A program made the position numbers and the translations under genes. A DNA stretch of 47,697 nucleotides, from NCBI GenBank assembly GCA_009692945.1, contig SHYD01000010.1, forward strand, positions 1-47,697, written 5' to 3'. The stretch comes from Dehalococcoidia bacterium (lineage in GTDB: Bacteria > Chloroflexota > Dehalococcoidia > SHYD01). The first letter of the stretch is position 1. The number at the start of each line of letters is the position of its first letter. Below the pieces are notes generated by a model. That model ran no database searches. It had not been told where the DNA came from and was given only the letters and a program-made list of their open reading frames with translations. Of the stretch, positions 1 through 47,697 are shown piece after piece.

Positions 1-157
1 CGGGCGCCTCGGCTGCCGGATCACGTTCGGCGGCCAGACGCGCCGCTACCTGCAGTGCCTCAAGATCGCTCTTTTCGTCCACAGAGAAGCGCTTCGGCCG
101 CTGGCCCTGCGGCACCGCGTCGATATAGAGATGGACCTGTTCGAACGGGTCATTCAC
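1..157 (-). CDS. N-terminus of a sigma-factor partner protein, cut by the window edge
   Basis: About 52 codons are visible. The GTG start at 157-155 overlaps the TGA stop of the sigma factor (GTGA), so the two are almost certainly translationally coupled. The visible protein is hydrophilic, opens VNDPFEQVHLYIDAV and continues with an Arg/Lys-rich stretch and an Ala-rich helix; no membrane segment or metal motif has been reached at the edge. A gene coupled directly behind an ECF sigma factor is often its anti-sigma factor. In Chloroflexota such partners can be fused to a Rieske-type domain, but that part would lie outside the window. Role inferred from position only. Confidence 0.6.
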   Translation of the reverse strand, partial: MNDPFEQVHLYIDAVPQGQRPKRFSVDEKSDLEALQVAARLAAERDPAAEAP

Positions 158-720
158 AGCAGGTGCCGTCCCTTCAGGGCCGCGCTGCGGAGCGCCCGCA
201 ATTGGAGCACTTTCACGTTGCCTTCAGTGATGCCCATTTCCGCCGCCGCTTCTTTGATAGAAAGGCCTTCCAGGAACCGCAGGCTCAGCACCCGTTGGTA
301 ATGTTGCGGCAATTGCTGCAGCACCTGCCGCAACGTCTCGGCGGCGCCCGATTCACGGTTTTCCGGCGCCGCGGCATTGGACCAGTCCTGGGTCATCAAC
401 TGGAGCGACACCTTGGGGGTCTTGTAGTACTGACGCCAGTGGTCTGCCAGGGTGGTCTTGGCCAGTTGGAAGAGCCAACTGCGCACACTCAGCGCATCCC
501 TGGTCGAATCGAGGTGCCGCACCGCTTTGAGGAAAACCTGGGACGTAAGGTCTTCAGCCTCCTCGCGATTGGCGACCCGGCGGTAGATGTAACGGTAGAC
601 CAGGTCGATGTGCTCCTGGTACGTCCGCGCGAGACCGTCGGGCTCAGGTGCGGCCGGCGCTGGGGCTTCTCCAAACAGTGCGAACAGGGCCCTCGAAATC
701 GTCGAGATCTGGCATCCAAT
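154..720 (-). CDS. ECF-type RNA polymerase sigma-70 factor, start codon unclear
   Basis: The product carries sigma-70 region 2 (VYRYIYRRVANREEAEDL, then TSQVFLKAVRHL) and region 4 (LPQHYQRVLSLRFLEGLSIKEAA, then GITEGNVKVLQLRAL, a helix-turn-helix for -35 recognition). It should direct RNA polymerase to a small regulon. The reading frame is open from 726 but has no ATG, GTG or TTG before a GTG at 522-520, and that start would delete most of region 2. Either a rare codon (ATT at 720-718) is used, or there is a frameshift: an ATG at 732-730 opens the neighbouring frame for 28 codons. The stop overlaps the start of the downstream partner gene. Family assignment is firm; the 5' end is not. Confidence 0.8.
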   Translation of the reverse strand: MGCQISTISRALFALFGEAPAPAAPEPDGLARTYQEHIDLVYRYIYRRVANREEAEDLTSQVFLKAVRHLDSTRDALSVRSWLFQLAKTTLADHWRQYYKTPKVSLQLMTQDWSNAAAPENRESGAAETLRQVLQQLPQHYQRVLSLRFLEGLSIKEAAAEMGITEGNVKVLQLRALRSAALKGRHLL

Positions 721-771
721 GCTGCCTCATCGTTAGTATCTACGTCTGAGGGTTACAGGACAACGGCTGCC

Positions 772-910
772 AGCAATTGTTCAGACCTGGGGGGACGAGG
801 CCTTTGTTTCTTGGGGGCGCCTCCAAGGCCCCCCGGCAAAGGGCGGCTGCCCTCTGCACACCTGCTGCCAAGGTCTCTGCCCCATCGGCTCTCGCCTGGT
901 TCAGGCCCTG
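772..910 (+). repeat. Family-1 intergenic repeat, degenerate copy
   Basis: This copy matches the one at 31016-31152 over the TTGTT, GGGGG, CCCCCGGCAAAGGGCGGC and TGCCCTCTGCAC blocks. The left end (AGCAATTGTTCAGAC) is a worn version of the family terminal repeat. The right end is unclear, and no convincing target duplication is seen. The stop codon of the glycosyltransferase to the right (901-903) falls at its edge. Confidence 0.7.
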
Positions 911-1854
911 TCTGCCCCTGTTCGAATCGCCGATTTCGCCCCATGAGCGCACCTGATCCGGGAGCGCGCCTCGGCGACAACCCCCGCCACCGCGGTCAGC
1001 AGCGCCAGCGCCGCCATGAGTTCACCCGGAGCAACTGAATGGCTCGCTGCGCCAGGGGGAAGGCTCCCGGAGATGATCGCCAGCGCCAGCAGCGCCAACG
1101 CAACGGGAACATAGAACCGCGCCGGCCGGAAATAGGTGACGGTTCGGACCAACAGGCTCAGGGAGTCCCGCACCGGCCGAAACGTGGAGCGGCCTCCCCG
1201 GCGCGGGGAATACTCCACCGGTTCAAAGGCAACCCGGCGCCCCGCTGTCAGAAACGCCATCGTGATCGTGCTTTCCCAGGAGTGCCCCGAGGGCAGCAGC
1301 GGCAAGAAAGGCAGGGCGAGGTCTTTGCGGAAGCAGCGCAGGCCGGAATTGAGGTCGGGGATGCGCCGGCCGCACATGTATCCGGCGAGGAGCCGGAACG
1401 CAGCCTTGGCCGGGGCACGCAGCCATGGCCATGACCCTGCCTCGTTAACCCGCGCTCCCACCACCATGTCCTGGTCCACCATGCGGGCCAGCAAGCGGGG
1501 CATTTCCCTGTTGGGGTAGGTGCCGTCGCCATCGGTGGTCACGACGATAGCCCCTTGAGCCAGCAGCATGCCGGCAGTGCGCGCCGCTCCCACTCCCCGG
1601 TTCTCATGGTGTGCCACGAACCGGACCCGAGGGAACTGAGCCAAAACGGCGGCAGTGCCATCGGTGGAGCCATCATTCACCACCAGGACCTCGTAGTCGC
1701 AACCGGCCGCGTCCATCGCGTCGAAGATGGCGTCGAGGTCCTGGCCAACGGTGGTCGCCTCGTTGTAGACGGGGATGACGATGCTGATCAGCCCCAGGGA
1801 ACTAAGGGCGGACGATCCCGCCGCGGGACCGGCGTCCGAGACAGGGACGGTCAA
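901..1854 (-). CDS. Family 2 glycosyltransferase (dolichol-phosphate-mannose synthase type)
   Basis: A 317-residue GT-A fold protein. It has SIVIPVYNE at about 24-32, the nucleotide-binding VVNDGSTDGT at 58-67, the metal-binding TTDGDGTYP at 106-114 and an acceptor-side LNSGLRCFRK. The last 80 residues contain hydrophobic segments, as in membrane-anchored polyprenyl-phosphate glycosyltransferases. It probably charges a lipid carrier with a sugar for the surface polysaccharide made by this cluster, with the GT39-like protein at 4801-6789 as a plausible user. The TTG start at 1854-1852 overlaps the upstream gene's TGA (TTGA). The C-terminal tail runs into the neighbouring repeat and may be partly non-native. 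Confidence 0.9.
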   Translation of the reverse strand: MTVPVSDAGPAAGSSALSSLGLISIVIPVYNEATTVGQDLDAIFDAMDAAGCDYEVLVVNDGSTDGTAAVLAQFPRVRFVAHHENRGVGAARTAGMLLAQGAIVVTTDGDGTYPNREMPRLLARMVDQDMVVGARVNEAGSWPWLRAPAKAAFRLLAGYMCGRRIPDLNSGLRCFRKDLALPFLPLLPSGHSWESTITMAFLTAGRRVAFEPVEYSPRRGGRSTFRPVRDSLSLLVRTVTYFRPARFYVPVALALLALAIISGSLPPGAASHSVAPGELMAALALLTAVAGVVAEARSRIRCAHGAKSAIRTGADRA

Positions 1855-3116
1855 GACGCCGCCACGACGGTGGTCCGGTTGCGGAGTTCGGAGTAGACCT
1901 CCTCCATCGCCGTGTGGTGCCCGGCTCGGGTGAGCACGGGACGGATGCTGTGCCGCAATCCCGGCATTAGCCCCGGCTGAGTGGCGGCCTGCTCAAGCAG
2001 CCGGGCGAGAGCCGCACTGTCGCCGGGCGGGTGCAGCAGGCCGCCGGCGCCGTCCCCCACTTTTTCGGCGAGGGCGCCGATATCGGAGGCGAAGACGGGG
2101 ACCCCCATGGCGAAGGCCTCGGTCACCACCAACGGGGAGTTCTCATACCACCTCGAAGGCACACACAACACGTCGCTATCGGCCAGCAGCGCTGCCACCC
2201 CAGCGCGATCGAGCGATCCGAGGAACCGGACCGGCAGCGTGGTGGCAGCGGCCTGAAGCCGCCGAGCGTACTCCGGGTACGCCGCAATCTCCCCGGCGAT
2301 GCTGACCTCGATGAGGCCCGGCGCCACTTTGGCGGTGGCGTCGACCAGGGTATCGACTCCCTTGCTCGGATGAATCGACCCGATGTAGGCCACCCGCAGT
2401 TTACCGCCCGAGGGACGTGGCCGCCATTGCTGCCGGGATAGCGGAAGTTCAGCGATGCCGAAATCCATCGTTCGCAGTTTTGCCGCGGGAAGGCCGTTCC
2501 GAACCGCCAGGTCTGCCAGAAACTGAGAGGGCGCAATCAACCGGTCGCAGAGCGCAATCGCGTTCGGGACGACCCGCGCGCGCCAGGCGAACACGGGGGC
2601 GGCTGCCAGCAGCGGCAGATGCCACAGGCCGCCTCCGATCCGGTGGGCGGCGCATTGTGAGCAGTTGACGCCCATCGCCGGGCCGGCGCAGGACCGGCCT
2701 CGGTGGTCCAGCAGTTGGCTGGTAGGACAGCGAAACCAGTAGTCATGCAGGGTGAAGCAGGTCGCCGCGCGGCCCCGTGCCAACTCCGGGAGCCGCCCGG
2801 ACAGACCCTGGAGGTGATGGAAATGGACCACCTCCGGCTGGAAACGCCGCAGGGCGTCCAGGAAAACGCCTTCGGTGGCTCGGTTGCGGAAGGTGGCGAG
2901 AAACCCAGCCGCCGGAGTCTTCGTGCCCCGCAGCCCGCCCGGGACGGTGGTAACAGGCATCCCTTCCCAAAAACCCGGGCCGTGGCCGTCACCCCCAGCT
3001 AGAATTTCGACCTGGTGGCCCCGATCGCGCAGCCCCTTCGATAATCCGGCGACGTACCACTCCGTCCCACCGCTGTAGCGGGGGAGGAACTGGTGGACGA
3101 CTTGGAGGATCCTCAC
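1851..3116 (-). CDS. Family 4 glycosyltransferase (GT-B fold)
   Basis: A 421-residue protein. The N-terminal Rossmann half opens MRILQVVHQFLPRYSGG (acceptor domain). The C-terminal half carries YIGSIHPSKGVDTL and ENSPLVVTEAFAMGVPVFA, the nucleotide-sugar region of GT4 enzymes. A Cys cluster (CPTSQLL, C, C, CSQC) lies near residues 130-160; it is uncommon in the family and could bind metal. The GTG start (3116-3114) overlaps the upstream stop by 4 bp. It probably adds one sugar to the cell-surface glycan; donor and linkage cannot be read from sequence. Confidence 0.93.
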   Translation of the reverse strand: MRILQVVHQFLPRYSGGTEWYVAGLSKGLRDRGHQVEILAGGDGHGPGFWEGMPVTTVPGGLRGTKTPAAGFLATFRNRATEGVFLDALRRFQPEVVHFHHLQGLSGRLPELARGRAATCFTLHDYWFRCPTSQLLDHRGRSCAGPAMGVNCSQCAAHRIGGGLWHLPLLAAAPVFAWRARVVPNAIALCDRLIAPSQFLADLAVRNGLPAAKLRTMDFGIAELPLSRQQWRPRPSGGKLRVAYIGSIHPSKGVDTLVDATAKVAPGLIEVSIAGEIAAYPEYARRLQAAATTLPVRFLGSLDRAGVAALLADSDVLCVPSRWYENSPLVVTEAFAMGVPVFASDIGALAEKVGDGAGGLLHPPGDSAALARLLEQAATQPGLMPGLRHSIRPVLTRAGHHTAMEEVYSELRNRTTVVAAS

Positions 3117-4360
3117 CGCTGGAACTCCCGTTGATACAAACCCAGCAGTTGGGGATACACGATCTCCCAGTCGTAACGGGAGCGCAGCTTGTCCCGCCCT
3201 GCGGCGCCCATGCGCCGTGCCAGCTCCCGGTCCGTCAACAACGCGCGGAGGGCGCCCGCGAGGGCATCAACGTCGCCGAACCTGACCAGGAACCCGTTTT
3301 CGCCGTGGTCGACCACCTCCGGAATACCGCCAGCCTGGGTGCCGATCACGGGTTTCCCGTACGCCCAGGCTTCGAGGAACACGAGTCCGAAGGAATCGAC
3401 CCGGGATGGCATGGCCAGCAGCGCACAGCGGGCGAGCAGGCGCCGCTTTTCGGCTTCGGAGACGTTCCGGTGGACGCGGATGCCTGCTTGTTCTTCTGGT
3501 GGCAGCTTTTCAAAATAGGCTGAAAACTGCCCGGTCACCGTTCCCGCCACATCAAGCGTGATGTCGACGCCGGCGGCGCGCAGCCGCCTGACCGCTTCAG
3601 CGACGTGAATGGCGCCCTTTTCATAGGTGGCGGCACCGAGGAACAGCACCGCCGTGGCCTCCGCCATGCCGTCATCAGAACAAGCCGCTTCGAGCGGAAT
3701 CCCGGCGGGAACAGCATGCACCACGCTGGCTGGCACCCCTCGCCGTATCAGGAACTCGCGCTCGATGCTGGTTAACGCCACCACCCCGGCCGCCCGCCGC
3801 ATCAGGCCGATCTGGTGCGGCATGGCGTAGCTGCGCTCGACCGCCGGGTCGTCTTCAGAGCCGGTGTGCAGGAAGGGCGTGATGAAGAACGCCGCACCGC
3901 AGCGCCGCGCCAACGCTTCGGCCCCCAGCAGCAGCGATTCGAATGGGATGGTGAAGCCGTGGACGACATCGACGGGCTCCTCCCAGTGATTCATCGCCCG
4001 CTGCAGCGCAGGAGACCAGGGAGTGAGGTGAGCCATACGCCCCAGCACCCCTTCCGGGATCCCTCGGAGTCGGGCCAAGCCGACGGTAAGCCGGCGCCAA
4101 CCGTAATAACCGTAGGGCGACGGGGATAGATGACGCAGCGGGAAGCGGACAACCCGCACCCCGTTCGCGATCCCCTCACCGGACGGCAGGTTCTTCTTGC
4201 AGCCGTCCCAAATCGCCTCGACCTCGGCGGCGGTGGAGGTGAGCACGGTCACGCGGTGACCCTCGGCCACCAACCGCTCCGCCAGCATCCGGACGTACAC
4301 CTGGGCCCCTCCCTGGAAGGGCGGGTAACCGATATTGACGAACAGGAAGCGCAATCTCAC
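3113..4360 (-). CDS. Family 4 glycosyltransferase (GT-B fold)
   Basis: A 415-residue protein opening with the acceptor-domain signature FVNIGYPPFQGGAQVYV. The C-terminal donor domain contains FLGAATYEKGAIHVAEAV and EAWAYGKPVIGTQAGGIPEVV, including the Glu region that contacts the donor sugar. It starts at GTG 4360-4358 and is coupled to the next glycosyltransferase by a GTGA overlap. Upstream, only 45 bp separate it from a family-1 element and its 6-bp target duplication, so the element may supply or block its promoter. Confidence 0.93.
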   Translation of the reverse strand: MRLRFLFVNIGYPPFQGGAQVYVRMLAERLVAEGHRVTVLTSTAAEVEAIWDGCKKNLPSGEGIANGVRVVRFPLRHLSPSPYGYYGWRRLTVGLARLRGIPEGVLGRMAHLTPWSPALQRAMNHWEEPVDVVHGFTIPFESLLLGAEALARRCGAAFFITPFLHTGSEDDPAVERSYAMPHQIGLMRRAAGVVALTSIEREFLIRRGVPASVVHAVPAGIPLEAACSDDGMAEATAVLFLGAATYEKGAIHVAEAVRRLRAAGVDITLDVAGTVTGQFSAYFEKLPPEEQAGIRVHRNVSEAEKRRLLARCALLAMPSRVDSFGLVFLEAWAYGKPVIGTQAGGIPEVVDHGENGFLVRFGDVDALAGALRALLTDRELARRMGAAGRDKLRSRYDWEIVYPQLLGLYQREFQR

Positions 4361-4411
4361 CTCACTATTCTAGCCGGAATGACCCCGCCGCTTCGCCTAA
4401 CAGCCACAGTG

Positions 4412-4769
4412 GGTATCTATTCAGACATGAGAGGGGCTGCCTTTCGATCATTTGCCCCACCCCCCAAGAAAAGAAATGGTTTTATTTCTGGGGGAACACC
4501 CCCAAGCCCCCGGCCCTTCGACAAGCTCAGGACAAACAGGGGCTTCGCCCCCTTCACCCCCGTGCCCGAACCTCAACTCTGCTGTGAACAGGGGTGTCCA
4601 GCGGGTCTCCCGCTGGCGGGGTTTGAGGAGTGTCCCCTCATCATCCTTTTCTTTTTTTCCCTCGGGGTGGGTGAGTGGCGGCGGTGAATGACTTGACCAA
4701 GCGCTCCTGCTCCCGCACCTTTTCATGGCCCGGCGGTGTCCCCTGGGCATGGATATCTGACCTCGTACC
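4412..4769 (+). repeat. Family-1 element, composite copy with target duplication
   Basis: The left end reads GGTATCTATTCAGAC. The right end, on the other strand, reads GGTACGAGGTCAGAT. The flanks are ACAGTG (4406-4411) and ACCGTG (4770-4775), 5 of 6 identical. Inside is a forward module A (polypurine tract, GGGGGAACACCCCC hairpin, GGGGCTTCGCCCC hairpin) followed by a reverse module B containing the perfect hairpin CCAGCGGG-TCT-CCCGCTGG. No coding function is supported. Confidence 0.85.
4514..4540 (+). repeat. Short dispersed repeat (FDKLRT/PELVEG type) nested in a family-1 element
   Basis: CCCTTCGACAAGCTCAGGAC replaces the short AGGATGG segment found at the same place in the copies at 6808-6966 and 26447-26605. 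When translated it gives FDKLRTN on one strand and PELVEG on the other, a well-known short repeat spread through many bacterial genomes. Confidence 0.7.
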
Positions 4770-4800
4770 ACCGTGGTGACGCGACCGAATCCCCGACGCC

Positions 4801-6789
4801 TCATCGCCGCGATTCGAGCCGGTACACGTCCAACCTCGCCGGGAAGTTGCTCCAGCGGCCGGGTGGCTGGGCCGAGGTGCGTTCCAATTCGGGAAGGCAG
4901 GCAGACCAATGGGCCACGAACGATGATGCATAACCGGTCAGGGTGCTCGACAGCGGGCCCGGCTGGTACCCAAGGTAGTAGACCGGCCGTCCTGCCTCCG
5001 CTGCGGTCTCGATCAAGCGGTGCACCCCCGCAGCGGCCGGGTTCCACCCGACATAAGCGCTGCGGTCGCGCAGATAGCGCAGTGGCGTCGCCAAACGGAT
5101 CGCAGTGTCGCTGGGTTCGAACAGCAGGAGCGATCCGGGCTCGGTCAGCGCCGCCAAGCGGTCCACCGCCGCCACCGCCCCCTGGTACTCGGTATGTTGG
5201 CGCACCACGGCTGCCCCGGCGATGCGGACCGTCAGGACCAGCGCCACTATCGCAACGCCGGCCCGAGCCCAGCCCCTGGGGAGCTGACGGGTAAGCCAGA
5301 ACATCCCACCCGCCTCCAGCAGCGCCAGCGCCGGCAGCACGGTGGGCACCAGGCGCCGGGTTGCCCAAAGATAGAGCGGAATACGATCCGCGGTCCCCAA
5401 GTATCGGTAGTAGATAGCGAGATAGAGCACGCTCGTGGCGATCAAGACGCCCGCGACCCATCGGTGGCGCGGCCGGCCCCGGAGGGCCCAAACGGCGGCC
5501 AGGCCGGCAACCGCCAACGCCCCATCCAATGGCGAGAGATACAGTCCGTTCCCCAGGGCCCGGGCGAACCGTCCCGCGTAGCCGCCTCGGGTTTCCAACA
5601 ACGCCAACGCCGCCATGACGAGGAGCAGGGGCGCAACGGCCATCCAACGGCGCATCGGCAGCCTCAACGCCTGGCTCCATCTGGATGCGAGGACCATCGA
5701 TAGGAAGCGCCGGATGAGAACAAGCGCAGGGGCCGCAATGACGAGGGCCAGCATCAGCGCCAGTAAGGGCTGCACCGACGACATCTGATCGAGGACAAGC
5801 GGGCGGACCGCGGTAGCGTAGAGGGTCCCGGCCACCGCCGCGCTCAACGCCCAACCGAGGACGAGCGGAGTCTTTGCCCGCCCACCGGCGCCCGGGGCCA
5901 GCAGCAGCGCCACGACCGCGATGAGTCCGACGGCGGCCGACTCGGTCTTGACGAGGCAGAGCGTTCCCAGCGCCAACCCGGCCGCCGCGCCGAAATCCCG
6001 CCGCCCCGTATCGAGCCAACGGACGCCGCTCCACAGCCCCACCAGGAACATCGCCTGGGCGAGTTCTTCCGCCAGCCCAAGGCGGGCGTGCCACAGTTCG
6101 AGGGTGTGGAATCCCAGCAGCGCCGCCGTCACCACGCCACCCCAGGGCCCCAGCAGGCGGCGTCCCAACAGCGCGCCCGCCCCCGCTGCCGCCACCCCAA
6201 TGGCAACCGGGACCATCAGTGCCCCCTGAACCCCGGCTGCCAGAGATGCGATCCCGGTCCAGACGGTGAGCAGGAACGGGAATTGGGGGGTCGCCGCCCC
6301 GACCGCCTCGTCCCAGTAGAACCCTGGATGCAACACCGAATGGAGCCCCACGCTCTGGGTGACGAAAACCGCGCGCGCCTCCGGTCCGGCTTGGGCCAGC
6401 AGGGGCTCAGGGAGCCAGAAGCTCCCCGAGCGGGCCAGAGCCACTCCGGCGTTGAGATACACGCCGGGGTCCAGTCCTCCCAGCACAAACTCCGCCGGGG
6501 GTGTGAACCATGCTGCCAGCGCCGCGAGGGTCCCACCCAATATCAGGGTTTCAAGCGCCGGCCACCGCTTGGGCCACCCCGGCAGCGACGCATTGCCCTT
6601 CATGACGAGGGCGGTCACCATACCCGCTCCGAGCATGACTGCCAAGAGCGGCAATGGGCTGAACCGGCCCGCCAGAGCGAGGAGGGTTTCGCCGGCGCCG
6701 GTCAGGCACAGACCGATGGTTATCGCGACTGCGATTGTTTCTCCCGGCTGCCCTCCGGGCGGTTCAGTTGGCCCCGGGGTGGCGGTCAT
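4801..6789 (-). CDS. GT39-like integral membrane glycosyltransferase (GT-C fold)
   Basis: A protein of about 662 residues with roughly a dozen hydrophobic helices. After the second helix comes GLDPGVYLNAGVALARSGSF, the acidic first loop typical of lipid-linked-sugar GT-C enzymes, where the Asp is the presumed catalytic base. It should transfer a sugar from a polyprenyl-phosphate donor on the outer face of the membrane. ATG at 6789-6787 is preferred, with AGGAG 11 bases upstream. An in-frame GTG at 6801-6799 touches that AGGAG and has no spacing. The Shine-Dalgarno lies in the 6-bp target duplication of the repeat inserted immediately upstream, so the native leader has been displaced. Confidence 0.88.
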   Translation of the reverse strand: MTATPGPTEPPGGQPGETIAVAITIGLCLTGAGETLLALAGRFSPLPLLAVMLGAGMVTALVMKGNASLPGWPKRWPALETLILGGTLAALAAWFTPPAEFVLGGLDPGVYLNAGVALARSGSFWLPEPLLAQAGPEARAVFVTQSVGLHSVLHPGFYWDEAVGAATPQFPFLLTVWTGIASLAAGVQGALMVPVAIGVAAAGAGALLGRRLLGPWGGVVTAALLGFHTLELWHARLGLAEELAQAMFLVGLWSGVRWLDTGRRDFGAAAGLALGTLCLVKTESAAVGLIAVVALLLAPGAGGRAKTPLVLGWALSAAVAGTLYATAVRPLVLDQMSSVQPLLALMLALVIAAPALVLIRRFLSMVLASRWSQALRLPMRRWMAVAPLLLVMAALALLETRGGYAGRFARALGNGLYLSPLDGALAVAGLAAVWALRGRPRHRWVAGVLIATSVLYLAIYYRYLGTADRIPLYLWATRRLVPTVLPALALLEAGGMFWLTRQLPRGWARAGVAIVALVLTVRIAGAAVVRQHTEYQGAVAAVDRLAALTEPGSLLLFEPSDTAIRLATPLRYLRDRSAYVGWNPAAAGVHRLIETAAEAGRPVYYLGYQPGPLSSTLTGYASSFVAHWSACLPELERTSAQPPGRWSNFPARLDVYRLESRR

Positions 6790-6807
6790 CAGCCGCGCCA
6801 CTCCTGA

Positions 6808-6966
6808 GGTATCTGCTCAGGCATGAGGGTCTGCGTCCCTGCGGCTTGCCCCGCCCCCCAAGAAAAAGAGAGGATATTGTTCCTGGGGGAACACCCCCAG
6901 GCCCCCGGCAGGATGGCTTCGCCCCCTGCACCGCCGTGTCCGACCCCCGAACACAGAGCAGTTACC
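6808..6966 (+). repeat. Family-1 element with inverted ends and target duplication
   Basis: The left end is GGTATCTGCTCAGG and the right end, on the other strand, is GGTAACTGCTCTG (11 of 13 identical). The flanks are TCCTGA (6802-6807) and TGCTGA (6967-6972), 5 of 6 identical. The body is a single forward module A: polypurine tract, GGGGGAACACCCCC, CCCCCGGC, then the hairpin GCAGGATGGCTTCGCCCCCTGC-like segment. It sits between two glycan genes. Confidence 0.88.
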
Positions 6967-6997
6967 TGCTGAGCCCCCCGGCCCGGACTGATCCGGT

Positions 6998-8038
6998 TCA
7001 CAGTGTCTCGGTCAAGCGATCGATGACCCGGTCCCACGAGATGTGCTGCACCCGGACGAAACCGCATTCACCCATATCCCGGGCGGAACGGCGGTGGTCC
7101 CACAGCCGGGTCAGCGCAGCCCCCAACCCCTCGGGAGTGGGCGGGCCTATGAAGCCGTTCACACTGTCCTCCAGGAACTCGAGAACGCCTCCTGCGTCGT
7201 CCGTGCTCACCACCGGCTTGCGGGCGAGGAACGCCTCGACGGTGACGTAGCCGTAGTCTTCATCGAAAGGGGGATACACCACACCCAGACAGCGTGCGTA
7301 AAGGTCAACCAGGTCGTCATCGCCGACACGTCCGGCGAAGGTGACCCGGCCCTTCAGCGCCGGGTCCTCCGCCAAGCGCTCCAGGTGGGGCCGGTGTGGC
7401 CCGTCCCCGGCCAGGACGCATTTCAGGGCGGGGTCGGTATGCCGCAATGCCTGAAGGATGAGGTCGAAGCGCTTGATCGGCTCGAAGCGGCCCACCGCAA
7501 GCACGAAGTCCCCGTAACTTTCGCAGTGCAGCCGCGCCGCGAGTTTGGGAGGGGGATACAGGGGCTGGGCATCCAGGCGGTTGTAGCGGTGCAGCCGCGC
7601 CGCGGTGTTGCCCGAGATGCTGAACAGCCTCCGGGATTCGCCCAGGCTCCACCGGTCCAGGCGCCGCACCAGCCACGCGAAGAGCCTGCCGTCGGGCATG
7701 CGGTGCATGTCCGACCACGGTGTACCGAACAACTCGTACGCCTGGCGGTGCTGGTGCACCAGCCACACCACCTTGTTGCGATGGTGCACCGCGTAAGACG
7801 GGAACTTGGTCCCTATCACCAGATCGACCCGGTTGCCGTGGATGCGCTCCATGTTCAGGTTGCGCCATGCCAGAAATGTGGTGAGGATCTGGGTCCGAGG
7901 CACGTCGGTGTAGGGCAGGTTCACCACGTCCACCTGATGGCCGCGCAGCCGGAGCTGGGTAGCCAGGGTGTCCACCAGGATCTCGGCGCCCCCGCTCACA
8001 AACAGTGTCTGAACGCCACAAACCACGATGCGGCTCAT
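6998..8038 (-). CDS. Family 4 glycosyltransferase (GT-B fold)
   Basis: A 346-residue protein with the N-terminal motif TLFVSGGAEILVDTLATQL and the C-terminal donor-site pieces FVLAVGRFEPIKRFDLILQAL, CVLAGDGP and PPFDEDYGYVTVEAFLARKPVV. The EDYG-YVTVEA acidic stretch matches GT4 enzymes that use nucleotide sugars. The ATG start overlaps the rmlD stop by 4 bp (ATGA), so it is coupled to sugar-nucleotide synthesis and ABC export upstream. The specific sugar is unknown. Confidence 0.93.
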   Translation of the reverse strand: MSRIVVCGVQTLFVSGGAEILVDTLATQLRLRGHQVDVVNLPYTDVPRTQILTTFLAWRNLNMERIHGNRVDLVIGTKFPSYAVHHRNKVVWLVHQHRQAYELFGTPWSDMHRMPDGRLFAWLVRRLDRWSLGESRRLFSISGNTAARLHRYNRLDAQPLYPPPKLAARLHCESYGDFVLAVGRFEPIKRFDLILQALRHTDPALKCVLAGDGPHRPHLERLAEDPALKGRVTFAGRVGDDDLVDLYARCLGVVYPPFDEDYGYVTVEAFLARKPVVSTDDAGGVLEFLEDSVNGFIGPPTPEGLGAALTRLWDHRRSARDMGECGFVRVQHISWDRVIDRLTETL

Positions 8039-8934
8039 GGCGCCGCCGTTTCCAGCTGGCGCTTCAACGCGGCCAGCCCCGAATCCACATCCAGCGGGGA
8101 GCGTCCCAAGAGGCGCGTCACCTTCCCGACCACCAACCCGGAGTGTTTCGGCCGGGGGGCCGGCTGATACAACTCCGCCGTCGCCCCTCGCCGGATCAGT
8201 CCCGGGTCCAGCCCGAAGGTCCGGGCGATGCGGCAGCCAAAATCAAACCGGTTGATCGACTCCGAACCCGACGTGTGGAAAAGCCCGGAAGCTCCCAACC
8301 CGGCCAGACCGAGCAGAAGCGCCGCCAGGTCATCGGCGAGGGTGGGCGAACCGGTCTGGTCGGCAACCAGAGTGATGGGCCGTCCTGCTCGCAGTTCTCC
8401 GAGCACCCAGAAGACGAAATTTGAGCGGACTCCCGGCCCGGCCCCGTACAACACACTGGTGCGGGCGATGCAGGCTGCAGGACAGATGGCGACGATCCGG
8501 CGCTCCGCCTCCAGCTTGGTACGGCCGTAAGTCGAAAGGGGGTTGGTGTCGTCATGTTCGGCGTAGGGGCCGGATTCGCCGTCGAACACGTAATCGGTGG
8601 AGACTGCGATCAGGTGAGCTCCGGTGGCGGCGGCCGCCGTCGCCACGTGCCCGGACCCCGCCACGTTGATCGCCTCCGCCTCCTCAGGAGATGTCTCGCA
8701 GCGGTCAACCGCGGTCATGGCAGCAGTGTGAATGATGAGGTGGGGACGAACCCCCTGTACCAATGCCGCGACCGCCCGCCGGTCCCGGATGTCCACGGGG
8801 CGGAAATCATAGTCCAAGGGGGGACCATCCGGCGCCGCCCTCCCTAACCCCACCACCCGGTAGCGCTCCCTGGCCAGCCGGGCCAGTTTTGAGCCCAACA
8901 GGCCGGTGCTGCCGGTGATGAGTAGCGTGGGCAT
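8035..8934 (-). CDS. rfbD: dTDP-4-dehydrorhamnose reductase
   Basis: A 299-residue extended SDR. It has the NADPH-binding TGSTGLLG at residues 6-13, STDYVFDG (a signature of RmlD proteins) and the catalytic YGRTK. The family makes dTDP-L-rhamnose from dTDP-4-keto-L-rhamnose, which points to rhamnose in the exported glycan. The frame is open further upstream, but ATG 8934-8932 places the nucleotide-binding motif at the usual position, 14 bp after the ABC ATPase stop. The rmlA, rmlB and rmlC partners are not in the window. A related sugar reductase specificity is possible. Confidence 0.88.
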   Translation of the reverse strand: MPTLLITGSTGLLGSKLARLARERYRVVGLGRAAPDGPPLDYDFRPVDIRDRRAVAALVQGVRPHLIIHTAAMTAVDRCETSPEEAEAINVAGSGHVATAAAATGAHLIAVSTDYVFDGESGPYAEHDDTNPLSTYGRTKLEAERRIVAICPAACIARTSVLYGAGPGVRSNFVFWVLGELRAGRPITLVADQTGSPTLADDLAALLLGLAGLGASGLFHTSGSESINRFDFGCRIARTFGLDPGLIRRGATAELYQPAPRPKHSGLVVGKVTRLLGRSPLDVDSGLAALKRQLETAAP

Positions 8935-8948
8935 CGCGATGGGGCGGG

Positions 8949-9689
8949 TCAGTGGGCGGCCACTTCTAGGTATTGCTGCAGGACTCCGGCGGTGGGGCCG
9001 TCGGCGAGCAGGTGTCCTTGCTGCAGCAGGATGGTCCTTGGGCAAAATTTGCCGGCCAATGGCAGGTCATGGGTCACCAGGACCACCGTCATGCCCTGTT
9101 GCTGAAAACCCTGGATGGCCTCCAGACACTTGCGTTGGAAATGTTCGTCCCCCACCGCCAGGAGTTCGTCGATCAGGAACACATCGGCGTCGACGTGGAT
9201 GGCGGTCGAGAAGCCCAGACGCATGTACATTCCGGACGAGTAGTGCTTGACCGCAGTATCGATGAACCGCTCCAACTCTGCGAACTCCACGATCGCCGAC
9301 AAGCGGCGGTCCATCTCCCGGCCGGAGATGCCCATGATCGAGCCCAACAGGTAGATGTTCTCGCGGCCGGTGAGGTCGGGATGAAAACCGGCCCCCAGCT
9401 CAATGAGAGCCGCCACCCGCCCGGCCACCGCCACCGATCCGCTGGTCGGCTCGATGATGCGGCTGATGAGCTTGAGCGCGGTGCTCTTGCCGGATCCGTT
9501 GGGACCGATGATCCCCACGGTTTCCCCCGGTTCGATGCTGAAGCTGACGTCATGCAGCGCCCAGAACACTTCCCTGTCGCCGTTGCGCCGGTGGACCATG
9601 TTCACCAACGCTTCCTGAAACGAACGGGGTCGCTGGTGGTGGATGATGTACCGCTTAGCGACACCATCGAAGCGGATGGCAGGCGGCAT
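8949..9689 (-). CDS. Polysaccharide ABC exporter, ATP-binding subunit (Wzt type)
   Basis: A 246-residue ATPase with Walker A GPNGSGKST, ABC signature YSSGMYMRLGFS and Walker B DVFLIDE. The insert GRVAALIELGAGFHPDLTGREN is typical of O-antigen and teichoic acid exporters (Wzt/TagH). It ends without the extra C-terminal carbohydrate-recognition domain found in some Wzt proteins, so export probably does not depend on chain-end recognition. ATG 9689-9687 overlaps the permease stop by one base (TGATG). Together with the permease it flips or exports the lipid-linked glycan. Confidence 0.93.
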   Translation of the reverse strand: MPPAIRFDGVAKRYIIHHQRPRSFQEALVNMVHRRNGDREVFWALHDVSFSIEPGETVGIIGPNGSGKSTALKLISRIIEPTSGSVAVAGRVAALIELGAGFHPDLTGRENIYLLGSIMGISGREMDRRLSAIVEFAELERFIDTAVKHYSSGMYMRLGFSTAIHVDADVFLIDELLAVGDEHFQRKCLEAIQGFQQQGMTVVLVTHDLPLAGKFCPRTILLQQGHLLADGPTAGVLQQYLEVAAH

Positions 9690-10471
9690 CAGAGGGCTTC
9701 GACGAACCCGCGGCTGGCCCGCCGGAAGAAGACGTAACCGGCCACCAGCACCAACAGCGAAGTGGCGGCAGTTCGGGAGAAGAAATCGAGGTTGGTCATC
9801 CCTCCGTAGTAGAGGATATCGCGATAGGCGGCGATGAACGAAGCCGGAGGGTTGAGGACATACATGAGGCGGCTGTACAACGGGAAAACGTCTTCGATCC
9901 GGTAGAAGATGGGGGTCAGGAAGAACCAGGCCAGCATCAGAGTCTCCAGCACCGATGCGGTGTCGCGGAAATATACGTTGACCGCAGCCAGGAAGAGCGC
10001 GAGGCCCACGGTGAACACCACCTGCACCAAGATCACCAGCGGGAGCAGGAGCACGGTTGCAGAAAGCGGGACACGGTACAACATGATCATCCCGAAGAGC
10101 ACCACCAGAGAGAGCAGAAAATTGACGGCATTGGAGAGGACCGTCGCAATTGGCAGTACTTCCCGGGGGAAGTAGACCTTCTGCACCAGAGCAGCATTGC
10201 CGACCACCGAATTGATGGCTCCCAACAGGGCCGTGGTGTGGAGGTTCCAAGCGAGGATGCCGGTCAGGATGAATACTGGGAAATGCTGGATCGAGTTGTT
10301 CGTCAGCAGGACAGTGAAGACGATGGTGAAGACCACCATCATCAACAGCGGATTCAGCAGGCACCAAAGGAACCCCAGCGCTGAATTCCGGTAACGCAGC
10401 TTGAGGTCACGAACAACGAGGTTCTTGACCAGTTCCCGGTACGCATACAGTTCTCTCAGGTGTTCCCACAT
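9689..10471 (-). CDS. Polysaccharide ABC exporter, permease subunit (ABC-2, Wzm type)
   Basis: A 260-residue membrane protein with about six hydrophobic helices. The N-terminal amphipathic region YRELVKNLVVRDLKLRYRNS leads into LGFLWCLLNPLLMM, the coupling-helix signature of ABC-2 polysaccharide and teichoic acid permeases. It pairs with the ATPase that overlaps its stop codon. It lies 56 bp downstream of a glycosyltransferase, in the middle of the glycan cluster. Confidence 0.94.
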   Translation of the reverse strand: MWEHLRELYAYRELVKNLVVRDLKLRYRNSALGFLWCLLNPLLMMVVFTIVFTVLLTNNSIQHFPVFILTGILAWNLHTTALLGAINSVVGNAALVQKVYFPREVLPIATVLSNAVNFLLSLVVLFGMIMLYRVPLSATVLLLPLVILVQVVFTVGLALFLAAVNVYFRDTASVLETLMLAWFFLTPIFYRIEDVFPLYSRLMYVLNPPASFIAAYRDILYYGGMTNLDFFSRTAATSLLVLVAGYVFFRRASRGFVEAL

Positions 10472-10527
10472 CGAGGTTCAGGCCTTTACCAGTACAGCGA
10501 GCAGCCCTCGGGTGGCGCCAGCCTCCC

Positions 10528-11799
10528 TCAACGCGGGCGGGACGGCGACCGCTCGGCGGCAATTTCGTCGTACACCATGAGGAGTCGTTGTCCTGCGGCG
10601 TCCCAAGAAAACTGCTCGGCGGCCCGTTGTCTCAGTTGGGAACCTCTGGCGGCACGCAGTGGCCCGTCGTCCAAGATCCGGGCCAACGCTGCGGCAAGAC
10701 CCTCGGCGTCCGGCGAGGACGCGTACTCGCCGTGGGGACCCAGCAATTCATTCGCTACCGGCGTGTTCAGGGCCACGGTGGGAAGGCCCACCGCCATGTA
10801 GTTTAGCAGCTTCCCATTGCCCTCGGTCTCTGAGAGCTTCGGCGAGACCGCGATGTCCCCGAGAGCGAGGTGGAGGGGCGCCTCTTCGTACAGGATTCGC
10901 CCGGTGAAGGTGGTGTGGCCCGCCAGGCCCATCTGTTCGGCCTGCCGCCGGTAATCGTCCTCTCCGGGGAACCCCATGATGAGGAAATGAACGGGGCGGC
11001 CTTCAGCGATCAGGCGCGCCGCCGCCTCCAGCAGGAGACCGGTCCCCTGGTAGCCCGCCAGCAGTCCCAGATAGACCACGATGCTGCGCCCTTCCGGGAT
11101 CCCCAACGAGCGCCGCCGCTGCTCCAGGACCTCGGGGACAAAGCGGCCGGCGGGGATGAAGAACTCGGTGTCGACGCTGTCCGTCAGGGTAACGATACGC
11201 CGCTCGGGGTATCCGAACTCCTGCACCAGCAGATCGGTGGCATTGCGCGAGCTGGTAAGAATACGGTCCGCCATGAAATCGATCACCCGCTCGAGCCGCC
11301 GCAACGGGCGGTACAACAGGCTGCGCCGGGAGAGAAACCCGTGATCGACCATCTCGCTGGTCAGGCTGCCCTGAAAATCGAACAGCAGCGGAACACCAAG
11401 GACCCGGCTGAGGGGGTACCCGATGAGTGCGCCTTCATGCAGGTGGGCGTGGATGACGTCGGGCCGAAACTGGCGTGCCGCCTGTGCCGACTTGAGGGTC
11501 AGCAGCGCGTCGTAGTACAGCTTATGCAGGTTCGATCCCACCTGGACGGTCCGCTGCCAAGGGGTGTTCATGGCTCGCCGGACATCCAGCCCCGGAAGGT
11601 CACGGCCGGTGTGGTAGGTGCAGATGGCCACCTGCTGGCCCGACCGCATCAGGGCGCGTGTCTCCTCAAGGATCCGGACGTGGCAACCGTAATCGGCAAA
11701 GAAAGAGGTCGGCGCGATCTTCAGGATCCGCCTTCCTCCGTTGGCATGGGTGTCGCCGGCAAAGCCCGCCGCCCCCGGCGATTGCGATGTCAGCGCCAC
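10528..11799 (-). CDS. Family 4 glycosyltransferase (GT-B fold)
   Basis: A 423-residue protein. The acceptor domain begins LKIAPTSFFADYGCHVRILEE, and PDVIHAHLHEGALIGYP follows. The donor domain has VVYLGLLAGYQGTGLLLEAA, FLIMGFPGEDDYR and SPKLSETEGNGKLLNYMAVGLPTVA, with the acidic E-x-EGNGK segment in the GT4 nucleotide-sugar site. The start (GTG 11799) gives a 24-residue polar leader, so an internal start is possible. It is the first gene of the polysaccharide cluster in transcription order. Confidence 0.92.
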   Translation of the reverse strand: MALTSQSPGAAGFAGDTHANGGRRILKIAPTSFFADYGCHVRILEETRALMRSGQQVAICTYHTGRDLPGLDVRRAMNTPWQRTVQVGSNLHKLYYDALLTLKSAQAARQFRPDVIHAHLHEGALIGYPLSRVLGVPLLFDFQGSLTSEMVDHGFLSRRSLLYRPLRRLERVIDFMADRILTSSRNATDLLVQEFGYPERRIVTLTDSVDTEFFIPAGRFVPEVLEQRRRSLGIPEGRSIVVYLGLLAGYQGTGLLLEAAARLIAEGRPVHFLIMGFPGEDDYRRQAEQMGLAGHTTFTGRILYEEAPLHLALGDIAVSPKLSETEGNGKLLNYMAVGLPTVALNTPVANELLGPHGEYASSPDAEGLAAALARILDDGPLRAARGSQLRQRAAEQFSWDAAGQRLLMVYDEIAAERSPSRPR

Positions 11800-11863
11800 A
11801 GGGCAAGCCCATCGCTACCGTCAGGCGCAACCCGCAGGCTTAAGGGGACCAGCAAAGAGGGGA

Positions 11864-12100
11864 CTAGCGCAGGCGCGCGGCGTGGTTGCTGCCGTTGCTG
11901 ATCGGTTCGTTAACGTAAACGTCGCCATTCCTGATCTTGAGGTTGAACCCGCAATCGGGATTGGTGCATACCCACGCTTTGTAGTGGATCGCCGCACCCT
12001 GGCTACCGAAGTCCGAAAGGGGAACCAAGTCACCGGCACTGCATTTCTGACAACGGGGAAAAACCAAGGGTTCCACCGGCCACCTCCCATCCGAAATCAC
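11864..12100 (-). CDS. Small zinc-ribbon protein of unknown function
   Basis: A 78-residue product from GTG 12100-12098; an upstream start at 12151 would give 95 residues. It contains CQKC and, 25 residues on, CTNPDCGF, a four-cysteine zinc ribbon around a hydrophobic core, and ends in a charged tail. No enzyme domain is visible. It sits between ispF and the glycan cluster, facing the same way, and may be co-transcribed. The chosen start places about 20 residues before the first Cys pair. Confidence 0.72.
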   Translation of the reverse strand: MISDGRWPVEPLVFPRCQKCSAGDLVPLSDFGSQGAAIHYKAWVCTNPDCGFNLKIRNGDVYVNEPISNGSNHAARLR

Positions 12101-12187
12101 GAGCGTGAGTATACCCGCTCCACCTGACTGCGGGCAACAACAAAACGTCAACGCGCACCGTGGGTGTTCCGCCTGCTGGCTTGGCGG

Positions 12188-12661
12188 TCAGACCTCAGCG
12201 AGCAAAACCACCACGTGCGCCGCGACCGCGCGGCCCTGACCAATGGCCTCCAGCCCCTCGTTGGTCTTGGCCTTAACGCTCACCATCGCGGCGTCGAGCC
12301 CCAGCAGTCCGGCGACGGCGGCGCGGATGCCCGCTATATGCGGAGCAAGCAGCGGCCGTTCAACCACGATGGTCGAATCCATATTATGGGGGGTCAACCC
12401 CGTGGCCCGCACCATGTGGAGCACCCGCTCTACCAAGACGCCGCTGGGAACGTCGCGCCATTGGGGGTCCGAGGGAGGGAAATGGGCGCCGATGTCTCCT
12501 AGGCCGGCAGCTCCTAACAATGCGTCGATCAGCGCGTGAAGCAGGGGGTCACCGTCGCTGTGACCGGCCGGGCCCTGAGCGTGAGGAACCGTAACCCCTC
12601 CGAGCACGAAGGGCCGGCCGCCCACCAAGCGGTGGATGTCGTACCCGATTCCCACGCGCAA
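12188..12661 (-). CDS. ispF: 2-C-methyl-D-erythritol 2,4-cyclodiphosphate synthase
   Basis: A 157-residue protein, the usual IspF length. It has the zinc-binding GYDIHRL near the N-terminus, HSDGDPLLHALIDALLGAAGLGDIGAHFP (the IspF signature with the metal His and the flexible loop) and KAKTNEGLEAIGQGRA at the C-terminus. It closes CDP-ME-2-phosphate to the cyclic diphosphate with release of CMP, the fifth step of the MEP isoprenoid pathway. It starts at TTG 12661 or GTG 12655, 12-18 bp after the ispD stop. Confidence 0.97.
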   Translation of the reverse strand: MRVGIGYDIHRLVGGRPFVLGGVTVPHAQGPAGHSDGDPLLHALIDALLGAAGLGDIGAHFPPSDPQWRDVPSGVLVERVLHMVRATGLTPHNMDSTIVVERPLLAPHIAGIRAAVAGLLGLDAAMVSVKAKTNEGLEAIGQGRAVAAHVVVLLAEV

Positions 12662-12673
12662 ATCGGGCCGCGC

Positions 12674-13387
12674 TCAGCAGCCCGGCGTGGGGGACCGCCG
12701 AAGGAGGCAGGGTACGATCCGCTCCAGATCCTGGGGGACGGTAACCTTCACATTCTCAGATTCGCCGGGGAAAACGCAGACCGGCACGCCCGTCTGTTCC
12801 ACCTGCATGGCGTCGTCGGTCACATCCTCCAGCACCCGTTCGTGGGCCGACCACAGGAGCTCGCGCCGGAATACCTGAGGGGTCTGCACCGCGTAGAACT
12901 CAGCGCGGTCAACGGTACCTGTGATTCTTCCGCCGGAATCGACGCGTTTCAACGTGTCGCTGACCGGCAGGCCGGGAACGGCTGCGCCGGTCTCCTGGGC
13001 AGCCGCCAGGCCTCTTTCCAGCAACTCCGGGGTAAAGCACGGGCGCGCGCCATCATGCACTGCCACCCAGGACCACCGGCCAAGGCGCCAAAGCGCCTCC
13101 CGAACCGAGTCCTGACGCCTGGCTCCGCCGCGGCAGACCTGGGAGACCTTCTGCCATCCCGACTGCCGCAGCAGTGCCCGGCCTTCCATGATGCTGTGCC
13201 GTTCCACCGCAACCACGATTTCGTTGACGAGGGGAGAGCGTTCAAACGCATCGATGGTCCACCAGAGCAGCGGTCTGCCAGCGACCGGCGTGAATATCTT
13301 GTCGATGCCGCCCATGCGCTGGCTCTTGCCCGCCGCCACGATGATGACCCCAAGGCCCTCCCGGCCCGATGCGGAGTCTTGAGCCAC
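12674..13387 (-). CDS. ispD: 2-C-methyl-D-erythritol 4-phosphate cytidylyltransferase
   Basis: A 237-residue nucleotidyltransferase with VIIVAAGKSQRMGG (the CTP-binding glycine loop and catalytic Lys/Arg), VAVHDGARPC and AVQTPQVFRRE, all typical of IspD. It couples CTP to MEP, two steps before IspF. It begins at GTG 13387, two bases after the PIN/TRAM gene's stop. The ispD-ispF pair behind a PIN/TRAM protein (YacL-like) is a common arrangement in Gram-positive-type genomes. Confidence 0.97.
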   Translation of the reverse strand: MAQDSASGREGLGVIIVAAGKSQRMGGIDKIFTPVAGRPLLWWTIDAFERSPLVNEIVVAVERHSIMEGRALLRQSGWQKVSQVCRGGARRQDSVREALWRLGRWSWVAVHDGARPCFTPELLERGLAAAQETGAAVPGLPVSDTLKRVDSGGRITGTVDRAEFYAVQTPQVFRRELLWSAHERVLEDVTDDAMQVEQTGVPVCVFPGESENVKVTVPQDLERIVPCLLRRSPTPGC

Positions 13388-13389
13388 GC

Positions 13390-14439
13390 CTATTCTGACT
13401 TCTGCTGGGCAAAGATCATGCGTCCGGCCACGGTCTGGAGGACCCTGGTCACCACCACCACCAGCGATTGGCCAAGATGCCGTTTGCCCGCTTCCACCAC
13501 CACCATCGTCCCGTCCTCCAGGAAGCCAACGCCCTGTCCGGCTTCCTTGCCCTCCTGGATAACGCGCACCTCAAGCTCCTCGCCGGGCAACACCACCGAC
13601 TTTACGGCGTTCGCAAGTTCATTGATATTGAGGGTACGGACTCCTTGGACCTCGGCCACCCGGTTCAGGTTGTAGTCGTTCGTGATGATCGGGCCACGCA
13701 GGGCTCGCGCCAGCTTGATCAGCTTGGCGTCGACTTCGATGGTGTCCTCAAAGTCGATGTCGGAGATGGTGATGGGGACGGTCGCATCCTTGCGGAGCTT
13801 GTTCAGCATCTCAAGCCCACGCCGGCCGCGGTTTCGGCGCAGGGAGTCCGAAGAATCGGCGATATGCCTCAACTCGTCAAGTACGAACCTGGGTACCACC
13901 AGCGTCCCCTGCACGAACCCCGTCTGGCTGATGTCGGCGATACGTCCATCGATAATAGCGCTGGTATCGACAATCATCTGGGTAGAGGCGTAGCCCTTTC
14001 CGTCGAAACCTCCCATTGAAACGAAGCTCCCGACCGCCTGGACCATGTCCTGTTGCCGCATCACCATCACCGAGGTGCACACGTAGCAACTCAAAGCGGC
14101 CGCACCCAACGGGAGCCAACTGCCCGCCTCCCCGGGCAACATGGACAGCGGCACTGCCAGCAGCACCGAGATCACCAACCCAATGACCAGACCGACGACC
14201 CCGGTAAAGAGGATGTTAGCCGGGAGTTGCTTAATCTGCACCCGGATCCAGTTGAATGGATGACTCGTAAAATATGGAGTCAACAGCAACCCGAGCGCCG
14301 CCCCGGCCAGCGCCATCGAGACCACCGACTGGTTCTCGCGGAGCGTTCGAAACGGACCGGCAATGCCCTCGCCCATCTTGAAACCCACCACGGCGAAGAC
14401 CACCATCCCCACCAACCTCATCAGGAAAACCACAGACAC
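13390..14439 (-). CDS. Membrane-anchored PIN/TRAM-domain protein (YacL-like)
   Basis: A 349-residue protein. About four N-terminal transmembrane helices (to about residue 130) are followed by a PIN nuclease fold (IVDTSAIIDGRIADI, VPRFVLDELRHIADS, DFEDTIEVDAKLIKLA, IITNDYNLNRVA), which supplies the acidic metal-binding residues. A C-terminal TRAM domain (EELEVRVIQEGKEAGQGVGFL) probably binds RNA. The family is conserved in Firmicutes and Chloroflexota and is thought to act on RNA. The GTG start has a strong Shine-Dalgarno, GAGGTGA, at 14452-14446. It heads the ispD-ispF transcription unit. Confidence 0.93.
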   Translation of the reverse strand: MSVVFLMRLVGMVVFAVVGFKMGEGIAGPFRTLRENQSVVSMALAGAALGLLLTPYFTSHPFNWIRVQIKQLPANILFTGVVGLVIGLVISVLLAVPLSMLPGEAGSWLPLGAAALSCYVCTSVMVMRQQDMVQAVGSFVSMGGFDGKGYASTQMIVDTSAIIDGRIADISQTGFVQGTLVVPRFVLDELRHIADSSDSLRRNRGRRGLEMLNKLRKDATVPITISDIDFEDTIEVDAKLIKLARALRGPIITNDYNLNRVAEVQGVRTLNINELANAVKSVVLPGEELEVRVIQEGKEAGQGVGFLEDGTMVVVEAGKRHLGQSLVVVVTRVLQTVAGRMIFAQQKSE

Positions 14440-14863
14440 GCTGTTTCACCTCAATTCCGATGCCGACTGCATCCGCCGCGCCACCACCAACCCCGCTCAG
14501 ATCAACTGTCTTTTTGAACAGGCTTGTTTGGAAAAGTAACATGAGCGTCAATAATGCGTCAAGTTGGGGCGTTCCAAGGATCCAATCTTCCAATGCACCA
14601 CGCGGACCGCCACGCCGAGGCCATGGCCCATCTCGAATTCGCCATTCGCCAAGTTCCGGGCGACGAGGATGACGCCATCGCTGGATCTTGGCCTGCACAC
14701 CGCACCGGGGAACTCGAGCCCGCTCCCGTGCTGCGGAAATCTGTTGCGATCTGTGGATGCCTTCCAAATTCCTGGCACTTTAGACGCCGGCCTCGCCCAG
14801 CCCGTATACTTGAGGCACTGAACCTTATCCCCCACTGAGCGCGACGGACAAAAGGATTCCTAA
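14440..14863. other. Divergent intergenic region without a gene
   Basis: This is 424 bp between two divergent genes. I see no ORF with family features, no tRNA and no copy of the repeat families. It must carry the promoters of the leftward PIN/TRAM-ispDF unit and of the rightward SufT-like gene. The lower-GC stretch at 14500-14560 is the likeliest leftward promoter area, but no convincing hexamer pair was found there. Confidence 0.5.
14805..14810 (+). promoter_or_regulatory. Possible -10 box of the SufT-like gene
   Basis: TATACT lies 54 bp before the start codon. The -35 region (TTTAGA-like, 20 bp upstream) is poor, so the call is tentative. Confidence 0.35.
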
Positions 14864-15163
14864 ATGATAACCGAGGAGATGGTTTTGGAGGTCATGAAGG
14901 ACGTTTACGACCCCGAGATTCCGGTCAACGTGGTTGACTTAGGCCTGGTGTATGACCTGAAGGTGGAAGATGACTATGTCTACATCACCTTGACCATGAC
15001 CTCTCCGGGTTGCCCCTTCGGCGATCAGCTCAAGACCGAGACTCGGGAGCGGATCATCAGCGGCACCGGCGCCAAGGAGGCCGAGGTCACCATGGTCATC
15101 GAACCCCCATGGAACCCGTCGATGATGACCGACGACGCCCGCAAAGCGCTGGGGATGTTCTGA
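14864..15163 (+). CDS. MIP18/SufT-like (DUF59) iron-sulfur assembly protein
   Basis: A 99-residue single-domain protein with DVYDPEIPVNVVDLGLVYDL, the DUF59 signature, and the conserved Cys in TSPGCPFGDQL. It ends in EPPWNPSMMTDDARKALGMF. Family members (SufT, PaaD, MIP18) help mature or deliver Fe-S clusters. No other suf genes are adjacent, so it appears to be a stand-alone accessory factor. ATG 14864 follows AAAGGA at suitable spacing. A strong terminator follows at 15197. Confidence 0.93.
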   Translation: MITEEMVLEVMKDVYDPEIPVNVVDLGLVYDLKVEDDYVYITLTMTSPGCPFGDQLKTETRERIISGTGAKEAEVTMVIEPPWNPSMMTDDARKALGMF

Positions 15164-15196
15164 AAAAACCGGCCGATCTCTCGAACTGATCAAGGC

Positions 15197-15226
15197 GCCC
15201 CCGGCAAACCGGGGGCGGTCCTTTTT
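15197..15226 (+). terminator. Intrinsic terminator after the SufT-like gene
   Basis: Perfect 8-bp stem GCCCCCGG (15197-15204) and CCGGGGGC (15209-15216), CAAA loop, then TTTTT at 15222-15226. It separates this rightward gene from the converging leftward enolase gene. Confidence 0.85.
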
Positions 15227-15247
15227 GTTGGCGATTGGGGGGTGTGC

Positions 15248-16330
15248 TCACATCTTCCAGCGGGCGATGGCGGCCATGTCTAATTCGAGGCCGTGGCCTG
15301 GTTTCTCGGTCAAAACCAGTTCGCCGTTCTCCAACGCAGGCGTCTCCTTGAACAGCGGGATCGACCAGGGCATGTACTCGGTAGTCAGCCCGTTGGGGAC
15401 CGCCGCGATGAGGTGGGCGTGCACCTCTGGCAGCAGGTGGCTCGCCACCGGAACACCATAGGTTTCGGCCACCGCAGCCGCCTTGCGCCATTCCGTGATG
15501 CCGCCCACCCGCAGCAGGTCGATCATGGCGATGTCGACGCAGCCCTCGCCGATGAGGCGGAGGAACGGCTCTTTGCCGTAGTGGTACTCGCCAGCACAGA
15601 TGGCGGTGTCGAGCGCTGCCGCCACCCGGGCGCTGCCGGCGAAGTCCTGGTGCGGCACCGGGTCCTCGATCCAGTAGTAGTTGAAGGGCTCCAGGCGTCG
15701 GCCCATGGTGATGGCCTGAGGCGGCGACCAGCCCTGGTTGATGTCGACCATCAACTGGATGTCGTCGCCGATGGCGGAGCGCACGGCCTGGGCGCGGCGC
15801 ACCTCGTCCTCGGCGCGCTGCTCGCCGCCGAGGCGCATCTTCATCGCCTTCCAGCCCTGCTTCACGATGCTTTCAGCCGACTGACCCAACTCCGATGGGG
15901 AGAAGTTGCGCCACAGCGCCCCGCTGAAGTAGGCCGGCGCACGATTGCGGCGCCCGCCGAGCAGGCGGTACAGGGGCTGCCCGTACGCCTTGCCGGCGAT
16001 ATCCCACAGGGCGATGTCGATGGCCGCCTGGACCATGTTAAACAGGCCGAAGGGTCCCTCCCAGGAGAAGGCCCGGTGCAATTTGGCGGCGATGCGCTCG
16101 GTCTCCAGCGGGTTCTCCCCCAGCAACTCCTCTGACAGATCATCCAGCGCCGCTTTCATGGAGTTGAACCCCTTGGGCGAGATGGAGAAGCAGTAGCCGA
16201 GACCCACCAATCCGTCGTCGGTGTAGGCTTGGAGGATGGCGTGGGGCGCCGTTTTCACCAGGTTGCCCGCCAGAAAGGGCACCTCCAGCGGCACATTCAC
16301 CGCCATGGTCTCCACCCGCGTTACCTTCAT
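15248..16330 (-). CDS. Mandelate racemase/muconate-lactonizing-type enolase-superfamily enzyme
   Basis: A 360-residue protein. The N-terminal capping domain (to about 130) precedes a TIM barrel with K-A-M-K-M-R (Lys164, Arg166), metal ligands Asp196 (VDINQGW), Glu222 (WIEDP) and Glu248 (CAGEY), and the late His in SHLLPEVHAHL. These enzymes remove a proton next to a carboxylate and then racemise, dehydrate or lactonise; the second base is Arg instead of the usual Lys, so substrate cannot be assigned. ATG 16330-16328 follows GAAGGAGA. SAR202-type Chloroflexota are known for many paralogues of this superfamily. It lies last in the argS-led gene string. Confidence 0.9.
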   Translation of the reverse strand: MKVTRVETMAVNVPLEVPFLAGNLVKTAPHAILQAYTDDGLVGLGYCFSISPKGFNSMKAALDDLSEELLGENPLETERIAAKLHRAFSWEGPFGLFNMVQAAIDIALWDIAGKAYGQPLYRLLGGRRNRAPAYFSGALWRNFSPSELGQSAESIVKQGWKAMKMRLGGEQRAEDEVRRAQAVRSAIGDDIQLMVDINQGWSPPQAITMGRRLEPFNYYWIEDPVPHQDFAGSARVAAALDTAICAGEYHYGKEPFLRLIGEGCVDIAMIDLLRVGGITEWRKAAAVAETYGVPVASHLLPEVHAHLIAAVPNGLTTEYMPWSIPLFKETPALENGELVLTEKPGHGLELDMAAIARWKM

Positions 16331-16382
16331 CTCGGTCTCCTTCTCCCGGCGAACCGGGTGCAACAGCTCCGCTCGGGCCGGG

Positions 16383-17126
16383 TCAGGGCGCCGGCGGGTT
16401 CGGGAGCTTCCAGAAGTGCCCCTTGTCCTCGGTGAAGACCAGGGCCAGATCTCGGGCGCCGGGGCTGACATCGAAAATGACGGTCATGCGCTGGGTGTCG
16501 CCGGCACGAAATCCGGTGGCCGGCAGCAGGGCGCGATCGCCCCGGGCGGTCAGAAAGGGCTCACAGCACAACAGCGGGTCCCAACTGTCGCCGTTGTCGC
16601 TGTTTATCTGAAAGCTGCGCAGGGTCAGCGAGGAGTTCGATGGGGACTTGTCGCGCACCATGATGACCGCCAGCAGCAGCGTGCCCTTGGCTTCGTATTT
16701 CCCGGCGGAGGGGGTGGCCCAGTCGATCACCTTACCCGGCCATTCCACGCGGTCCAGGGTGAGGCTCCACAGGGAGGTGGTGAGGGTTTCTCCCACCGTT
16801 CCGGAGGAGAGGGCAACGGTGGGCGCCGAGCCCGGGGTGCTGGGGCGGGTGGGAGCCCCCGCAGGGTGCGGCGCGGCGGCCAGCGGCACCGCGGTTGCGC
16901 TGGCCGCCGGCGCCGGGGTCCCCGTGGCCGGGGCCGCGGTGGGCGAGCCGGCCGCCAGGTTCTGACAGGCGGCGGTTCCCAGAATGAGGGTAAGGCCTAT
17001 GGCAAAGATAGACCTGCAAACCTGCGCATCGGTGCTGCTCCAGGGGTTTGGACCGGGTATCGACGCCGGGCCGTGGGGGATCGGTCCGGGAGGCGCATGG
17101 TCAGGGCGATGCGTCAAATCACCCAA
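16383..17126 (-). CDS. Putative lipoprotein with an Ig-like C-terminal domain
   Basis: Up to 247 residues. A hydrophobic segment ends in the lipobox LILGTAAC (about residue 54), then comes a 55-residue Ala/Pro/Thr-rich linker. The C-terminal beta-rich domain (SLTLDRVEWPG, GTLLLAVIMVRDKSPS, MTVIFDVSPGARDLALVF) resembles DUF4352-like extracellular domains. It is probably anchored to the outer face of the membrane. The start is uncertain: TTG 17126 overlaps the preceding gene's stop and leaves a long polar leader before the signal helix. No enzyme motif is seen. Confidence 0.7.
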   Translation of the reverse strand: MGDLTHRPDHAPPGPIPHGPASIPGPNPWSSTDAQVCRSIFAIGLTLILGTAACQNLAAGSPTAAPATGTPAPAASATAVPLAAAPHPAGAPTRPSTPGSAPTVALSSGTVGETLTTSLWSLTLDRVEWPGKVIDWATPSAGKYEAKGTLLLAVIMVRDKSPSNSSLTLRSFQINSDNGDSWDPLLCCEPFLTARGDRALLPATGFRAGDTQRMTVIFDVSPGARDLALVFTEDKGHFWKLPNPPAP

Positions 17127-17466
17127 CGAAACGCTTGTAGCGCTTCATCACCATGGGGCGGCTGAAGAACTCTTCCTCCCCCATACGGGCGGCGCGCACG
17201 TGGCGCGGCACTTCCTCAAAATCCACCACGGTCTCGGCGTCGGTCCATCCCGAGAGGACGATGTAGGTGGCACTCATGTCTTCGGCCTTATAGGCGTAGG
17301 CCCAAAGGCAACCCGGGAACTCCAGCGCCTCCCGCATGATGCGTGCCATGAACTTCTCGAAGGCGAAAGCGTGTTCGTCTTTGATGAAGAACTGCAGGAA
17401 AGAGATGATCGGGGCATCGAGCGCGTCGGCCGGAAGCGGCGTAGGAAACTGAGGTGCTTCCATCAC
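17119..17466 (-). CDS. Small dimeric alpha/beta-barrel (ABM-like) protein
   Basis: A 115-residue protein with alternating helices and strands: FLQFFIKDEHAFAFEKFMARIM, FPGCLWAYAYK, ATYIVLSGWTDAETVVDFEE, ending in a basic tail. The pattern fits the ferredoxin-like fold of antibiotic-biosynthesis-monooxygenase/EthD-type proteins, which dimerise and bind small hydrophobic molecules. No catalytic residues can be named. The ATG start overlaps the argS stop (ATGA), so it is co-translated with ArgS. Function unknown. Confidence 0.75.
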   Translation of the reverse strand: MMEAPQFPTPLPADALDAPIISFLQFFIKDEHAFAFEKFMARIMREALEFPGCLWAYAYKAEDMSATYIVLSGWTDAETVVDFEEVPRHVRAARMGEEEFFSRPMVMKRYKRFVG

Positions 17467-19136
17467 ATGCGCTCCGGCGCGCTCATGCCCATCAGGGTCA
17501 GCGTCCGGGCGAGCGCCACTCTGGTGGCCTCCGCCAGCTTGAGACGGGCTGCGGTCAGTGGCCCATCATCCTCTGAAATGATCCGGCATTTTTCGTAGAA
17601 ATTGTGGAACGTCGTGGCCAATTCCATGGCGTAATGCGGCAGCAAATGCGGAGCGAGGGCCTCAGCGGCAGTTTCGATCAACTCGGGGAGAGCCAGCATC
17701 TTTCGGACGAGGGCCTGCTCGGCCTCATGCTGAAGGAGTTCTGACCGGCCGCTGCTCCACTCCAACCCCCGTTCGGCGGCGTTGCGCAGTACGCTGGCGA
17801 TGCGGGCATGGGCGTACTGGACGTAGTAGACCGGGTTTTCGTTGGACTGCCGCTTCGCCAGTTCGAGATCGAAATCCATCTGGCTGTCCGCCGACCGCGA
17901 CAGGAAAAAGAAGCGGCAGGCGTCGGCGCCCACCTCGTCCAGGACGTCCCGGAGGGCGATAATGTCCCCGGCCCGCTTCGACAGACGGACGACATCGTTG
18001 CCCCGCCTCAGGGTGACCAGTTGGGAGATGACGACCTGCAGCCGGGCTGGATCGATGCCCAGGGCCGCGATGGCGGCCTTGACGCGGGACACGTGGCCCT
18101 GGTGGTCGGCGCCCCAGACGTTAATGCCTTTGGGGAAGCCCCGCCGCTCAAATTTGTCATAGTGGTAGGCGATATCCGAGGCGAAGTAGGTGGGCATGCC
18201 CGTCGACCGCACCAGCACATTATCCTTGTCCTCGCCCAGCGCGGTGGACTGGAACCAGTGCGCCCCCTCCTTCTCCAAAAGGTGGCCCCCTTCCTTCAGC
18301 CGGGCCAGCACGGTTTCATACGCCCCGTCCTGGTAGAGGCTCGCCTCGCTGAACCAGGTGTCGAAGTGGACGCCGAGATCCCTGAGGTCCGCCCGGATCG
18401 TGTCCATCATGCGGCTCATCCCGAGGCGGGTCAGCGCCGGGCGTCCTTCCTGCTCGCCCAGCACCCGGTAACGGTCGCCCTCCTGCGCCACGACCTCCGC
18501 CGCGAGGTCGACGAGGTAGGAACCACCGTAACCGTCCTCGGGGAAGGCAATGTCTTCGCCCAACGCTTGCAGGTAGCGCGCCCAGACCGACCGTTGAAAC
18601 ACCTCGATCTGGTTACCGGTGTCATTCACATAGTATTCCCGGTGCACCTGGAAACCGGCGGCAGCCAGCAGGCTCGCGAGGGCGCTACCGAGAACGGCGC
18701 CCCTCCCGTGGCCCACGTGCAGCGGGCCGGTGGGATTGGCGCTGACGAACTCCACCTGAATCCGTTCCCCCTTGCCGTAATCGACCGAACCGAAGCTGGC
18801 GGCGTGGGCGACGATTTCATCCACCTGGTTGGAGAGCCACCCCGGGTCCAGGGTGAAGTTGATGAACCCCGGCGGCGCCACCGAAACGGAACCGACCGCG
18901 GGACTGTCCGGCAAACGGCCCTTGATCGCCTCGGCAATCGCCATCGGCGCCATGCGCGCCGACCGTGCCAATTTCAGCGGCAGGGTGCTGGCGTAATCTC
19001 CATGTTCCGGGTTCTGCGGGCGCTCGACGGGGCTATCGGGTATCGCCAGGGTGGGTAACACTCCCTGCTGCTGGGCCTGATGGACGGCCTCGGCAACCAG
19101 GGCGGTGAGATCATTCCGGATCAAAGGCAACTCCAT
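17463..19136 (-). CDS. argS: Arginyl-tRNA synthetase
   Basis: 557 residues, the normal length. It contains the class I signature ANPTGPLHVGHGRG (HIGH = HVGH), the YYVNDTGNQIE region, LSKRAGD at the KMSK site and the C-terminal anticodon-binding domain ending LARTLTLMGMSAPERM. It attaches arginine to tRNA-Arg. The frame is open to 19367, but ATG 19136-19134 gives the normal N-terminus ELPLIRNDLTALV. A promoter-like TTTACA/TATAAT pair lies about 130 bp upstream. Confidence 0.97.
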   Translation of the reverse strand: MELPLIRNDLTALVAEAVHQAQQQGVLPTLAIPDSPVERPQNPEHGDYASTLPLKLARSARMAPMAIAEAIKGRLPDSPAVGSVSVAPPGFINFTLDPGWLSNQVDEIVAHAASFGSVDYGKGERIQVEFVSANPTGPLHVGHGRGAVLGSALASLLAAAGFQVHREYYVNDTGNQIEVFQRSVWARYLQALGEDIAFPEDGYGGSYLVDLAAEVVAQEGDRYRVLGEQEGRPALTRLGMSRMMDTIRADLRDLGVHFDTWFSEASLYQDGAYETVLARLKEGGHLLEKEGAHWFQSTALGEDKDNVLVRSTGMPTYFASDIAYHYDKFERRGFPKGINVWGADHQGHVSRVKAAIAALGIDPARLQVVISQLVTLRRGNDVVRLSKRAGDIIALRDVLDEVGADACRFFFLSRSADSQMDFDLELAKRQSNENPVYYVQYAHARIASVLRNAAERGLEWSSGRSELLQHEAEQALVRKMLALPELIETAAEALAPHLLPHYAMELATTFHNFYEKCRIISEDDGPLTAARLKLAEATRVALARTLTLMGMSAPERM

Positions 19137-19223
19137 TGGAGAGTCGGGGAAAGTTGGGGGCGTGTGCCATCGCACGGTTGGCGCCGGCGGCGCAACGCCG
19201 GTGCACCTGAATGAACCGGCCTG

Positions 19224-19257
19224 CAGGAACTGTTTGTCCTCAGGAACTGTTCGTCCC
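19224..19257 (-). repeat. Tandem 17-bp direct repeat in the argS leader
   Basis: CAGGAACTGTTTGTCCT and CAGGAACTGTTCGTCCC stand head to tail (15 of 17 identical), just downstream of the argS -10 box. Each unit contains the dyad GAACnGTTC. They could be operator sites or part of the leader RNA. Confidence 0.7.
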
Positions 19258-19265
19258 GTTGAGTC

Positions 19266-19296
19266 ATTATAGAGGCACGCTGGCCGGGGCTGTAAA
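19266..19296 (-). promoter_or_regulatory. Probable sigma-70-type promoter of argS
   Basis: On the minus strand, TTTACA (19296-19291) and a perfect TATAAT (19271-19266) are separated by 19 bp. The leader of about 120 nt then carries the tandem 17-bp repeat and a small CCGGCG/CGCCGG hairpin. The spacer is slightly long. Confidence 0.55.
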
Positions 19297-19320
19297 CATG
19301 CGGGCGGGTGCCACAAACGT

Positions 19321-21822
19321 TCAACTGAGGTCGGTCTCCCCCAAGGGGCGTAGCTGCCCCAGGGCATTCCTCAAACCCTCATGCTCAGCGGCTTCGAGCA
19401 GGGGGTCCTCAGCCAGGATGACCCCCGCGTCGTCCCGCGCCATCTCCAGCAGCGCCCAGTCGTCGAGCCGCGCCATTCGCAACTCGGGAAGGCCCGTCTG
19501 ACGGGTGCCGAAGAACTCACCGGGCCCCCGCAGCCGCAGGTCCTCCTCCGCCAGGCGGAACCCATCGGAGATCTGTTCCATCAGCGTCAGCCGCTCCTGG
19601 GATTCCGGAGTCACGGACTCGGTCAGCAGCAGGCAGTAGCTCTGGTGCTCCCCCCGCCCCACCCGGCCCCGCAACTGGTGCAGTTGCGAAAGGCCGAACC
19701 GGTCGGCTCCCTCGATCAGGATCAATGAGGCGTTGGCGATATCGATGCCCACCTCGATGACCGAGGTGGACACCAGGATATCGAATTCGTGGGCACGGAA
19801 TGCCTTCATCACCTGGTCCTTATCGCCGGGAGGCATCCGGCCGTGCAGCAGCGCCAACCGCAGATCAGGGAACACCACCTGGGCCAACCGCTCGTGTTCT
19901 TCGGTGGCGGCCCTGGCTTCGATGGCGCTCGATGCGTCGATCAAGGGACAGATCACGAACGCCTGCCGGCCCTGCTCAACCTGAGTGCGGAGGAAGCGAT
20001 AGGCGTCGGCGCGCTGTGACGGGTCCAGCGCCCTGGTCTCGATCACCTGGCGTCCCGGGGGCATCTCATCGATGACCGAGCTCTCAAGGTCGCCGTACAT
20101 GGTGAGAGCCAGAGTGCGGGGGATGGGCGTCGCGGTCATCACCAGCACGTGGGGGTTGAAGCCCTTCCCACGCAGCCGGGCCCGTTGTGCCACGCCGAAC
20201 CTGTGCTGCTCGTCGATGACCGCGAGCCCGAGGTTGCGGAAGGCCACACTTTCCTGGATCAACGCATGGGTTCCCACCAAAACGTCGAGTTCCCCGGCCG
20301 CCGCCGCCTGGGCCAGCCGCTGCTTCTCCTTGGCCCGCAGGCTTCCCGTGAGCAGGCCCACCCGCAGGACCGGCCGTTCGTCCGGCAGATAGGCCAGCGG
20401 CAACGATTCCAGCGCTTCGAACTCCGGGTTGCCGAACAGGCGGGATAAGCTGCGGTAGTGCTGCTCGGCCAGGATCTCGGTGGGCGCCATCAGGGCGCCT
20501 TGAAACCCGGCCGCGACCGTCTGCAGCAGGGCGGCCGCGGCGATGACGGTCTTGCCGCTCCCGACGTCACCCTGCAGTAGCCGGCTCATCGGCTGCGAAA
20601 GGGCCAGGTCGGCGGCAAGCTGGCCCAGCACCCGCTCCTGGGCACCGGTCAGCCGGAACGGGAGGGCGGACCGGAAGCCGTCGAGCAACCCGGCGTCCCA
20701 GGGAATGGGGCAGCCCATCTCGGCCTGCCACGCCATTCGCTTCCGGATGGCGCCCAACTGGATGACCATCAGTTCGTCAAAGGCCAGGCGCTGGCGGGCA
20801 CGGTCGTAAGCCTCGGCGGTGGCCGGGTAATGGGCAGCCGCCACCGCGTCCGCCAAGGGAAGAAAATCATGTTGCTTTCGCAGTTTCGGAGGCAGCGTTT
20901 CCGGGAGTTTCGACGCCCATTTGTCTACTACCCCCTTGATCAGCCGCCGCACGGTGCGGCCCGAAAGCCCCTCGGTCAGCGGGTACACCGGCACCAGGCG
21001 GCCGGTGTGCGCCAGGTCCTGCGACTCGGCGTCCAGCACCTCGTACTCCGGCGACTGGAACACCCGCTGGCCCCGGTACACCGTGACCTTGCCCGCCAGC
21101 ACCACCTGCGACTGCGGCTTGAACAGCTTCACCAGGTACGGCTGGTTGAACCAGGTGGCGCGGATGTTGCCGGTCGAATCGCCGATCACGATCTCGGCGG
21201 CCCGTTGCCGCGGCCCCAGGCTCATCTCACGCGCCGACCACACCACCCCAGCGACGGTCTGCTCCATCCCGGGGGTCAGTTCCTCGATAGATACACGCTG
21301 GCTGAAGTCGAGGTGCCGCCGGGGGAAGAAGAACAACGCATGGTGGATGGTCCGCACCCCCAGCTTCTCCAGCCGGGCGGCGAGGTCCTTTCGAACTCCC
21401 GGTATCGTTGCGAGCGCCGAGTCCAGCGTCAGCGCTTCGGTCAACCGGCGGCGGGCCGCGGAGGTGGCGGGTTTGGTGCCCGCTGCGCCGGAGAGGGGCG
21501 CCGGAGCGAGCTTGGTGAGAGGCGGCTGTGGCACATCACCGGTCCTCACCGGGACCGGGCGGGCCGGGCGCTCCGGCGCCACCTCCTGCTCGGCCCCCAG
21601 CGAGGCCAGCAACCGCTTGGCCCACTGGGCCCGCTGCGCCGGAGTGAGGGAAGCGTAGTCTGGGTCGGGCAGCGCCGCCCCGGACAACGACTCGGACCAC
21701 TGCCCCAGCAACCGGTCGAGCCCGCCCATGACGGCGCGGTCGCCGTAGCCGTTGCGGGCTTCCACCTGCAAGATCTGCTTCAGGCGGGCGGTCAAGGTGG
21801 GAGAGGGGAGGGTGGGGGACAT
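19321..21822 (-). CDS. recG: ATP-dependent DNA helicase RecG
   Basis: 833 residues. The wedge/OB domain lies at about 150-330, followed by Walker A LLQGDVGSGKTVIA, motif II DEQHRFG, motif III TATPIPRTLAL and motif VI LRGRVGRGEHQSYCLLL, with the RecG-specific C-terminus. RecG reverses stalled forks and processes Holliday junctions. It is longer than the E. coli protein (693) because of about 130 extra N-terminal residues, rich in Pro/Ala after a helical start; similar extensions occur in Chloroflexota and cyanobacteria. It starts at ATG 21822. Confidence 0.97.
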   Translation of the reverse strand: MSPTLPSPTLTARLKQILQVEARNGYGDRAVMGGLDRLLGQWSESLSGAALPDPDYASLTPAQRAQWAKRLLASLGAEQEVAPERPARPVPVRTGDVPQPPLTKLAPAPLSGAAGTKPATSAARRRLTEALTLDSALATIPGVRKDLAARLEKLGVRTIHHALFFFPRRHLDFSQRVSIEELTPGMEQTVAGVVWSAREMSLGPRQRAAEIVIGDSTGNIRATWFNQPYLVKLFKPQSQVVLAGKVTVYRGQRVFQSPEYEVLDAESQDLAHTGRLVPVYPLTEGLSGRTVRRLIKGVVDKWASKLPETLPPKLRKQHDFLPLADAVAAAHYPATAEAYDRARQRLAFDELMVIQLGAIRKRMAWQAEMGCPIPWDAGLLDGFRSALPFRLTGAQERVLGQLAADLALSQPMSRLLQGDVGSGKTVIAAAALLQTVAAGFQGALMAPTEILAEQHYRSLSRLFGNPEFEALESLPLAYLPDERPVLRVGLLTGSLRAKEKQRLAQAAAAGELDVLVGTHALIQESVAFRNLGLAVIDEQHRFGVAQRARLRGKGFNPHVLVMTATPIPRTLALTMYGDLESSVIDEMPPGRQVIETRALDPSQRADAYRFLRTQVEQGRQAFVICPLIDASSAIEARAATEEHERLAQVVFPDLRLALLHGRMPPGDKDQVMKAFRAHEFDILVSTSVIEVGIDIANASLILIEGADRFGLSQLHQLRGRVGRGEHQSYCLLLTESVTPESQERLTLMEQISDGFRLAEEDLRLRGPGEFFGTRQTGLPELRMARLDDWALLEMARDDAGVILAEDPLLEAAEHEGLRNALGQLRPLGETDLS

Positions 21823-21969
21823 AGAGTTTAGGTTTCGGCGGCCTAGACACGGACCGCACGATGGGTCGATTCAGGTACCAAGCCAAGGCGAGGATCCCAT
21901 GGAATCAACAAAACCGCGGTGCGCGAGACTGGTCAGTATCGAACTTCCAAGGTCCCATTTAGGGCAACA

Positions 21970-22593
21970 CTACGTAACAAGGAACCTCGGCCGAGATCCG
22001 CATCGGACCGTCTCTATTGGGTAATATTTGCCACGATGGGCGACACGAACCCGCCTCAGAATACGATATTCGCTAGGGGACATCCCAGAATGAACCAAGA
22101 GTGGGTGGAATGGTGAACCTTGAACACCTCCGCTTGAAAGCTCAGAAACCTCGGATCCAAAGCAGCGCAGTAACTCACTCTCGAGATCTTTGACGTACGC
22201 GTCCGTCGCGCTAGTGGCGGCAAGTGCAACTCCCTTGCCCAATATTGCAGGTAGGGATGCAACCTGGAACCGCTGGGCTGATCTCCCACGGACACGGTTC
22301 GGAGGGAACCCCTCTTTATCGTCTAAGGCTTTGCGGTCATCATCAGAACTCTTCGAATAGACTTCTTCAAATCTCTGAATAAATAAGCTCGATAGCCTGC
22401 GGAAAGCTGGTGACCGAAAAGTCCTGGCGGGACCACGCCAAAACGGTCCGGTCCAACTGCGGTGTAGTGCATACACCAATGTGGCCAGATAGTATTTTCC
22501 GGTCTTGTTTGGCCCGACGAACACACTCAACGGTTTTAAGTCGATCTCGGCGTCCGCAATTGGGCCAAAATTCTTTGTAGTCAGTCGGAGCAT
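21970..22593 (-). pseudogene. Remnant of an AAA-type (SMC/OLD-like) ATPase
   Basis: A 207-residue ORF opens LTTKNFGPIADAEIDLKPLSVFVGPNKTGKYYLATLVYALH, the N-terminus of AAA_15/OLD-type ATPases. The P-loop reads GPNKTGKYY, with Tyr where Ser or Thr should bind magnesium. The rest has no Walker B or signature motif and stops after about a third to half of the usual length. Base composition is distinctly more AT-rich than neighbouring genes. It looks like the leftover 5' part of an acquired, possibly defence-related, ATPase. The flanks (21823-21969 and 22594-22679) hold no other gene that I can support. Confidence 0.55.
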
Positions 22594-22679
22594 GATTCCA
22601 CCTTCCCGCCTCGTCGTGACGGCACTTCTCGTGTCGAGTCGACATCTTGGCGTCGACGAATATCATTCTACCCCTTCCC

Positions 22680-23411
22680 TCACCCTCGCTTCCTCCGGCT
22701 CAGCGTCAGCTCCACATACTGCGCCTCCAGCGCCATCCCTTCCGCGAGGGGGAGGTCGAGGCCCCGGTTGACGGCCAGCTTGGCGGCCTGCACCACCACC
22801 GGGTCCTGCGCCGCGATGCGTTGCGCCAGCGACTCGGCCGTGGGGTAGAGCGCATCACGGGTGGTCACCCGGTTGACCAGGCCGATGCGATGCGCCTCGG
22901 CGGCGTCGATGTAGTCACCTGTGAGCACGAGATCGAGGGCTCGGGCGCCGCCGATGACCCGGGGGAGGGTCTGGCTGCCGCCGGCTGCCGGGATGATGCC
23001 CAGGCCCACCTCGGGCAGCCCGAACCGGGCATCATCCGAGGCGATGCGGAGGTCGCAGCACAGGCTCATCTCGAGGCCGGAACCGAGGCAGAAGCCGTGG
23101 GCCGCGGCGATGAGCGGCTTCGACAACCCCAGGATCAGTCCCCAGAGGTCGCGCTCCCAACGCACCTGCCGGGCGATGACCGGAGAGGGCGCGGTGCCGA
23201 ACTCGGTGAGGTCGGCGCCGGCGCAGAAGGCGCGATCGCCCGCCCCCTTGAGCACCGCGACCAGCACCTCGGGGTCGTCTCGCACCGCAGTCATCGCCTG
23301 GTACAGGTCGTCGCGCATCTGAACGCTGAAGGCGTTCAGCCGCTCCGGCCGGTTGAGTGTCAGCCAGGCGATGCCGCCGGTTTTTTCGTAGACGACCGTC
23401 GGAAAGCTCAT
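22680..23411 (-). CDS. Enoyl-CoA hydratase/isomerase (crotonase fold)
   Basis: A 243-residue protein with oxyanion-hole segments AFCAGADLTEF and GFCLGSGLEMSL and both candidate catalytic acids (Glu in GSGLEM and in PEVGLGIIPAAGG). It should hydrate trans-2-enoyl-CoA in beta-oxidation or a related acid-degradation route. The frame is open far upstream, but ATG 23411-23409 gives a standard N-terminus (SFPTVVYEKTGGIAWLTLNRPE) and overlaps the stop of the membrane protein gene (ATGA). Confidence 0.93.
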   Translation of the reverse strand: MSFPTVVYEKTGGIAWLTLNRPERLNAFSVQMRDDLYQAMTAVRDDPEVLVAVLKGAGDRAFCAGADLTEFGTAPSPVIARQVRWERDLWGLILGLSKPLIAAAHGFCLGSGLEMSLCCDLRIASDDARFGLPEVGLGIIPAAGGSQTLPRVIGGARALDLVLTGDYIDAAEAHRIGLVNRVTTRDALYPTAESLAQRIAAQDPVVVQAAKLAVNRGLDLPLAEGMALEAQYVELTLSRRKRG

Positions 23412-24088
23412 AGAAATCCGGGATTGGGGGCCGCCGCCCATGAGGCCACGAGCGCAGGCAGCGCCATCACCAGGAGCAGCAGGAGGTAGGCCGCCATGGG
23501 CGCCAGCCAGATCAACGAAGCCCTCCCCGCGCTGATGCCAAAGACGGCCCTCAGGCAGTTCGTCAGCGGCACGGAGAGATACACACCGAATACCATCGCC
23601 GCGACCCACCCGGCGACCGGGATTACCAGCATGATGGCGGATACAACTGAAGCCACCGTGAACAGCGCTCCCAACGTGTAGGTGAGACTCAGAAAACTGC
23701 CGCGTGCCCCCATCACATAGGCCGAGCCATAGAGACACCCTGCGAGGATGAACAGGTTGACAACGCTGTTGAAGATCGATATGAATGGCATGGTCACCAG
23801 CCAGCCGAGCGCCACTCCCACCATGGCCGCCACCAGCGCCGGATCGACGGATTCCATCCGCAGCCCAGAGATGGTGCTCGCCAGCGCCAGCACAACCGCA
23901 GCCACCTCGAGCACGAACACATCGAACAGTACGCCAGCGACGAACCCCCCCGCGGCGGAACCGGCCACCGCCAGCGGGAGGTCGGCCCGCTGTGCCACGC
24001 TGGCGAAGGTTGCCGCGCCCGGGTGGATCACCAGTTGGACGCCGTCGTTCCAGAAGTCCCTGAGCCGTCCGAAGATGGATCCGGTCAC
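23408..24088 (-). CDS. YIP1-family integral membrane protein
   Basis: A 226-residue protein with about five hydrophobic helices after a short polar N-terminus that includes IHPGAATFASVAQRADL, a feature of bacterial YIP1-domain proteins. Function is unknown; the family is structural or membrane-remodelling in eukaryotes. It is tightly packed between two crotonase-fold genes (one base gap upstream, 4-bp overlap downstream), so the three are presumably co-transcribed, though no link to acyl-CoA metabolism is established. Confidence 0.8.
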   Translation of the reverse strand: MTGSIFGRLRDFWNDGVQLVIHPGAATFASVAQRADLPLAVAGSAAGGFVAGVLFDVFVLEVAAVVLALASTISGLRMESVDPALVAAMVGVALGWLVTMPFISIFNSVVNLFILAGCLYGSAYVMGARGSFLSLTYTLGALFTVASVVSAIMLVIPVAGWVAAMVFGVYLSVPLTNCLRAVFGISAGRASLIWLAPMAAYLLLLLVMALPALVASWAAAPNPGFL

Positions 24089-24089
24089 G

Positions 24090-24848
24090 CTACTCTCCCC
24101 TAAACTCAGGTTTGCGGCGCTCCAAAAACGACCGGATCCCCTCGGTGCGGTCGGCGGTGGTCTGGATCAAGAAGTAGAGGTCGGCTTCCAACCGCAACCC
24201 CTGGTCCAGCGTCAGGTCCATCCCCTTCTGCACGGCCTCCCGGAGGTAGCGGGTAGCGATGGGCGCCTTTTCACACAGGCGGCCCGCCAGCATCAACGCC
24301 TTGCCGTGAACGTCGCCCGCCGGGAACACCCGGTTCACCAAACCGATGCGGTGCGCCTCGGCGGCGTCGATGGTGTCGCCCAACAGCAGCAGCTCCAGGG
24401 CATGCGCCCGCCCCACCACACGGGGCAGCCGCTGGGTGCCGCCCGCAAACGGAAGAACGCCCTTGAGCAGCGCCGGCATGGCGAAGGTGCTGCGATCTGA
24501 GGCGATCCGGAGGTCGCACGCCAGCGCCAGTTCGACTCCGAGCCCGGAAACGGGCCCATCGATGGCGGCGATAACCGGCGCCGGCGAGGCCGCAAGCGCC
24601 CGCACGGCAGCGGCGCCGGGGGAATCGAGCTGGCCCAGGAAGCCGCGCTCGGTTGCCTCCGTTTCGCCACTACAGAAGGTTCCGGGAACCCCCATCAACA
24701 CCAGGGCCAACGCGGCGCCGTCGTTCGCCACCGATTCGCAGGCGGCGGCCAAGGCCGCGCCATCATCCGTGCCCAGGATCCCATCAGAATCCCTGAGATC
24801 GAGGGTGATGACGACAACTCGCCCCTCGGTTGCGACCGTTACCGCCAA
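24090..24848 (-). CDS. Crotonase-fold (enoyl-CoA hydratase-like) protein
   Basis: About 252 residues with oxyanion segment TFCSGETEATERGFL and PVSGLGVELALACDLRIASD. The first acid (Glu in GLGVEL) is present. The second catalytic Glu, normally in P-E-V-x-L-G, is replaced (MPALLKGVLPFAGG), so simple hydratase activity is doubtful; isomerase, thioesterase or other crotonase chemistry is possible. The start is TTG 24848. Upstream of that codon the frame runs into a family-1 repeat, so the native start region seems to have been altered by the insertion. Confidence 0.85.
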   Translation of the reverse strand: MAVTVATEGRVVVITLDLRDSDGILGTDDGAALAAACESVANDGAALALVLMGVPGTFCSGETEATERGFLGQLDSPGAAAVRALAASPAPVIAAIDGPVSGLGVELALACDLRIASDRSTFAMPALLKGVLPFAGGTQRLPRVVGRAHALELLLLGDTIDAAEAHRIGLVNRVFPAGDVHGKALMLAGRLCEKAPIATRYLREAVQKGMDLTLDQGLRLEADLYFLIQTTADRTEGIRSFLERRKPEFRGE

Positions 24849-25007
24849 GGTTGGGAGCGGGAGTGCAGAGGGCAACCGCCCTCTGCCGGGGGTTTTGGGG
24901 GTGTCCCCCAAACGGAAACCCCTTTCTTTTTCACGGGGGGTGTGGCAACAGAACGGGTGACGGCGCCTTCCGGGTGGTACTCGCCCGCACCCATCTGAAC
25001 ACCTGCC
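24849..25007 (-). repeat. Family-1 repeat, reverse copy abutting a gene start
   Basis: Read on the minus strand it starts GGCAGGTGTTCAGA at 25007, then shows a polypurine tract, GGGGGACACCCCC and the hairpin GCAGAGGGC-GGTT-GCCCTCTGC. The other end is lost at or just inside the 5' end of the crotonase gene, and no target duplication is visible. Confidence 0.75.
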
Positions 25008-25034
25008 AATTTCCTCATGGGGAGTCCGGGTGGG

Positions 25035-26279
25035 TCAGAACTCGATGCGCTCGTTGATGTAGGCGTCGTACGCGGGGTTGATGCCCACCTGGTGCTTAAG
25101 CATGATCTCCTTGCGCTCTTTTCCCGACTGCATAATGGCGAGGCAGACCTCCAAGGTGGCCAGACCCCACCGGCCATCGTGATACAACGGCTTGCCGAAG
25201 ACCAGGCCCTCGTAGAACTCCTCCAGTTCATCCCGCCGCAGGGACGGCCCCAATTCCTTGGTGGCAAGGCCAAGGTCGATATCGTGGACGCCCTCGTCGT
25301 CATGAATGAATATCCCATGCTTGGAGTGGCGGATATCGCCCCGCTCACAGCTCACGATGGTCATGCCAAGGTCTTCCGGTACCCAGGGCTCGGGCTCGGA
25401 GCGCCGGAACACGATCTGCTCCAGCTTGCCGCCGATGCGTCGGTCCTGCTTTTCAGCCTCTTCGTCCCGCTTGCCGGCGCGGATCGCCTTTCGGATGTCG
25501 ACGCGGCCCTGGGCGTCGTACTGGTGCTTATCCTCGCCCCAGGCCACCATCTGAGCGCCAATATAGTAGCCGTAGCCGTTGTGGGTGATGTTGGCCGGTG
25601 TGCCGTCCTCGAACTCGATGTATGCAGTGTAATAGCCGGGGATGGGGCGCTCCGGCATCCACTGGCCGGTCATACCCCGAACGCTCCGCACTTTGCCGCC
25701 ACCCAACAGCCGCACGGTGTCCACCTGGTGGGGCGCCTGGCGGTAGGGCACTCCACCGCCCTGGTTGGGATCCAATTCCTGGGGCGACCGGGGCCGCAGC
25801 ATCCAGTCGGTGTACGCGAACAGGTTGATGGCGCAGAGTTTGCCGAGACGCCCGGAGGTGATCACCTTCCGCATCGCCTGGATCGGCGGGGTGAAGCTGC
25901 GGGTATGGCCGGCCAGCAGCTTGATGTTGTTCTTCTCGGCAGCGGCCACCATCGCCTCGGCCTCCTGCAGGTTCAGGGCCATGGGCTTTTCCACTACCAC
26001 GTGCTTGCCGTGGTTGGCAGCAATGATGGTGTGGGGGGCGTGAAACTGGTTGGGGGTGGAGATCCAGACCGCCTCCACGTTGGGGTCTTTGCACAGTTCT
26101 TCCACCGTGGCGTAGGCCTTCGCCCCCTTATAGCGCTCCACAAACCTTTCCCGTGTCACTGGGTTGATGTCGCACCCCGCCACGAGGTCGATCTCGTCCA
26201 TCACATCCATGGCGGGGAGAATTTCCGCACCCCCCACACCGATCCCGATCATCGCCATCCGCAGTTTGCGCTTTTCCAT
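25035..26279 (-). CDS. Gfo/Idh/MocA-family oxidoreductase (phthalate dihydrodiol dehydrogenase-like)
   Basis: A 414-residue protein. The N-terminal Rossmann fold has MIGIGVGGAEILPAM, STPNQFHAPH and the conserved EKPMAL (catalytic Lys region). The C-terminal domain has GMTGQWMPERPIPGYY and DGTPANITHNGYGYY. The latter pieces recall Pht4-type phthalate 4,5-cis-dihydrodiol dehydrogenases more than sugar dehydrogenases. Start ATG 26279 follows GAGGAGG. A class II aldolase-family gene of the same orientation lies 329 bp upstream; together they could act on an aromatic acid diol. Substrate is inference. Confidence 0.9.
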   Translation of the reverse strand: MEKRKLRMAMIGIGVGGAEILPAMDVMDEIDLVAGCDINPVTRERFVERYKGAKAYATVEELCKDPNVEAVWISTPNQFHAPHTIIAANHGKHVVVEKPMALNLQEAEAMVAAAEKNNIKLLAGHTRSFTPPIQAMRKVITSGRLGKLCAINLFAYTDWMLRPRSPQELDPNQGGGVPYRQAPHQVDTVRLLGGGKVRSVRGMTGQWMPERPIPGYYTAYIEFEDGTPANITHNGYGYYIGAQMVAWGEDKHQYDAQGRVDIRKAIRAGKRDEEAEKQDRRIGGKLEQIVFRRSEPEPWVPEDLGMTIVSCERGDIRHSKHGIFIHDDEGVHDIDLGLATKELGPSLRRDELEEFYEGLVFGKPLYHDGRWGLATLEVCLAIMQSGKERKEIMLKHQVGINPAYDAYINERIEF

Positions 26280-26357
26280 CAGGTCCCTCCTCGTTACGGC
26301 TCCACTTGATGATCCGCAATCACCGTTAAATCGGCGGTCGATTCATCGCTGGCATTC

Positions 26358-26436
26358 CAGTGCAGCGCATCACGCAGGTTCTAGATTATCAACTAAACTG
26401 ACGATATGCACTATTCCTGACGCAGTGCACCGGCGC
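26358..26436. promoter_or_regulatory. Cluster of AGTGCA sites upstream of the Gfo/Idh gene
   Basis: AGTGCA occurs at 26359-26364 and 26424-26429, and inverted (TGCACT) at 26407-26412; the last two form a dyad with an 11-bp spacer. They lie 80-150 bp upstream of the dehydrogenase start and could be regulator sites. A minus-strand GATAAT at 26390-26385 may be the -10 box. Confidence 0.35.
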
Positions 26437-26446
26437 GCCCGTCCCA

Positions 26447-26605
26447 GTTATCTGTTCAGACATGAGGGGGGCGGCCCTTCGAACGTTGGCCCCACCCTCC
26501 AAGAAAGAAGATGGGTTTTGTTTCTGGGGGAACACCCCCGTGCCCCCGGCAGGATGGCTTCGCCCCCTGCACCCCCGTGCCTGAACCCGAGTCTGAATTC
26601 GTACC
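26447..26605 (+). repeat. Family-1 element with inverted ends and target duplication
   Basis: The left end is GTTATCTGTTCAGAC and the right end, on the other strand, is GGTACGAATTCAGAC. The flanks are GTCCCA (26441-26446) and GTCTCA (26606-26611), 5 of 6 identical. The right duplication contains the stop codon of the aldolase-family gene, so insertion occurred exactly at its 3' end without truncating it. The body is one forward module A almost identical in plan to 6808-6966. Confidence 0.88.
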
Positions 26606-26608
26606 GTC

Positions 26609-27379
26609 TCACATGTCCCGAGAGACCAGTTCCCGGTAGTAGGGCCAGATTGAGGCGCGGGTCTGGCGCTTGATATGGGGCAGCCTGGCCTGGAAGTGCG
26701 GCTGCTTCAGCGGGGTTATGTGGAGCACGGCCTCCGCCACTTCGTGGGGGATGCTGGGGTGATCGGGGCCCATGGCGCACACCGCGAGGTAGTTCAGCCG
26801 CGCCTGGTGCTCCAGTTGCGCCATCCCGATCACCGACTCCTCCACGCTGACCCCGGCGGTCACGGCGCCGTGGCCCAGCAGCAAAACCGCCCGCCCGTTC
26901 CCCAACAGCCGGGCCACCTCCCGCCCCTCCTCCTCGGACTCGATGATCTTGGTGTGGGGGAACACCGGGATCGGATGCAGCACCATCTGCACGCCCTCCT
27001 GGGCCATGGGCTTGAGCGTCTGGCCGAGCACGCTCATCAGCACGGCATAGTCCGGGTGCACATGGACCACCGAATGGACGTCGGGCCGGGCTTTGTAGAT
27101 GCACGAGTGGATCTTGATCTCGTTGCACTGGAGCGAGTCGGGAGGTCCATCAACCCAGTTGCCGTCGAGGTCGCAGGTCACCATATCCTCGGGCCGCATG
27201 CGTTGGAGCACGTCGATCCGGTACCCGCGCCCCTTCACTACAAACCGGCCCGGGTCCGAGGGCACCCGCATGCTCACGTGCCCCAGCGAGGCGCGCACGC
27301 CGGCGGCCAGTCCCAACTCGGTGAGCGCCCGGTTCCCGGCCGCAACCTCCGACTTCACCTCGTCGAGTTCGTCTGCCAT
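26609..27379 (-). CDS. Class II aldolase/adducin-family enzyme
   Basis: A 256-residue protein. Zinc-site histidines are visible in VVHVHPDYA and LLGHGAVTAG, the N-terminal acid/His segment in SLGHVSMRVP, and a further His in QLEHQARLNYLA. The family includes fuculose- and ribulose-phosphate aldolases/epimerases and also 3,4-dihydroxyphthalate decarboxylases. Given the Pht4-like dehydrogenase next to it, an aromatic-acid decarboxylase role is attractive but unproven. The start has a TATAAT 50 bp upstream and a 24-bp palindrome covering the -35 area. Confidence 0.9.
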   Translation of the reverse strand: MADELDEVKSEVAAGNRALTELGLAAGVRASLGHVSMRVPSDPGRFVVKGRGYRIDVLQRMRPEDMVTCDLDGNWVDGPPDSLQCNEIKIHSCIYKARPDVHSVVHVHPDYAVLMSVLGQTLKPMAQEGVQMVLHPIPVFPHTKIIESEEEGREVARLLGNGRAVLLLGHGAVTAGVSVEESVIGMAQLEHQARLNYLAVCAMGPDHPSIPHEVAEAVLHITPLKQPHFQARLPHIKRQTRASIWPYYRELVSRDM

Positions 27380-27428
27380 AGGGGGTTCCTTTCGTCGATC
27401 GCCGGCAGTGTCAGGATTGGATGGGGTG

Positions 27429-27461
27429 ATTATACTCGCCCTCGGCTTCGAAGCCGAGGGC
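27429..27461 (-). promoter_or_regulatory. -10 box and 24-bp perfect palindrome upstream of the aldolase gene
   Basis: TATAAT lies at 27434-27429 on the minus strand. Three bases upstream begins a perfect palindrome, 27438-27461 (half-site GCCCTCGGCTTC). It covers the place of the -35 element, as expected for a repressor or activator operator. No T-run follows on either strand, which argues against a terminator. Confidence 0.55.
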
Positions 27462-27496
27462 CTAAAACGCTATACGGGAGCCGGACCAGGTGACAG

Positions 27497-27890
27497 CGTA
27501 TCTATTCAGACGCCCATGACCACGGGGACACCACCGGTTCATGAAAAGGCCAGGACGGCCCCCCCAAGATCACTCACGGCGGACTGGGCACGCCCCTTGA
27601 CTCCCCTCCCCGCTGGAGGAGAAACAAAGAGATGTTTGGTGAGGGTACACCCCTCACGCTCCCCGCCAGCGGGAGACCCGCGGGACACCCCTGGCGGAGA
27701 TTCTGTTCCTGGTCAGCCACCGCCTTTCACAGCAGTGTCAGGGGTTCGGGGATATGAGCCACTCCCCCACCCCAGGAACAAAGAGGTGAATTCTATGTGG
27801 GGGGGCACCCTCACTCCCCCGGCAGAGGGCTGCCGCCCTCGTGCACTCCCACTCCTGAGCCCGGCCGCCCCTCAACGGTGAATTCTTACG
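27497..27890 (+). repeat. Family-1 element, long composite copy with perfect target duplication
   Basis: The left end is CGTATCTATTCAGAC and the right end, on the other strand, is CGTAAGAATTCACC. It is flanked by TGACAG at 27491-27496 and 27891-27896, 6 of 6 identical. It carries module B (CACCACCGGTTCATGAAAAGG, CCCCGCCAGCGGGAGACC) followed by a forward module A (27738-27880) that is nearly identical to 38260-38395. Non-coding. Confidence 0.9.
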
Positions 27891-27905
27891 TGACAGCAAC
27901 GTTCC

Positions 27906-27935
27906 TTGACGGCCCTGAGCACGGCTTGCTACCAT
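27906..27935 (+). promoter_or_regulatory. Probable promoter of the tRNA-Val gene
   Basis: TTGACG (27906-27911), an 18-bp spacer, then TACCAT (27930-27935). Transcription would start about 23 bp before the mature tRNA. Confidence 0.55.
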
Positions 27936-27965
27936 TCAACCTACTGGCAACCTAATGGCGGCCTT

Positions 27966-28042
27966 GGGCGGTTAGCTCAGTTGGTTAGAGCGCAGCGTTG
28001 ACATCGCTGAGGTCACTGGTTCGAGCCCAGTACCGCCCACCA
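27966..28042 (+). tRNA. tRNA-Val (anticodon GAC)
   Basis: A complete cloverleaf by eye: acceptor GGGCGGT/ACCGCCC, D arm GCTC/GAGC, anticodon stem CAGCG/CGCTG around TTGACAT (anticodon GAC), T arm ACTGG/CCAGT with TTCGAGC, discriminator A, and CCA encoded at 28040-28042. It reads GUC codons and, by wobble, GUU. Confidence 0.96.
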
Positions 28043-28082
28043 TTCGTTTGACTGCCAGACGACCATCGCTGAGGAGTTCGCC

Positions 28083-28370
28083 GTGGCCGCCTACGCCATT
28101 CTGCACATCGACATCACCGACCCGGCGTTGTACGCGGAGTACGTGAAGCTCGCTCCTGCCACGGTGGAGCAATACGGCGGTCGCTATGTGGTGCGCGGCG
28201 GCAAATGCGAGACCACCGAGGGCGAATGGAGCCCTCAACGGGTGGTGGTGTTATCTTTCGATACGGTCGAGCAGGCGAAGCGCTGGTGGGATTCGCCCGA
28301 ATACCGGCCCGCCCGTGAGATGCGCCATCGCGCCGCCACCTCAAAGATGATGATCGTGGAAGGGGTCTGA
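28083..28370 (+). CDS. DUF1330-family small protein
   Basis: A 95-residue product from GTG 28083. It has AYAILHIDITDPALYAEY, YGGRYVVRGG and RWWDSPEYRPAREMRHRAA, the conserved blocks of DUF1330, a ferredoxin-like fold that forms dimers. The biochemical role is unknown. It lies 40 bp after tRNA-Val and ends 33 bp before the thrS T-box core, so it occupies the DNA where a T-box Stem I would normally be. No Shine-Dalgarno is obvious. Confidence 0.85.
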   Translation: MAAYAILHIDITDPALYAEYVKLAPATVEQYGGRYVVRGGKCETTEGEWSPQRVVVLSFDTVEQAKRWWDSPEYRPAREMRHRAATSKMMIVEGV

Positions 28371-28402
28371 CCCCGAGCCAGTGCTGCCGGATCACGGTCA
28401 TA

Positions 28403-28469
28403 GCGGACGAAAGTGGATGGAACCACGGGCGCGCCGCTCGTCCCTCGGACGGGCGGCGCGTTGTTGTTT
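28403..28469 (+). promoter_or_regulatory. T-box-like antiterminator/terminator leader of thrS
   Basis: GGATGGAACCACGG (28415-28428) matches the T-box consensus at 12 of 14 positions and includes the UGGA bulge that would pair with a tRNA ending UCCA. An antiterminator can form: GGA 28415-28417 with TCC 28441-28443, and CGGGCG 28426-28431 with CGCTCG 28435-28440. The competing terminator is a 14-bp stem, 28430-28443 with 28447-28460 (one G-U pair), followed by TTGTTGTTT. Shine-Dalgarno and ATG follow at once. No clear Stem I or specifier codon is found. Confidence 0.72.
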
Positions 28470-28487
28470 AGTACAGGAGCGCCCCAT

Positions 28488-30254
28488 ATGGCTGAAACCC
28501 TGCTGGAACAAGACCACGCTCACGATTTCCTGGACACGATGCGCCACTCTGCCGCTCATATCATGGCCGAGGCGGTCCTGTCCATCTTCCCCGAGGGCAA
28601 GGTGGGCATCGGGCCCACCATCGACTACGGCTTCTACTATGACTTCGACCTCCCGCGCCCCCTGACCCCCGAGGATCTCGTCGCCATCGAGACGAAGATG
28701 CAGGCGATCGTCGCACAGGACGCCCCCTTCAGCCGGGAGGAGGTCAGCAAAGACGAGGCCCGGCGTATTTTCGCTCAACAGCCCTACAAACTGGAGATCA
28801 TCGATGTGATCCCCGACGAGCAGGTGCGGGTGTACCGGCAGAGCGGTTTCACTGACCTGTGCCGGGGACCCCACCTCGAATCCACCGGGCAGGTGAAGGC
28901 GTTCAAGCTGCTCACCATCGCCGGGGCCTACTGGCGCGGCGACGAGAAGCGCCCGATGCTGCAGCGGATCTACGGCGCTGCTTACGAAACCTCCGAGGAG
29001 GTCGAGCGCTACCTGGAACTGCTGGAGGAGGCGCGCCAGCGAGACCACCGCAAGTTGGGCGCCGAATTGGGGCTTTTCACTGTGGCGGAGGAGGTCGGCT
29101 CCGGGTTGCCGCTGTGGCTGCCCAAAGGCGCCACCATCCGGCGCATCCTTGAGCGGTGGATCGTCGACCTCGAACTGGCCTCGGGCTACCAGCATGTCTA
29201 CACCCCGCACATCGCCAAGGTGGAGCTGTACCACCGTTCGGGCCACTGGGAGAAGTTCCACGAGGCGATGTTCCCGGTGATGGAGCGGGACAACGAGCAA
29301 TTTGTGCTCCGGCCCATGAACTGCCCGCACCACATCCTCATCTATAAGTCCGGAATGCACAGCTACCGGGAACTGCCCATCCGTATCGCCGAATTGGGCA
29401 CCCAGTATCGCTACGAGAAATCGGGCGAGCTGTCCGGCCTCAGCCGGGTGCGGGCCATGACCCTGAACGACGCCCACATCTTCTGCCGGGCGGAGCAGGT
29501 CAAGGACGAGTTCAAGGCAGTGGTCAACCTGATCCTCGAGGCGTACAAGCAACTCGGGTTCACCTCGTACTGGCACCGGCTTTCGCTGCACGACCCCAAC
29601 GACCCCGTCAAGTACCACCCGGACGAGGAGATGTGGCAGTTCACCGAGCAGGTGCTGCGAGAGGCGATGGATGAACTCGGGCTGCCCTACGTGGAAGCCC
29701 CCGGCGAGGCTGCATTCTACGGACCAAAGCTGGATGTGCAGGTGCAGACCGCGCTGGGCAAGGACGAGACCATCTCGACCATCCAGATCGACAACCACCT
29801 GCCGCACCGCTTCGACCTGGAGTACATCGGTGAGGACGGCAAGGCGCACCGCCCCACCATCATCCACCGCGGCGTGCTCAGCACCTTCGAACGGATGGTG
29901 GCCTACCTTATCGAGAACTACAAGGGCGTGTTCCCGCTGTGGCTGGCCCCGGTGCAGGCGGTCCTGATCCCGATCGCTGACCGCCACCTGGAGTACGCCC
30001 AGAAGGTGGCGTCTCAGCTACGAGCCTTGGGACTCCGCGTTCAGGTGGACGACCGCTCGGAGCGGATGAACTCGAAGATCCGGGATGCCCAACTCCAGAA
30101 GGTGCCCTACATGCTCATCATGGGCGACCGGGAGGCGGCGGACGGCGCGCTCTCGGTCCGGCTGCTGAGCGGCGAAGAGATCAGGGGTCAGAAGGTGGGC
30201 GATTTCGTGGCGATGGCGCTGGAGGCGGTGAGCAAGCGGGGCGAAGCGGGGTAG
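28488..30254 (+). CDS. thrS: Threonyl-tRNA synthetase lacking the N-terminal TGS domain
   Basis: 588 residues against about 640 for typical ThrS. The editing domain is intact (HSAAHIMAEAV with HxxxH, and CRGPHLESTG). The class II core has RPMNCPHHILIY (zinc Cys), RYEKSGELSGLSRVRAMTLNDAHIFC and IIHRGVLSTFERMVAYLIENYKG. The C-terminal anticodon-binding domain is complete. The first residues lead straight into the editing domain, so the usual TGS domain is absent. ATG 28488 follows ACAGGAGC. It is probably controlled by the T-box-like leader. Confidence 0.96.
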   Translation: MAETLLEQDHAHDFLDTMRHSAAHIMAEAVLSIFPEGKVGIGPTIDYGFYYDFDLPRPLTPEDLVAIETKMQAIVAQDAPFSREEVSKDEARRIFAQQPYKLEIIDVIPDEQVRVYRQSGFTDLCRGPHLESTGQVKAFKLLTIAGAYWRGDEKRPMLQRIYGAAYETSEEVERYLELLEEARQRDHRKLGAELGLFTVAEEVGSGLPLWLPKGATIRRILERWIVDLELASGYQHVYTPHIAKVELYHRSGHWEKFHEAMFPVMERDNEQFVLRPMNCPHHILIYKSGMHSYRELPIRIAELGTQYRYEKSGELSGLSRVRAMTLNDAHIFCRAEQVKDEFKAVVNLILEAYKQLGFTSYWHRLSLHDPNDPVKYHPDEEMWQFTEQVLREAMDELGLPYVEAPGEAAFYGPKLDVQVQTALGKDETISTIQIDNHLPHRFDLEYIGEDGKAHRPTIIHRGVLSTFERMVAYLIENYKGVFPLWLAPVQAVLIPIADRHLEYAQKVASQLRALGLRVQVDDRSERMNSKIRDAQLQKVPYMLIMGDREAADGALSVRLLSGEEIRGQKVGDFVAMALEAVSKRGEAG

Positions 30255-30267
30255 TGGGGGCAGGCGC

Positions 30268-30717
30268 TCACTGAACGCCAACAACCGGCCACCAGGCATC
30301 GAAGTGGGCAGGGTCAAGGTGTTGGATGCCCGGCAGCCGGTCGAACCCGGTATCGACTGTAACGATGCGCTCGACGCCCAGCCGGTGCATCACGGCGGCG
30401 TGAACGAGGTCCCGCGCGCTCAAACCGCCCTGGCTTTGAGCCAGGACTCCGGCGGCTACGACGTCCGCGGCGTGAATCGGTTCTACCCGTCCCTCCATGA
30501 GTGCGGCAAAACCGTTGAGTACCGTCTGTCCTTGCGGCACTAACCTGATTGCCAAATATCGGTGTAGTAACTCTTGCAGGACCTCTGCATCGGTTACGAA
30601 CGCATCCGGGTGTTGCTCTGCCAACAGCAGGATGCGGCCGCAGGGTTCCTTGAGCGGGTGCGGCCGGCCGGCCACATAGATTGGTACGTTGGCGTCAATA
30701 AAGAGGGCCTGGATCAT
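30268..30717 (-). CDS. vapC: VapC-type PIN-domain toxin
   Basis: A 149-residue PIN protein with ALFIDANVPIYV (first Asp), FVTDAEVLQELLHRYL (Glu), SARDLVHAAVM (Asp) and VTVDTGFDRLPGI (Asp), the acidic quartet of an RNase. ATG 30717-30715 gives a normal PIN N-terminus and overlaps the antitoxin ORF by 23 bp, typical of coupled toxin-antitoxin pairs. Targets are usually tRNA or rRNA. It converges on thrS with a 13-bp gap. Confidence 0.88.
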   Translation of the reverse strand: MIQALFIDANVPIYVAGRPHPLKEPCGRILLLAEQHPDAFVTDAEVLQELLHRYLAIRLVPQGQTVLNGFAALMEGRVEPIHAADVVAAGVLAQSQGGLSARDLVHAAVMHRLGVERIVTVDTGFDRLPGIQHLDPAHFDAWWPVVGVQ

Positions 30718-30949
30718 GGGCTTCCTCAAGTTGCCGGCTGAGTACATCCGGCTCAGGGACGTCTTCAATCTCAAGCGACATCAACGTCAGCACGGCCTGC
30801 TTGCGCCGGGCGTACATCCTGTCTTCATAGGCTTCGTCGATCAGCCGGCGAATTGTTTGAGACAGCTGAGCTTGGTCCTCCGCCGCGATGTGCTTCGGTT
30901 TTCGGCAATGCTCCTCATCGAGCCGTACCTCTAGACGTGCGGTCGCCAT
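30695..30949 (-). CDS. vapB: VapB-like ribbon-helix-helix antitoxin
   Basis: 84 residues: a basic beta-strand start (ATARLEVRLDEEHCRKPKHIAAED) followed by QLSQTIRRLIDEAYEDR, which fits a ribbon-helix-helix DNA-binding fold, then an acidic, flexible tail that would wrap the toxin. The start has the strong Shine-Dalgarno GGAGGTGAACC-ATG. It presumably represses its own operon through the palindrome that overlaps this ribosome-binding site. Confidence 0.82.
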   Translation of the reverse strand: MATARLEVRLDEEHCRKPKHIAAEDQAQLSQTIRRLIDEAYEDRMYARRKQAVLTLMSLEIEDVPEPDVLSRQLEEAHDPGPLY

Positions 30950-30958
30950 GGTTCACCT

Positions 30959-30970
30959 CCGTATGTACGG
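30959..30970 (-). promoter_or_regulatory. vapB: Palindromic operator candidate of vapBC
   Basis: CCGTA-TG-TACGG is a 10-of-12 dyad that touches the GGAGG Shine-Dalgarno and follows a minus-strand TATGAT. It is well placed for VapB autoregulation. Confidence 0.5.
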
Positions 30971-31015
30971 ATCATAGCAGACGGCATAAAATTGCCGCAT
31001 AACCCGATCCGGATA

Positions 31016-31152
31016 CGTAACTACAGCTACCCCACCCCAGAAAAAGAGAGCGTTTGTTGTTGGGGGTCACCCCAACAACCCCCGGCAAAGGGCGGCTGCC
31101 CTCTGCACGCCTGCTCCGAAGATCTCTGACCCATGATCTCTGAGCAGTTACC
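31016..31152 (+). repeat. Family-1 element with perfect target duplication
   Basis: The left end is CGTAACTACAG and the right end, on the other strand, is GGTAACTGCTCAGAG. It is flanked by CGGATA at 31010-31015 and 31153-31158, 6 of 6 identical. The body is a compact forward module A with the hairpin GCAAAGGGC-GGCT-GCCCTCTGC. It sits upstream of vapBC and of the short secreted ORF. Confidence 0.9.
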
Positions 31153-31215
31153 CGGATACGCCATACCCAGATACCCCCGTTTGCCCACCCCTCCCTGGCG
31201 TCCCTACAATGGAGC

Positions 31216-31551
31216 ATGGCCCGCCGACTGCCCCACCGGTTCCTCGCCGCTGCGCTCCCAACCGCAGCCTCGGTCGCTGCGGTCAGTTTCCTGTCGATCA
31301 CCAGGGCCGGGGTCGCCGGACTCCCTCCAAACGTCGTCCCTTTGGAGCCCGTGGCCACGCCGTCGCCCGTTCCCGTCATCGACATGGCCGCGTTGTTTGC
31401 CGAGGCACGAACCGCACAGACCGATGGGGAGTACGAGGTGGCCGCCACCGTAGACGGGCCGAGCATCTGGCCAACCCCGGCTCCGCGGTACCTTGGTCTG
31501 AAGTCCGGCGAAAGCTTTTGGGCCACGGGTGACCCGCGATGTTGCGATTAG
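31216..31551 (+). CDS. Short secreted protein, possibly a truncated gene
   Basis: A 111-residue ORF. Residues 1-35 form a signal peptide or membrane anchor (two Arg, then an Ala-rich hydrophobic core), followed by a Pro/Val-rich linker and a short Trp-containing segment ending ATGDPRCCD. The end looks unnatural and no domain is complete, so this may be the surviving N-terminus of a longer exported protein. TACAAT at 31205-31210 lies so close that the mRNA would be nearly leaderless. Not recognised. Confidence 0.45.
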   Translation: MARRLPHRFLAAALPTAASVAAVSFLSITRAGVAGLPPNVVPLEPVATPSPVPVIDMAALFAEARTAQTDGEYEVAATVDGPSIWPTPAPRYLGLKSGESFWATGDPRCCD

Positions 31552-31585
31552 CGGAACCATTGAAATCCACGCATAAAAGTCATTC

Positions 31586-31630
31586 CAGCGGGCCGTCAAA
31601 AAGCTGAGCTTTTAGCCAACCGCTGAATTC
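31586..31630. repeat. Inverted-repeat segment between the secreted ORF and hicB
   Basis: AAAAGCT (31599-31605) and AGCTTTT (31607-31613) form a tight hairpin inside a wider CAGCGG/CCGCTG dyad. This could be a terminator or the scar of a mobile element. Confidence 0.4.
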
Positions 31631-31688
31631 CAACGTTAGGCCTCACGCGGCCTTAGGTGTTAGATTGAGCGACCGGGAGCGGAGAGTC

Positions 31689-31913
31689 GTGAAACTTCAA
31701 TTCACCGCAGTCTATGAAAAGGTGGCCGAAGGCTACATTGCCTTCGTCGCAGCACTGCCGGGCGCCAACACCCAGGCGGCCACGCTCGAGGAAGCCCGCA
31801 CGAATCTTAACGAGGCGGTGCGTTTGGTTCTGGAGGCGAACAGCGCGCTCGCCGAGGAAGCTTTGGGCGACAAGTCCGTCATCCGCGAACCCCTGAAGAT
31901 TACTGCCGGTTGA
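31689..31913 (+). CDS. hicB: HicB-like antitoxin
   Basis: A 74-residue HicB-fold protein from GTG 31689 (Shine-Dalgarno GGAGAG). It has a partial RNase-H-like fold (KLQFTAVYEKVAEGYIAFVAALPGANTQAATLEEARTNLNEAVRLVLEAN) and a conserved ending IREPLKITAG. HicB neutralises HicA mRNA interferase. The frame is open to 31665, but the downstream GTG has the better ribosome site. The partner hicA starts in its stop codon and is broken. Confidence 0.85.
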   Translation: MKLQFTAVYEKVAEGYIAFVAALPGANTQAATLEEARTNLNEAVRLVLEANSALAEEALGDKSVIREPLKITAG

Positions 31914-32032
31914 AGCGGCGAGACCTCGTTCAACACCTCGAAACACACGGTTGCCAGCTCCTCCGGGAAGGCGGGCATCATCCGGTGCGGGATCGGGTCC
32001 ATCATTGGCGGCAGCCGGCGACGGCTTCGTAA
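31910..32032 (+). pseudogene. hicA: Truncated hicA toxin gene
   Basis: TTG 31910 overlaps the hicB stop (TTGA). The product starts MKRRDLVQHLETHGCQLLREGGHH, the typical HicA N-terminus with the catalytic His region (normally GGNHxxY or GGSHxxF). It then diverges and stops after 40 residues, where HicA needs about 60 or more. No other frame continues the domain, so the 3' part is deleted rather than frameshifted. HicB is therefore probably an orphan. Confidence 0.75.
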
Positions 32033-32069
32033 ATCGGTGGGCGACCCGCCCGCCACTTCCTCGCCCCCC

Positions 32070-32834
32070 CTAAATCAACGACCGGGACTGCCCACCGTCC
32101 ACGTTGATGGCGGCGCCGGTGAGCAGGCTGGACAGGGGCGACGCCATGAACAGCGCCACCGGCGTCAGCTCTTCCAATCGCCCGAAGCGGCCCATGGGCA
32201 TGTCGCGCCGGACGAAATCGGCGATGCCGTCGGGGTCGGCCTGCTGGCGGCGCTCCCAACCGCCGCCGGGGAAGAGGATCGAGCCGGGGCAGAGGCTGTT
32301 CACGGTGATCCCCTCGGGCGCAAGCTGCCGCGCCAGCGTCTTTGAAAAGCTGATCACCGAGGCCTTGGCGGCGTTGTAGGTGGGGTTGCCGCCCGACTCC
32401 CGGCCGTAGATCGAAGCCACGTTGATGATGCGCCCGTAGCGCTGCCGCTGCATATGTGGCAGCACCAGCCGGGTGGTGCGGATGGTGGAGAACAGGTTGA
32501 GGTCCAGCGCCTCCTGCCACTCTTCGTCGCTGGGGGTGGCGCCGCCGCGGGAGCCGCCCACGTTGTTCACCAGCACGTGGACGGTGCCGAAGCGGGCGAT
32601 GGCCGCGGCCACGACCCGTTCGACATCGGCCGCGGCCGTCACGTCCGCCGCCAGCGCCTCGACCTCCGCGCCCGTGCCCCGGAACTCCGCCGCCGCATCC
32701 TCGATAGCGTCTCGGCTGCGGGCGCACACCACCAGGTTGCAGCCCTCCTGCGCCAGCCCGAGGGCGATGCTGCGCCCGATGCCCCGGCTGGCGCCCGTCA
32801 CCAACGCAACGTGTCCTTTGAGACCCAAATCCAT
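32070..32834 (-). CDS. Short-chain dehydrogenase/reductase
   Basis: A 254-residue classical SDR with the NAD(P) motif VTGASRGIGRS (13-23), NNVGG, catalytic Ser (NVASIYG) and Y-N-A-A-K (YNAAKAS), then PEGITVNSLCPGSI and the C-terminal GAAINVDGGQSRSLI. Basic residues after the second strand (CARSRD) suggest NADP(H). Substrate unknown; members of this type oxidise or reduce 3-oxoacyl, sugar or aromatic alcohol substrates. It stands alone, leftward, converging on the hicBA remnant. Confidence 0.93.
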   Translation of the reverse strand: MDLGLKGHVALVTGASRGIGRSIALGLAQEGCNLVVCARSRDAIEDAAAEFRGTGAEVEALAADVTAAADVERVVAAAIARFGTVHVLVNNVGGSRGGATPSDEEWQEALDLNLFSTIRTTRLVLPHMQRQRYGRIINVASIYGRESGGNPTYNAAKASVISFSKTLARQLAPEGITVNSLCPGSILFPGGGWERRQQADPDGIADFVRRDMPMGRFGRLEELTPVALFMASPLSSLLTGAAINVDGGQSRSLI

Positions 32835-32939
32835 GAGATGCCTCCACGATCACCGCAAACTTGGGGCCATTATAGCCGGGCCAAGCGCTGCCGCTTGCAC
32901 TGGCCGAAAAAGGCTGAGGCTTAGCTGTCCCCACGAGCA

Positions 32940-33085
32940 CCTATGGCGTCGGACCGCCCCCTCCCCAGAGAGAAAAAAGAGAGGGAGGTGAGGGGACTGC
33001 CCCTCACACTCCCCGCCAGCGGGTCTCCCGCTGGACACCCGATTCACATCAGACACCCGTGACTATGGGAACACCACCGGTTCAT
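32940..33085 (+). repeat. Family-1 repeat fragments (module B)
   Basis: Two fragments abut. 32955-33042 has a polypurine tract, GTGAGGGG...CCCCTCAC and the perfect hairpin CCAGCGGG-TCT-CCCGCTGG. 33043-33085 restarts with CGATTCACATCAGAC, a worn terminal repeat, and CACCACCGGTTCAT. Order is rearranged relative to 27497-27735. The rest of the 33086-33300 gap holds only the hairpin at 33151. Confidence 0.7.
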
Positions 33086-33150
33086 CAATAAACTGCCGTA
33101 GGGCCACAGGTCGACGTGTGGCTCGCAACGATCAAGGGGGGCGTTTGCAT

Positions 33151-33178
33151 GTAGGGGCGAATCATCATTCGCCCCTAC
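33151..33178. repeat. Perfect 12-bp hairpin
   Basis: GTAGGGGCGAAT and ATTCGCCCCTAC form perfect arms around CATC. Palindromes of this GTAGGGGCGA type recur in many bacterial genomes. It could also act as a bidirectional roadblock before the ABC ATPase gene. Confidence 0.6.
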
Positions 33179-33328
33179 CGGTGGACCGCGACCGGCAGTA
33201 GCATCGAGGCAACGATCCGATGGTGTGACGTTCAAGCCCTTGCACATCAGAGCTGAGGGGCAACTTCTCGATCGTTTGCCCCGTATCATCGGGTACGATG
33301 GGTGCACTCAGGGCCGAGGGGGCGCCGA

Positions 33329-34303
33329 TTGGACGAGGTACTGCGGGTGGAGAACCTCCACACTCACTTCGCTACCCGAGAGGGGGTGCTGAAGGCGGTG
33401 AACGGCGTCAGCTTCGCGCTACGGCGCGGAAAGGTGCTGGGCATCGTCGGCGAAAGCGGTTCCGGCAAGAGCATGACCGCGCTCTCCATCATGCGGCTGG
33501 TGCCGTACCCGGGCCGGATCGTTGAAGGCGCCATTTACCTCGATGGCCGGAATATCGCCGTGTTGGAGGCTGAGGAGCTGAGGCGGGTGCGGGGGCGCCA
33601 GATATCGATGATCTTTCAGGACCCCGTCGGCGGTCTCAACCCGGTCATCGCCATCGGCACCCAGATGATGGAATTGCTGTCCGCTCACACCCGCATGTCG
33701 AAGCGGGAGAGCCGGGCCGCGGCCATCGAAATCCTGCGCGAGGTCGGGCTGCCCGATCCTGAAACCGTGATGGATCGGTACCCGTTCCAACTCAGCGGCG
33801 GGATGTGCCAGCGGGTGATGATCGGCATCGCCACGGCGCTGAACCCCAGCGTACTGCTGGCCGACGAGCCCACCTCGGCGCTGGATGTCACCATCCAGGC
33901 GCAGATCCTGGACCAATTGCGCCGCCTCACCCGAGAGCGGGGCACGGCGATCGTGCTGATCACCCACGCCCTGGGGGTGGTGGCGCAGGTGGCCGACGAG
34001 GTGGCGGTTATGTACGCCGGGTCGGTGCTGGAACAAGCGCCGGTGGCGCAACTGTTCCAGCGGCCGAACCACCCCTACACCAGGGCGCTGCTGAACGCGC
34101 TGCCACGGCTCGACCGTTCATCCGCGTTGCAGGCGATACCGGGAGCCCCACCCAACCCCATCGGGCTCGACGAGCACTGTGCCTTCATCCCCCGGTGCCC
34201 GAAGGCGCTCACCGTCTGCCGGTCCAGCGCCCGTCCTCCGTTGGAAGCGGTGGGGACGGGGCATCAGTGCGCCTGCTGCAATCCGGTGGCCTACGGCCGC
34301 TGA
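33329..34303 (+). CDS. Oligopeptide/dipeptide ABC transporter ATP-binding protein (DppD/OppD type)
   Basis: About 324 residues: Walker A GIVGESGSGKSMTA, Q-loop FQDPVGGLNPV, signature QLSGGMCQRVMIGIA, Walker B VLLADEPTSALD, and the C-terminal oligopeptide-type Cys motif (CAFIPRCPKALTVC, CACC) seen in DppD/OppD. The signature has Cys where Arg/Gln-rich versions are usual. TTG 33329 follows GAGGGG; a GTG at 33302 is possible. No permease, binding protein or second ATPase is adjacent, so it must serve distant partners or be a remnant. Confidence 0.9.
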   Translation: MDEVLRVENLHTHFATREGVLKAVNGVSFALRRGKVLGIVGESGSGKSMTALSIMRLVPYPGRIVEGAIYLDGRNIAVLEAEELRRVRGRQISMIFQDPVGGLNPVIAIGTQMMELLSAHTRMSKRESRAAAIEILREVGLPDPETVMDRYPFQLSGGMCQRVMIGIATALNPSVLLADEPTSALDVTIQAQILDQLRRLTRERGTAIVLITHALGVVAQVADEVAVMYAGSVLEQAPVAQLFQRPNHPYTRALLNALPRLDRSSALQAIPGAPPNPIGLDEHCAFIPRCPKALTVCRSSARPPLEAVGTGHQCACCNPVAYGR

Positions 34304-34333
34304 GGCCGAGGCCAGAAGCCGCTCAAAGGCAGG

Positions 34334-35341
34334 CTACGCCCGGACCCCGGCGCCCTGGCACAGGTCGGACACCAGCAACTCTAACGCTATTTCAGGTTCC
34401 TCCAGGCCGGTCTTCATGGCGAGGTCGGCTTCCAGCAGCCGCTCCATCACGGCGATGAGAGTGGGTACTCGGTACGCCTTGGCTTGGGCGACCGTTTTCT
34501 TGAAGGGGTAATCAGACCGGATGCCTAGGCGCTGTTGGAGGGCCGGGCCTGAAACACCCTGGGGTTCCAGGGTGCGGGCGAGCAGCAGCAGGCGAAACTG
34601 GCGGGCGAGCATGAACAGCAGGTAGGGGGGAGGCGAGCCATCGTTGAGCATCCGGTGCAGCGCCCGCAGCGCCGACGAGAGTTGTTTGTCCGCCACGGCG
34701 TCCACCAGCGCGAAGATGGCGGTTTCACGTGCCATCGAAACCATTTCGTGGACGTCTGCTTTCGAAATCGGGCGGTCTCCCGCGTACACCGAGAGCTTTT
34801 TGATTTCCAAGACCAGCAACCGCAGGTTGTCACCCGTCAGTTCCAGGAGGTCCCGAATAGCGCCCGGTGCAAACCTGGCGCCCATTTTGGCCGCGCGTTG
34901 TTCGGTCCAACTCTCCAGCGCCGCTCCCCTGAGCGGACCGAACTGGCGCTCTTGAGCAATGGACGCAAGGGCTTTGCGCAGGGGGTTGCCGGGAGCGATC
35001 TTGCCATCGACCAACACCAGATGGGTGGATTCGGGCATCTGCGAGGCATGGACAGCGAGCTGGTCCCAGCCGCTGTCGAGCTTGTTGCGGCCCTTCGCTT
35101 GTGGCGCTTCGTTGTCTCTGGACTCGAACCGGTGCAGCAGACCCTCTACCACCACCAACCGGGCGGGAGCGAGGAAAGGGATGGTATCGCAGGCCTGTTG
35201 CAGTTCGGCGTACGACAGCTTGGCGCCCTCCAGACGGCTGGTGTTCAGGCTCACCATGTCCGGGGGACCCAGGGCTGCGGCCACCTCTGAGGCAGCCTCC
35301 TGGATCAGGAAATCGTTCTCACCGTGGAACAGATAGATCAC
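34334..35341 (-). CDS. holA: DNA polymerase III delta subunit
   Basis: A 335-residue HolA. The N-terminal AAA-like fold opens IYLFHGENDFLIQEAASEV. The middle domain has LELTGDNLRLLVLEIKKLSVYAG and VDAVADKQLSSAL, and the C-terminal collar domain has LLFMLARQFRLLLLAR and DLAMKTGLEEPEIALELLVSDLC. It opens the sliding clamp as part of the clamp loader. The start is ATG 35341. It diverges from the CDP-alcohol phosphatidyltransferase gene. Confidence 0.94.
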   Translation of the reverse strand: MIYLFHGENDFLIQEAASEVAAALGPPDMVSLNTSRLEGAKLSYAELQQACDTIPFLAPARLVVVEGLLHRFESRDNEAPQAKGRNKLDSGWDQLAVHASQMPESTHLVLVDGKIAPGNPLRKALASIAQERQFGPLRGAALESWTEQRAAKMGARFAPGAIRDLLELTGDNLRLLVLEIKKLSVYAGDRPISKADVHEMVSMARETAIFALVDAVADKQLSSALRALHRMLNDGSPPPYLLFMLARQFRLLLLARTLEPQGVSGPALQQRLGIRSDYPFKKTVAQAKAYRVPTLIAVMERLLEADLAMKTGLEEPEIALELLVSDLCQGAGVRA

Positions 35342-35417
35342 GGGTCACCCGCATGCTATACTCCACCAACTTGTCCCGGTAGCGGGACTCACGGCTCATG
35401 CGTTGAGGGGTCCTCGG

Positions 35418-36017
35418 ATGCCTGATTCGTTTTCGGCCATCGAACGCCGGTTCGTCGAGCCCTACCGGTCGTCCTTCGCCCGGTTGACGGCGCCCGTGGT
35501 CCGCCTGCTGATGGCGCTGGGGGTGCCGCCGAACGCCGTCTCGGCGAGCCAGATCGTCGTCGGAGTCATCATTGTGGCGGTGATGGGCCCGGCGCCGAAG
35601 CTCGCGTTCGTCCTGTTCTTGTCGACATTGTTTCTGGATTCCTTGGATGGCGCACTGGCGCGGACCTCGGGCCGTGGCAGCCAGTTCGGCGCGCTGGTGG
35701 ACCAGATATGCGATCACACGCGCGAGACGCTGGTCATCGTGGCGGTAACGTTGCAGGGGGCACTGGAACCCGGCCTGGCGGTGCTGTACCCGTTGGTGTA
35801 CACCCTGTTTAATTTCCTGCTGTATGTCTGCAATACGTACGGGGCGCCGGTGCCCTGGACCGTCAAGTCCTATCTGGTGGTGTATCCGGCGTTGTTCCTC
35901 TACACCTTCTTCGGTCTGCCATGGTTCACCGCAGCGGTGGCGCTATCGGAAGCGCTGATGGCGGTCAGCATCGGCATCGCACTGCGCAACCTCAGGGGCG
36001 CCATGACCGCAAATTGA
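35418..36017 (+). CDS. CDP-alcohol phosphatidyltransferase
   Basis: A 199-residue membrane enzyme with the family signature D-G-x2-A-R-x8-G-x3-D-x3-D (DSLDGALARTSGRGSQFGALVDQICDH), which binds the CDP moiety and divalent metal, and about five hydrophobic helices. It transfers a phosphatidyl or related group from CDP-alcohol to an alcohol acceptor (glycerol phosphate, inositol phosphate or similar); acceptor not assignable. ATG 35418 has GAGGGG upstream and a TATACT at 35357-35362. It nearly touches the converging DUF6391 gene. Confidence 0.92.
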   Translation: MPDSFSAIERRFVEPYRSSFARLTAPVVRLLMALGVPPNAVSASQIVVGVIIVAVMGPAPKLAFVLFLSTLFLDSLDGALARTSGRGSQFGALVDQICDHTRETLVIVAVTLQGALEPGLAVLYPLVYTLFNFLLYVCNTYGAPVPWTVKSYLVVYPALFLYTFFGLPWFTAAVALSEALMAVSIGIALRNLRGAMTAN

Positions 36018-36020
36018 CGT

Positions 36021-36539
36021 TCAGTGGACTGTGGGTTGGGACGTTTCGACCCAGAACCCTTTGAACGGACCCCAGCCACGGGCGGCCACGCTCTGGACTT
36101 TCATATCCCCCATCTCTCCGGAGGTGGTGAGCTGCTGCTGGATCAGCCGCCCCAGCGGTTGGCCCAGCACCACCGCCAGCATTCCGCCAAGCATGACGTT
36201 GGGCAACTGTTGATGTTTAGGGTGCCGATTGACGATCGCCAGGGTGAACAGCCCTGCCAGCGCGCCGGTCACCGCAATGTTGGTGCCGCAGAACGGCGAG
36301 ACCGCCAGCGACGCTTCGCCGTGCCGCATGCGGCGAAGCCCCTCGTCGACCGCGCTCTCGACTTCTTCTTTGGTGACCTGACCAAAGATGTTGAAACCCC
36401 GGGAATTGGACCGGCCGGCCAGGCTGCGGGTAAGACCGAACCGTTCCAGCAGCACCGCTACCGTGGCGTGCTCCAGTCCGTGGTTGCGCCGGGTCCGTTC
36501 AACCTTGCCCAACACGAGGCCTAGCAGCGGGTTTTCCAT
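36021..36539 (-). CDS. DUF6391-like membrane protein
   Basis: A 172-residue protein. The N-terminus has RRNHGLEHATVAVLLERFG and GRSNSRGFNIFGQVTKEEVESA, conserved in DUF6391 proteins of cyanobacteria and Chloroflexota. The second half has two hydrophobic helices (CGTNIAVTGALAGLFTLAIV and NVMLGGMLAVVLGQPLG). The His-rich HGLEH motif could bind metal or be catalytic, but no activity is known to me. Shine-Dalgarno GGAGGCAAC precedes the ATG. It ends 3 bp from the converging gene. Confidence 0.82.
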   Translation of the reverse strand: MENPLLGLVLGKVERTRRNHGLEHATVAVLLERFGLTRSLAGRSNSRGFNIFGQVTKEEVESAVDEGLRRMRHGEASLAVSPFCGTNIAVTGALAGLFTLAIVNRHPKHQQLPNVMLGGMLAVVLGQPLGRLIQQQLTTSGEMGDMKVQSVAARGWGPFKGFWVETSQPTVH

Positions 36540-36626
36540 GTTGCCTCCACCTGGTCGTAGAATCGATTCAAGTGTAGCAGCCTGCGGGGCGCCCGGCCCA
36601 CGGGTCGAACGGCGTGCTCGTTCCCG

Positions 36627-37847
36627 CTACCCCATCGCCTTCGCCACCTCCGCGGTGCGGTTCACCTCATCCAGCATCTCTTCGGTATCGATATTCACAT
36701 AGGTCTTGCCTCGGGACGGGAGCCCATTGGCGTTGAACGGGTCCACATCGGTACGGCGGCTGTTCTGCTCAGTGAGCTTGGTCCACAGGGTCTGCCCTTC
36801 CCGGGTGAGCAGCCAGTTGATGAACAGCTTGGCGGCATTGGGATGCGGGGAACGGTTCACCTTGAAGATGGTGCTGCCCTGGCTCCCGGAGCTTGTGTAG
36901 TCCAGCCGGTCGACTTCGAGATATTTCAGGTTCTTGCCGACCCCTTGGTCTAAGAACTCTCTGAGCAGGGGGGGTTGGACAGCGCCCACTCCGATGGCCC
37001 CAATGCCGCGCGCCATCCATTCGGTCATCTGCCGCAGGTCGCGGCTGACCCTTGGCTCCTGCTGGGTGAAGAACTGTTTGAAACCCTCGTCACCCAGCGC
37101 CAGCCGCAGCGCCGTGGTGGTGTACCCGGATCCTCCGGCGCGCACGTCCGGCGCAACCACCTTGCCTTTCCACTTCGGGTTCAGCAGGTCGCCGGGCTTG
37201 GTAATCTCGTTCGGGCTCACCATGTCGGTGTTCACCCACAAGAGTTGAGATTTTTCCACGACGAAGGCGTAGCATTCTTCCTTGGCCTTGTCCAGGAATC
37301 CGTCCTTGAACCCATCCCGCCAGCCCGTATCGTCCGTCGCATCCGGACGCACAATCAGCGGCTTCACCGGGTCCAGGGCGCCTTCCGGCCTGAGGAGGCG
37401 CCAAACCGAAGTGGTGGTTTGGAGCAGGATGTCGTAACTGTAGACACCGCCCTTCCGCTCCTGCAGCATGCGGGGCACGAAGTTGCTCGCATTCAGCCCC
37501 GTATGCTCCACCACGATGCCTGGGAAGGCCTGCTCGAATGCGAGAGCGGCATTGCGCAGCGATTCACCCACGCTGGTCACCAGTACCAGCTTCCCCTCCT
37601 GCCTGGCAGCCTTCACCAACTCGTCCCACTCCGCTTGCCACGCTGGGGGAGCCGCCGCGTTGCCCGCTGATGGCGCAGTTGCCGGCGCCGGAGCGACCGC
37701 CGGGGAGCAGGCCGTGGCGAATACTGCACCTGCGGTCGCCAGCCAGCCACGGCGGGTCACGCCGCGGGCGGTCCCATTCGGGAGGTTCGCCACTGGCACA
37801 TGATGAACCTCGGGTGCGGAACACTCGCTCGCCGGTTTACTCAACAT
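36627..37847 (-). CDS. Extracellular solute-binding protein, iron(III)/polyamine ABC type
   Basis: A 406-residue protein. A Tat-like signal (TRRGWLATAGAVFATAC) has twin Arg and a lipobox Cys, so it is probably exported folded and lipid-anchored. The mature part (LVKAARQEGKLVLVTSV, FEQAFPGIVVEHTG, SYDILLQTT, NPKWKGKVVAPDVRAGG, HPNAAKLFINWLLTREGQ) matches Fe(III)-type (AfuA/FbpA-like) binding proteins; the ligand could instead be another anion or polyamine. Start ATG 37847 follows GGAGAAG. Transporter partners are missing nearby. A repeat inserted 55-60 bp upstream probably altered its promoter. Confidence 0.9.
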   Translation of the reverse strand: MLSKPASECSAPEVHHVPVANLPNGTARGVTRRGWLATAGAVFATACSPAVAPAPATAPSAGNAAAPPAWQAEWDELVKAARQEGKLVLVTSVGESLRNAALAFEQAFPGIVVEHTGLNASNFVPRMLQERKGGVYSYDILLQTTTSVWRLLRPEGALDPVKPLIVRPDATDDTGWRDGFKDGFLDKAKEECYAFVVEKSQLLWVNTDMVSPNEITKPGDLLNPKWKGKVVAPDVRAGGSGYTTTALRLALGDEGFKQFFTQQEPRVSRDLRQMTEWMARGIGAIGVGAVQPPLLREFLDQGVGKNLKYLEVDRLDYTSSGSQGSTIFKVNRSPHPNAAKLFINWLLTREGQTLWTKLTEQNSRRTDVDPFNANGLPSRGKTYVNIDTEEMLDEVNRTAEVAKAMG

Positions 37848-37907
37848 CGCTTCTTCTCCAATCACTATTCGCTCCGCTTCGTTCACATTTCACGACGATG
37901 GCCGGCT

Positions 37908-38095
37908 GGTAATTCCTCAGGGTTCGGGGGACCAGACGCAACTCGGGGCGCGGTGACCCGCGTGCTGATACCCCACCCCCGAAGTGAAAGAGAGTTATTG
38001 TTGGGGGGACACCCCCCAAGACCCTCCGGTAGAGGGCTGCCCGCCCTCTTCACACCTGCCCCACGGTCTCCGGACGCTCACTCTGGATTCATACG
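37908..38095 (+). repeat. Family-1 element with perfect target duplication
   Basis: The left end is GGTAATTCCTCAGG and the right end, on the other strand, is CGTATGAATCCAGAG. It is flanked by CCGGCT at 37902-37907 and 38096-38101, 6 of 6 identical. The body is a forward module A with a GGGGGGACACCCCCC hairpin and AGAGGGC...GCCCTCT. It lies just upstream of the solute-binding protein start. Confidence 0.9.
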
Positions 38096-38247
38096 CCGGC
38101 TGAACGGCACTTGGCGCGGTCGTCCTGATAGTACAGCGCCCGCAGCGACGACGCCCTACCCCCCATGGCTGATGCCAAACGGGCGGACCCTGACAAATGA
38201 GAGTCGCTGAGGTTTCGAGTTCGCAGGGTCATCTCCACTTGGGGGCT

Positions 38248-38416
38248 CGTATCTATTCAGTCTCAGGGGTTCGGGGGATATGAGCCACTCCCCCAACCCC
38301 AGGAAAAAAGAGGAGAATTCTATGTGGGTGGCACCCCCACTCCCCCGGCAGAGGGCTGCCGCCCTCATGCACTCCCACTCCTGAGCCCAATACCCCCTGA
38401 ATTGTGAACTCCTACG
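38248..38416 (+). repeat. Family-1 element, near-identical to the copy at 27738-27880
   Basis: The left end is CGTATCTATTCAGTC and the right end, on the other strand, is CGTAGGAGTTCAC. A second CGAACTCCTACT end lies about 55 bp further on (38459-38470). The body matches the 27738-27880 module over about 125 bp with only a handful of differences. The flanks GGGGCT and TCCAGT do not match, so the insertion site may have been rearranged. Confidence 0.82.
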
Positions 38417-38492
38417 TCCAGTCGCCGCTCATATCCGGTCTCGCCAATCGTGTAATTGCGAACTCCTACTGTCACCGGTCACCGGTCTATTG

Positions 38493-38909
38493 CTACAGAG
38501 GTTGGCGTCCCGCAAATCCTGAGTCGAGCGCATGCCAGTGGGTGATGGCGGTTTCTCCAGCGCGCCAGCAGAGGTACACCACCTCACCATCCCGCATCCC
38601 CCGGAAATCGAGCAGGCCGGTATCGACGTCCTTGATCTCGCAGCCATAACTCTGGAGGTGCTCCATCGCCCGCTGGAACTGCTGCGACAGCCGTTCGACT
38701 TCGTCCTTCGCCTGGCGGACCTCGGTCTCCTCTTGCAAGCGGTGACCATTGCCGCTCTTAGGCGCTTCGGCCAGCCGCTGCGCGGCCTGGTGCTTGGTGC
38801 GCAACTCTTGCAACTGCTGCTGCAGCACTTCCAGCAGTGGCGCGATCACCGGGATCAGGGCATTGGCCTCATCCAGCGTGAACAGCCGGGGATCGGAGGA
38901 AGACGACAC
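38493..38909 (-). CDS. DUF2203-family protein
   Basis: 138 residues from GTG 38909. It has RLFTLDEANALIPVIAPLLEVLQQQLQEL (family opening), a long helical, Glu/Gln-rich middle likely to form a coiled coil, and the conserved C-terminal block GCEIKDVDTGLLDFRGMRDGEVVYLCWRAGE with WHALDSGFAGRQ. The function of DUF2203 is unknown. It starts five bases after the plsX stop and is probably co-translated with it. The frame stays open through plsX in another phase, so longer starts are false. Confidence 0.85.
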   Translation of the reverse strand: MSSSSDPRLFTLDEANALIPVIAPLLEVLQQQLQELRTKHQAAQRLAEAPKSGNGHRLQEETEVRQAKDEVERLSQQFQRAMEHLQSYGCEIKDVDTGLLDFRGMRDGEVVYLCWRAGETAITHWHALDSGFAGRQPL

Positions 38910-38913
38910 GGGT

Positions 38914-39939
38914 TCAGGACGGTTCGAGGGTTGGGATGGCGGCGGGTGCGGGGACCGCTGCCATACTGCGGGCGATGGTGTCGACGACCCGCCCCTCGAC
39001 CGCCTGGGCGGCAACTTCCAGCGCACGTTCGATCGCGCGGGCGTTGCTGCGGCCGTGGCCGATGATGACGACTCCCCTGACTCCCAACAGCGGGGCCCCG
39101 CCATATTCGGCGTAGTCCAAACGTTTTGCCACCGACCGGAATGCGGGACGGAGCACGGCCGCCGCCACTTGGAAATACCAGCGGGACATCACCGCGCCTC
39201 GAATGAGGCCGACCACCGCTTCCGACACCCCCTCGGCGACTTTGATGGCGACGTTACCGGAAAAGCCGTCGGTCACCACCACATCTGCCACGCCCACCGG
39301 GATGTCCTTGCCCTCGACGTTGCCGATGAAGTTGAGCCCGCTCTGTTTCAGGAGTTGATGGGCCTCCAGCGTCAATTGGTTTCCCTTGGTCGCCTCCTCG
39401 CCGATGCTGAGCAGCCCGACCCGCGGGTTCGTCACCCCCAGCGCGCTCTGCATATAGGCGGAGCCCATGACCCCGAACTGCAGCAATTGGCTGGCACGGC
39501 AGTCGGCGTTTGCTCCGACATCCAGGATCAAACAGCGGCCGTTCACGGTCGGGAAGACGCTGGTGAGAGCCGGCCGTTCGACGCCGGGCACCCGCCCCAG
39601 CGACAACAATCCAAAGGCCATGACGGCGCCGGTGTTGCCCGCAGACACGAAGGCGTCAGCGGCGCCGGTCTTCACCAGACCGATGCCCACTCCGATGGAA
39701 GACCGGGGTTTCTGGCGGACGGCGGCGCTGGGGTGGTCGTCCATGGCCACCAGGTCGGGGGCGTCCTCCACGTGGAGGTTGGGGGGAAGGGGCCGGTGGA
39801 CGGCCAGCAGCGGTTCCAAGACGGCACGCTGACCGACCAACGCCACCTCGAAGGCGCCGGTCCGGGCGGCGTTGAGCGCCCCTTGAACAACAACATGGGG
39901 GGCAAAATCGCCCCCCATGGCATCAAGCGCTAAGCGCAT
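38914..39939 (-). CDS. plsX: Phosphate acyltransferase PlsX
   Basis: A 341-residue PlsX with LALDAMGGDFAPHVVVQGA, SAGNTGAVMAFGLLSLGRV, LDVGANADCRASQLLQFGVMGSAY, GLLSIGEEATKGN and DVVVTDGFSGNVAIK. It makes acyl-phosphate from acyl-ACP, the first step towards bacterial-type phospholipids via PlsY. The C-terminus ends EYGGAPLLGVRGVVIIGHGRS plus a short Ala/Pro tail. It indicates ester-lipid membranes with acyl-phosphate chemistry. Confidence 0.96.
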   Translation of the reverse strand: MRLALDAMGGDFAPHVVVQGALNAARTGAFEVALVGQRAVLEPLLAVHRPLPPNLHVEDAPDLVAMDDHPSAAVRQKPRSSIGVGIGLVKTGAADAFVSAGNTGAVMAFGLLSLGRVPGVERPALTSVFPTVNGRCLILDVGANADCRASQLLQFGVMGSAYMQSALGVTNPRVGLLSIGEEATKGNQLTLEAHQLLKQSGLNFIGNVEGKDIPVGVADVVVTDGFSGNVAIKVAEGVSEAVVGLIRGAVMSRWYFQVAAAVLRPAFRSVAKRLDYAEYGGAPLLGVRGVVIIGHGRSNARAIERALEVAAQAVEGRVVDTIARSMAAVPAPAAIPTLEPS

Positions 39940-39965
39940 GGCTCACGGAATCTGGGGAGGTGGTT

Positions 39966-40214
39966 TCAGTCCCTCGCCCGGCTCTGTGAGCACTGGCGGC
40001 GGATGCCGCACTGCTCACACAGGTGGTGCTCTTCGACCCGGGATGCTTGATCAAATCCAGTGATAGCCAGCCGGGCCATGACCGCTGAAGCGACGACAAA
40101 TAGGGCCGAGGCTCCCAATGCCACCGCCCGGCTGGGGCAGTTGACCGGAGCCCGTTTGACGATTTCGAAGACCATTCGGAGCGTTTCGCCGACATCGCGT
40201 GTGCGTAGTTCCAT
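39966..40214 (-). CDS. Small single-pass membrane protein with a C-terminal Cys cluster
   Basis: 82 residues: an amphipathic N-terminus, NCPSRAVALG, one hydrophobic helix (ASALFVVASAVMARLAI) and a C-terminal tail with HHLCEQCGIRRQCSQ, where three Cys and two His could bind a metal. ATG 40214 has a strong GGAGGAA Shine-Dalgarno. No family recognised. It precedes plsX in the same orientation, 26 bp away. A GTTATC/GATAAC dyad lies upstream. Confidence 0.65.
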   Translation of the reverse strand: MELRTRDVGETLRMVFEIVKRAPVNCPSRAVALGASALFVVASAVMARLAITGFDQASRVEEHHLCEQCGIRRQCSQSRARD

Positions 40215-40249
40215 ATATCCGCGTTCCTCCCGCCGGTGGGTATCGCACT

Positions 40250-40267
40250 GTTATCTATTGTGATAAC
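40250..40267. promoter_or_regulatory. GTTATC-n6-GATAAC dyad upstream of the small membrane protein
   Basis: A perfect 6-bp inverted repeat with a 6-bp spacer, 36 bp before the start codon and close to where the promoter should lie. Candidate operator. Confidence 0.4.
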
Positions 40268-40290
40268 ACCGGGAGGCGGCAACGGTTACG

Positions 40291-41058
40291 CTATTTTTGT
40301 GGTTTAGCTATGACAATTTGTAGCGGGGATTGCCCATCGAAGGGGTCGAGGTCGTAGGAGCCAAACACCTGCTCCACTGCGAACCCGCAGCGTTCCAGCA
40401 GCAGCGCCAACTCCGTCGGATAGAACCACCGGAGGACGAAACTCCCCTGGTGCCGGCGCAGCCGCCCGTCTGCGGCGGCCACATCGTACCATAGCTCCAG
40501 ATGGCGGTATTGCGTCGCGAGGTCGAGCGAGGTGGCGAAGCTCATCGTGGTGCGCTCCTCCGCTCCCGGCCCCGGCCGGGTCCATCCGAAGACCACCTCG
40601 TTCTGGGGCATGGCGGTCACCCAGGCATAGGGGTTCTCCAACGTGATGGCCAACCTGCCCTGAGGCGTCAGGTGCTGCCGCAGGGTGAGTAACGCCCTTT
40701 CCTGATCCTGCCCCGTCAGCATATGGGCAAAGGTGTTCAAGCCCAGCACCGCGATGCCGAACCGCCGACCCAGGTCGAGTTGCCGCAGGTCGGCCGGAAG
40801 GAACAGGGGCGTTTTCACGGCCGCATCCGGGGGACGGTTGAGCGCCTGGGCCAGCAGTTCCGGGCAATTGTCGACGCCGGTGACATCAAACCCCAACCGG
40901 GCGAGTCCGAAGGCGATGCGGCCCGTGCCGGTGCCCGCATCCAGGACGGAGCCGTCTCCAGCCCGCGCCAGGTTCGCATAGAAGTCGATGTCATCGGTGA
41001 GTTCGCCGTATTCGAGGTCGTAGAACTGGGCGATAGGGGCGTAGGGGTTCAACGTCAT
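40291..41058 (-). CDS. SAM-dependent class I methyltransferase
   Basis: 255 residues. YAPIAQFYDLEYGELTDDIDFY precedes motif I VLDAGTGTGRIAF, then VTGVDNCPELLAQA (acidic SAM contact), VLGLNTFAHML and QGRLAITLENPY. The Rossmann core is complete; the C-terminal half is beta-rich and may shape the substrate pocket. Acceptor unknown. ATG 41058-41056 overlaps the stop of the membrane protein upstream (ATGA); longer in-frame starts would lie inside that gene. Confidence 0.9.
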   Translation of the reverse strand: MTLNPYAPIAQFYDLEYGELTDDIDFYANLARAGDGSVLDAGTGTGRIAFGLARLGFDVTGVDNCPELLAQALNRPPDAAVKTPLFLPADLRQLDLGRRFGIAVLGLNTFAHMLTGQDQERALLTLRQHLTPQGRLAITLENPYAWVTAMPQNEVVFGWTRPGPGAEERTTMSFATSLDLATQYRHLELWYDVAAADGRLRRHQGSFVLRWFYPTELALLLERCGFAVEQVFGSYDLDPFDGQSPLQIVIAKPQK

Positions 41059-41435
41059 CGAGAGGTGCGGCCCGACCAGAGCAGGAGGTTGATCAACCAA
41101 TAGCTCCCAAACAATACGACGAGATGGACGGGCGAGAGCAACCGTTCCGCTTGGAGCCACAGGCTGAGGGTGGCCGCCACGGCGAATCCGGTCCCCTGGA
41201 AGGCGGCCCGCAGCACTTTGGGTGCATCGCCGCCGGGCAACCGGCGCCAGTCGCTGAGGGCCCACGCAACCAGAGTGCCGGTCGCCCCAAGCGCCAACAG
41301 TCCCAAACCCAGGAACAGCGGTTTGCTCCAGGGCGGGTCAGGAGGCACATAAACCACCAGCGCCAGCCATGCGCTCCAGCCGGCGAAAGCTGCACCCACC
41401 AGAAGCGTCGTTGTCCGTCGGGTCATGGCTCTCAC
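41055..41435 (-). CDS. Small polytopic membrane protein of unknown function
   Basis: 126 residues with four hydrophobic helices: TTTLLVGAAFAGWSAWLALVVYV, PLFLGLGLLALGATGTLVAWAL, TGFAVAATLSLWL and VHLVVLFGSYWLINLLLW. The Arg-rich ends fit cytoplasmic termini. No family recognised. GTG 41435 or ATG 41426 are possible starts. It is coupled to the methyltransferase by a 4-bp overlap, so the pair may act together on a membrane substrate. Confidence 0.7.
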   Translation of the reverse strand: MRAMTRRTTTLLVGAAFAGWSAWLALVVYVPPDPPWSKPLFLGLGLLALGATGTLVAWALSDWRRLPGGDAPKVLRAAFQGTGFAVAATLSLWLQAERLLSPVHLVVLFGSYWLINLLLWSGRTSR

Positions 41436-41480
41436 CAGTTCCTACCCCAGGCTACCACACCACCTCCGCGGTTGGGTGCG

Positions 41481-42118
41481 GGCAACTACACAGACTCCCA
41501 TGCCCACGGGACACCACCGGTTCATGAAAAGGCTAAGACGTCGACCTCCCCCCAAGATCACTGATGGCGGAAGCGGCGCGCCCCTTGGCCCCCTCCCCGC
41601 CGGAGGAGAAATAAAGAGCGGGAGACCCGCTGGACTCCCTGGAGAGATGCGGTTCCTGGGGAACCACCGCCTCTTTACAGAGTGGGGGGGGCGGCCGGGC
41701 TCAGGAGCGGGAGTGTACGAGGGCGGCAGCCCTCTGAGTTTGTGAGTTTTTGGCGTTCCGGGGTAGTTTTGGCCGCAAGCCAGGCATGAAATGGGGGCGA
41801 TTTCGGCTCGATCCAACAAAAAGTCACAAACTCTCTGCCGGGGGAGTGGAGGTGCCCCCATAAGAGTGGGCACCTTTTTGGTTTGTGCCTGAGCGAGCTG
41901 TTCGAACACGGGGTGTGCAGAGGGGGCGAAGCCCCTTCTGCCGGGGTGTGGGGTGTCCCCACACACAAACGGAATGGGTGGGTGGGAAGTACAGCCTCCG
42001 AAGTCGTCCGAGAAGAAACCTGCCCACTCCTATGGGGTGCTCCCCACAGCGAATTCTCCTTTTTCCCGGGGTGGGGGACGTGGTTCATGCGGCCGGCCCC
42101 TGATTCTGAACTCATACC
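41481..42118. repeat. Nested cluster of family-1 repeats
   Basis: Several copies are piled up. A forward module B starts GGCAACTACACAGAC (41481), with CACGGGACACCACCGG and GGTTCATGAAAAGG following. A reverse module A (41690-41880) is split by the 96-bp element at 41737. At least one more reverse module A runs to the right end, GGTATGAGTTCAGA on the minus strand at 42118. All ORFs here are proline/glycine-rich readings of the repeat. No gene lies in the 770-bp gap. Confidence 0.8.
41737..41832 (+). mobile_element. 96-bp MITE-like element (second family) inside a family-1 repeat
   Basis: Terminal inverted repeats AGTTTGTGAGTTTTT (41737-41751) and AAAAAGTCACAAACT (41818-41832) match at 14 of 15 positions. 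The element is flanked by CTCTG at 41732-41736 and 41833-41837. Removing it and one CTCTG restores the family-1 hairpin order (GGCAGCCCTCTG directly followed by CCGGGGG) seen in other copies. It is too short to code for a transposase. Confidence 0.85.
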
Positions 42119-42133
42119 GCTGTTGCGGTGCGT

Positions 42134-42162
42134 TTTGCATCGGCGGGCGGCTCTCCTATAAT
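42134..42162 (+). promoter_or_regulatory. Sigma-70-type promoter of the second class II aldolase gene
   Basis: TTTGCA (42134-42139), a 17-bp spacer, then a perfect TATAAT (42157-42162), 42 bp before the start codon and just outside the repeat cluster. Confidence 0.7.
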
Positions 42163-42204
42163 GGGTGTCGAACTGCCCCCAATCCCCTACCCACCGAGGT
42201 GTCT

Positions 42205-42759
42205 ATGCTTGTCGCTGAATTCCAATCGGTGGGGCAGGACCTGTTCCTGCGTGGTGCCGTCTCCTCCCACGGGGGCAACCTGAGCATCCGCCGGGGCGAC
42301 CAGTTGATCATCACTCGGCGTGGCGCCCATCTGGGACACCTGACCGACCAGGATATCATCGAGACGGGGGTCGAACTGAACGACCGTTCCACCCCCTCGG
42401 CCTCCTCGGAGCTGGCGGTGCACCGGGCAATCTATCGCAGCACGGCGGCGCATGCGGTGGTGCACGCCCATCCCATCGCGGCGATGGCGTTGTCGCTGTT
42501 GGAGGATGTGTTGGAACCGATCGACGCCGAGGGTCGCCGCCTGCTCAAGCAGGTGCCGGTCATCGGTTCTTCGGTGATCGAAGCCACCCGTGAGGTAGCG
42601 GAAGAGGTGGCGGCGGCGCTGGGAGAACACCCCGCCGTGCTGGTCAGGGGTCACGGGAGCTTTACGGTGGGCCAGTTATTGGACGAAGCCCATCGCTGGA
42701 CCTCGGTGCTGGAGCAGAGCGCTCAACTCATTATTGCGGTGCGACAACTGCGGCGCTGA
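42205..42759 (+). CDS. Class II aldolase/adducin-family protein (fuculose-phosphate aldolase-like)
   Basis: 184 residues, shorter than the paralogue at 26609-27379. AVSSHGGNLSIRRGDQLIIT (phosphate/substrate loop), SSELAVHRAIY, VVHAHPIAAMAL (metal His pair) and VLVRGHGSFTVG (third His) are present, so the zinc site is complete. Typical activities are cleavage of L-fuculose-1-phosphate or similar sugar phosphates to DHAP and an aldehyde. ATG 42205 follows CGAGGTG. It is a single-gene unit between a good promoter and a terminator. Confidence 0.9.
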   Translation: MLVAEFQSVGQDLFLRGAVSSHGGNLSIRRGDQLIITRRGAHLGHLTDQDIIETGVELNDRSTPSASSELAVHRAIYRSTAAHAVVHAHPIAAMALSLLEDVLEPIDAEGRRLLKQVPVIGSSVIEATREVAEEVAAALGEHPAVLVRGHGSFTVGQLLDEAHRWTSVLEQSAQLIIAVRQLRR

Positions 42760-42777
42760 TCCCGCGGGACAGAGAAA

Positions 42778-42801
42778 AACCACGGTCCTGAGGCCGTGGT
42801 T
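42778..42801 (-). terminator. Intrinsic terminator of the desulforedoxin-like/cytochrome unit
   Basis: Perfect 8-bp stem AACCACGG (42778-42785) and CCGTGGTT (42794-42801). On the minus strand it is followed by a T-rich tract, so it stops leftward transcription; it may also halt rightward transcription from the aldolase gene. Confidence 0.75.
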
Positions 42802-42819
42802 GGGGTTTCAGCGACGAGA

Positions 42820-42963
42820 TCAGTCCGACGAAGGCAACGCTTTCGGTACCTGTAGCTTCATCACCTGGCTGTCACAGATGATCTCTCCCTCGCCCGCCTT
42901 GGTACACAGCGCCTCGGTGCCACAGACCTCGCACACGTAACGGCGTCCCAATTGGTTTGCCAA
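42820..42963 (-). CDS. Desulforedoxin-like mini-protein (first paralogue)
   Basis: A 47-residue product from TTG 42963 with AGGGGGAAA upstream. It reads ANQLGRRYVCEVCGTEALC, then TKAGEGEIICDSQVMKLQ. C-x2-C, a separate Cys and a final single Cys fit the desulforedoxin/rubredoxin-like metal knuckle found at the N-terminus of desulfoferrodoxins, but the last pair (C-C in desulforedoxin) is reduced to one Cys. It could bind iron or zinc. Too short for routine gene callers. Confidence 0.72.
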   Translation of the reverse strand: MANQLGRRYVCEVCGTEALCTKAGEGEIICDSQVMKLQVPKALPSSD

Positions 42964-43003
42964 AGTTTCCCCCTCAGGTTAGCTGTACCACATCCCAGCG
43001 AAA

Positions 43004-43120
43004 TTACTTCATCTGCATTGGTTGGGCACAGCACTCGATCGTCCCGGCTCCGGCCTTGGTAACGATGAATTCCGACCCGCACTTCGTGCACATATAGCGC
43101 TTGCCGACTTGGTTCGCCAT
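43004..43120 (-). CDS. Desulforedoxin-like mini-protein (second paralogue)
   Basis: A 38-residue product from ATG 43120 with Shine-Dalgarno GGAG. It reads ANQVGKRYMCTKCGSEFIV, then TKAGAGTIECCAQPMQMK. The C-x2-C and C-C pairs are exactly those of desulforedoxin, which binds one iron as a dimer-forming redox protein. It shares its start (ANQ-GKRY-C) and TKAG-G core with the neighbour at 42820, so the two are tandem duplicates. It lies directly downstream of a cytochrome c lipoprotein gene, suggesting redox work, though zinc binding is also possible. Confidence 0.8.
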   Translation of the reverse strand: MANQVGKRYMCTKCGSEFIVTKAGAGTIECCAQPMQMK

Positions 43121-43151
43121 GTTCGACTCCCCGTTGGAACGTATTCCGAGC

Positions 43152-43601
43152 TTACTTTAAGGTGCTCAGGAAGGCAACCAGACTATCCAGTTCCCCGGCG
43201 GCGAGGCCAAGATTCGGCATCTGGGTGCCCGGCTTGATGGCGGGAGGGTTCTGAAGCCACCGGCGCATGTTGGCGGGGGTGTTGTCCATGCGGTTGTCGG
43301 CGATCTTCGCGCGCTTGGCCGGGTCACCCACACCATCCAACGCGGGGCCAATCGTACCCACCGCTCCCGGCACGTCTTTGATGATGTGGCACGCCACGCA
43401 TCCCTTTTCGGTGACCAGCGCCTTGCCCCGTTCCGGGGTAGCGGGGCCGCCACCCGTCGCGCCGCCCACGCCTGCGGGCAAGGTGGCGTTGGCCACCGGC
43501 CCCCCACCCACCGGGGTGGCCGGGACTGGGGCATTCTGGGTACAGGCGGCGCTCAGCAGCGCCACCGCCGTGCCTGCTATTGCGAAAAAGCGGCTGTTCA
43601 A
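43152..43601 (-). CDS. Monohaem cytochrome c lipoprotein
   Basis: 149 residues from TTG 43601, which follows AAAGGAG at good spacing. The signal peptide ends in the lipobox LLSAAC, then a Pro/Gly/Ala linker, then a small class I cytochrome c domain: GKALVTEKGCVACHII (CxxCH haem site), GTIGPALDGVG and PGTQMPNLGL (Met axial ligand). It would be anchored outside the cytoplasmic membrane and carry electrons. It heads a leftward unit with the two desulforedoxin-like genes. Confidence 0.92.
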   Translation of the reverse strand: MNSRFFAIAGTAVALLSAACTQNAPVPATPVGGGPVANATLPAGVGGATGGGPATPERGKALVTEKGCVACHIIKDVPGAVGTIGPALDGVGDPAKRAKIADNRMDNTPANMRRWLQNPPAIKPGTQMPNLGLAAGELDSLVAFLSTLK

Positions 43602-43634
43602 AAGAGGCTCCTTTCCCACAGAGCCGTTGTTCAG

Positions 43635-43659
43635 GGTTATATGGGGGACAGTAATAACC
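43635..43659. promoter_or_regulatory. Inverted repeat between the cytochrome c and hemL genes
   Basis: GGTTAT (43635-43640) and ATAACC (43654-43659) form a dyad over a 13-bp spacer. The left arm overlaps a minus-strand TATAAC that could be the cytochrome gene's -10 box. A possible operator in a divergent promoter region. Confidence 0.35.
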
Positions 43660-43845
43660 GGGTCCCCTGGGCCCAACGGTAATTACAAAAATCACAATGT
43701 CCAAAGGTGGAGTCTAGCACCGCCGTGATTCCCGATCAAGGGGCAAGCCGCCGGTATGATACAATCTGGCGCGGCTGGCGGACCGTCGCGACACCGCAAT
43801 CCCCCGCTCAAGTCCAACTTCCCTGCACCCAGGGAGAGGATCGCT

Positions 43846-45138
43846 TTGACCACCAATCACTCGCACGAACTCTACGAAACGGCCTGCCGTCTGATCCCCG
43901 GCGGCGTTTCGAGCCCGGTCCGGGCGTTCAAGGCGGTGGGCGGACAGCCGCTGTTCATCGAGCGGGGACAGGGCTCCCGAATCTGGGACGCCGACGGCAA
44001 CAGTTACATCGACTACGTGTCATCGTGGGGACCGCTGCTCGCGGGGCATGCCCACCCTAGCGTGGTCGCCGCCATCCAGCAGGCGGCCGAGCGGGGCACG
44101 AGCTATGGCGCTCCCACCCGCCTAGAGGTGGAGTTGGCCCAGATCATCACCGGCGCCATGCCTGCGGTCGAGATGTTGCGGTTCGTGAACTCGGGCACCG
44201 AGGCGACCATGAGCGCCTTGCGGCTGGCGCGGGCGTTCACGGGCCGCGATAAGATACTGAAATTCGACGGCTGCTACCATGGGCACGCCGATGGCCTGCT
44301 GGTAAAGGCCGGGTCTGGCGTCGCCACCCTGGGTCTGCCCGACAGCCCGGGGGTGCCGGCTTCCTACGCTCAACACACGCTGGTTGCACCCTACAACGAC
44401 CTGAACGCCGTCGAAGCCCTGTTTGCCCAACACGGCGATGGGATAGCCGCGATCATCGTGGAGCCCATGGCCGGCAACATGGGTGTGGTGGCGGCAGCCC
44501 CCGGTTTCCTGGAGGGGCTGCGCTCCCTGACGCGGCGCGCGGGAGCCCTATTGATATTCGACGAAGTGATCACGGGATTCAGACTCGGCTGGGGCGGAGC
44601 CCAGGGCCGGTTCGGCGTCACGCCCGACCTCACCTGCCTGGGCAAGGTGATCGGAGGGGGGTTGCCCGTGGGCGCGTACGGCGGGCGGCGGGATATTATG
44701 GGCCTCATCGCTCCCCTGGGGCCGGTGTACCAGGCCGGGACGTTGTCGGGCAACCCGCTGGCAATGAGCGCCGGGATTGCTACGCTGCGCTGCCTCCAGG
44801 CGCCAGGCGCTTACGCGCAACTGGATTGGCTGGCCGAGCGGTTATCAAACGGACTGTTGGGGGCGGCCGCGGCCGCCGGCATCAACGCGGTGGGCAATCG
44901 AGTGGGCTCGGCGATGACGCTGTTTTTCGCCGTCCGGGCGGTCACCGATTATGCGTCAGCCAAGACCGCCGATGCCGCACGCTACGCGGCATATTTCCGG
45001 GGGATGCTGAGCCTCGGCATCTATCTCGCTCCGTCCCAGTTCGAGGCCGGGTTCGTCTCGCTGGCCCACACTGAGGAGGACATCGACCTGACCATCGACG
45101 CCGCCCGCCGCGTGTTCGCCACCCTCGGCCGCGAGTAG
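43846..45138 (+). CDS. hemL: Glutamate-1-semialdehyde 2,1-aminomutase
   Basis: A 430-residue PLP enzyme: [18 protein letters not shown], the [18 protein letters not shown] block, [17 protein letters not shown] (PLP phosphate), [29 protein letters not shown] and [15 protein letters not shown] with the PLP Lys. It converts glutamate-1-semialdehyde to 5-aminolevulinate in the C5 route to haem and corrinoids, which fits the cytochrome gene next door. Start TTG 43846 follows GGAGAGG. A TATGAT/TACAAT stretch at 43755-43765 may be the -10 box. Confidence 0.97.
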
Positions 45139-45171
45139 GCTCGCTGCGGGCCGAACCGGCATCAGCGGTTC

Positions 45172-45936
45172 TCAGCGGTGGCTCGTCACCTTGGGCTGGG
45201 TGGCCATGACGAGCGATGTGACCTCGGACGGTGAGAGCCTGCGTGACTGGCCGGGCCCCAGCCTCCCGAGCACCAGCGGCCCGTACCGGACCCGCACCAG
45301 CCGCACCACTCGGAACCCCGCCGCCAGGCAGAGCATGCGGACCTCGCGCTTCCTGCCTTCATCGAGCACCATGGTGATCCATCCCGATCCCTCAGTGTCG
45401 ATCCCGGCGATGGGTTTGCCCATGGTTACCCGCACCGGTTTGACCTGGGATCCCTGGACCACCGCCCCCTCACCGAGCCGCCGCAGGCCGATGGCGTCCG
45501 GCGCCGGAGTCACCAGCACTCGGTACTCCCGTTCCACCCCGAACCGCGGGTGGGTGAGCCGGTGGGCGATCTCTCCGTCGTTGGTCAACAGCAGCAGGCC
45601 GCTGCTGTCCTGGTCCAACCGCCCGACGGGGAACAGGCGGGCGCCTCCGGCGGGCAGCAGATCGAAGACGGTCGGCCGGCCGCGGTCATCGGATACCGTG
45701 GTCAGGCAGCCCACCGGTTTGTGCAAGACGAGATAGGTATGGTGGGTGGGTGGCATGACCGGTTGTCCGTCGACCGTCACCACGTCCGATGATGGGTCGA
45801 CCTTCATACCGAGTTCCGCCGCCGTTACGCCGTTGACGGCCACCCGCCCGGCGAGCATGATCTCCTCGCAACGGCGGCGGGAGGCCACGCCTGCGTTGGC
45901 CAGGAACTTCTGGAGCCGTTCCGGCCCCCCGCTCAC
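45172..45936 (-). CDS. rluB: 16S/23S rRNA pseudouridine synthase (RluB/RsuA family)
   Basis: 254 residues. The N-terminal S4 RNA-binding domain (ERLQKFLANAGVASRRRCEEIMLAGRVAVNG) is followed by LHKPVGCLTT, the catalytic block GRLDQDSSGLLLLTNDG (nucleophilic Asp) and EGRKREVRMLCLAAG. It isomerises uridine in ribosomal RNA, and RluB is the likeliest member. The GTG start overlaps the stop of the D,D-carboxypeptidase gene (GTGA), so the two are coupled. Confidence 0.94.
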   Translation of the reverse strand: MSGGPERLQKFLANAGVASRRRCEEIMLAGRVAVNGVTAAELGMKVDPSSDVVTVDGQPVMPPTHHTYLVLHKPVGCLTTVSDDRGRPTVFDLLPAGGARLFPVGRLDQDSSGLLLLTNDGEIAHRLTHPRFGVEREYRVLVTPAPDAIGLRRLGEGAVVQGSQVKPVRVTMGKPIAGIDTEGSGWITMVLDEGRKREVRMLCLAAGFRVVRLVRVRYGPLVLGRLGPGQSRRLSPSEVTSLVMATQPKVTSHR

Positions 45937-47045
45937 CGTGGCGGTCCCCCCGGCGCGGCGAACAGCACCAATCTCCCCACCTCCTGGGAACCCAGCAGGT
46001 AGGTGACCAGGCCCCGCGGCCCTGCCTGGGGCTGAGTTGGCGCGAGGAACTCGGTGACGAAGCGGAGCAGCGGCCGCTGCCAGGCGGGAAGGATCAGGAC
46101 CGGCGGGGCCTCTCTGGGAAGGGCCGCGGGTGTTTCGGGCGCCAGCGGCAGCGGGGCCGGGAGCGCACTGAAATGCTCTGACACATAGGCCACCAGGGCC
46201 AGGGCCGCCTCGTTGCGGTTGGCGGTGCCGAGGACAACCACCAGTATCTTCGTACCCTCCCGGTCGAACGATGCGACCAGGGAATCCCCCGCGTTGTCCG
46301 TAAACCCGGTCTTGACACCGGTGACCCCGGACAAAGGGGGCCTGGCCAAAAGGAGGGTGTTGGTATTGCGTATGGTGTACGTCCGGTTGGAGACGATCAA
46401 TTCGTGTTCCGGCGCCGCAACCATCTTGGCAAATACCGGGTAGCGCAACGCGTACCTGCTCAATTCTGCGAGGTCCACAGCGCTCGAATAATGTCCGGCG
46501 GCGTCGAGTCCGTGAGCGTTGGAAAAATGGGTGTTCACCAGCCCCAGCGACCGTGCTTTCTCATTCATCATGTCGACGAAGCGGGGGACCGACCCGCCGC
46601 CCACGTAGCGGGCCAAGGCCTCGGAGGCATCGTTGCCGGAGGGAAGCAACACTCCCCACAACAACTGCTCCACCGTCACCCGATCGCCCACCCTCAGCCC
46701 CATCGCCGACCCTTCGATGAGATCGTCGGCCTGCGCGGTGACCGTCGCACTCAGGTCGCCGCCTCGTTCGATGGCCAACACGGCGGTCATTATCTTGGTC
46801 AGGCTTGCCGGGGCGGTCTGGCGGTCGCCATTGCGCTGGTACACCACCCGGTTTGCCCCGAGGTCCATCACCAAGGCCGCGGTCCCGGCCAGGGCGGGAG
46901 GCCGCGCTGCGTCGATGGCCCGGAGTTGGCCCGCTCCGATGGGGAGGTAATCGTTGTCCGACTCCACCAGTTTTGGCGGGCCGAAGCCGGTCAGGAATGG
47001 CAAGCTGCAGACCAACAACAGCAGGAAGGTGTTTTGATGGGCCAC
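45933..47045 (-). CDS. D-alanyl-D-alanine carboxypeptidase (penicillin-binding protein, S11 family)
   Basis: About 370 residues. A signal peptide (NTFLLLLVCSLPFLTGFG) precedes the serine-protease-like PBP core with S-x-x-K (APASLTKIM), S-G-N (LPSGNDAS) and K-T-G (GVKTGFT). It trims the terminal D-Ala of peptidoglycan stem peptides, so the cell has, or remodels, a murein-like wall. GTG 47045 has AGGTG just upstream and gives a standard signal peptide. An ATG at 47117 is in frame but sits inside a palindrome and adds a 24-residue basic leader. Confidence 0.92.
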   Translation of the reverse strand: MAHQNTFLLLLVCSLPFLTGFGPPKLVESDNDYLPIGAGQLRAIDAARPPALAGTAALVMDLGANRVVYQRNGDRQTAPASLTKIMTAVLAIERGGDLSATVTAQADDLIEGSAMGLRVGDRVTVEQLLWGVLLPSGNDASEALARYVGGGSVPRFVDMMNEKARSLGLVNTHFSNAHGLDAAGHYSSAVDLAELSRYALRYPVFAKMVAAPEHELIVSNRTYTIRNTNTLLLARPPLSGVTGVKTGFTDNAGDSLVASFDREGTKILVVVLGTANRNEAALALVAYVSEHFSALPAPLPLAPETPAALPREAPPVLILPAWQRPLLRFVTEFLAPTQPQAGPRGLVTYLLGSQEVGRLVLFAAPGGPPR

Positions 47046-47109
47046 TGCACACCTGGGTAGCACGAGTCGGAAAAACAAGGGGCTGGTAGATCCGAGCTTA
47101 GGGGGTCGC

Positions 47110-47124
47110 CTGGACATTGTCCAG
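47110..47124. promoter_or_regulatory. 15-bp palindrome upstream of the D,D-carboxypeptidase gene
   Basis: CTGGACA-T-TGTCCAG is a perfect 7-bp dyad around one base, 65 bp before the preferred start codon. Candidate operator. Confidence 0.5.
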
Positions 47125-47155
47125 TGGGACGATCGGCACGAGGACCGAGGGCGTG

Positions 47156-47554
47156 CTACCCCGTTCTCACCTCAACTCCGTCGCTCGGAAACCCCTCATC
47201 CAACGAATAGACCACCTTTTCGGGCGTCGACCGCGCCGCCGCCCACAGCATGGCATCGGCATAGGATACCCGGCCCGAGCGGCGGCAGAGCAGCAGCGCC
47301 TGAAGGATCAAGCGCTTGTCGATCCCCATCGGGCTGATGTTCTCTTTCTGGACGAAGGCCATCAGGTTGTCTACGAGGATCGCCCGTTCTATCTCATACA
47401 CCGAGGCTAGGACATACGCTGTCTCCATCAGCACGCCCGCCGTCAGCTTCAGGCCGTCCTCGCGGTCGATCACGCCGGCGGCGCGCGCCGCCATTTCCGG
47501 CGGGTCGCCCGTGAGGTAGCGGACTACCATGCTGGTATCCAGCAGGCCGCCCAC
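47156..47554 (-). CDS. VapC-like PIN-domain protein, no antitoxin visible
   Basis: 132 residues: GLLDTSMVVRYLTGD (first Asp), LTAGVLMETAYVLASVYEI (Glu), VSYADAMLWAAARS (Asp) and VVYSLDEGFP (Asp), the PIN RNase acid set. GTG 47554 begins in a TAGTG, hinting that a gene ended there, but the upstream 140 bp contain no ORF with antitoxin features, at least as far as the window edge. It may be an orphan toxin or have a degraded partner. Confidence 0.85.
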   Translation of the reverse strand: MGGLLDTSMVVRYLTGDPPEMAARAAGVIDREDGLKLTAGVLMETAYVLASVYEIERAILVDNLMAFVQKENISPMGIDKRLILQALLLCRRSGRVSYADAMLWAAARSTPEKVVYSLDEGFPSDGVEVRTG

Positions 47555-47645
47555 TAGGTACTAGGAGGCTGGTGTTTTTCGTGACCGGGTGGGATCATGA
47601 CGGTGCGTACTAAAATTGGGGACGCGTAGAGGACAGGGGGCAACC

Positions 47646-47697
47646 ATGCGACGAAGCGAGCGAAGCGTGCACCAGCCCGCTGCGGGAGCGTGGGGCC
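47646..47697 (+). CDS. Possible start of a gene, cut by the window edge
   Basis: ATG 47646 follows ACAGGGGG at good spacing and the frame is open for 17 codons (MRRSERSVHQPAAGAWG). There is too little to identify it, and the GCGAGCGAAGCG stretch could equally be a repeat. Confidence 0.25.
   Translation, partial: MRRSERSVHQPAAGAWG

Follow-up and report, generated by a model that had tools for sequence, protein, structure and literature searches.

The window, a stretch of 47,697 nucleotides that corresponds to contig C49 of a draft Dehalococcoidia genome (2.5 Mb, 99 contigs, 81% complete), carries on its plus strand a sigma-70-like promoter, a tRNA-Val(GAC) gene, a DUF1330 gene, a linker, a T-box-like element and thrS, in that order. 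The features of this locus are as follows.

27906 to 27935, plus strand: sigma-70-like promoter TTGACG-18-TACCAT, upstream of tRNA-Val (consensus scan)
27966 to 28042, plus strand: tRNA-Val(GAC) gene
28083 to 28370, plus strand: DUF1330 gene, 95 aa, GTG start (PF07045)
28371 to 28413, plus strand: remaining linker, without Stem I and without Stem III
28414 to 28417, plus strand: 5' strand of antiterminator helix A1, UGGA, with two of four pairs lost
28418 to 28424, plus strand: T-box bulge UGGAACC, complementary to a tRNA ending ...UCCA
28425 to 28441, plus strand: antiterminator helix A2, ACGGGCG-CGC-CGCUCGU, 7 pairs, intact
28442 to 28445, plus strand: 3' strand of helix A1, CCCU, of which 28442-28443 also belong to the terminator 5' arm
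28428 to 28469, plus strand: intrinsic terminator, arms 28428-28443 and 28447-28462, then UUGUUGUUU (28461-28469)
28475 to 28479, plus strand: Shine-Dalgarno sequence AGGAG of thrS (read from the sequence)
28488 to 30254, plus strand: thrS, threonyl-tRNA synthetase (ThrRS), 588 aa (PF07973, PF00587, PF03129)

The promoter, for which the consensus scan returned one site against 0.2 expected in shuffled sequences, is probably the start of the transcription unit, and a similar TTGACT...TATCAT can be read from the sequence ahead of tRNA-Val in a relative (L169). The DUF1330 gene product matches its Pfam family over its full length (PF07045, E=1.9e-34, residues 3-95), and 43 nt separate its stop codon (28368-28370) from the first base of A1 (28414), close to the approximately 40 nt first estimated. 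An upstream GTG at 28413 was considered as the start of thrS, giving an open frame of 613 aa, and was rejected given that the ATG at 28488 has a Shine-Dalgarno sequence and matches the start in a relative of the same family (G002); the open frame of 28413-28487, which runs in phase with thrS through the T-box core and the terminator, is probably a chance occurrence in GC-rich sequence. No TGS domain was detected in the thrS product by Pfam; the ThrRS starts shortly before the second additional domain, and for most relatives in the class the alignment begins at roughly this position.

The core of the element contains UGGAACCACG at 28418-28427, the T-box sequence that the original prediction had recognized. 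A covariance model of the core (R2), built from 17 thrS leaders of relatives with the window left out, matches 28412-28459 with 39.5 bits (E=3.8e-7 for the window search), the best match of this model in the whole 2.5-Mb genome (E=2e-5), and nhmmer, with the search size set to 1 Mb, gives the core E values of 4e-8 to 6e-9. These scores indicate that the core is homologous to T-box cores and does not resemble them by chance, and together with the thrS leaders of relatives they uphold the assignment of the element as T-box-derived and belonging to thrS. The Rfam model RF00230, which had been proposed as a check, spans the whole leader, and for this reason it finds no match in the window, also when its filters are relaxed; a permissive Rfam search of 28030-28560 returned six sub-threshold chance matches, none of them a T-box. 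As a positive control, a complete-looking T-box leader in the same genome, apparently that of ileS (L001, G000:C37:92730-92995, minus strand; AUC specifier, UGGU bulge), scores 75.8 bits and is the genome's only match to RF00230. The part of UGGAACCACG that lies outside the terminator stem, UGGAACCA, is kept perfectly, which could reflect either a recent truncation or residual function and continued selection.

The terminator (28428-28462) comprises 16 pairs, two more than the 14 bp first drawn for this competing structure, with a predicted energy of -32.5 kcal/mol (z=-5.2) that none of 200 shuffled sequences equalled; it begins 57 nt past the DUF1330 stop codon, and the U-run after the hairpin is interrupted. 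The antiterminator had been described as drawable, and this holds for helix A2, which is intact; nevertheless, the structure is damaged, A1 being reduced to the two pairs G28415-C28444 and G28416-C28443, with mismatches A28417.C28442 and U28414.U28445 in place of a continuous helix. The 5' strand of A1 is NGGG in all 47 relatives that have a core, as opposed to UGGA in the window, the only one in which GGA occurs; the substituted base is the neighbour of the tRNA-binding bulge. With the consensus G at this site A1 would form and the predicted energy would improve, from -8.7 to -11.3 kcal/mol, a comparison that uses values of the window only, the 3' strand having been misplaced in L177, L181, L182 and L183. 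The predicted fold of the window as it stands keeps only A2. Given that the outer A1 pair shows compensatory changes in most relatives (U-A, C-G, A-U, G-C), the mismatch in the window is not simply a tolerated variation.

A set of 93 thrS upstream regions from the same class was collected and searched, and a T-box core was present in 47; in the remaining regions, some of which are cut short by contig ends, no core was found. A lineage Stem I model, built from 19 of the 47 and thus independent of the other 28, identified Stem I in exactly the regions that have the core, and every one of these has an ACC threonine specifier. Stem I and the core lie 69-136 nt apart, with the single exception of a leader with an insert (348 nt). 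Conservation of the terminator without the core, which had been named as the outcome that would speak against a T-box, is the opposite of what is seen: relatives with the element keep the whole T-box. In several of them (L013:739-1069, L169, L173-L175) the thrS T-box is preceded, at a distance of no more than tens of nucleotides, by a tRNA-Val(GAC) gene, and the two are probably parts of one transcript. G002 (L013) has tRNA-Val(GAC), approximately 10 nt, a complete T-box, a DUF3291 gene and thrS, and G168 (L169), whose ThrRS is 63% identical, has tRNA-Val, approximately 15 nt, a complete T-box and thrS, a spacing of tRNA-Val to T-box within about 10-20 nt in both. Given that tRNA-Val, the core and thrS follow one another in the window as they do in G002 and G168, the window contains the same locus with DUF1330 in the place of the sensor, at the position where Stems I and II belong in L013 and L169. 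Relatives encode homologues of the DUF1330 protein with 32-48% identity; where their location was checked, these genes lie on contigs other than that of thrS, which fits an insertion. The order-level set consists of four other genomes, none of the same genus and two without a recovered thrS, and a protein search of a collection of genome contigs returned mostly distant phyla and no close relative; its thrS matches mark the bacterium as a probable member of the Chloroflexota. Judged by sequence comparison, the element is a descendant of an ordinary, complete thrS T-box.

Two further kinds of thrS leader were noticed among the relatives. The thrS T-box of L025 (minus strand; Stem I 3850-3943, core 3449-3502) has approximately 250 extra nucleotides near Stem III with long inverted repeats, an insert that resembles a small mobile element. 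In the thrS T-boxes of family f35 (L184, L185, L186, L188, L189) the hairpin is not followed by a U-run, and pairing is possible between CCGGC, beside the core, and GCCGGAGG at the Shine-Dalgarno sequence; these leaders are possibly translational T-boxes with a full-length Stem I.

With the lineage Stem I model, each of the 47 relatives that carry a core scores 23-85 bits, and the ileS leader of the same genome 41.8 bits. Applied to 27700-28560 with filters off, the model finds nothing above 7.2 bits, a match of 23 nt, and this result, together with the 43-nt linker, bears out the original prediction of almost no room for Stem I and no specifier loop with a Thr codon. Of the explanations offered at that time, an ultrashort Stem I finds no support in a search that reaches at least 23 bits in relatives, and a Stem I overlapping DUF1330 is countered both by the same search and by the DUF1330 gene itself, which encodes a complete, ordinary Pfam domain. 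A relocated Stem I was sought across the genome assembly, and only the ileS T-box and a match on contig C83 (24.1 bits) were found; the latter was rejected, being apparently coding sequence without a T-box core. A Stem III hairpin ending approximately 6 nt before A1 is present in all 26 relatives examined, and none was found in the window. GGACG (28405-28409) and the AA that follows (to 28412) could be the former flanks, and hence the scar, of a deleted Stem III, the conserved flanks of which are RRRxG and AA (PMC7583486). The linker (28371-28413) was also considered as a homologue of the IIA/B region of relatives, for which the local alignment of ATAGCGGACGAA with TTAGCGGCCGAA is suggestive; the best score is reached by 141 of 500 shuffles and the mean by 30 of 500, and homology is not claimed. 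The fold of 28371-28445 is no better than that of shuffled sequences.

It is suggested that the element is likely to be a 5'-truncated and probably tRNA-blind T-box, the terminator of which has been left as an unregulated attenuator before thrS. Its ancestry and the parts that it has lost are established by the comparison with relatives; the course of events may be pictured as follows. The ancestral unit would have consisted of a promoter, tRNA-Val(GAC), a threonine-specific transcriptional T-box and thrS. A DUF1330 gene would then have come to be placed downstream of tRNA-Val and ahead of the T-box core, with the loss of Stem I and its specifier, of the Stem II region and of Stem III. The remnant would be the last third of the switch, the decision module of antiterminator and terminator, with an intact terminator, the UGGAACC bulge and a mismatched A1. 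According to published structural studies, Stem III is indispensable, the antiterminator alone showing no appreciable binding of tRNA (PMC7583486, section 5.2), and a truncated Stem I needs Stem II (PMC7583486). Given that A1 is reduced by half and that Stem I, its specifier and Stem III are gone, tRNA-dependent antitermination is unlikely, and we infer that the remnant is most likely unresponsive to uncharged tRNA-Thr. The terminator, between DUF1330 and thrS, would then act by default. Expression of thrS would depend on basal read-through of this hairpin, whose U-run is interrupted, and transcription would start at the promoter ahead of tRNA-Val or at another that was not seen. The perfect retention of UGGAACCACG is a point against this reading. 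The position of an essential gene after a terminator both strong and unregulated is likewise awkward, unless there is a second promoter or some other means of antitermination.

The retained bulge raises the possibility that the element is a minimal T-box, in which pairing of UGGA with UCCA at the acceptor end would be enough to sense uncharged tRNA, and neither Stem I and codon reading nor Stem III would be needed. The complementarity of UGGA to a tRNA ending UCCA, as originally proposed, is confirmed by tRNA-Thr(CGU), the only tRNA-Thr gene recovered, which ends ...GGC-U-CCA, so that base N of the bulge matches its cognate discriminator base, U (UGGA / ...UCCA); tRNA-Thr(GGU) was not recovered in the draft genome. 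The UGGAACC bulge and A2 are, moreover, intact, and the terminator competes with them. However, tRNA-Gly and tRNA-Cys of the same genome also end in UCCA and specificity would be lost, an antiterminator without Stem III is reported to bind no tRNA appreciably (PMC7583486), and there is no other example among 48 cores. Given that Stem III is missing and A1 is mismatched, the loss of sensing is the simpler reading, and sensing by the acceptor end alone is improbable. It is quite improbable that a T-box without Stem I and Stem III, made by insertion of a gene into the leader, would act as a general, codon-blind sensor of charging.

A new use of the terminator, as an attenuator under the control of, for example, DUF1330 translation, a protein antiterminator or transcription-translation coupling, would agree with a hairpin that is strong, intact and only 57 nt from the DUF1330 stop codon, and with the apparent tRNA-Val - DUF1330 - thrS unit behind one promoter-like site. 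It is nevertheless unlikely, as neither a leader peptide nor a second competing structure was seen and 28371-28445 shows no more folding than shuffled sequence. An error of assembly, by which the locus was joined or collapsed although the T-box of the actual genome is complete, could arise in a draft in 99 contigs that is 81% complete. Against it, there is synteny with relatives to both sides of the site, through tRNA-Val upstream and through the core and thrS downstream, the site lies in the middle of the contig and the substitution in A1 would need a separate error; such an artefact is very unlikely. The existence of a complete T-box, with a Stem I overlapping the DUF1330 coding sequence or lying upstream of it, is extremely unlikely: GAGACCACCGAGGG near 28214, inside DUF1330, resembles a specifier region and the base of a truncated Stem I can be drawn at 28358-28380 (7.2 bits), but GAGACCACCGAGGG was rejected as a specifier region by the filter-off search, in which nothing rose above noise, in contrast to the 23 bits or more reached by each relative that has a core; DUF1330 is, in addition, of full length and ordinary.

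As a truncated T-box, the locus would constitute a natural experiment: an unrelated gene has taken the place of a riboswitch sensor, and the expression platform still stands before an essential gene. Two questions thereby become open to test, namely what the T-box discriminator can still do without Stem I and Stem III, and how a cell copes when its thrS switch loses its input.

The element resembles the class I transcriptional thrS T-boxes (RF00230; L004, L013, L169) in its gene, its position, the UGGAACC bulge, the ACG/CGU helix A2, the CCC strand common to the terminator and, for some of them, the tRNA-Val neighbour; it differs from them in having neither Stem I with a specifier nor Stem III, in missing two pairs of A1, and in DUF1330 replacing the sensor. 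A reduced 5' part is also found in the ultrashort-Stem-I translational (class II) T-boxes of Actinobacteria (PMC7583486), but these keep a specifier, depend on Stem II and control translation, whereas the hairpin of the window is an intrinsic terminator and not a sequestrator of the Shine-Dalgarno sequence. Given that the lineage Stem I model finds no specifier stem, the element is not an ultrashort-Stem-I T-box. Partially tandem or degenerated T-boxes have been mentioned (PMC7583486), and a degenerated box before an MFS gene has been marked (PMC2494555); like the element, these are incomplete leaders before a gene of the expected class. Unlike them, the locus has no complete first copy, and where the entire sensor has been lost another gene is found, an arrangement for which a limited search of the literature found no precedent. 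Since a match to RF00230, a Stem I with specifier, Stem III and a continuous helix A1 are absent, the element is not filed as a functional member of the T-box riboswitches; it is built like a T-box expression platform and derives from one.

What the first reader, a model, noticed from the sequence alone, without database searches (positions are those of the whole stretch)
41732..41837. A second, 96-bp element inserted into a family-1 repeat
Ends of 15 bp (AGTTTGTGAGTTTTT and its near-perfect inverse) and a 5-bp CTCTG duplication bound 41737-41832. Excising the element plus one CTCTG restores the normal order of the host repeat. This gives a relative date, since the family-1 element was there first, and shows that two different non-autonomous families have been active.
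Basis: seen in the sequence. Interest (0 to 1): 0.65.

Follow-up and report, generated by a model that had tools for sequence, protein, structure and literature searches.

The report
Six-copy miniature transposon hitting one site
A 96-base non-coding piece of DNA sits six times in this bacterial genome, each time at the same point and in the same direction inside a common hairpin repeat, so it is probably a miniature transposon with a very strict landing place, moved by an enzyme that was not found in the assembled genome.

Summary
In detail: 41737-41832 is a 96-bp element with 16-bp ends (15/16 matching) flanked by CTCTG on both sides. It is one of six full-length copies (89-100% identical) in the genome. 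The occupied repeats are not a clade (AU p 3e-7; each is nearer an empty copy), so the element inserted repeatedly into already diversified repeats rather than riding along with one. It is best read as a non-autonomous, MITE-like element with single-site, single-orientation targeting of a REP-like repeat. No autonomous partner with these ends was found in the own genome or sampled relatives. Whether CTCTG is a true 5-bp target duplication (DDE transposase) or part of an IS1111-like element without duplication cannot be decided, because every copy landed on CTCTG. Insertion sequences that target REPs are known; a gene-less miniature doing so without exception is an uncommon variant. Interest moderate.

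The parts
41737..41832 (+). 96-bp non-coding MITE-like element (copy 1 of 6)
   Evidence: six copies, 89-100% identical, 77 of 96 columns invariant
41737..41752 (+). left terminal inverted repeat AGTTTGTGAGTTTTTG
41817..41832 (-). right terminal inverted repeat, reverse complement AGTTTGTGACTTTTTG (15/16 to the left)
41732..41736 (+). left copy of CTCTG (target-site duplication, or bases shared by element and target)
   Evidence: 6 of 6 copies have it
41833..41837 (+). right copy of CTCTG
   Evidence: 6 of 6 copies have it
41688..41736 (+). left part of the interrupted host repeat (approximate outer end, from alignment to empty copy L029)
41838..41937 (+). right part of the interrupted host repeat (approximate; the comparison was cut at 100 bp, so the repeat may go on)
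41719..41736 (+). target hairpin GAGGG-CGGCAG-CCCTC plus TG, at whose 3' foot the element sits
   Evidence: 115 uninterrupted counterparts in the genome

Best explanation
It is a non-autonomous miniature transposable element (MITE-like, 96 bp, no coding capacity, 16-bp terminal inverted repeats) that is mobilised in trans by a transposase not found in the assembled genome. It inserts only at the 3' foot of the hairpin of a high-copy REP-like repeat (GAGGG-loop-CCCTCTG^CYGG), always in the same orientation. Shown: six copies; one site and orientation; presence in repeats that had already diverged; 115 empty sites. Inferred: movement in trans by a target-selective transposase. Open: DDE transposition with a 5-bp CTCTG duplication (which I hold somewhat more likely) or IS1111/IS110-type recombination without duplication.
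For: Six full-length copies on six contigs, each CTCTG|element|CTCTG in the same hairpin repeat and orientation (6 of 6; 6 of 6 left halves, 5 of 6 right halves matched by its stricter pattern). 115 uninterrupted target sites, control 0. Element identity exceeds identity of both 60-bp flanks in 15 of 15 pairs (88-98% against 45-89%). For 6 of 6 occupied repeats the best match is an empty copy, not another occupied one (59 distinct empty copies compared). On a tree of the 65 repeats the six need 6 changes of state, and one clade is rejected (AU p 3e-7). Two copies have decayed ends without compensation, as expected after insertion.
Against: No autonomous element with these ends: own-genome end search with up to 3 mismatches gives 14 hits, 11 of them in the six copies, 3 unpaired, reversed control 8; no facing pair of ends around 21 transposase hits from five genomes of the order; none in 392 other class genomes or 399 other phylum genomes. 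No orthologous empty site in a sister genome. Only six copies, so 6/6 orientation alone would be p about 0.03 by chance. The tree rests on 120 short columns. Part of the low flank identity comes from sequence beyond the repeat. Spread by gene conversion between repeats is not formally excluded.
Confidence: 0.8

Rival explanations
1. Composite repeat: the element inserted once into one host repeat and the nested pair was then copied together (or the element is simply an optional module of the host repeat).
For: All six copies share the site and orientation, as one ancestral insertion would give; two pairs of occupied repeats share nearly identical 30-bp left flanks (97% and 93%).
Against: Occupied repeats fall in several subtypes, each nearer to an empty copy; one clade rejected, AU p 3e-7; 60-bp flanks less alike than the element in 15 of 15 pairs.
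Confidence: 0.1
2. IS1111-type element: the true unit is 101 bp without target duplication, one CTCTG being divided between its two termini. With 6 bp outside the left and 3 bp outside the right subterminal repeat (TTTGTGAGTTTTTG, 13/14), it was moved by an RNA-guided DEDD transposase acting in trans, which explains the fixed site and orientation.
For: IS1111 members insert at a specific site in the correct orientation, also in palindromic repeats, and reported duplications are called misassigned ends (PMC11187229 passages). The termini can be cut as 6/3, a spacing that paper calls occasional. A relic of an IS110-type transposase exists in the genome (PF02371, C56).
Against: The usual 7/3 spacing cannot be obtained. 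The inverted repeat reaches 2-3 bases further out than such a unit needs. The IS110 relic and three relatives have no such ends.
Confidence: 0.3
3. 98-bp element with 17-bp ends GAGTTTGTGA... and a 3-bp TCT duplication, as in IS5-type groups with GAG ends (group features recalled, from no call).
For: The sequence allows this cut: the base pair outside the 16-bp ends is G/C and TCT is repeated.
Against: Needs two coincident flanking bases, so a 5-bp duplication is the simpler cut; the one DDE_Tnp_1 gene of uncertain type in the genome (C7, cut by the contig start) shows no such end.
Confidence: 0.12
4. Spread of the element between host repeats by ectopic gene conversion instead of transposition.
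For: Would also keep site and orientation; host repeats are numerous.
Against: No shared conversion tract: ungapped 30-bp flanks next to the element range from 43 to 97% identity; homology on the left is mostly only 20-70 bp long.
Confidence: 0.07

Closest known systems
REP-targeting insertion sequences, 'type 1 association' (ISPsy8, ISPa11, ISPpu9, ISPpu10, ISRm22, ISRm19; PMC1525189: abstract, Results section and passages read)
   Same: Every copy breaks a high-copy palindromic extragenic repeat at the same base; ISPsy8 and ISRm22 with short direct repeats, ISPa11 without.
   Different: Those are autonomous ISs of the IS3, IS110 and IS4 families; this is a 96-bp element without any gene, in another organism, with another repeat.
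IS1111 of Coxiella inserted in the REP of QMITE2 (PMC5896051, passages read)
   Same: Nested order: a mobile element put at a fixed place of a REP-containing dispersed repeat (20 of 21 IS1111 copies in that paper).
   Different: There the insert is the autonomous IS; here the insert is the miniature element.
Bacterial MITEs in general (PMC10969869 passages; PMC3733652 passage: 70-300 bp, 15-30 bp TIRs, no coding capacity)
   Same: Size, ends, no coding capacity, several copies, intergenic.
   Different: 6 of 6 copies share one base and one orientation, stricter than the intergenic preference described in the passages read. No parent IS found.
IS1182-like transposon of the same genome (C60, C37; PF13751/DUF772; family name by recall)
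   Same: A DDE transposon resident in the same genome.
   Different: Its ends (AGAAGTCCGGYCGG type) do not resemble AGTTTGTGA; it is not the parent.

Membership tests
MITE | Short (about 70-300 bp), no transposase gene | tested here: met
   96 bp; six-frame translation leaves room for at most 32 codons
MITE | Terminal inverted repeats | tested here: met
   15 of 16 bp
MITE | Several dispersed copies | tested here: met
   6 full-length copies on 6 contigs, 89-100% identical
MITE | Target-site duplication of target-derived bases | tested here: inconclusive
   CTCTG on both sides in 6 of 6, but the 5-mer is CTCTG in 36 of 38 empty copies examined, so its origin cannot be told
MITE | Autonomous parent with the same ends | tested here: inconclusive
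   None found; the genome is only 81% complete and relatives are distant, so absence is not final
IS1111-type element | Subterminal inverted repeats of about 11-13 bp with asymmetric extensions (7/3, occasionally 6/3) | tested here: inconclusive
   6/3 possible with a 14-bp repeat, 7/3 impossible (definitions from PMC11187229)
IS1111-type element | Fixed target and orientation | tested here: met
   6 of 6
IS1111-type element | DEDD transposase gene and guide-RNA region in the element | tested here: not met
   No coding capacity in 96 bp; one PF02371 relic elsewhere in the genome without such ends; it could at most be a passenger of such a system
REP-targeting 'type 1' association | 100% of copies at the same position of a palindromic extragenic repeat | tested here: met
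   6 of 6; target hairpin with 115 empty counterparts
REP (the host repeat) | High-copy extragenic palindrome linked to a RAYT gene | not tested
   Copy number and hairpin seen; no search for a RAYT gene was made

The most novel reading that the evidence does not exclude
The element is a guide-RNA-dependent miniature: a 101-bp non-coding passenger of an IS1111/IS110-type (seekRNA or bridge-RNA) system, carrying only recognised ends and landing, without target duplication, at one programmed site in a tagged hairpin repeat of which the genome offers over a hundred copies. That would make it a natural counterpart of the laboratory 'mini IS'.
Probability: 0.22. Interest if true: 0.65.

Novelty: new variant of a known kind. 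Interest (0 to 1): 0.4.

Why it matters
Strict targeting of dispersed hairpin repeats lets an element multiply without breaking genes. The cases I found described are autonomous insertion sequences; a 96-bp passenger that keeps the same strictness would show that the ends and a trans-acting machinery suffice. It also gives a clean natural data set (six filled and over a hundred empty sites) for deciding between DDE and RNA-guided targeting once the parent is found. The nesting gives a relative order: host repeat first, miniature later. The result is of interest to specialists in mobile DNA, not beyond.

Tried and rejected
Searches for a parent IS: ends with up to 3 mismatches in the own genome, exact ends in 393 class and 400 phylum genomes (the samples overlap), a 19-bp pattern in the public genome collection (25 single hits, about what chance gives by my own rough estimate) and a 16-bp pattern in viral contigs (80 stretches listed, possibly a cap); no facing pair of ends in any of these 105 loci. 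Whole element: no match in plasmids or phages; 0 of 392 other class genomes (there at most two candidates per genome were scored) and 0 of 2 other family genomes. Rfam: only a tRNA elsewhere in the window. The element as a structured RNA: most of the outer pairing is the terminal repeats, one compensatory pair in 33; not pursued. IS1182-like and other DDE genes as parents: ends differ. The idea that the composite repeat was amplified as one unit: rejected. Other elements in the same target: in the 105 own-genome sequences held (368 kb, with overlaps) 29 + 3 empty left halves (the 3 have a changed base just downstream), 6 with this element, none with another insert. Literature: searches listed no paper whose title or abstract start describes a MITE restricted to one site of a repeat; this is a statement about those seven searches of an open-access library only. 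Papers: PMC1525189 abstract, Results section and passages; PMC11187229, PMC5896051, PMC10969869, PMC3733652 and PMC11208160 passages; all others listing only.

Full report
What is there. The window holds at 41737-41832 a 96-bp element whose ends are inverted repeats of 16 bp with one mismatch, and which is flanked on both sides by CTCTG. Removing the element and one CTCTG joins GAGGGCGGCAGCCCTCTG to CCGGGGGAGTGG, the uninterrupted order of a repeat that occurs elsewhere in the window (inverted pairs of 41688-41736 with 27823-27871 and of 41697-41736 with 38349-38388).

The element is repeated. A search of the window's own genome (2,501,484 bases, 99 contigs, 81% complete) with the 96 bp gives six full-length copies, 100, 98, 96, 95, 93 and 89% identical to the window copy, on contigs C49 (window), C96, C66, C37, C52 and C88; six further short matches have E above 0.1 and are noise. 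The exact 15-bp end, one mismatch allowed, occurs nine times, all within these copies, with a reversed control of 0.

All six are at the same place. Reading out the flanks shows ...CCCTCTG | element | CTCTGC[CT]GG... in 6 of 6 copies and the same orientation of element and host repeat in 6 of 6. The host hairpins differ among them (GAGGG-CGGCAG-CCCTC, GAGGGG-CGCAG-CCCCTC, GAGGGG-CGGGAG-CCCCTC, GAGGG-CTGCCG-CCCTC, GAGAGG-CGCAG-CCCCTC, GAGGG-CGGGAG-CCCTC). The uninterrupted target (GAGGGN{5,8}CCCTCTGCYGG) occurs 115 times in the genome, 60 on one strand and 55 on the other, reversed control 0. In the own-genome sequences held (105 sequences, 368 kb with overlaps), left halves of the target were followed by the right half in 32 cases (29 by the strict pattern, 3 with one changed base), by this element in 6, and by nothing else.

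Independent insertions or one composite repeat. With 59 distinct empty copies from the fetched loci, every one of the six occupied repeats (flanks joined) has its best match among the empty copies: for example the window copy 91.3% over 149 bp to an empty copy against 84.0% over 150 bp to the best occupied one; the C88 copy 91.3% over 150 bp against 84% over 150 bp. The element is more alike than either 60-bp flank in 15 of 15 pairs (88-98% against 45-89%; part of this comes from sequence outside the repeat). Within 30 bp two left flanks (C96/C52 97%, C49/C88 90%) are as alike as or more alike than the element. On a maximum-likelihood tree of the 65 repeats the six need six changes of state, and a tree holding them together is rejected (difference 111 log units, AU p 3e-7; 120 columns, quick method, few resolved forks). 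So the element was most likely put several times into repeats that had already diverged.

How it works. The element has no coding capacity, and its consensus fold is in good part the terminal repeats pairing, with one compensatory change in 33 pairs and decay of the ends in two copies. It is therefore read as a passenger. The selection of one base in a hairpin repeat and of one orientation must then come from a transposase, possibly with a guide RNA (inference). That transposase was not found: ends with up to three mismatches occur 14 times in the own genome, 11 in the six copies and 3 unpaired (reversed control 8). The own genome has one PF02371 (IS110-type) relic and three PF01609 hits: an IS1182-like gene at C60 (PF13751, PF05598; the family name is recalled) and a similar one cut by the contig end at C37, both with quite different ends, and a gene cut by the contig start at C7. 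No facing pair of AGTTTGTGA-type ends with up to five mismatches flanks any of the 21 transposase hits from five genomes of the order. The assembly is incomplete, so a parent may be missing.

The duplication question. The repeated CTCTG can be a 5-bp target duplication. It can also be cut as a 98-bp element with a 3-bp TCT duplication, or as a 101-bp IS1111-like unit without duplication. For the last, the general form of the outer extensions is (k+x, 5-k+x), which allows 6/3 but not 7/3; the seekRNA paper gives 7/3 as the rule and 6/3 as occasional, and states that duplications reported for this group are misassigned ends (PMC11187229, passages). The host repeat carries CTCTG at this place in 36 of 38 empty copies, and all six insertions fell on CTCTG, so the data cannot decide. 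I give the DDE reading a modest edge because the inverted repeats run to the very edge of the CTCTG.

Relatives. The element was not found in the two other genomes of the family or in 392 other class genomes (at most two candidates per genome scored), plasmids or phages. The exact end was absent from 392 other class genomes and 399 other phylum genomes. Scans of the public genome collection and of viral contigs gave only single, unpaired ends. No sister genome with an empty orthologous site was therefore available.

Gene context. Of 12 ORFs chosen as the neighbours of the six copies, 9 have Pfam families (among others a methyltransferase and a class II aldolase for the window copy) and none of these 9 is interrupted; shorter overlapping reading frames were mostly not examined further.

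What is known. Insertion sequences that always break a REP at one base are described (ISPsy8, ISPa11, ISPpu9, ISPpu10, ISRm22, ISRm19; PMC1525189, Results section), from five IS families in all when looser associations are counted. In Coxiella 20 of 21 IS1111 copies lie in the REP of a MITE (PMC5896051, passages). The present case differs in that the strictly targeted insert is itself the miniature, gene-less element. None of my seven literature searches listed a paper about that by title or abstract start. I therefore class it as a new variant of a known kind with moderate interest.

Noticed in passing
L231-L260 and genome-wide counts: The target motif, a hairpin of variable stem and loop followed by a constant CTCTGCYGGGG tag, occurs in 23 of 393 class genomes (own 111, G031 33, G281 9, G024 5; one reversed-control hit seen, in G131). 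In G031 the loops differ while the tag stays, which looks like a tagged-palindrome (REP-like) superfamily of this class.
   Followed up: partly
L222 about 620-2525 (G000:C60) and L224 1-1760 (G000:C37): An IS1182-like transposon (552-aa frame at C60; PF13751, DUF772) with ends of the type AGAAGTCCGGYCGG; at C60 it seems, by eye and untested, to interrupt a hydrolase-like gene.
   Followed up: no
window 41880-41970 and the right flank of L006 (C88 copy): Downstream of the host repeat at the window and C88 copies lies another hairpin repeat ending in TTCTGCCGGGG in place of CTCTGCCGGGG; none of the six insertions used such a site.
   Followed up: no
G000:C56:4907-5104 (L203): A short relic of an IS110-type transposase (PF02371, 57 bits) without recognisable ends of the AGTTTGTGA type.
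   Followed up: partly
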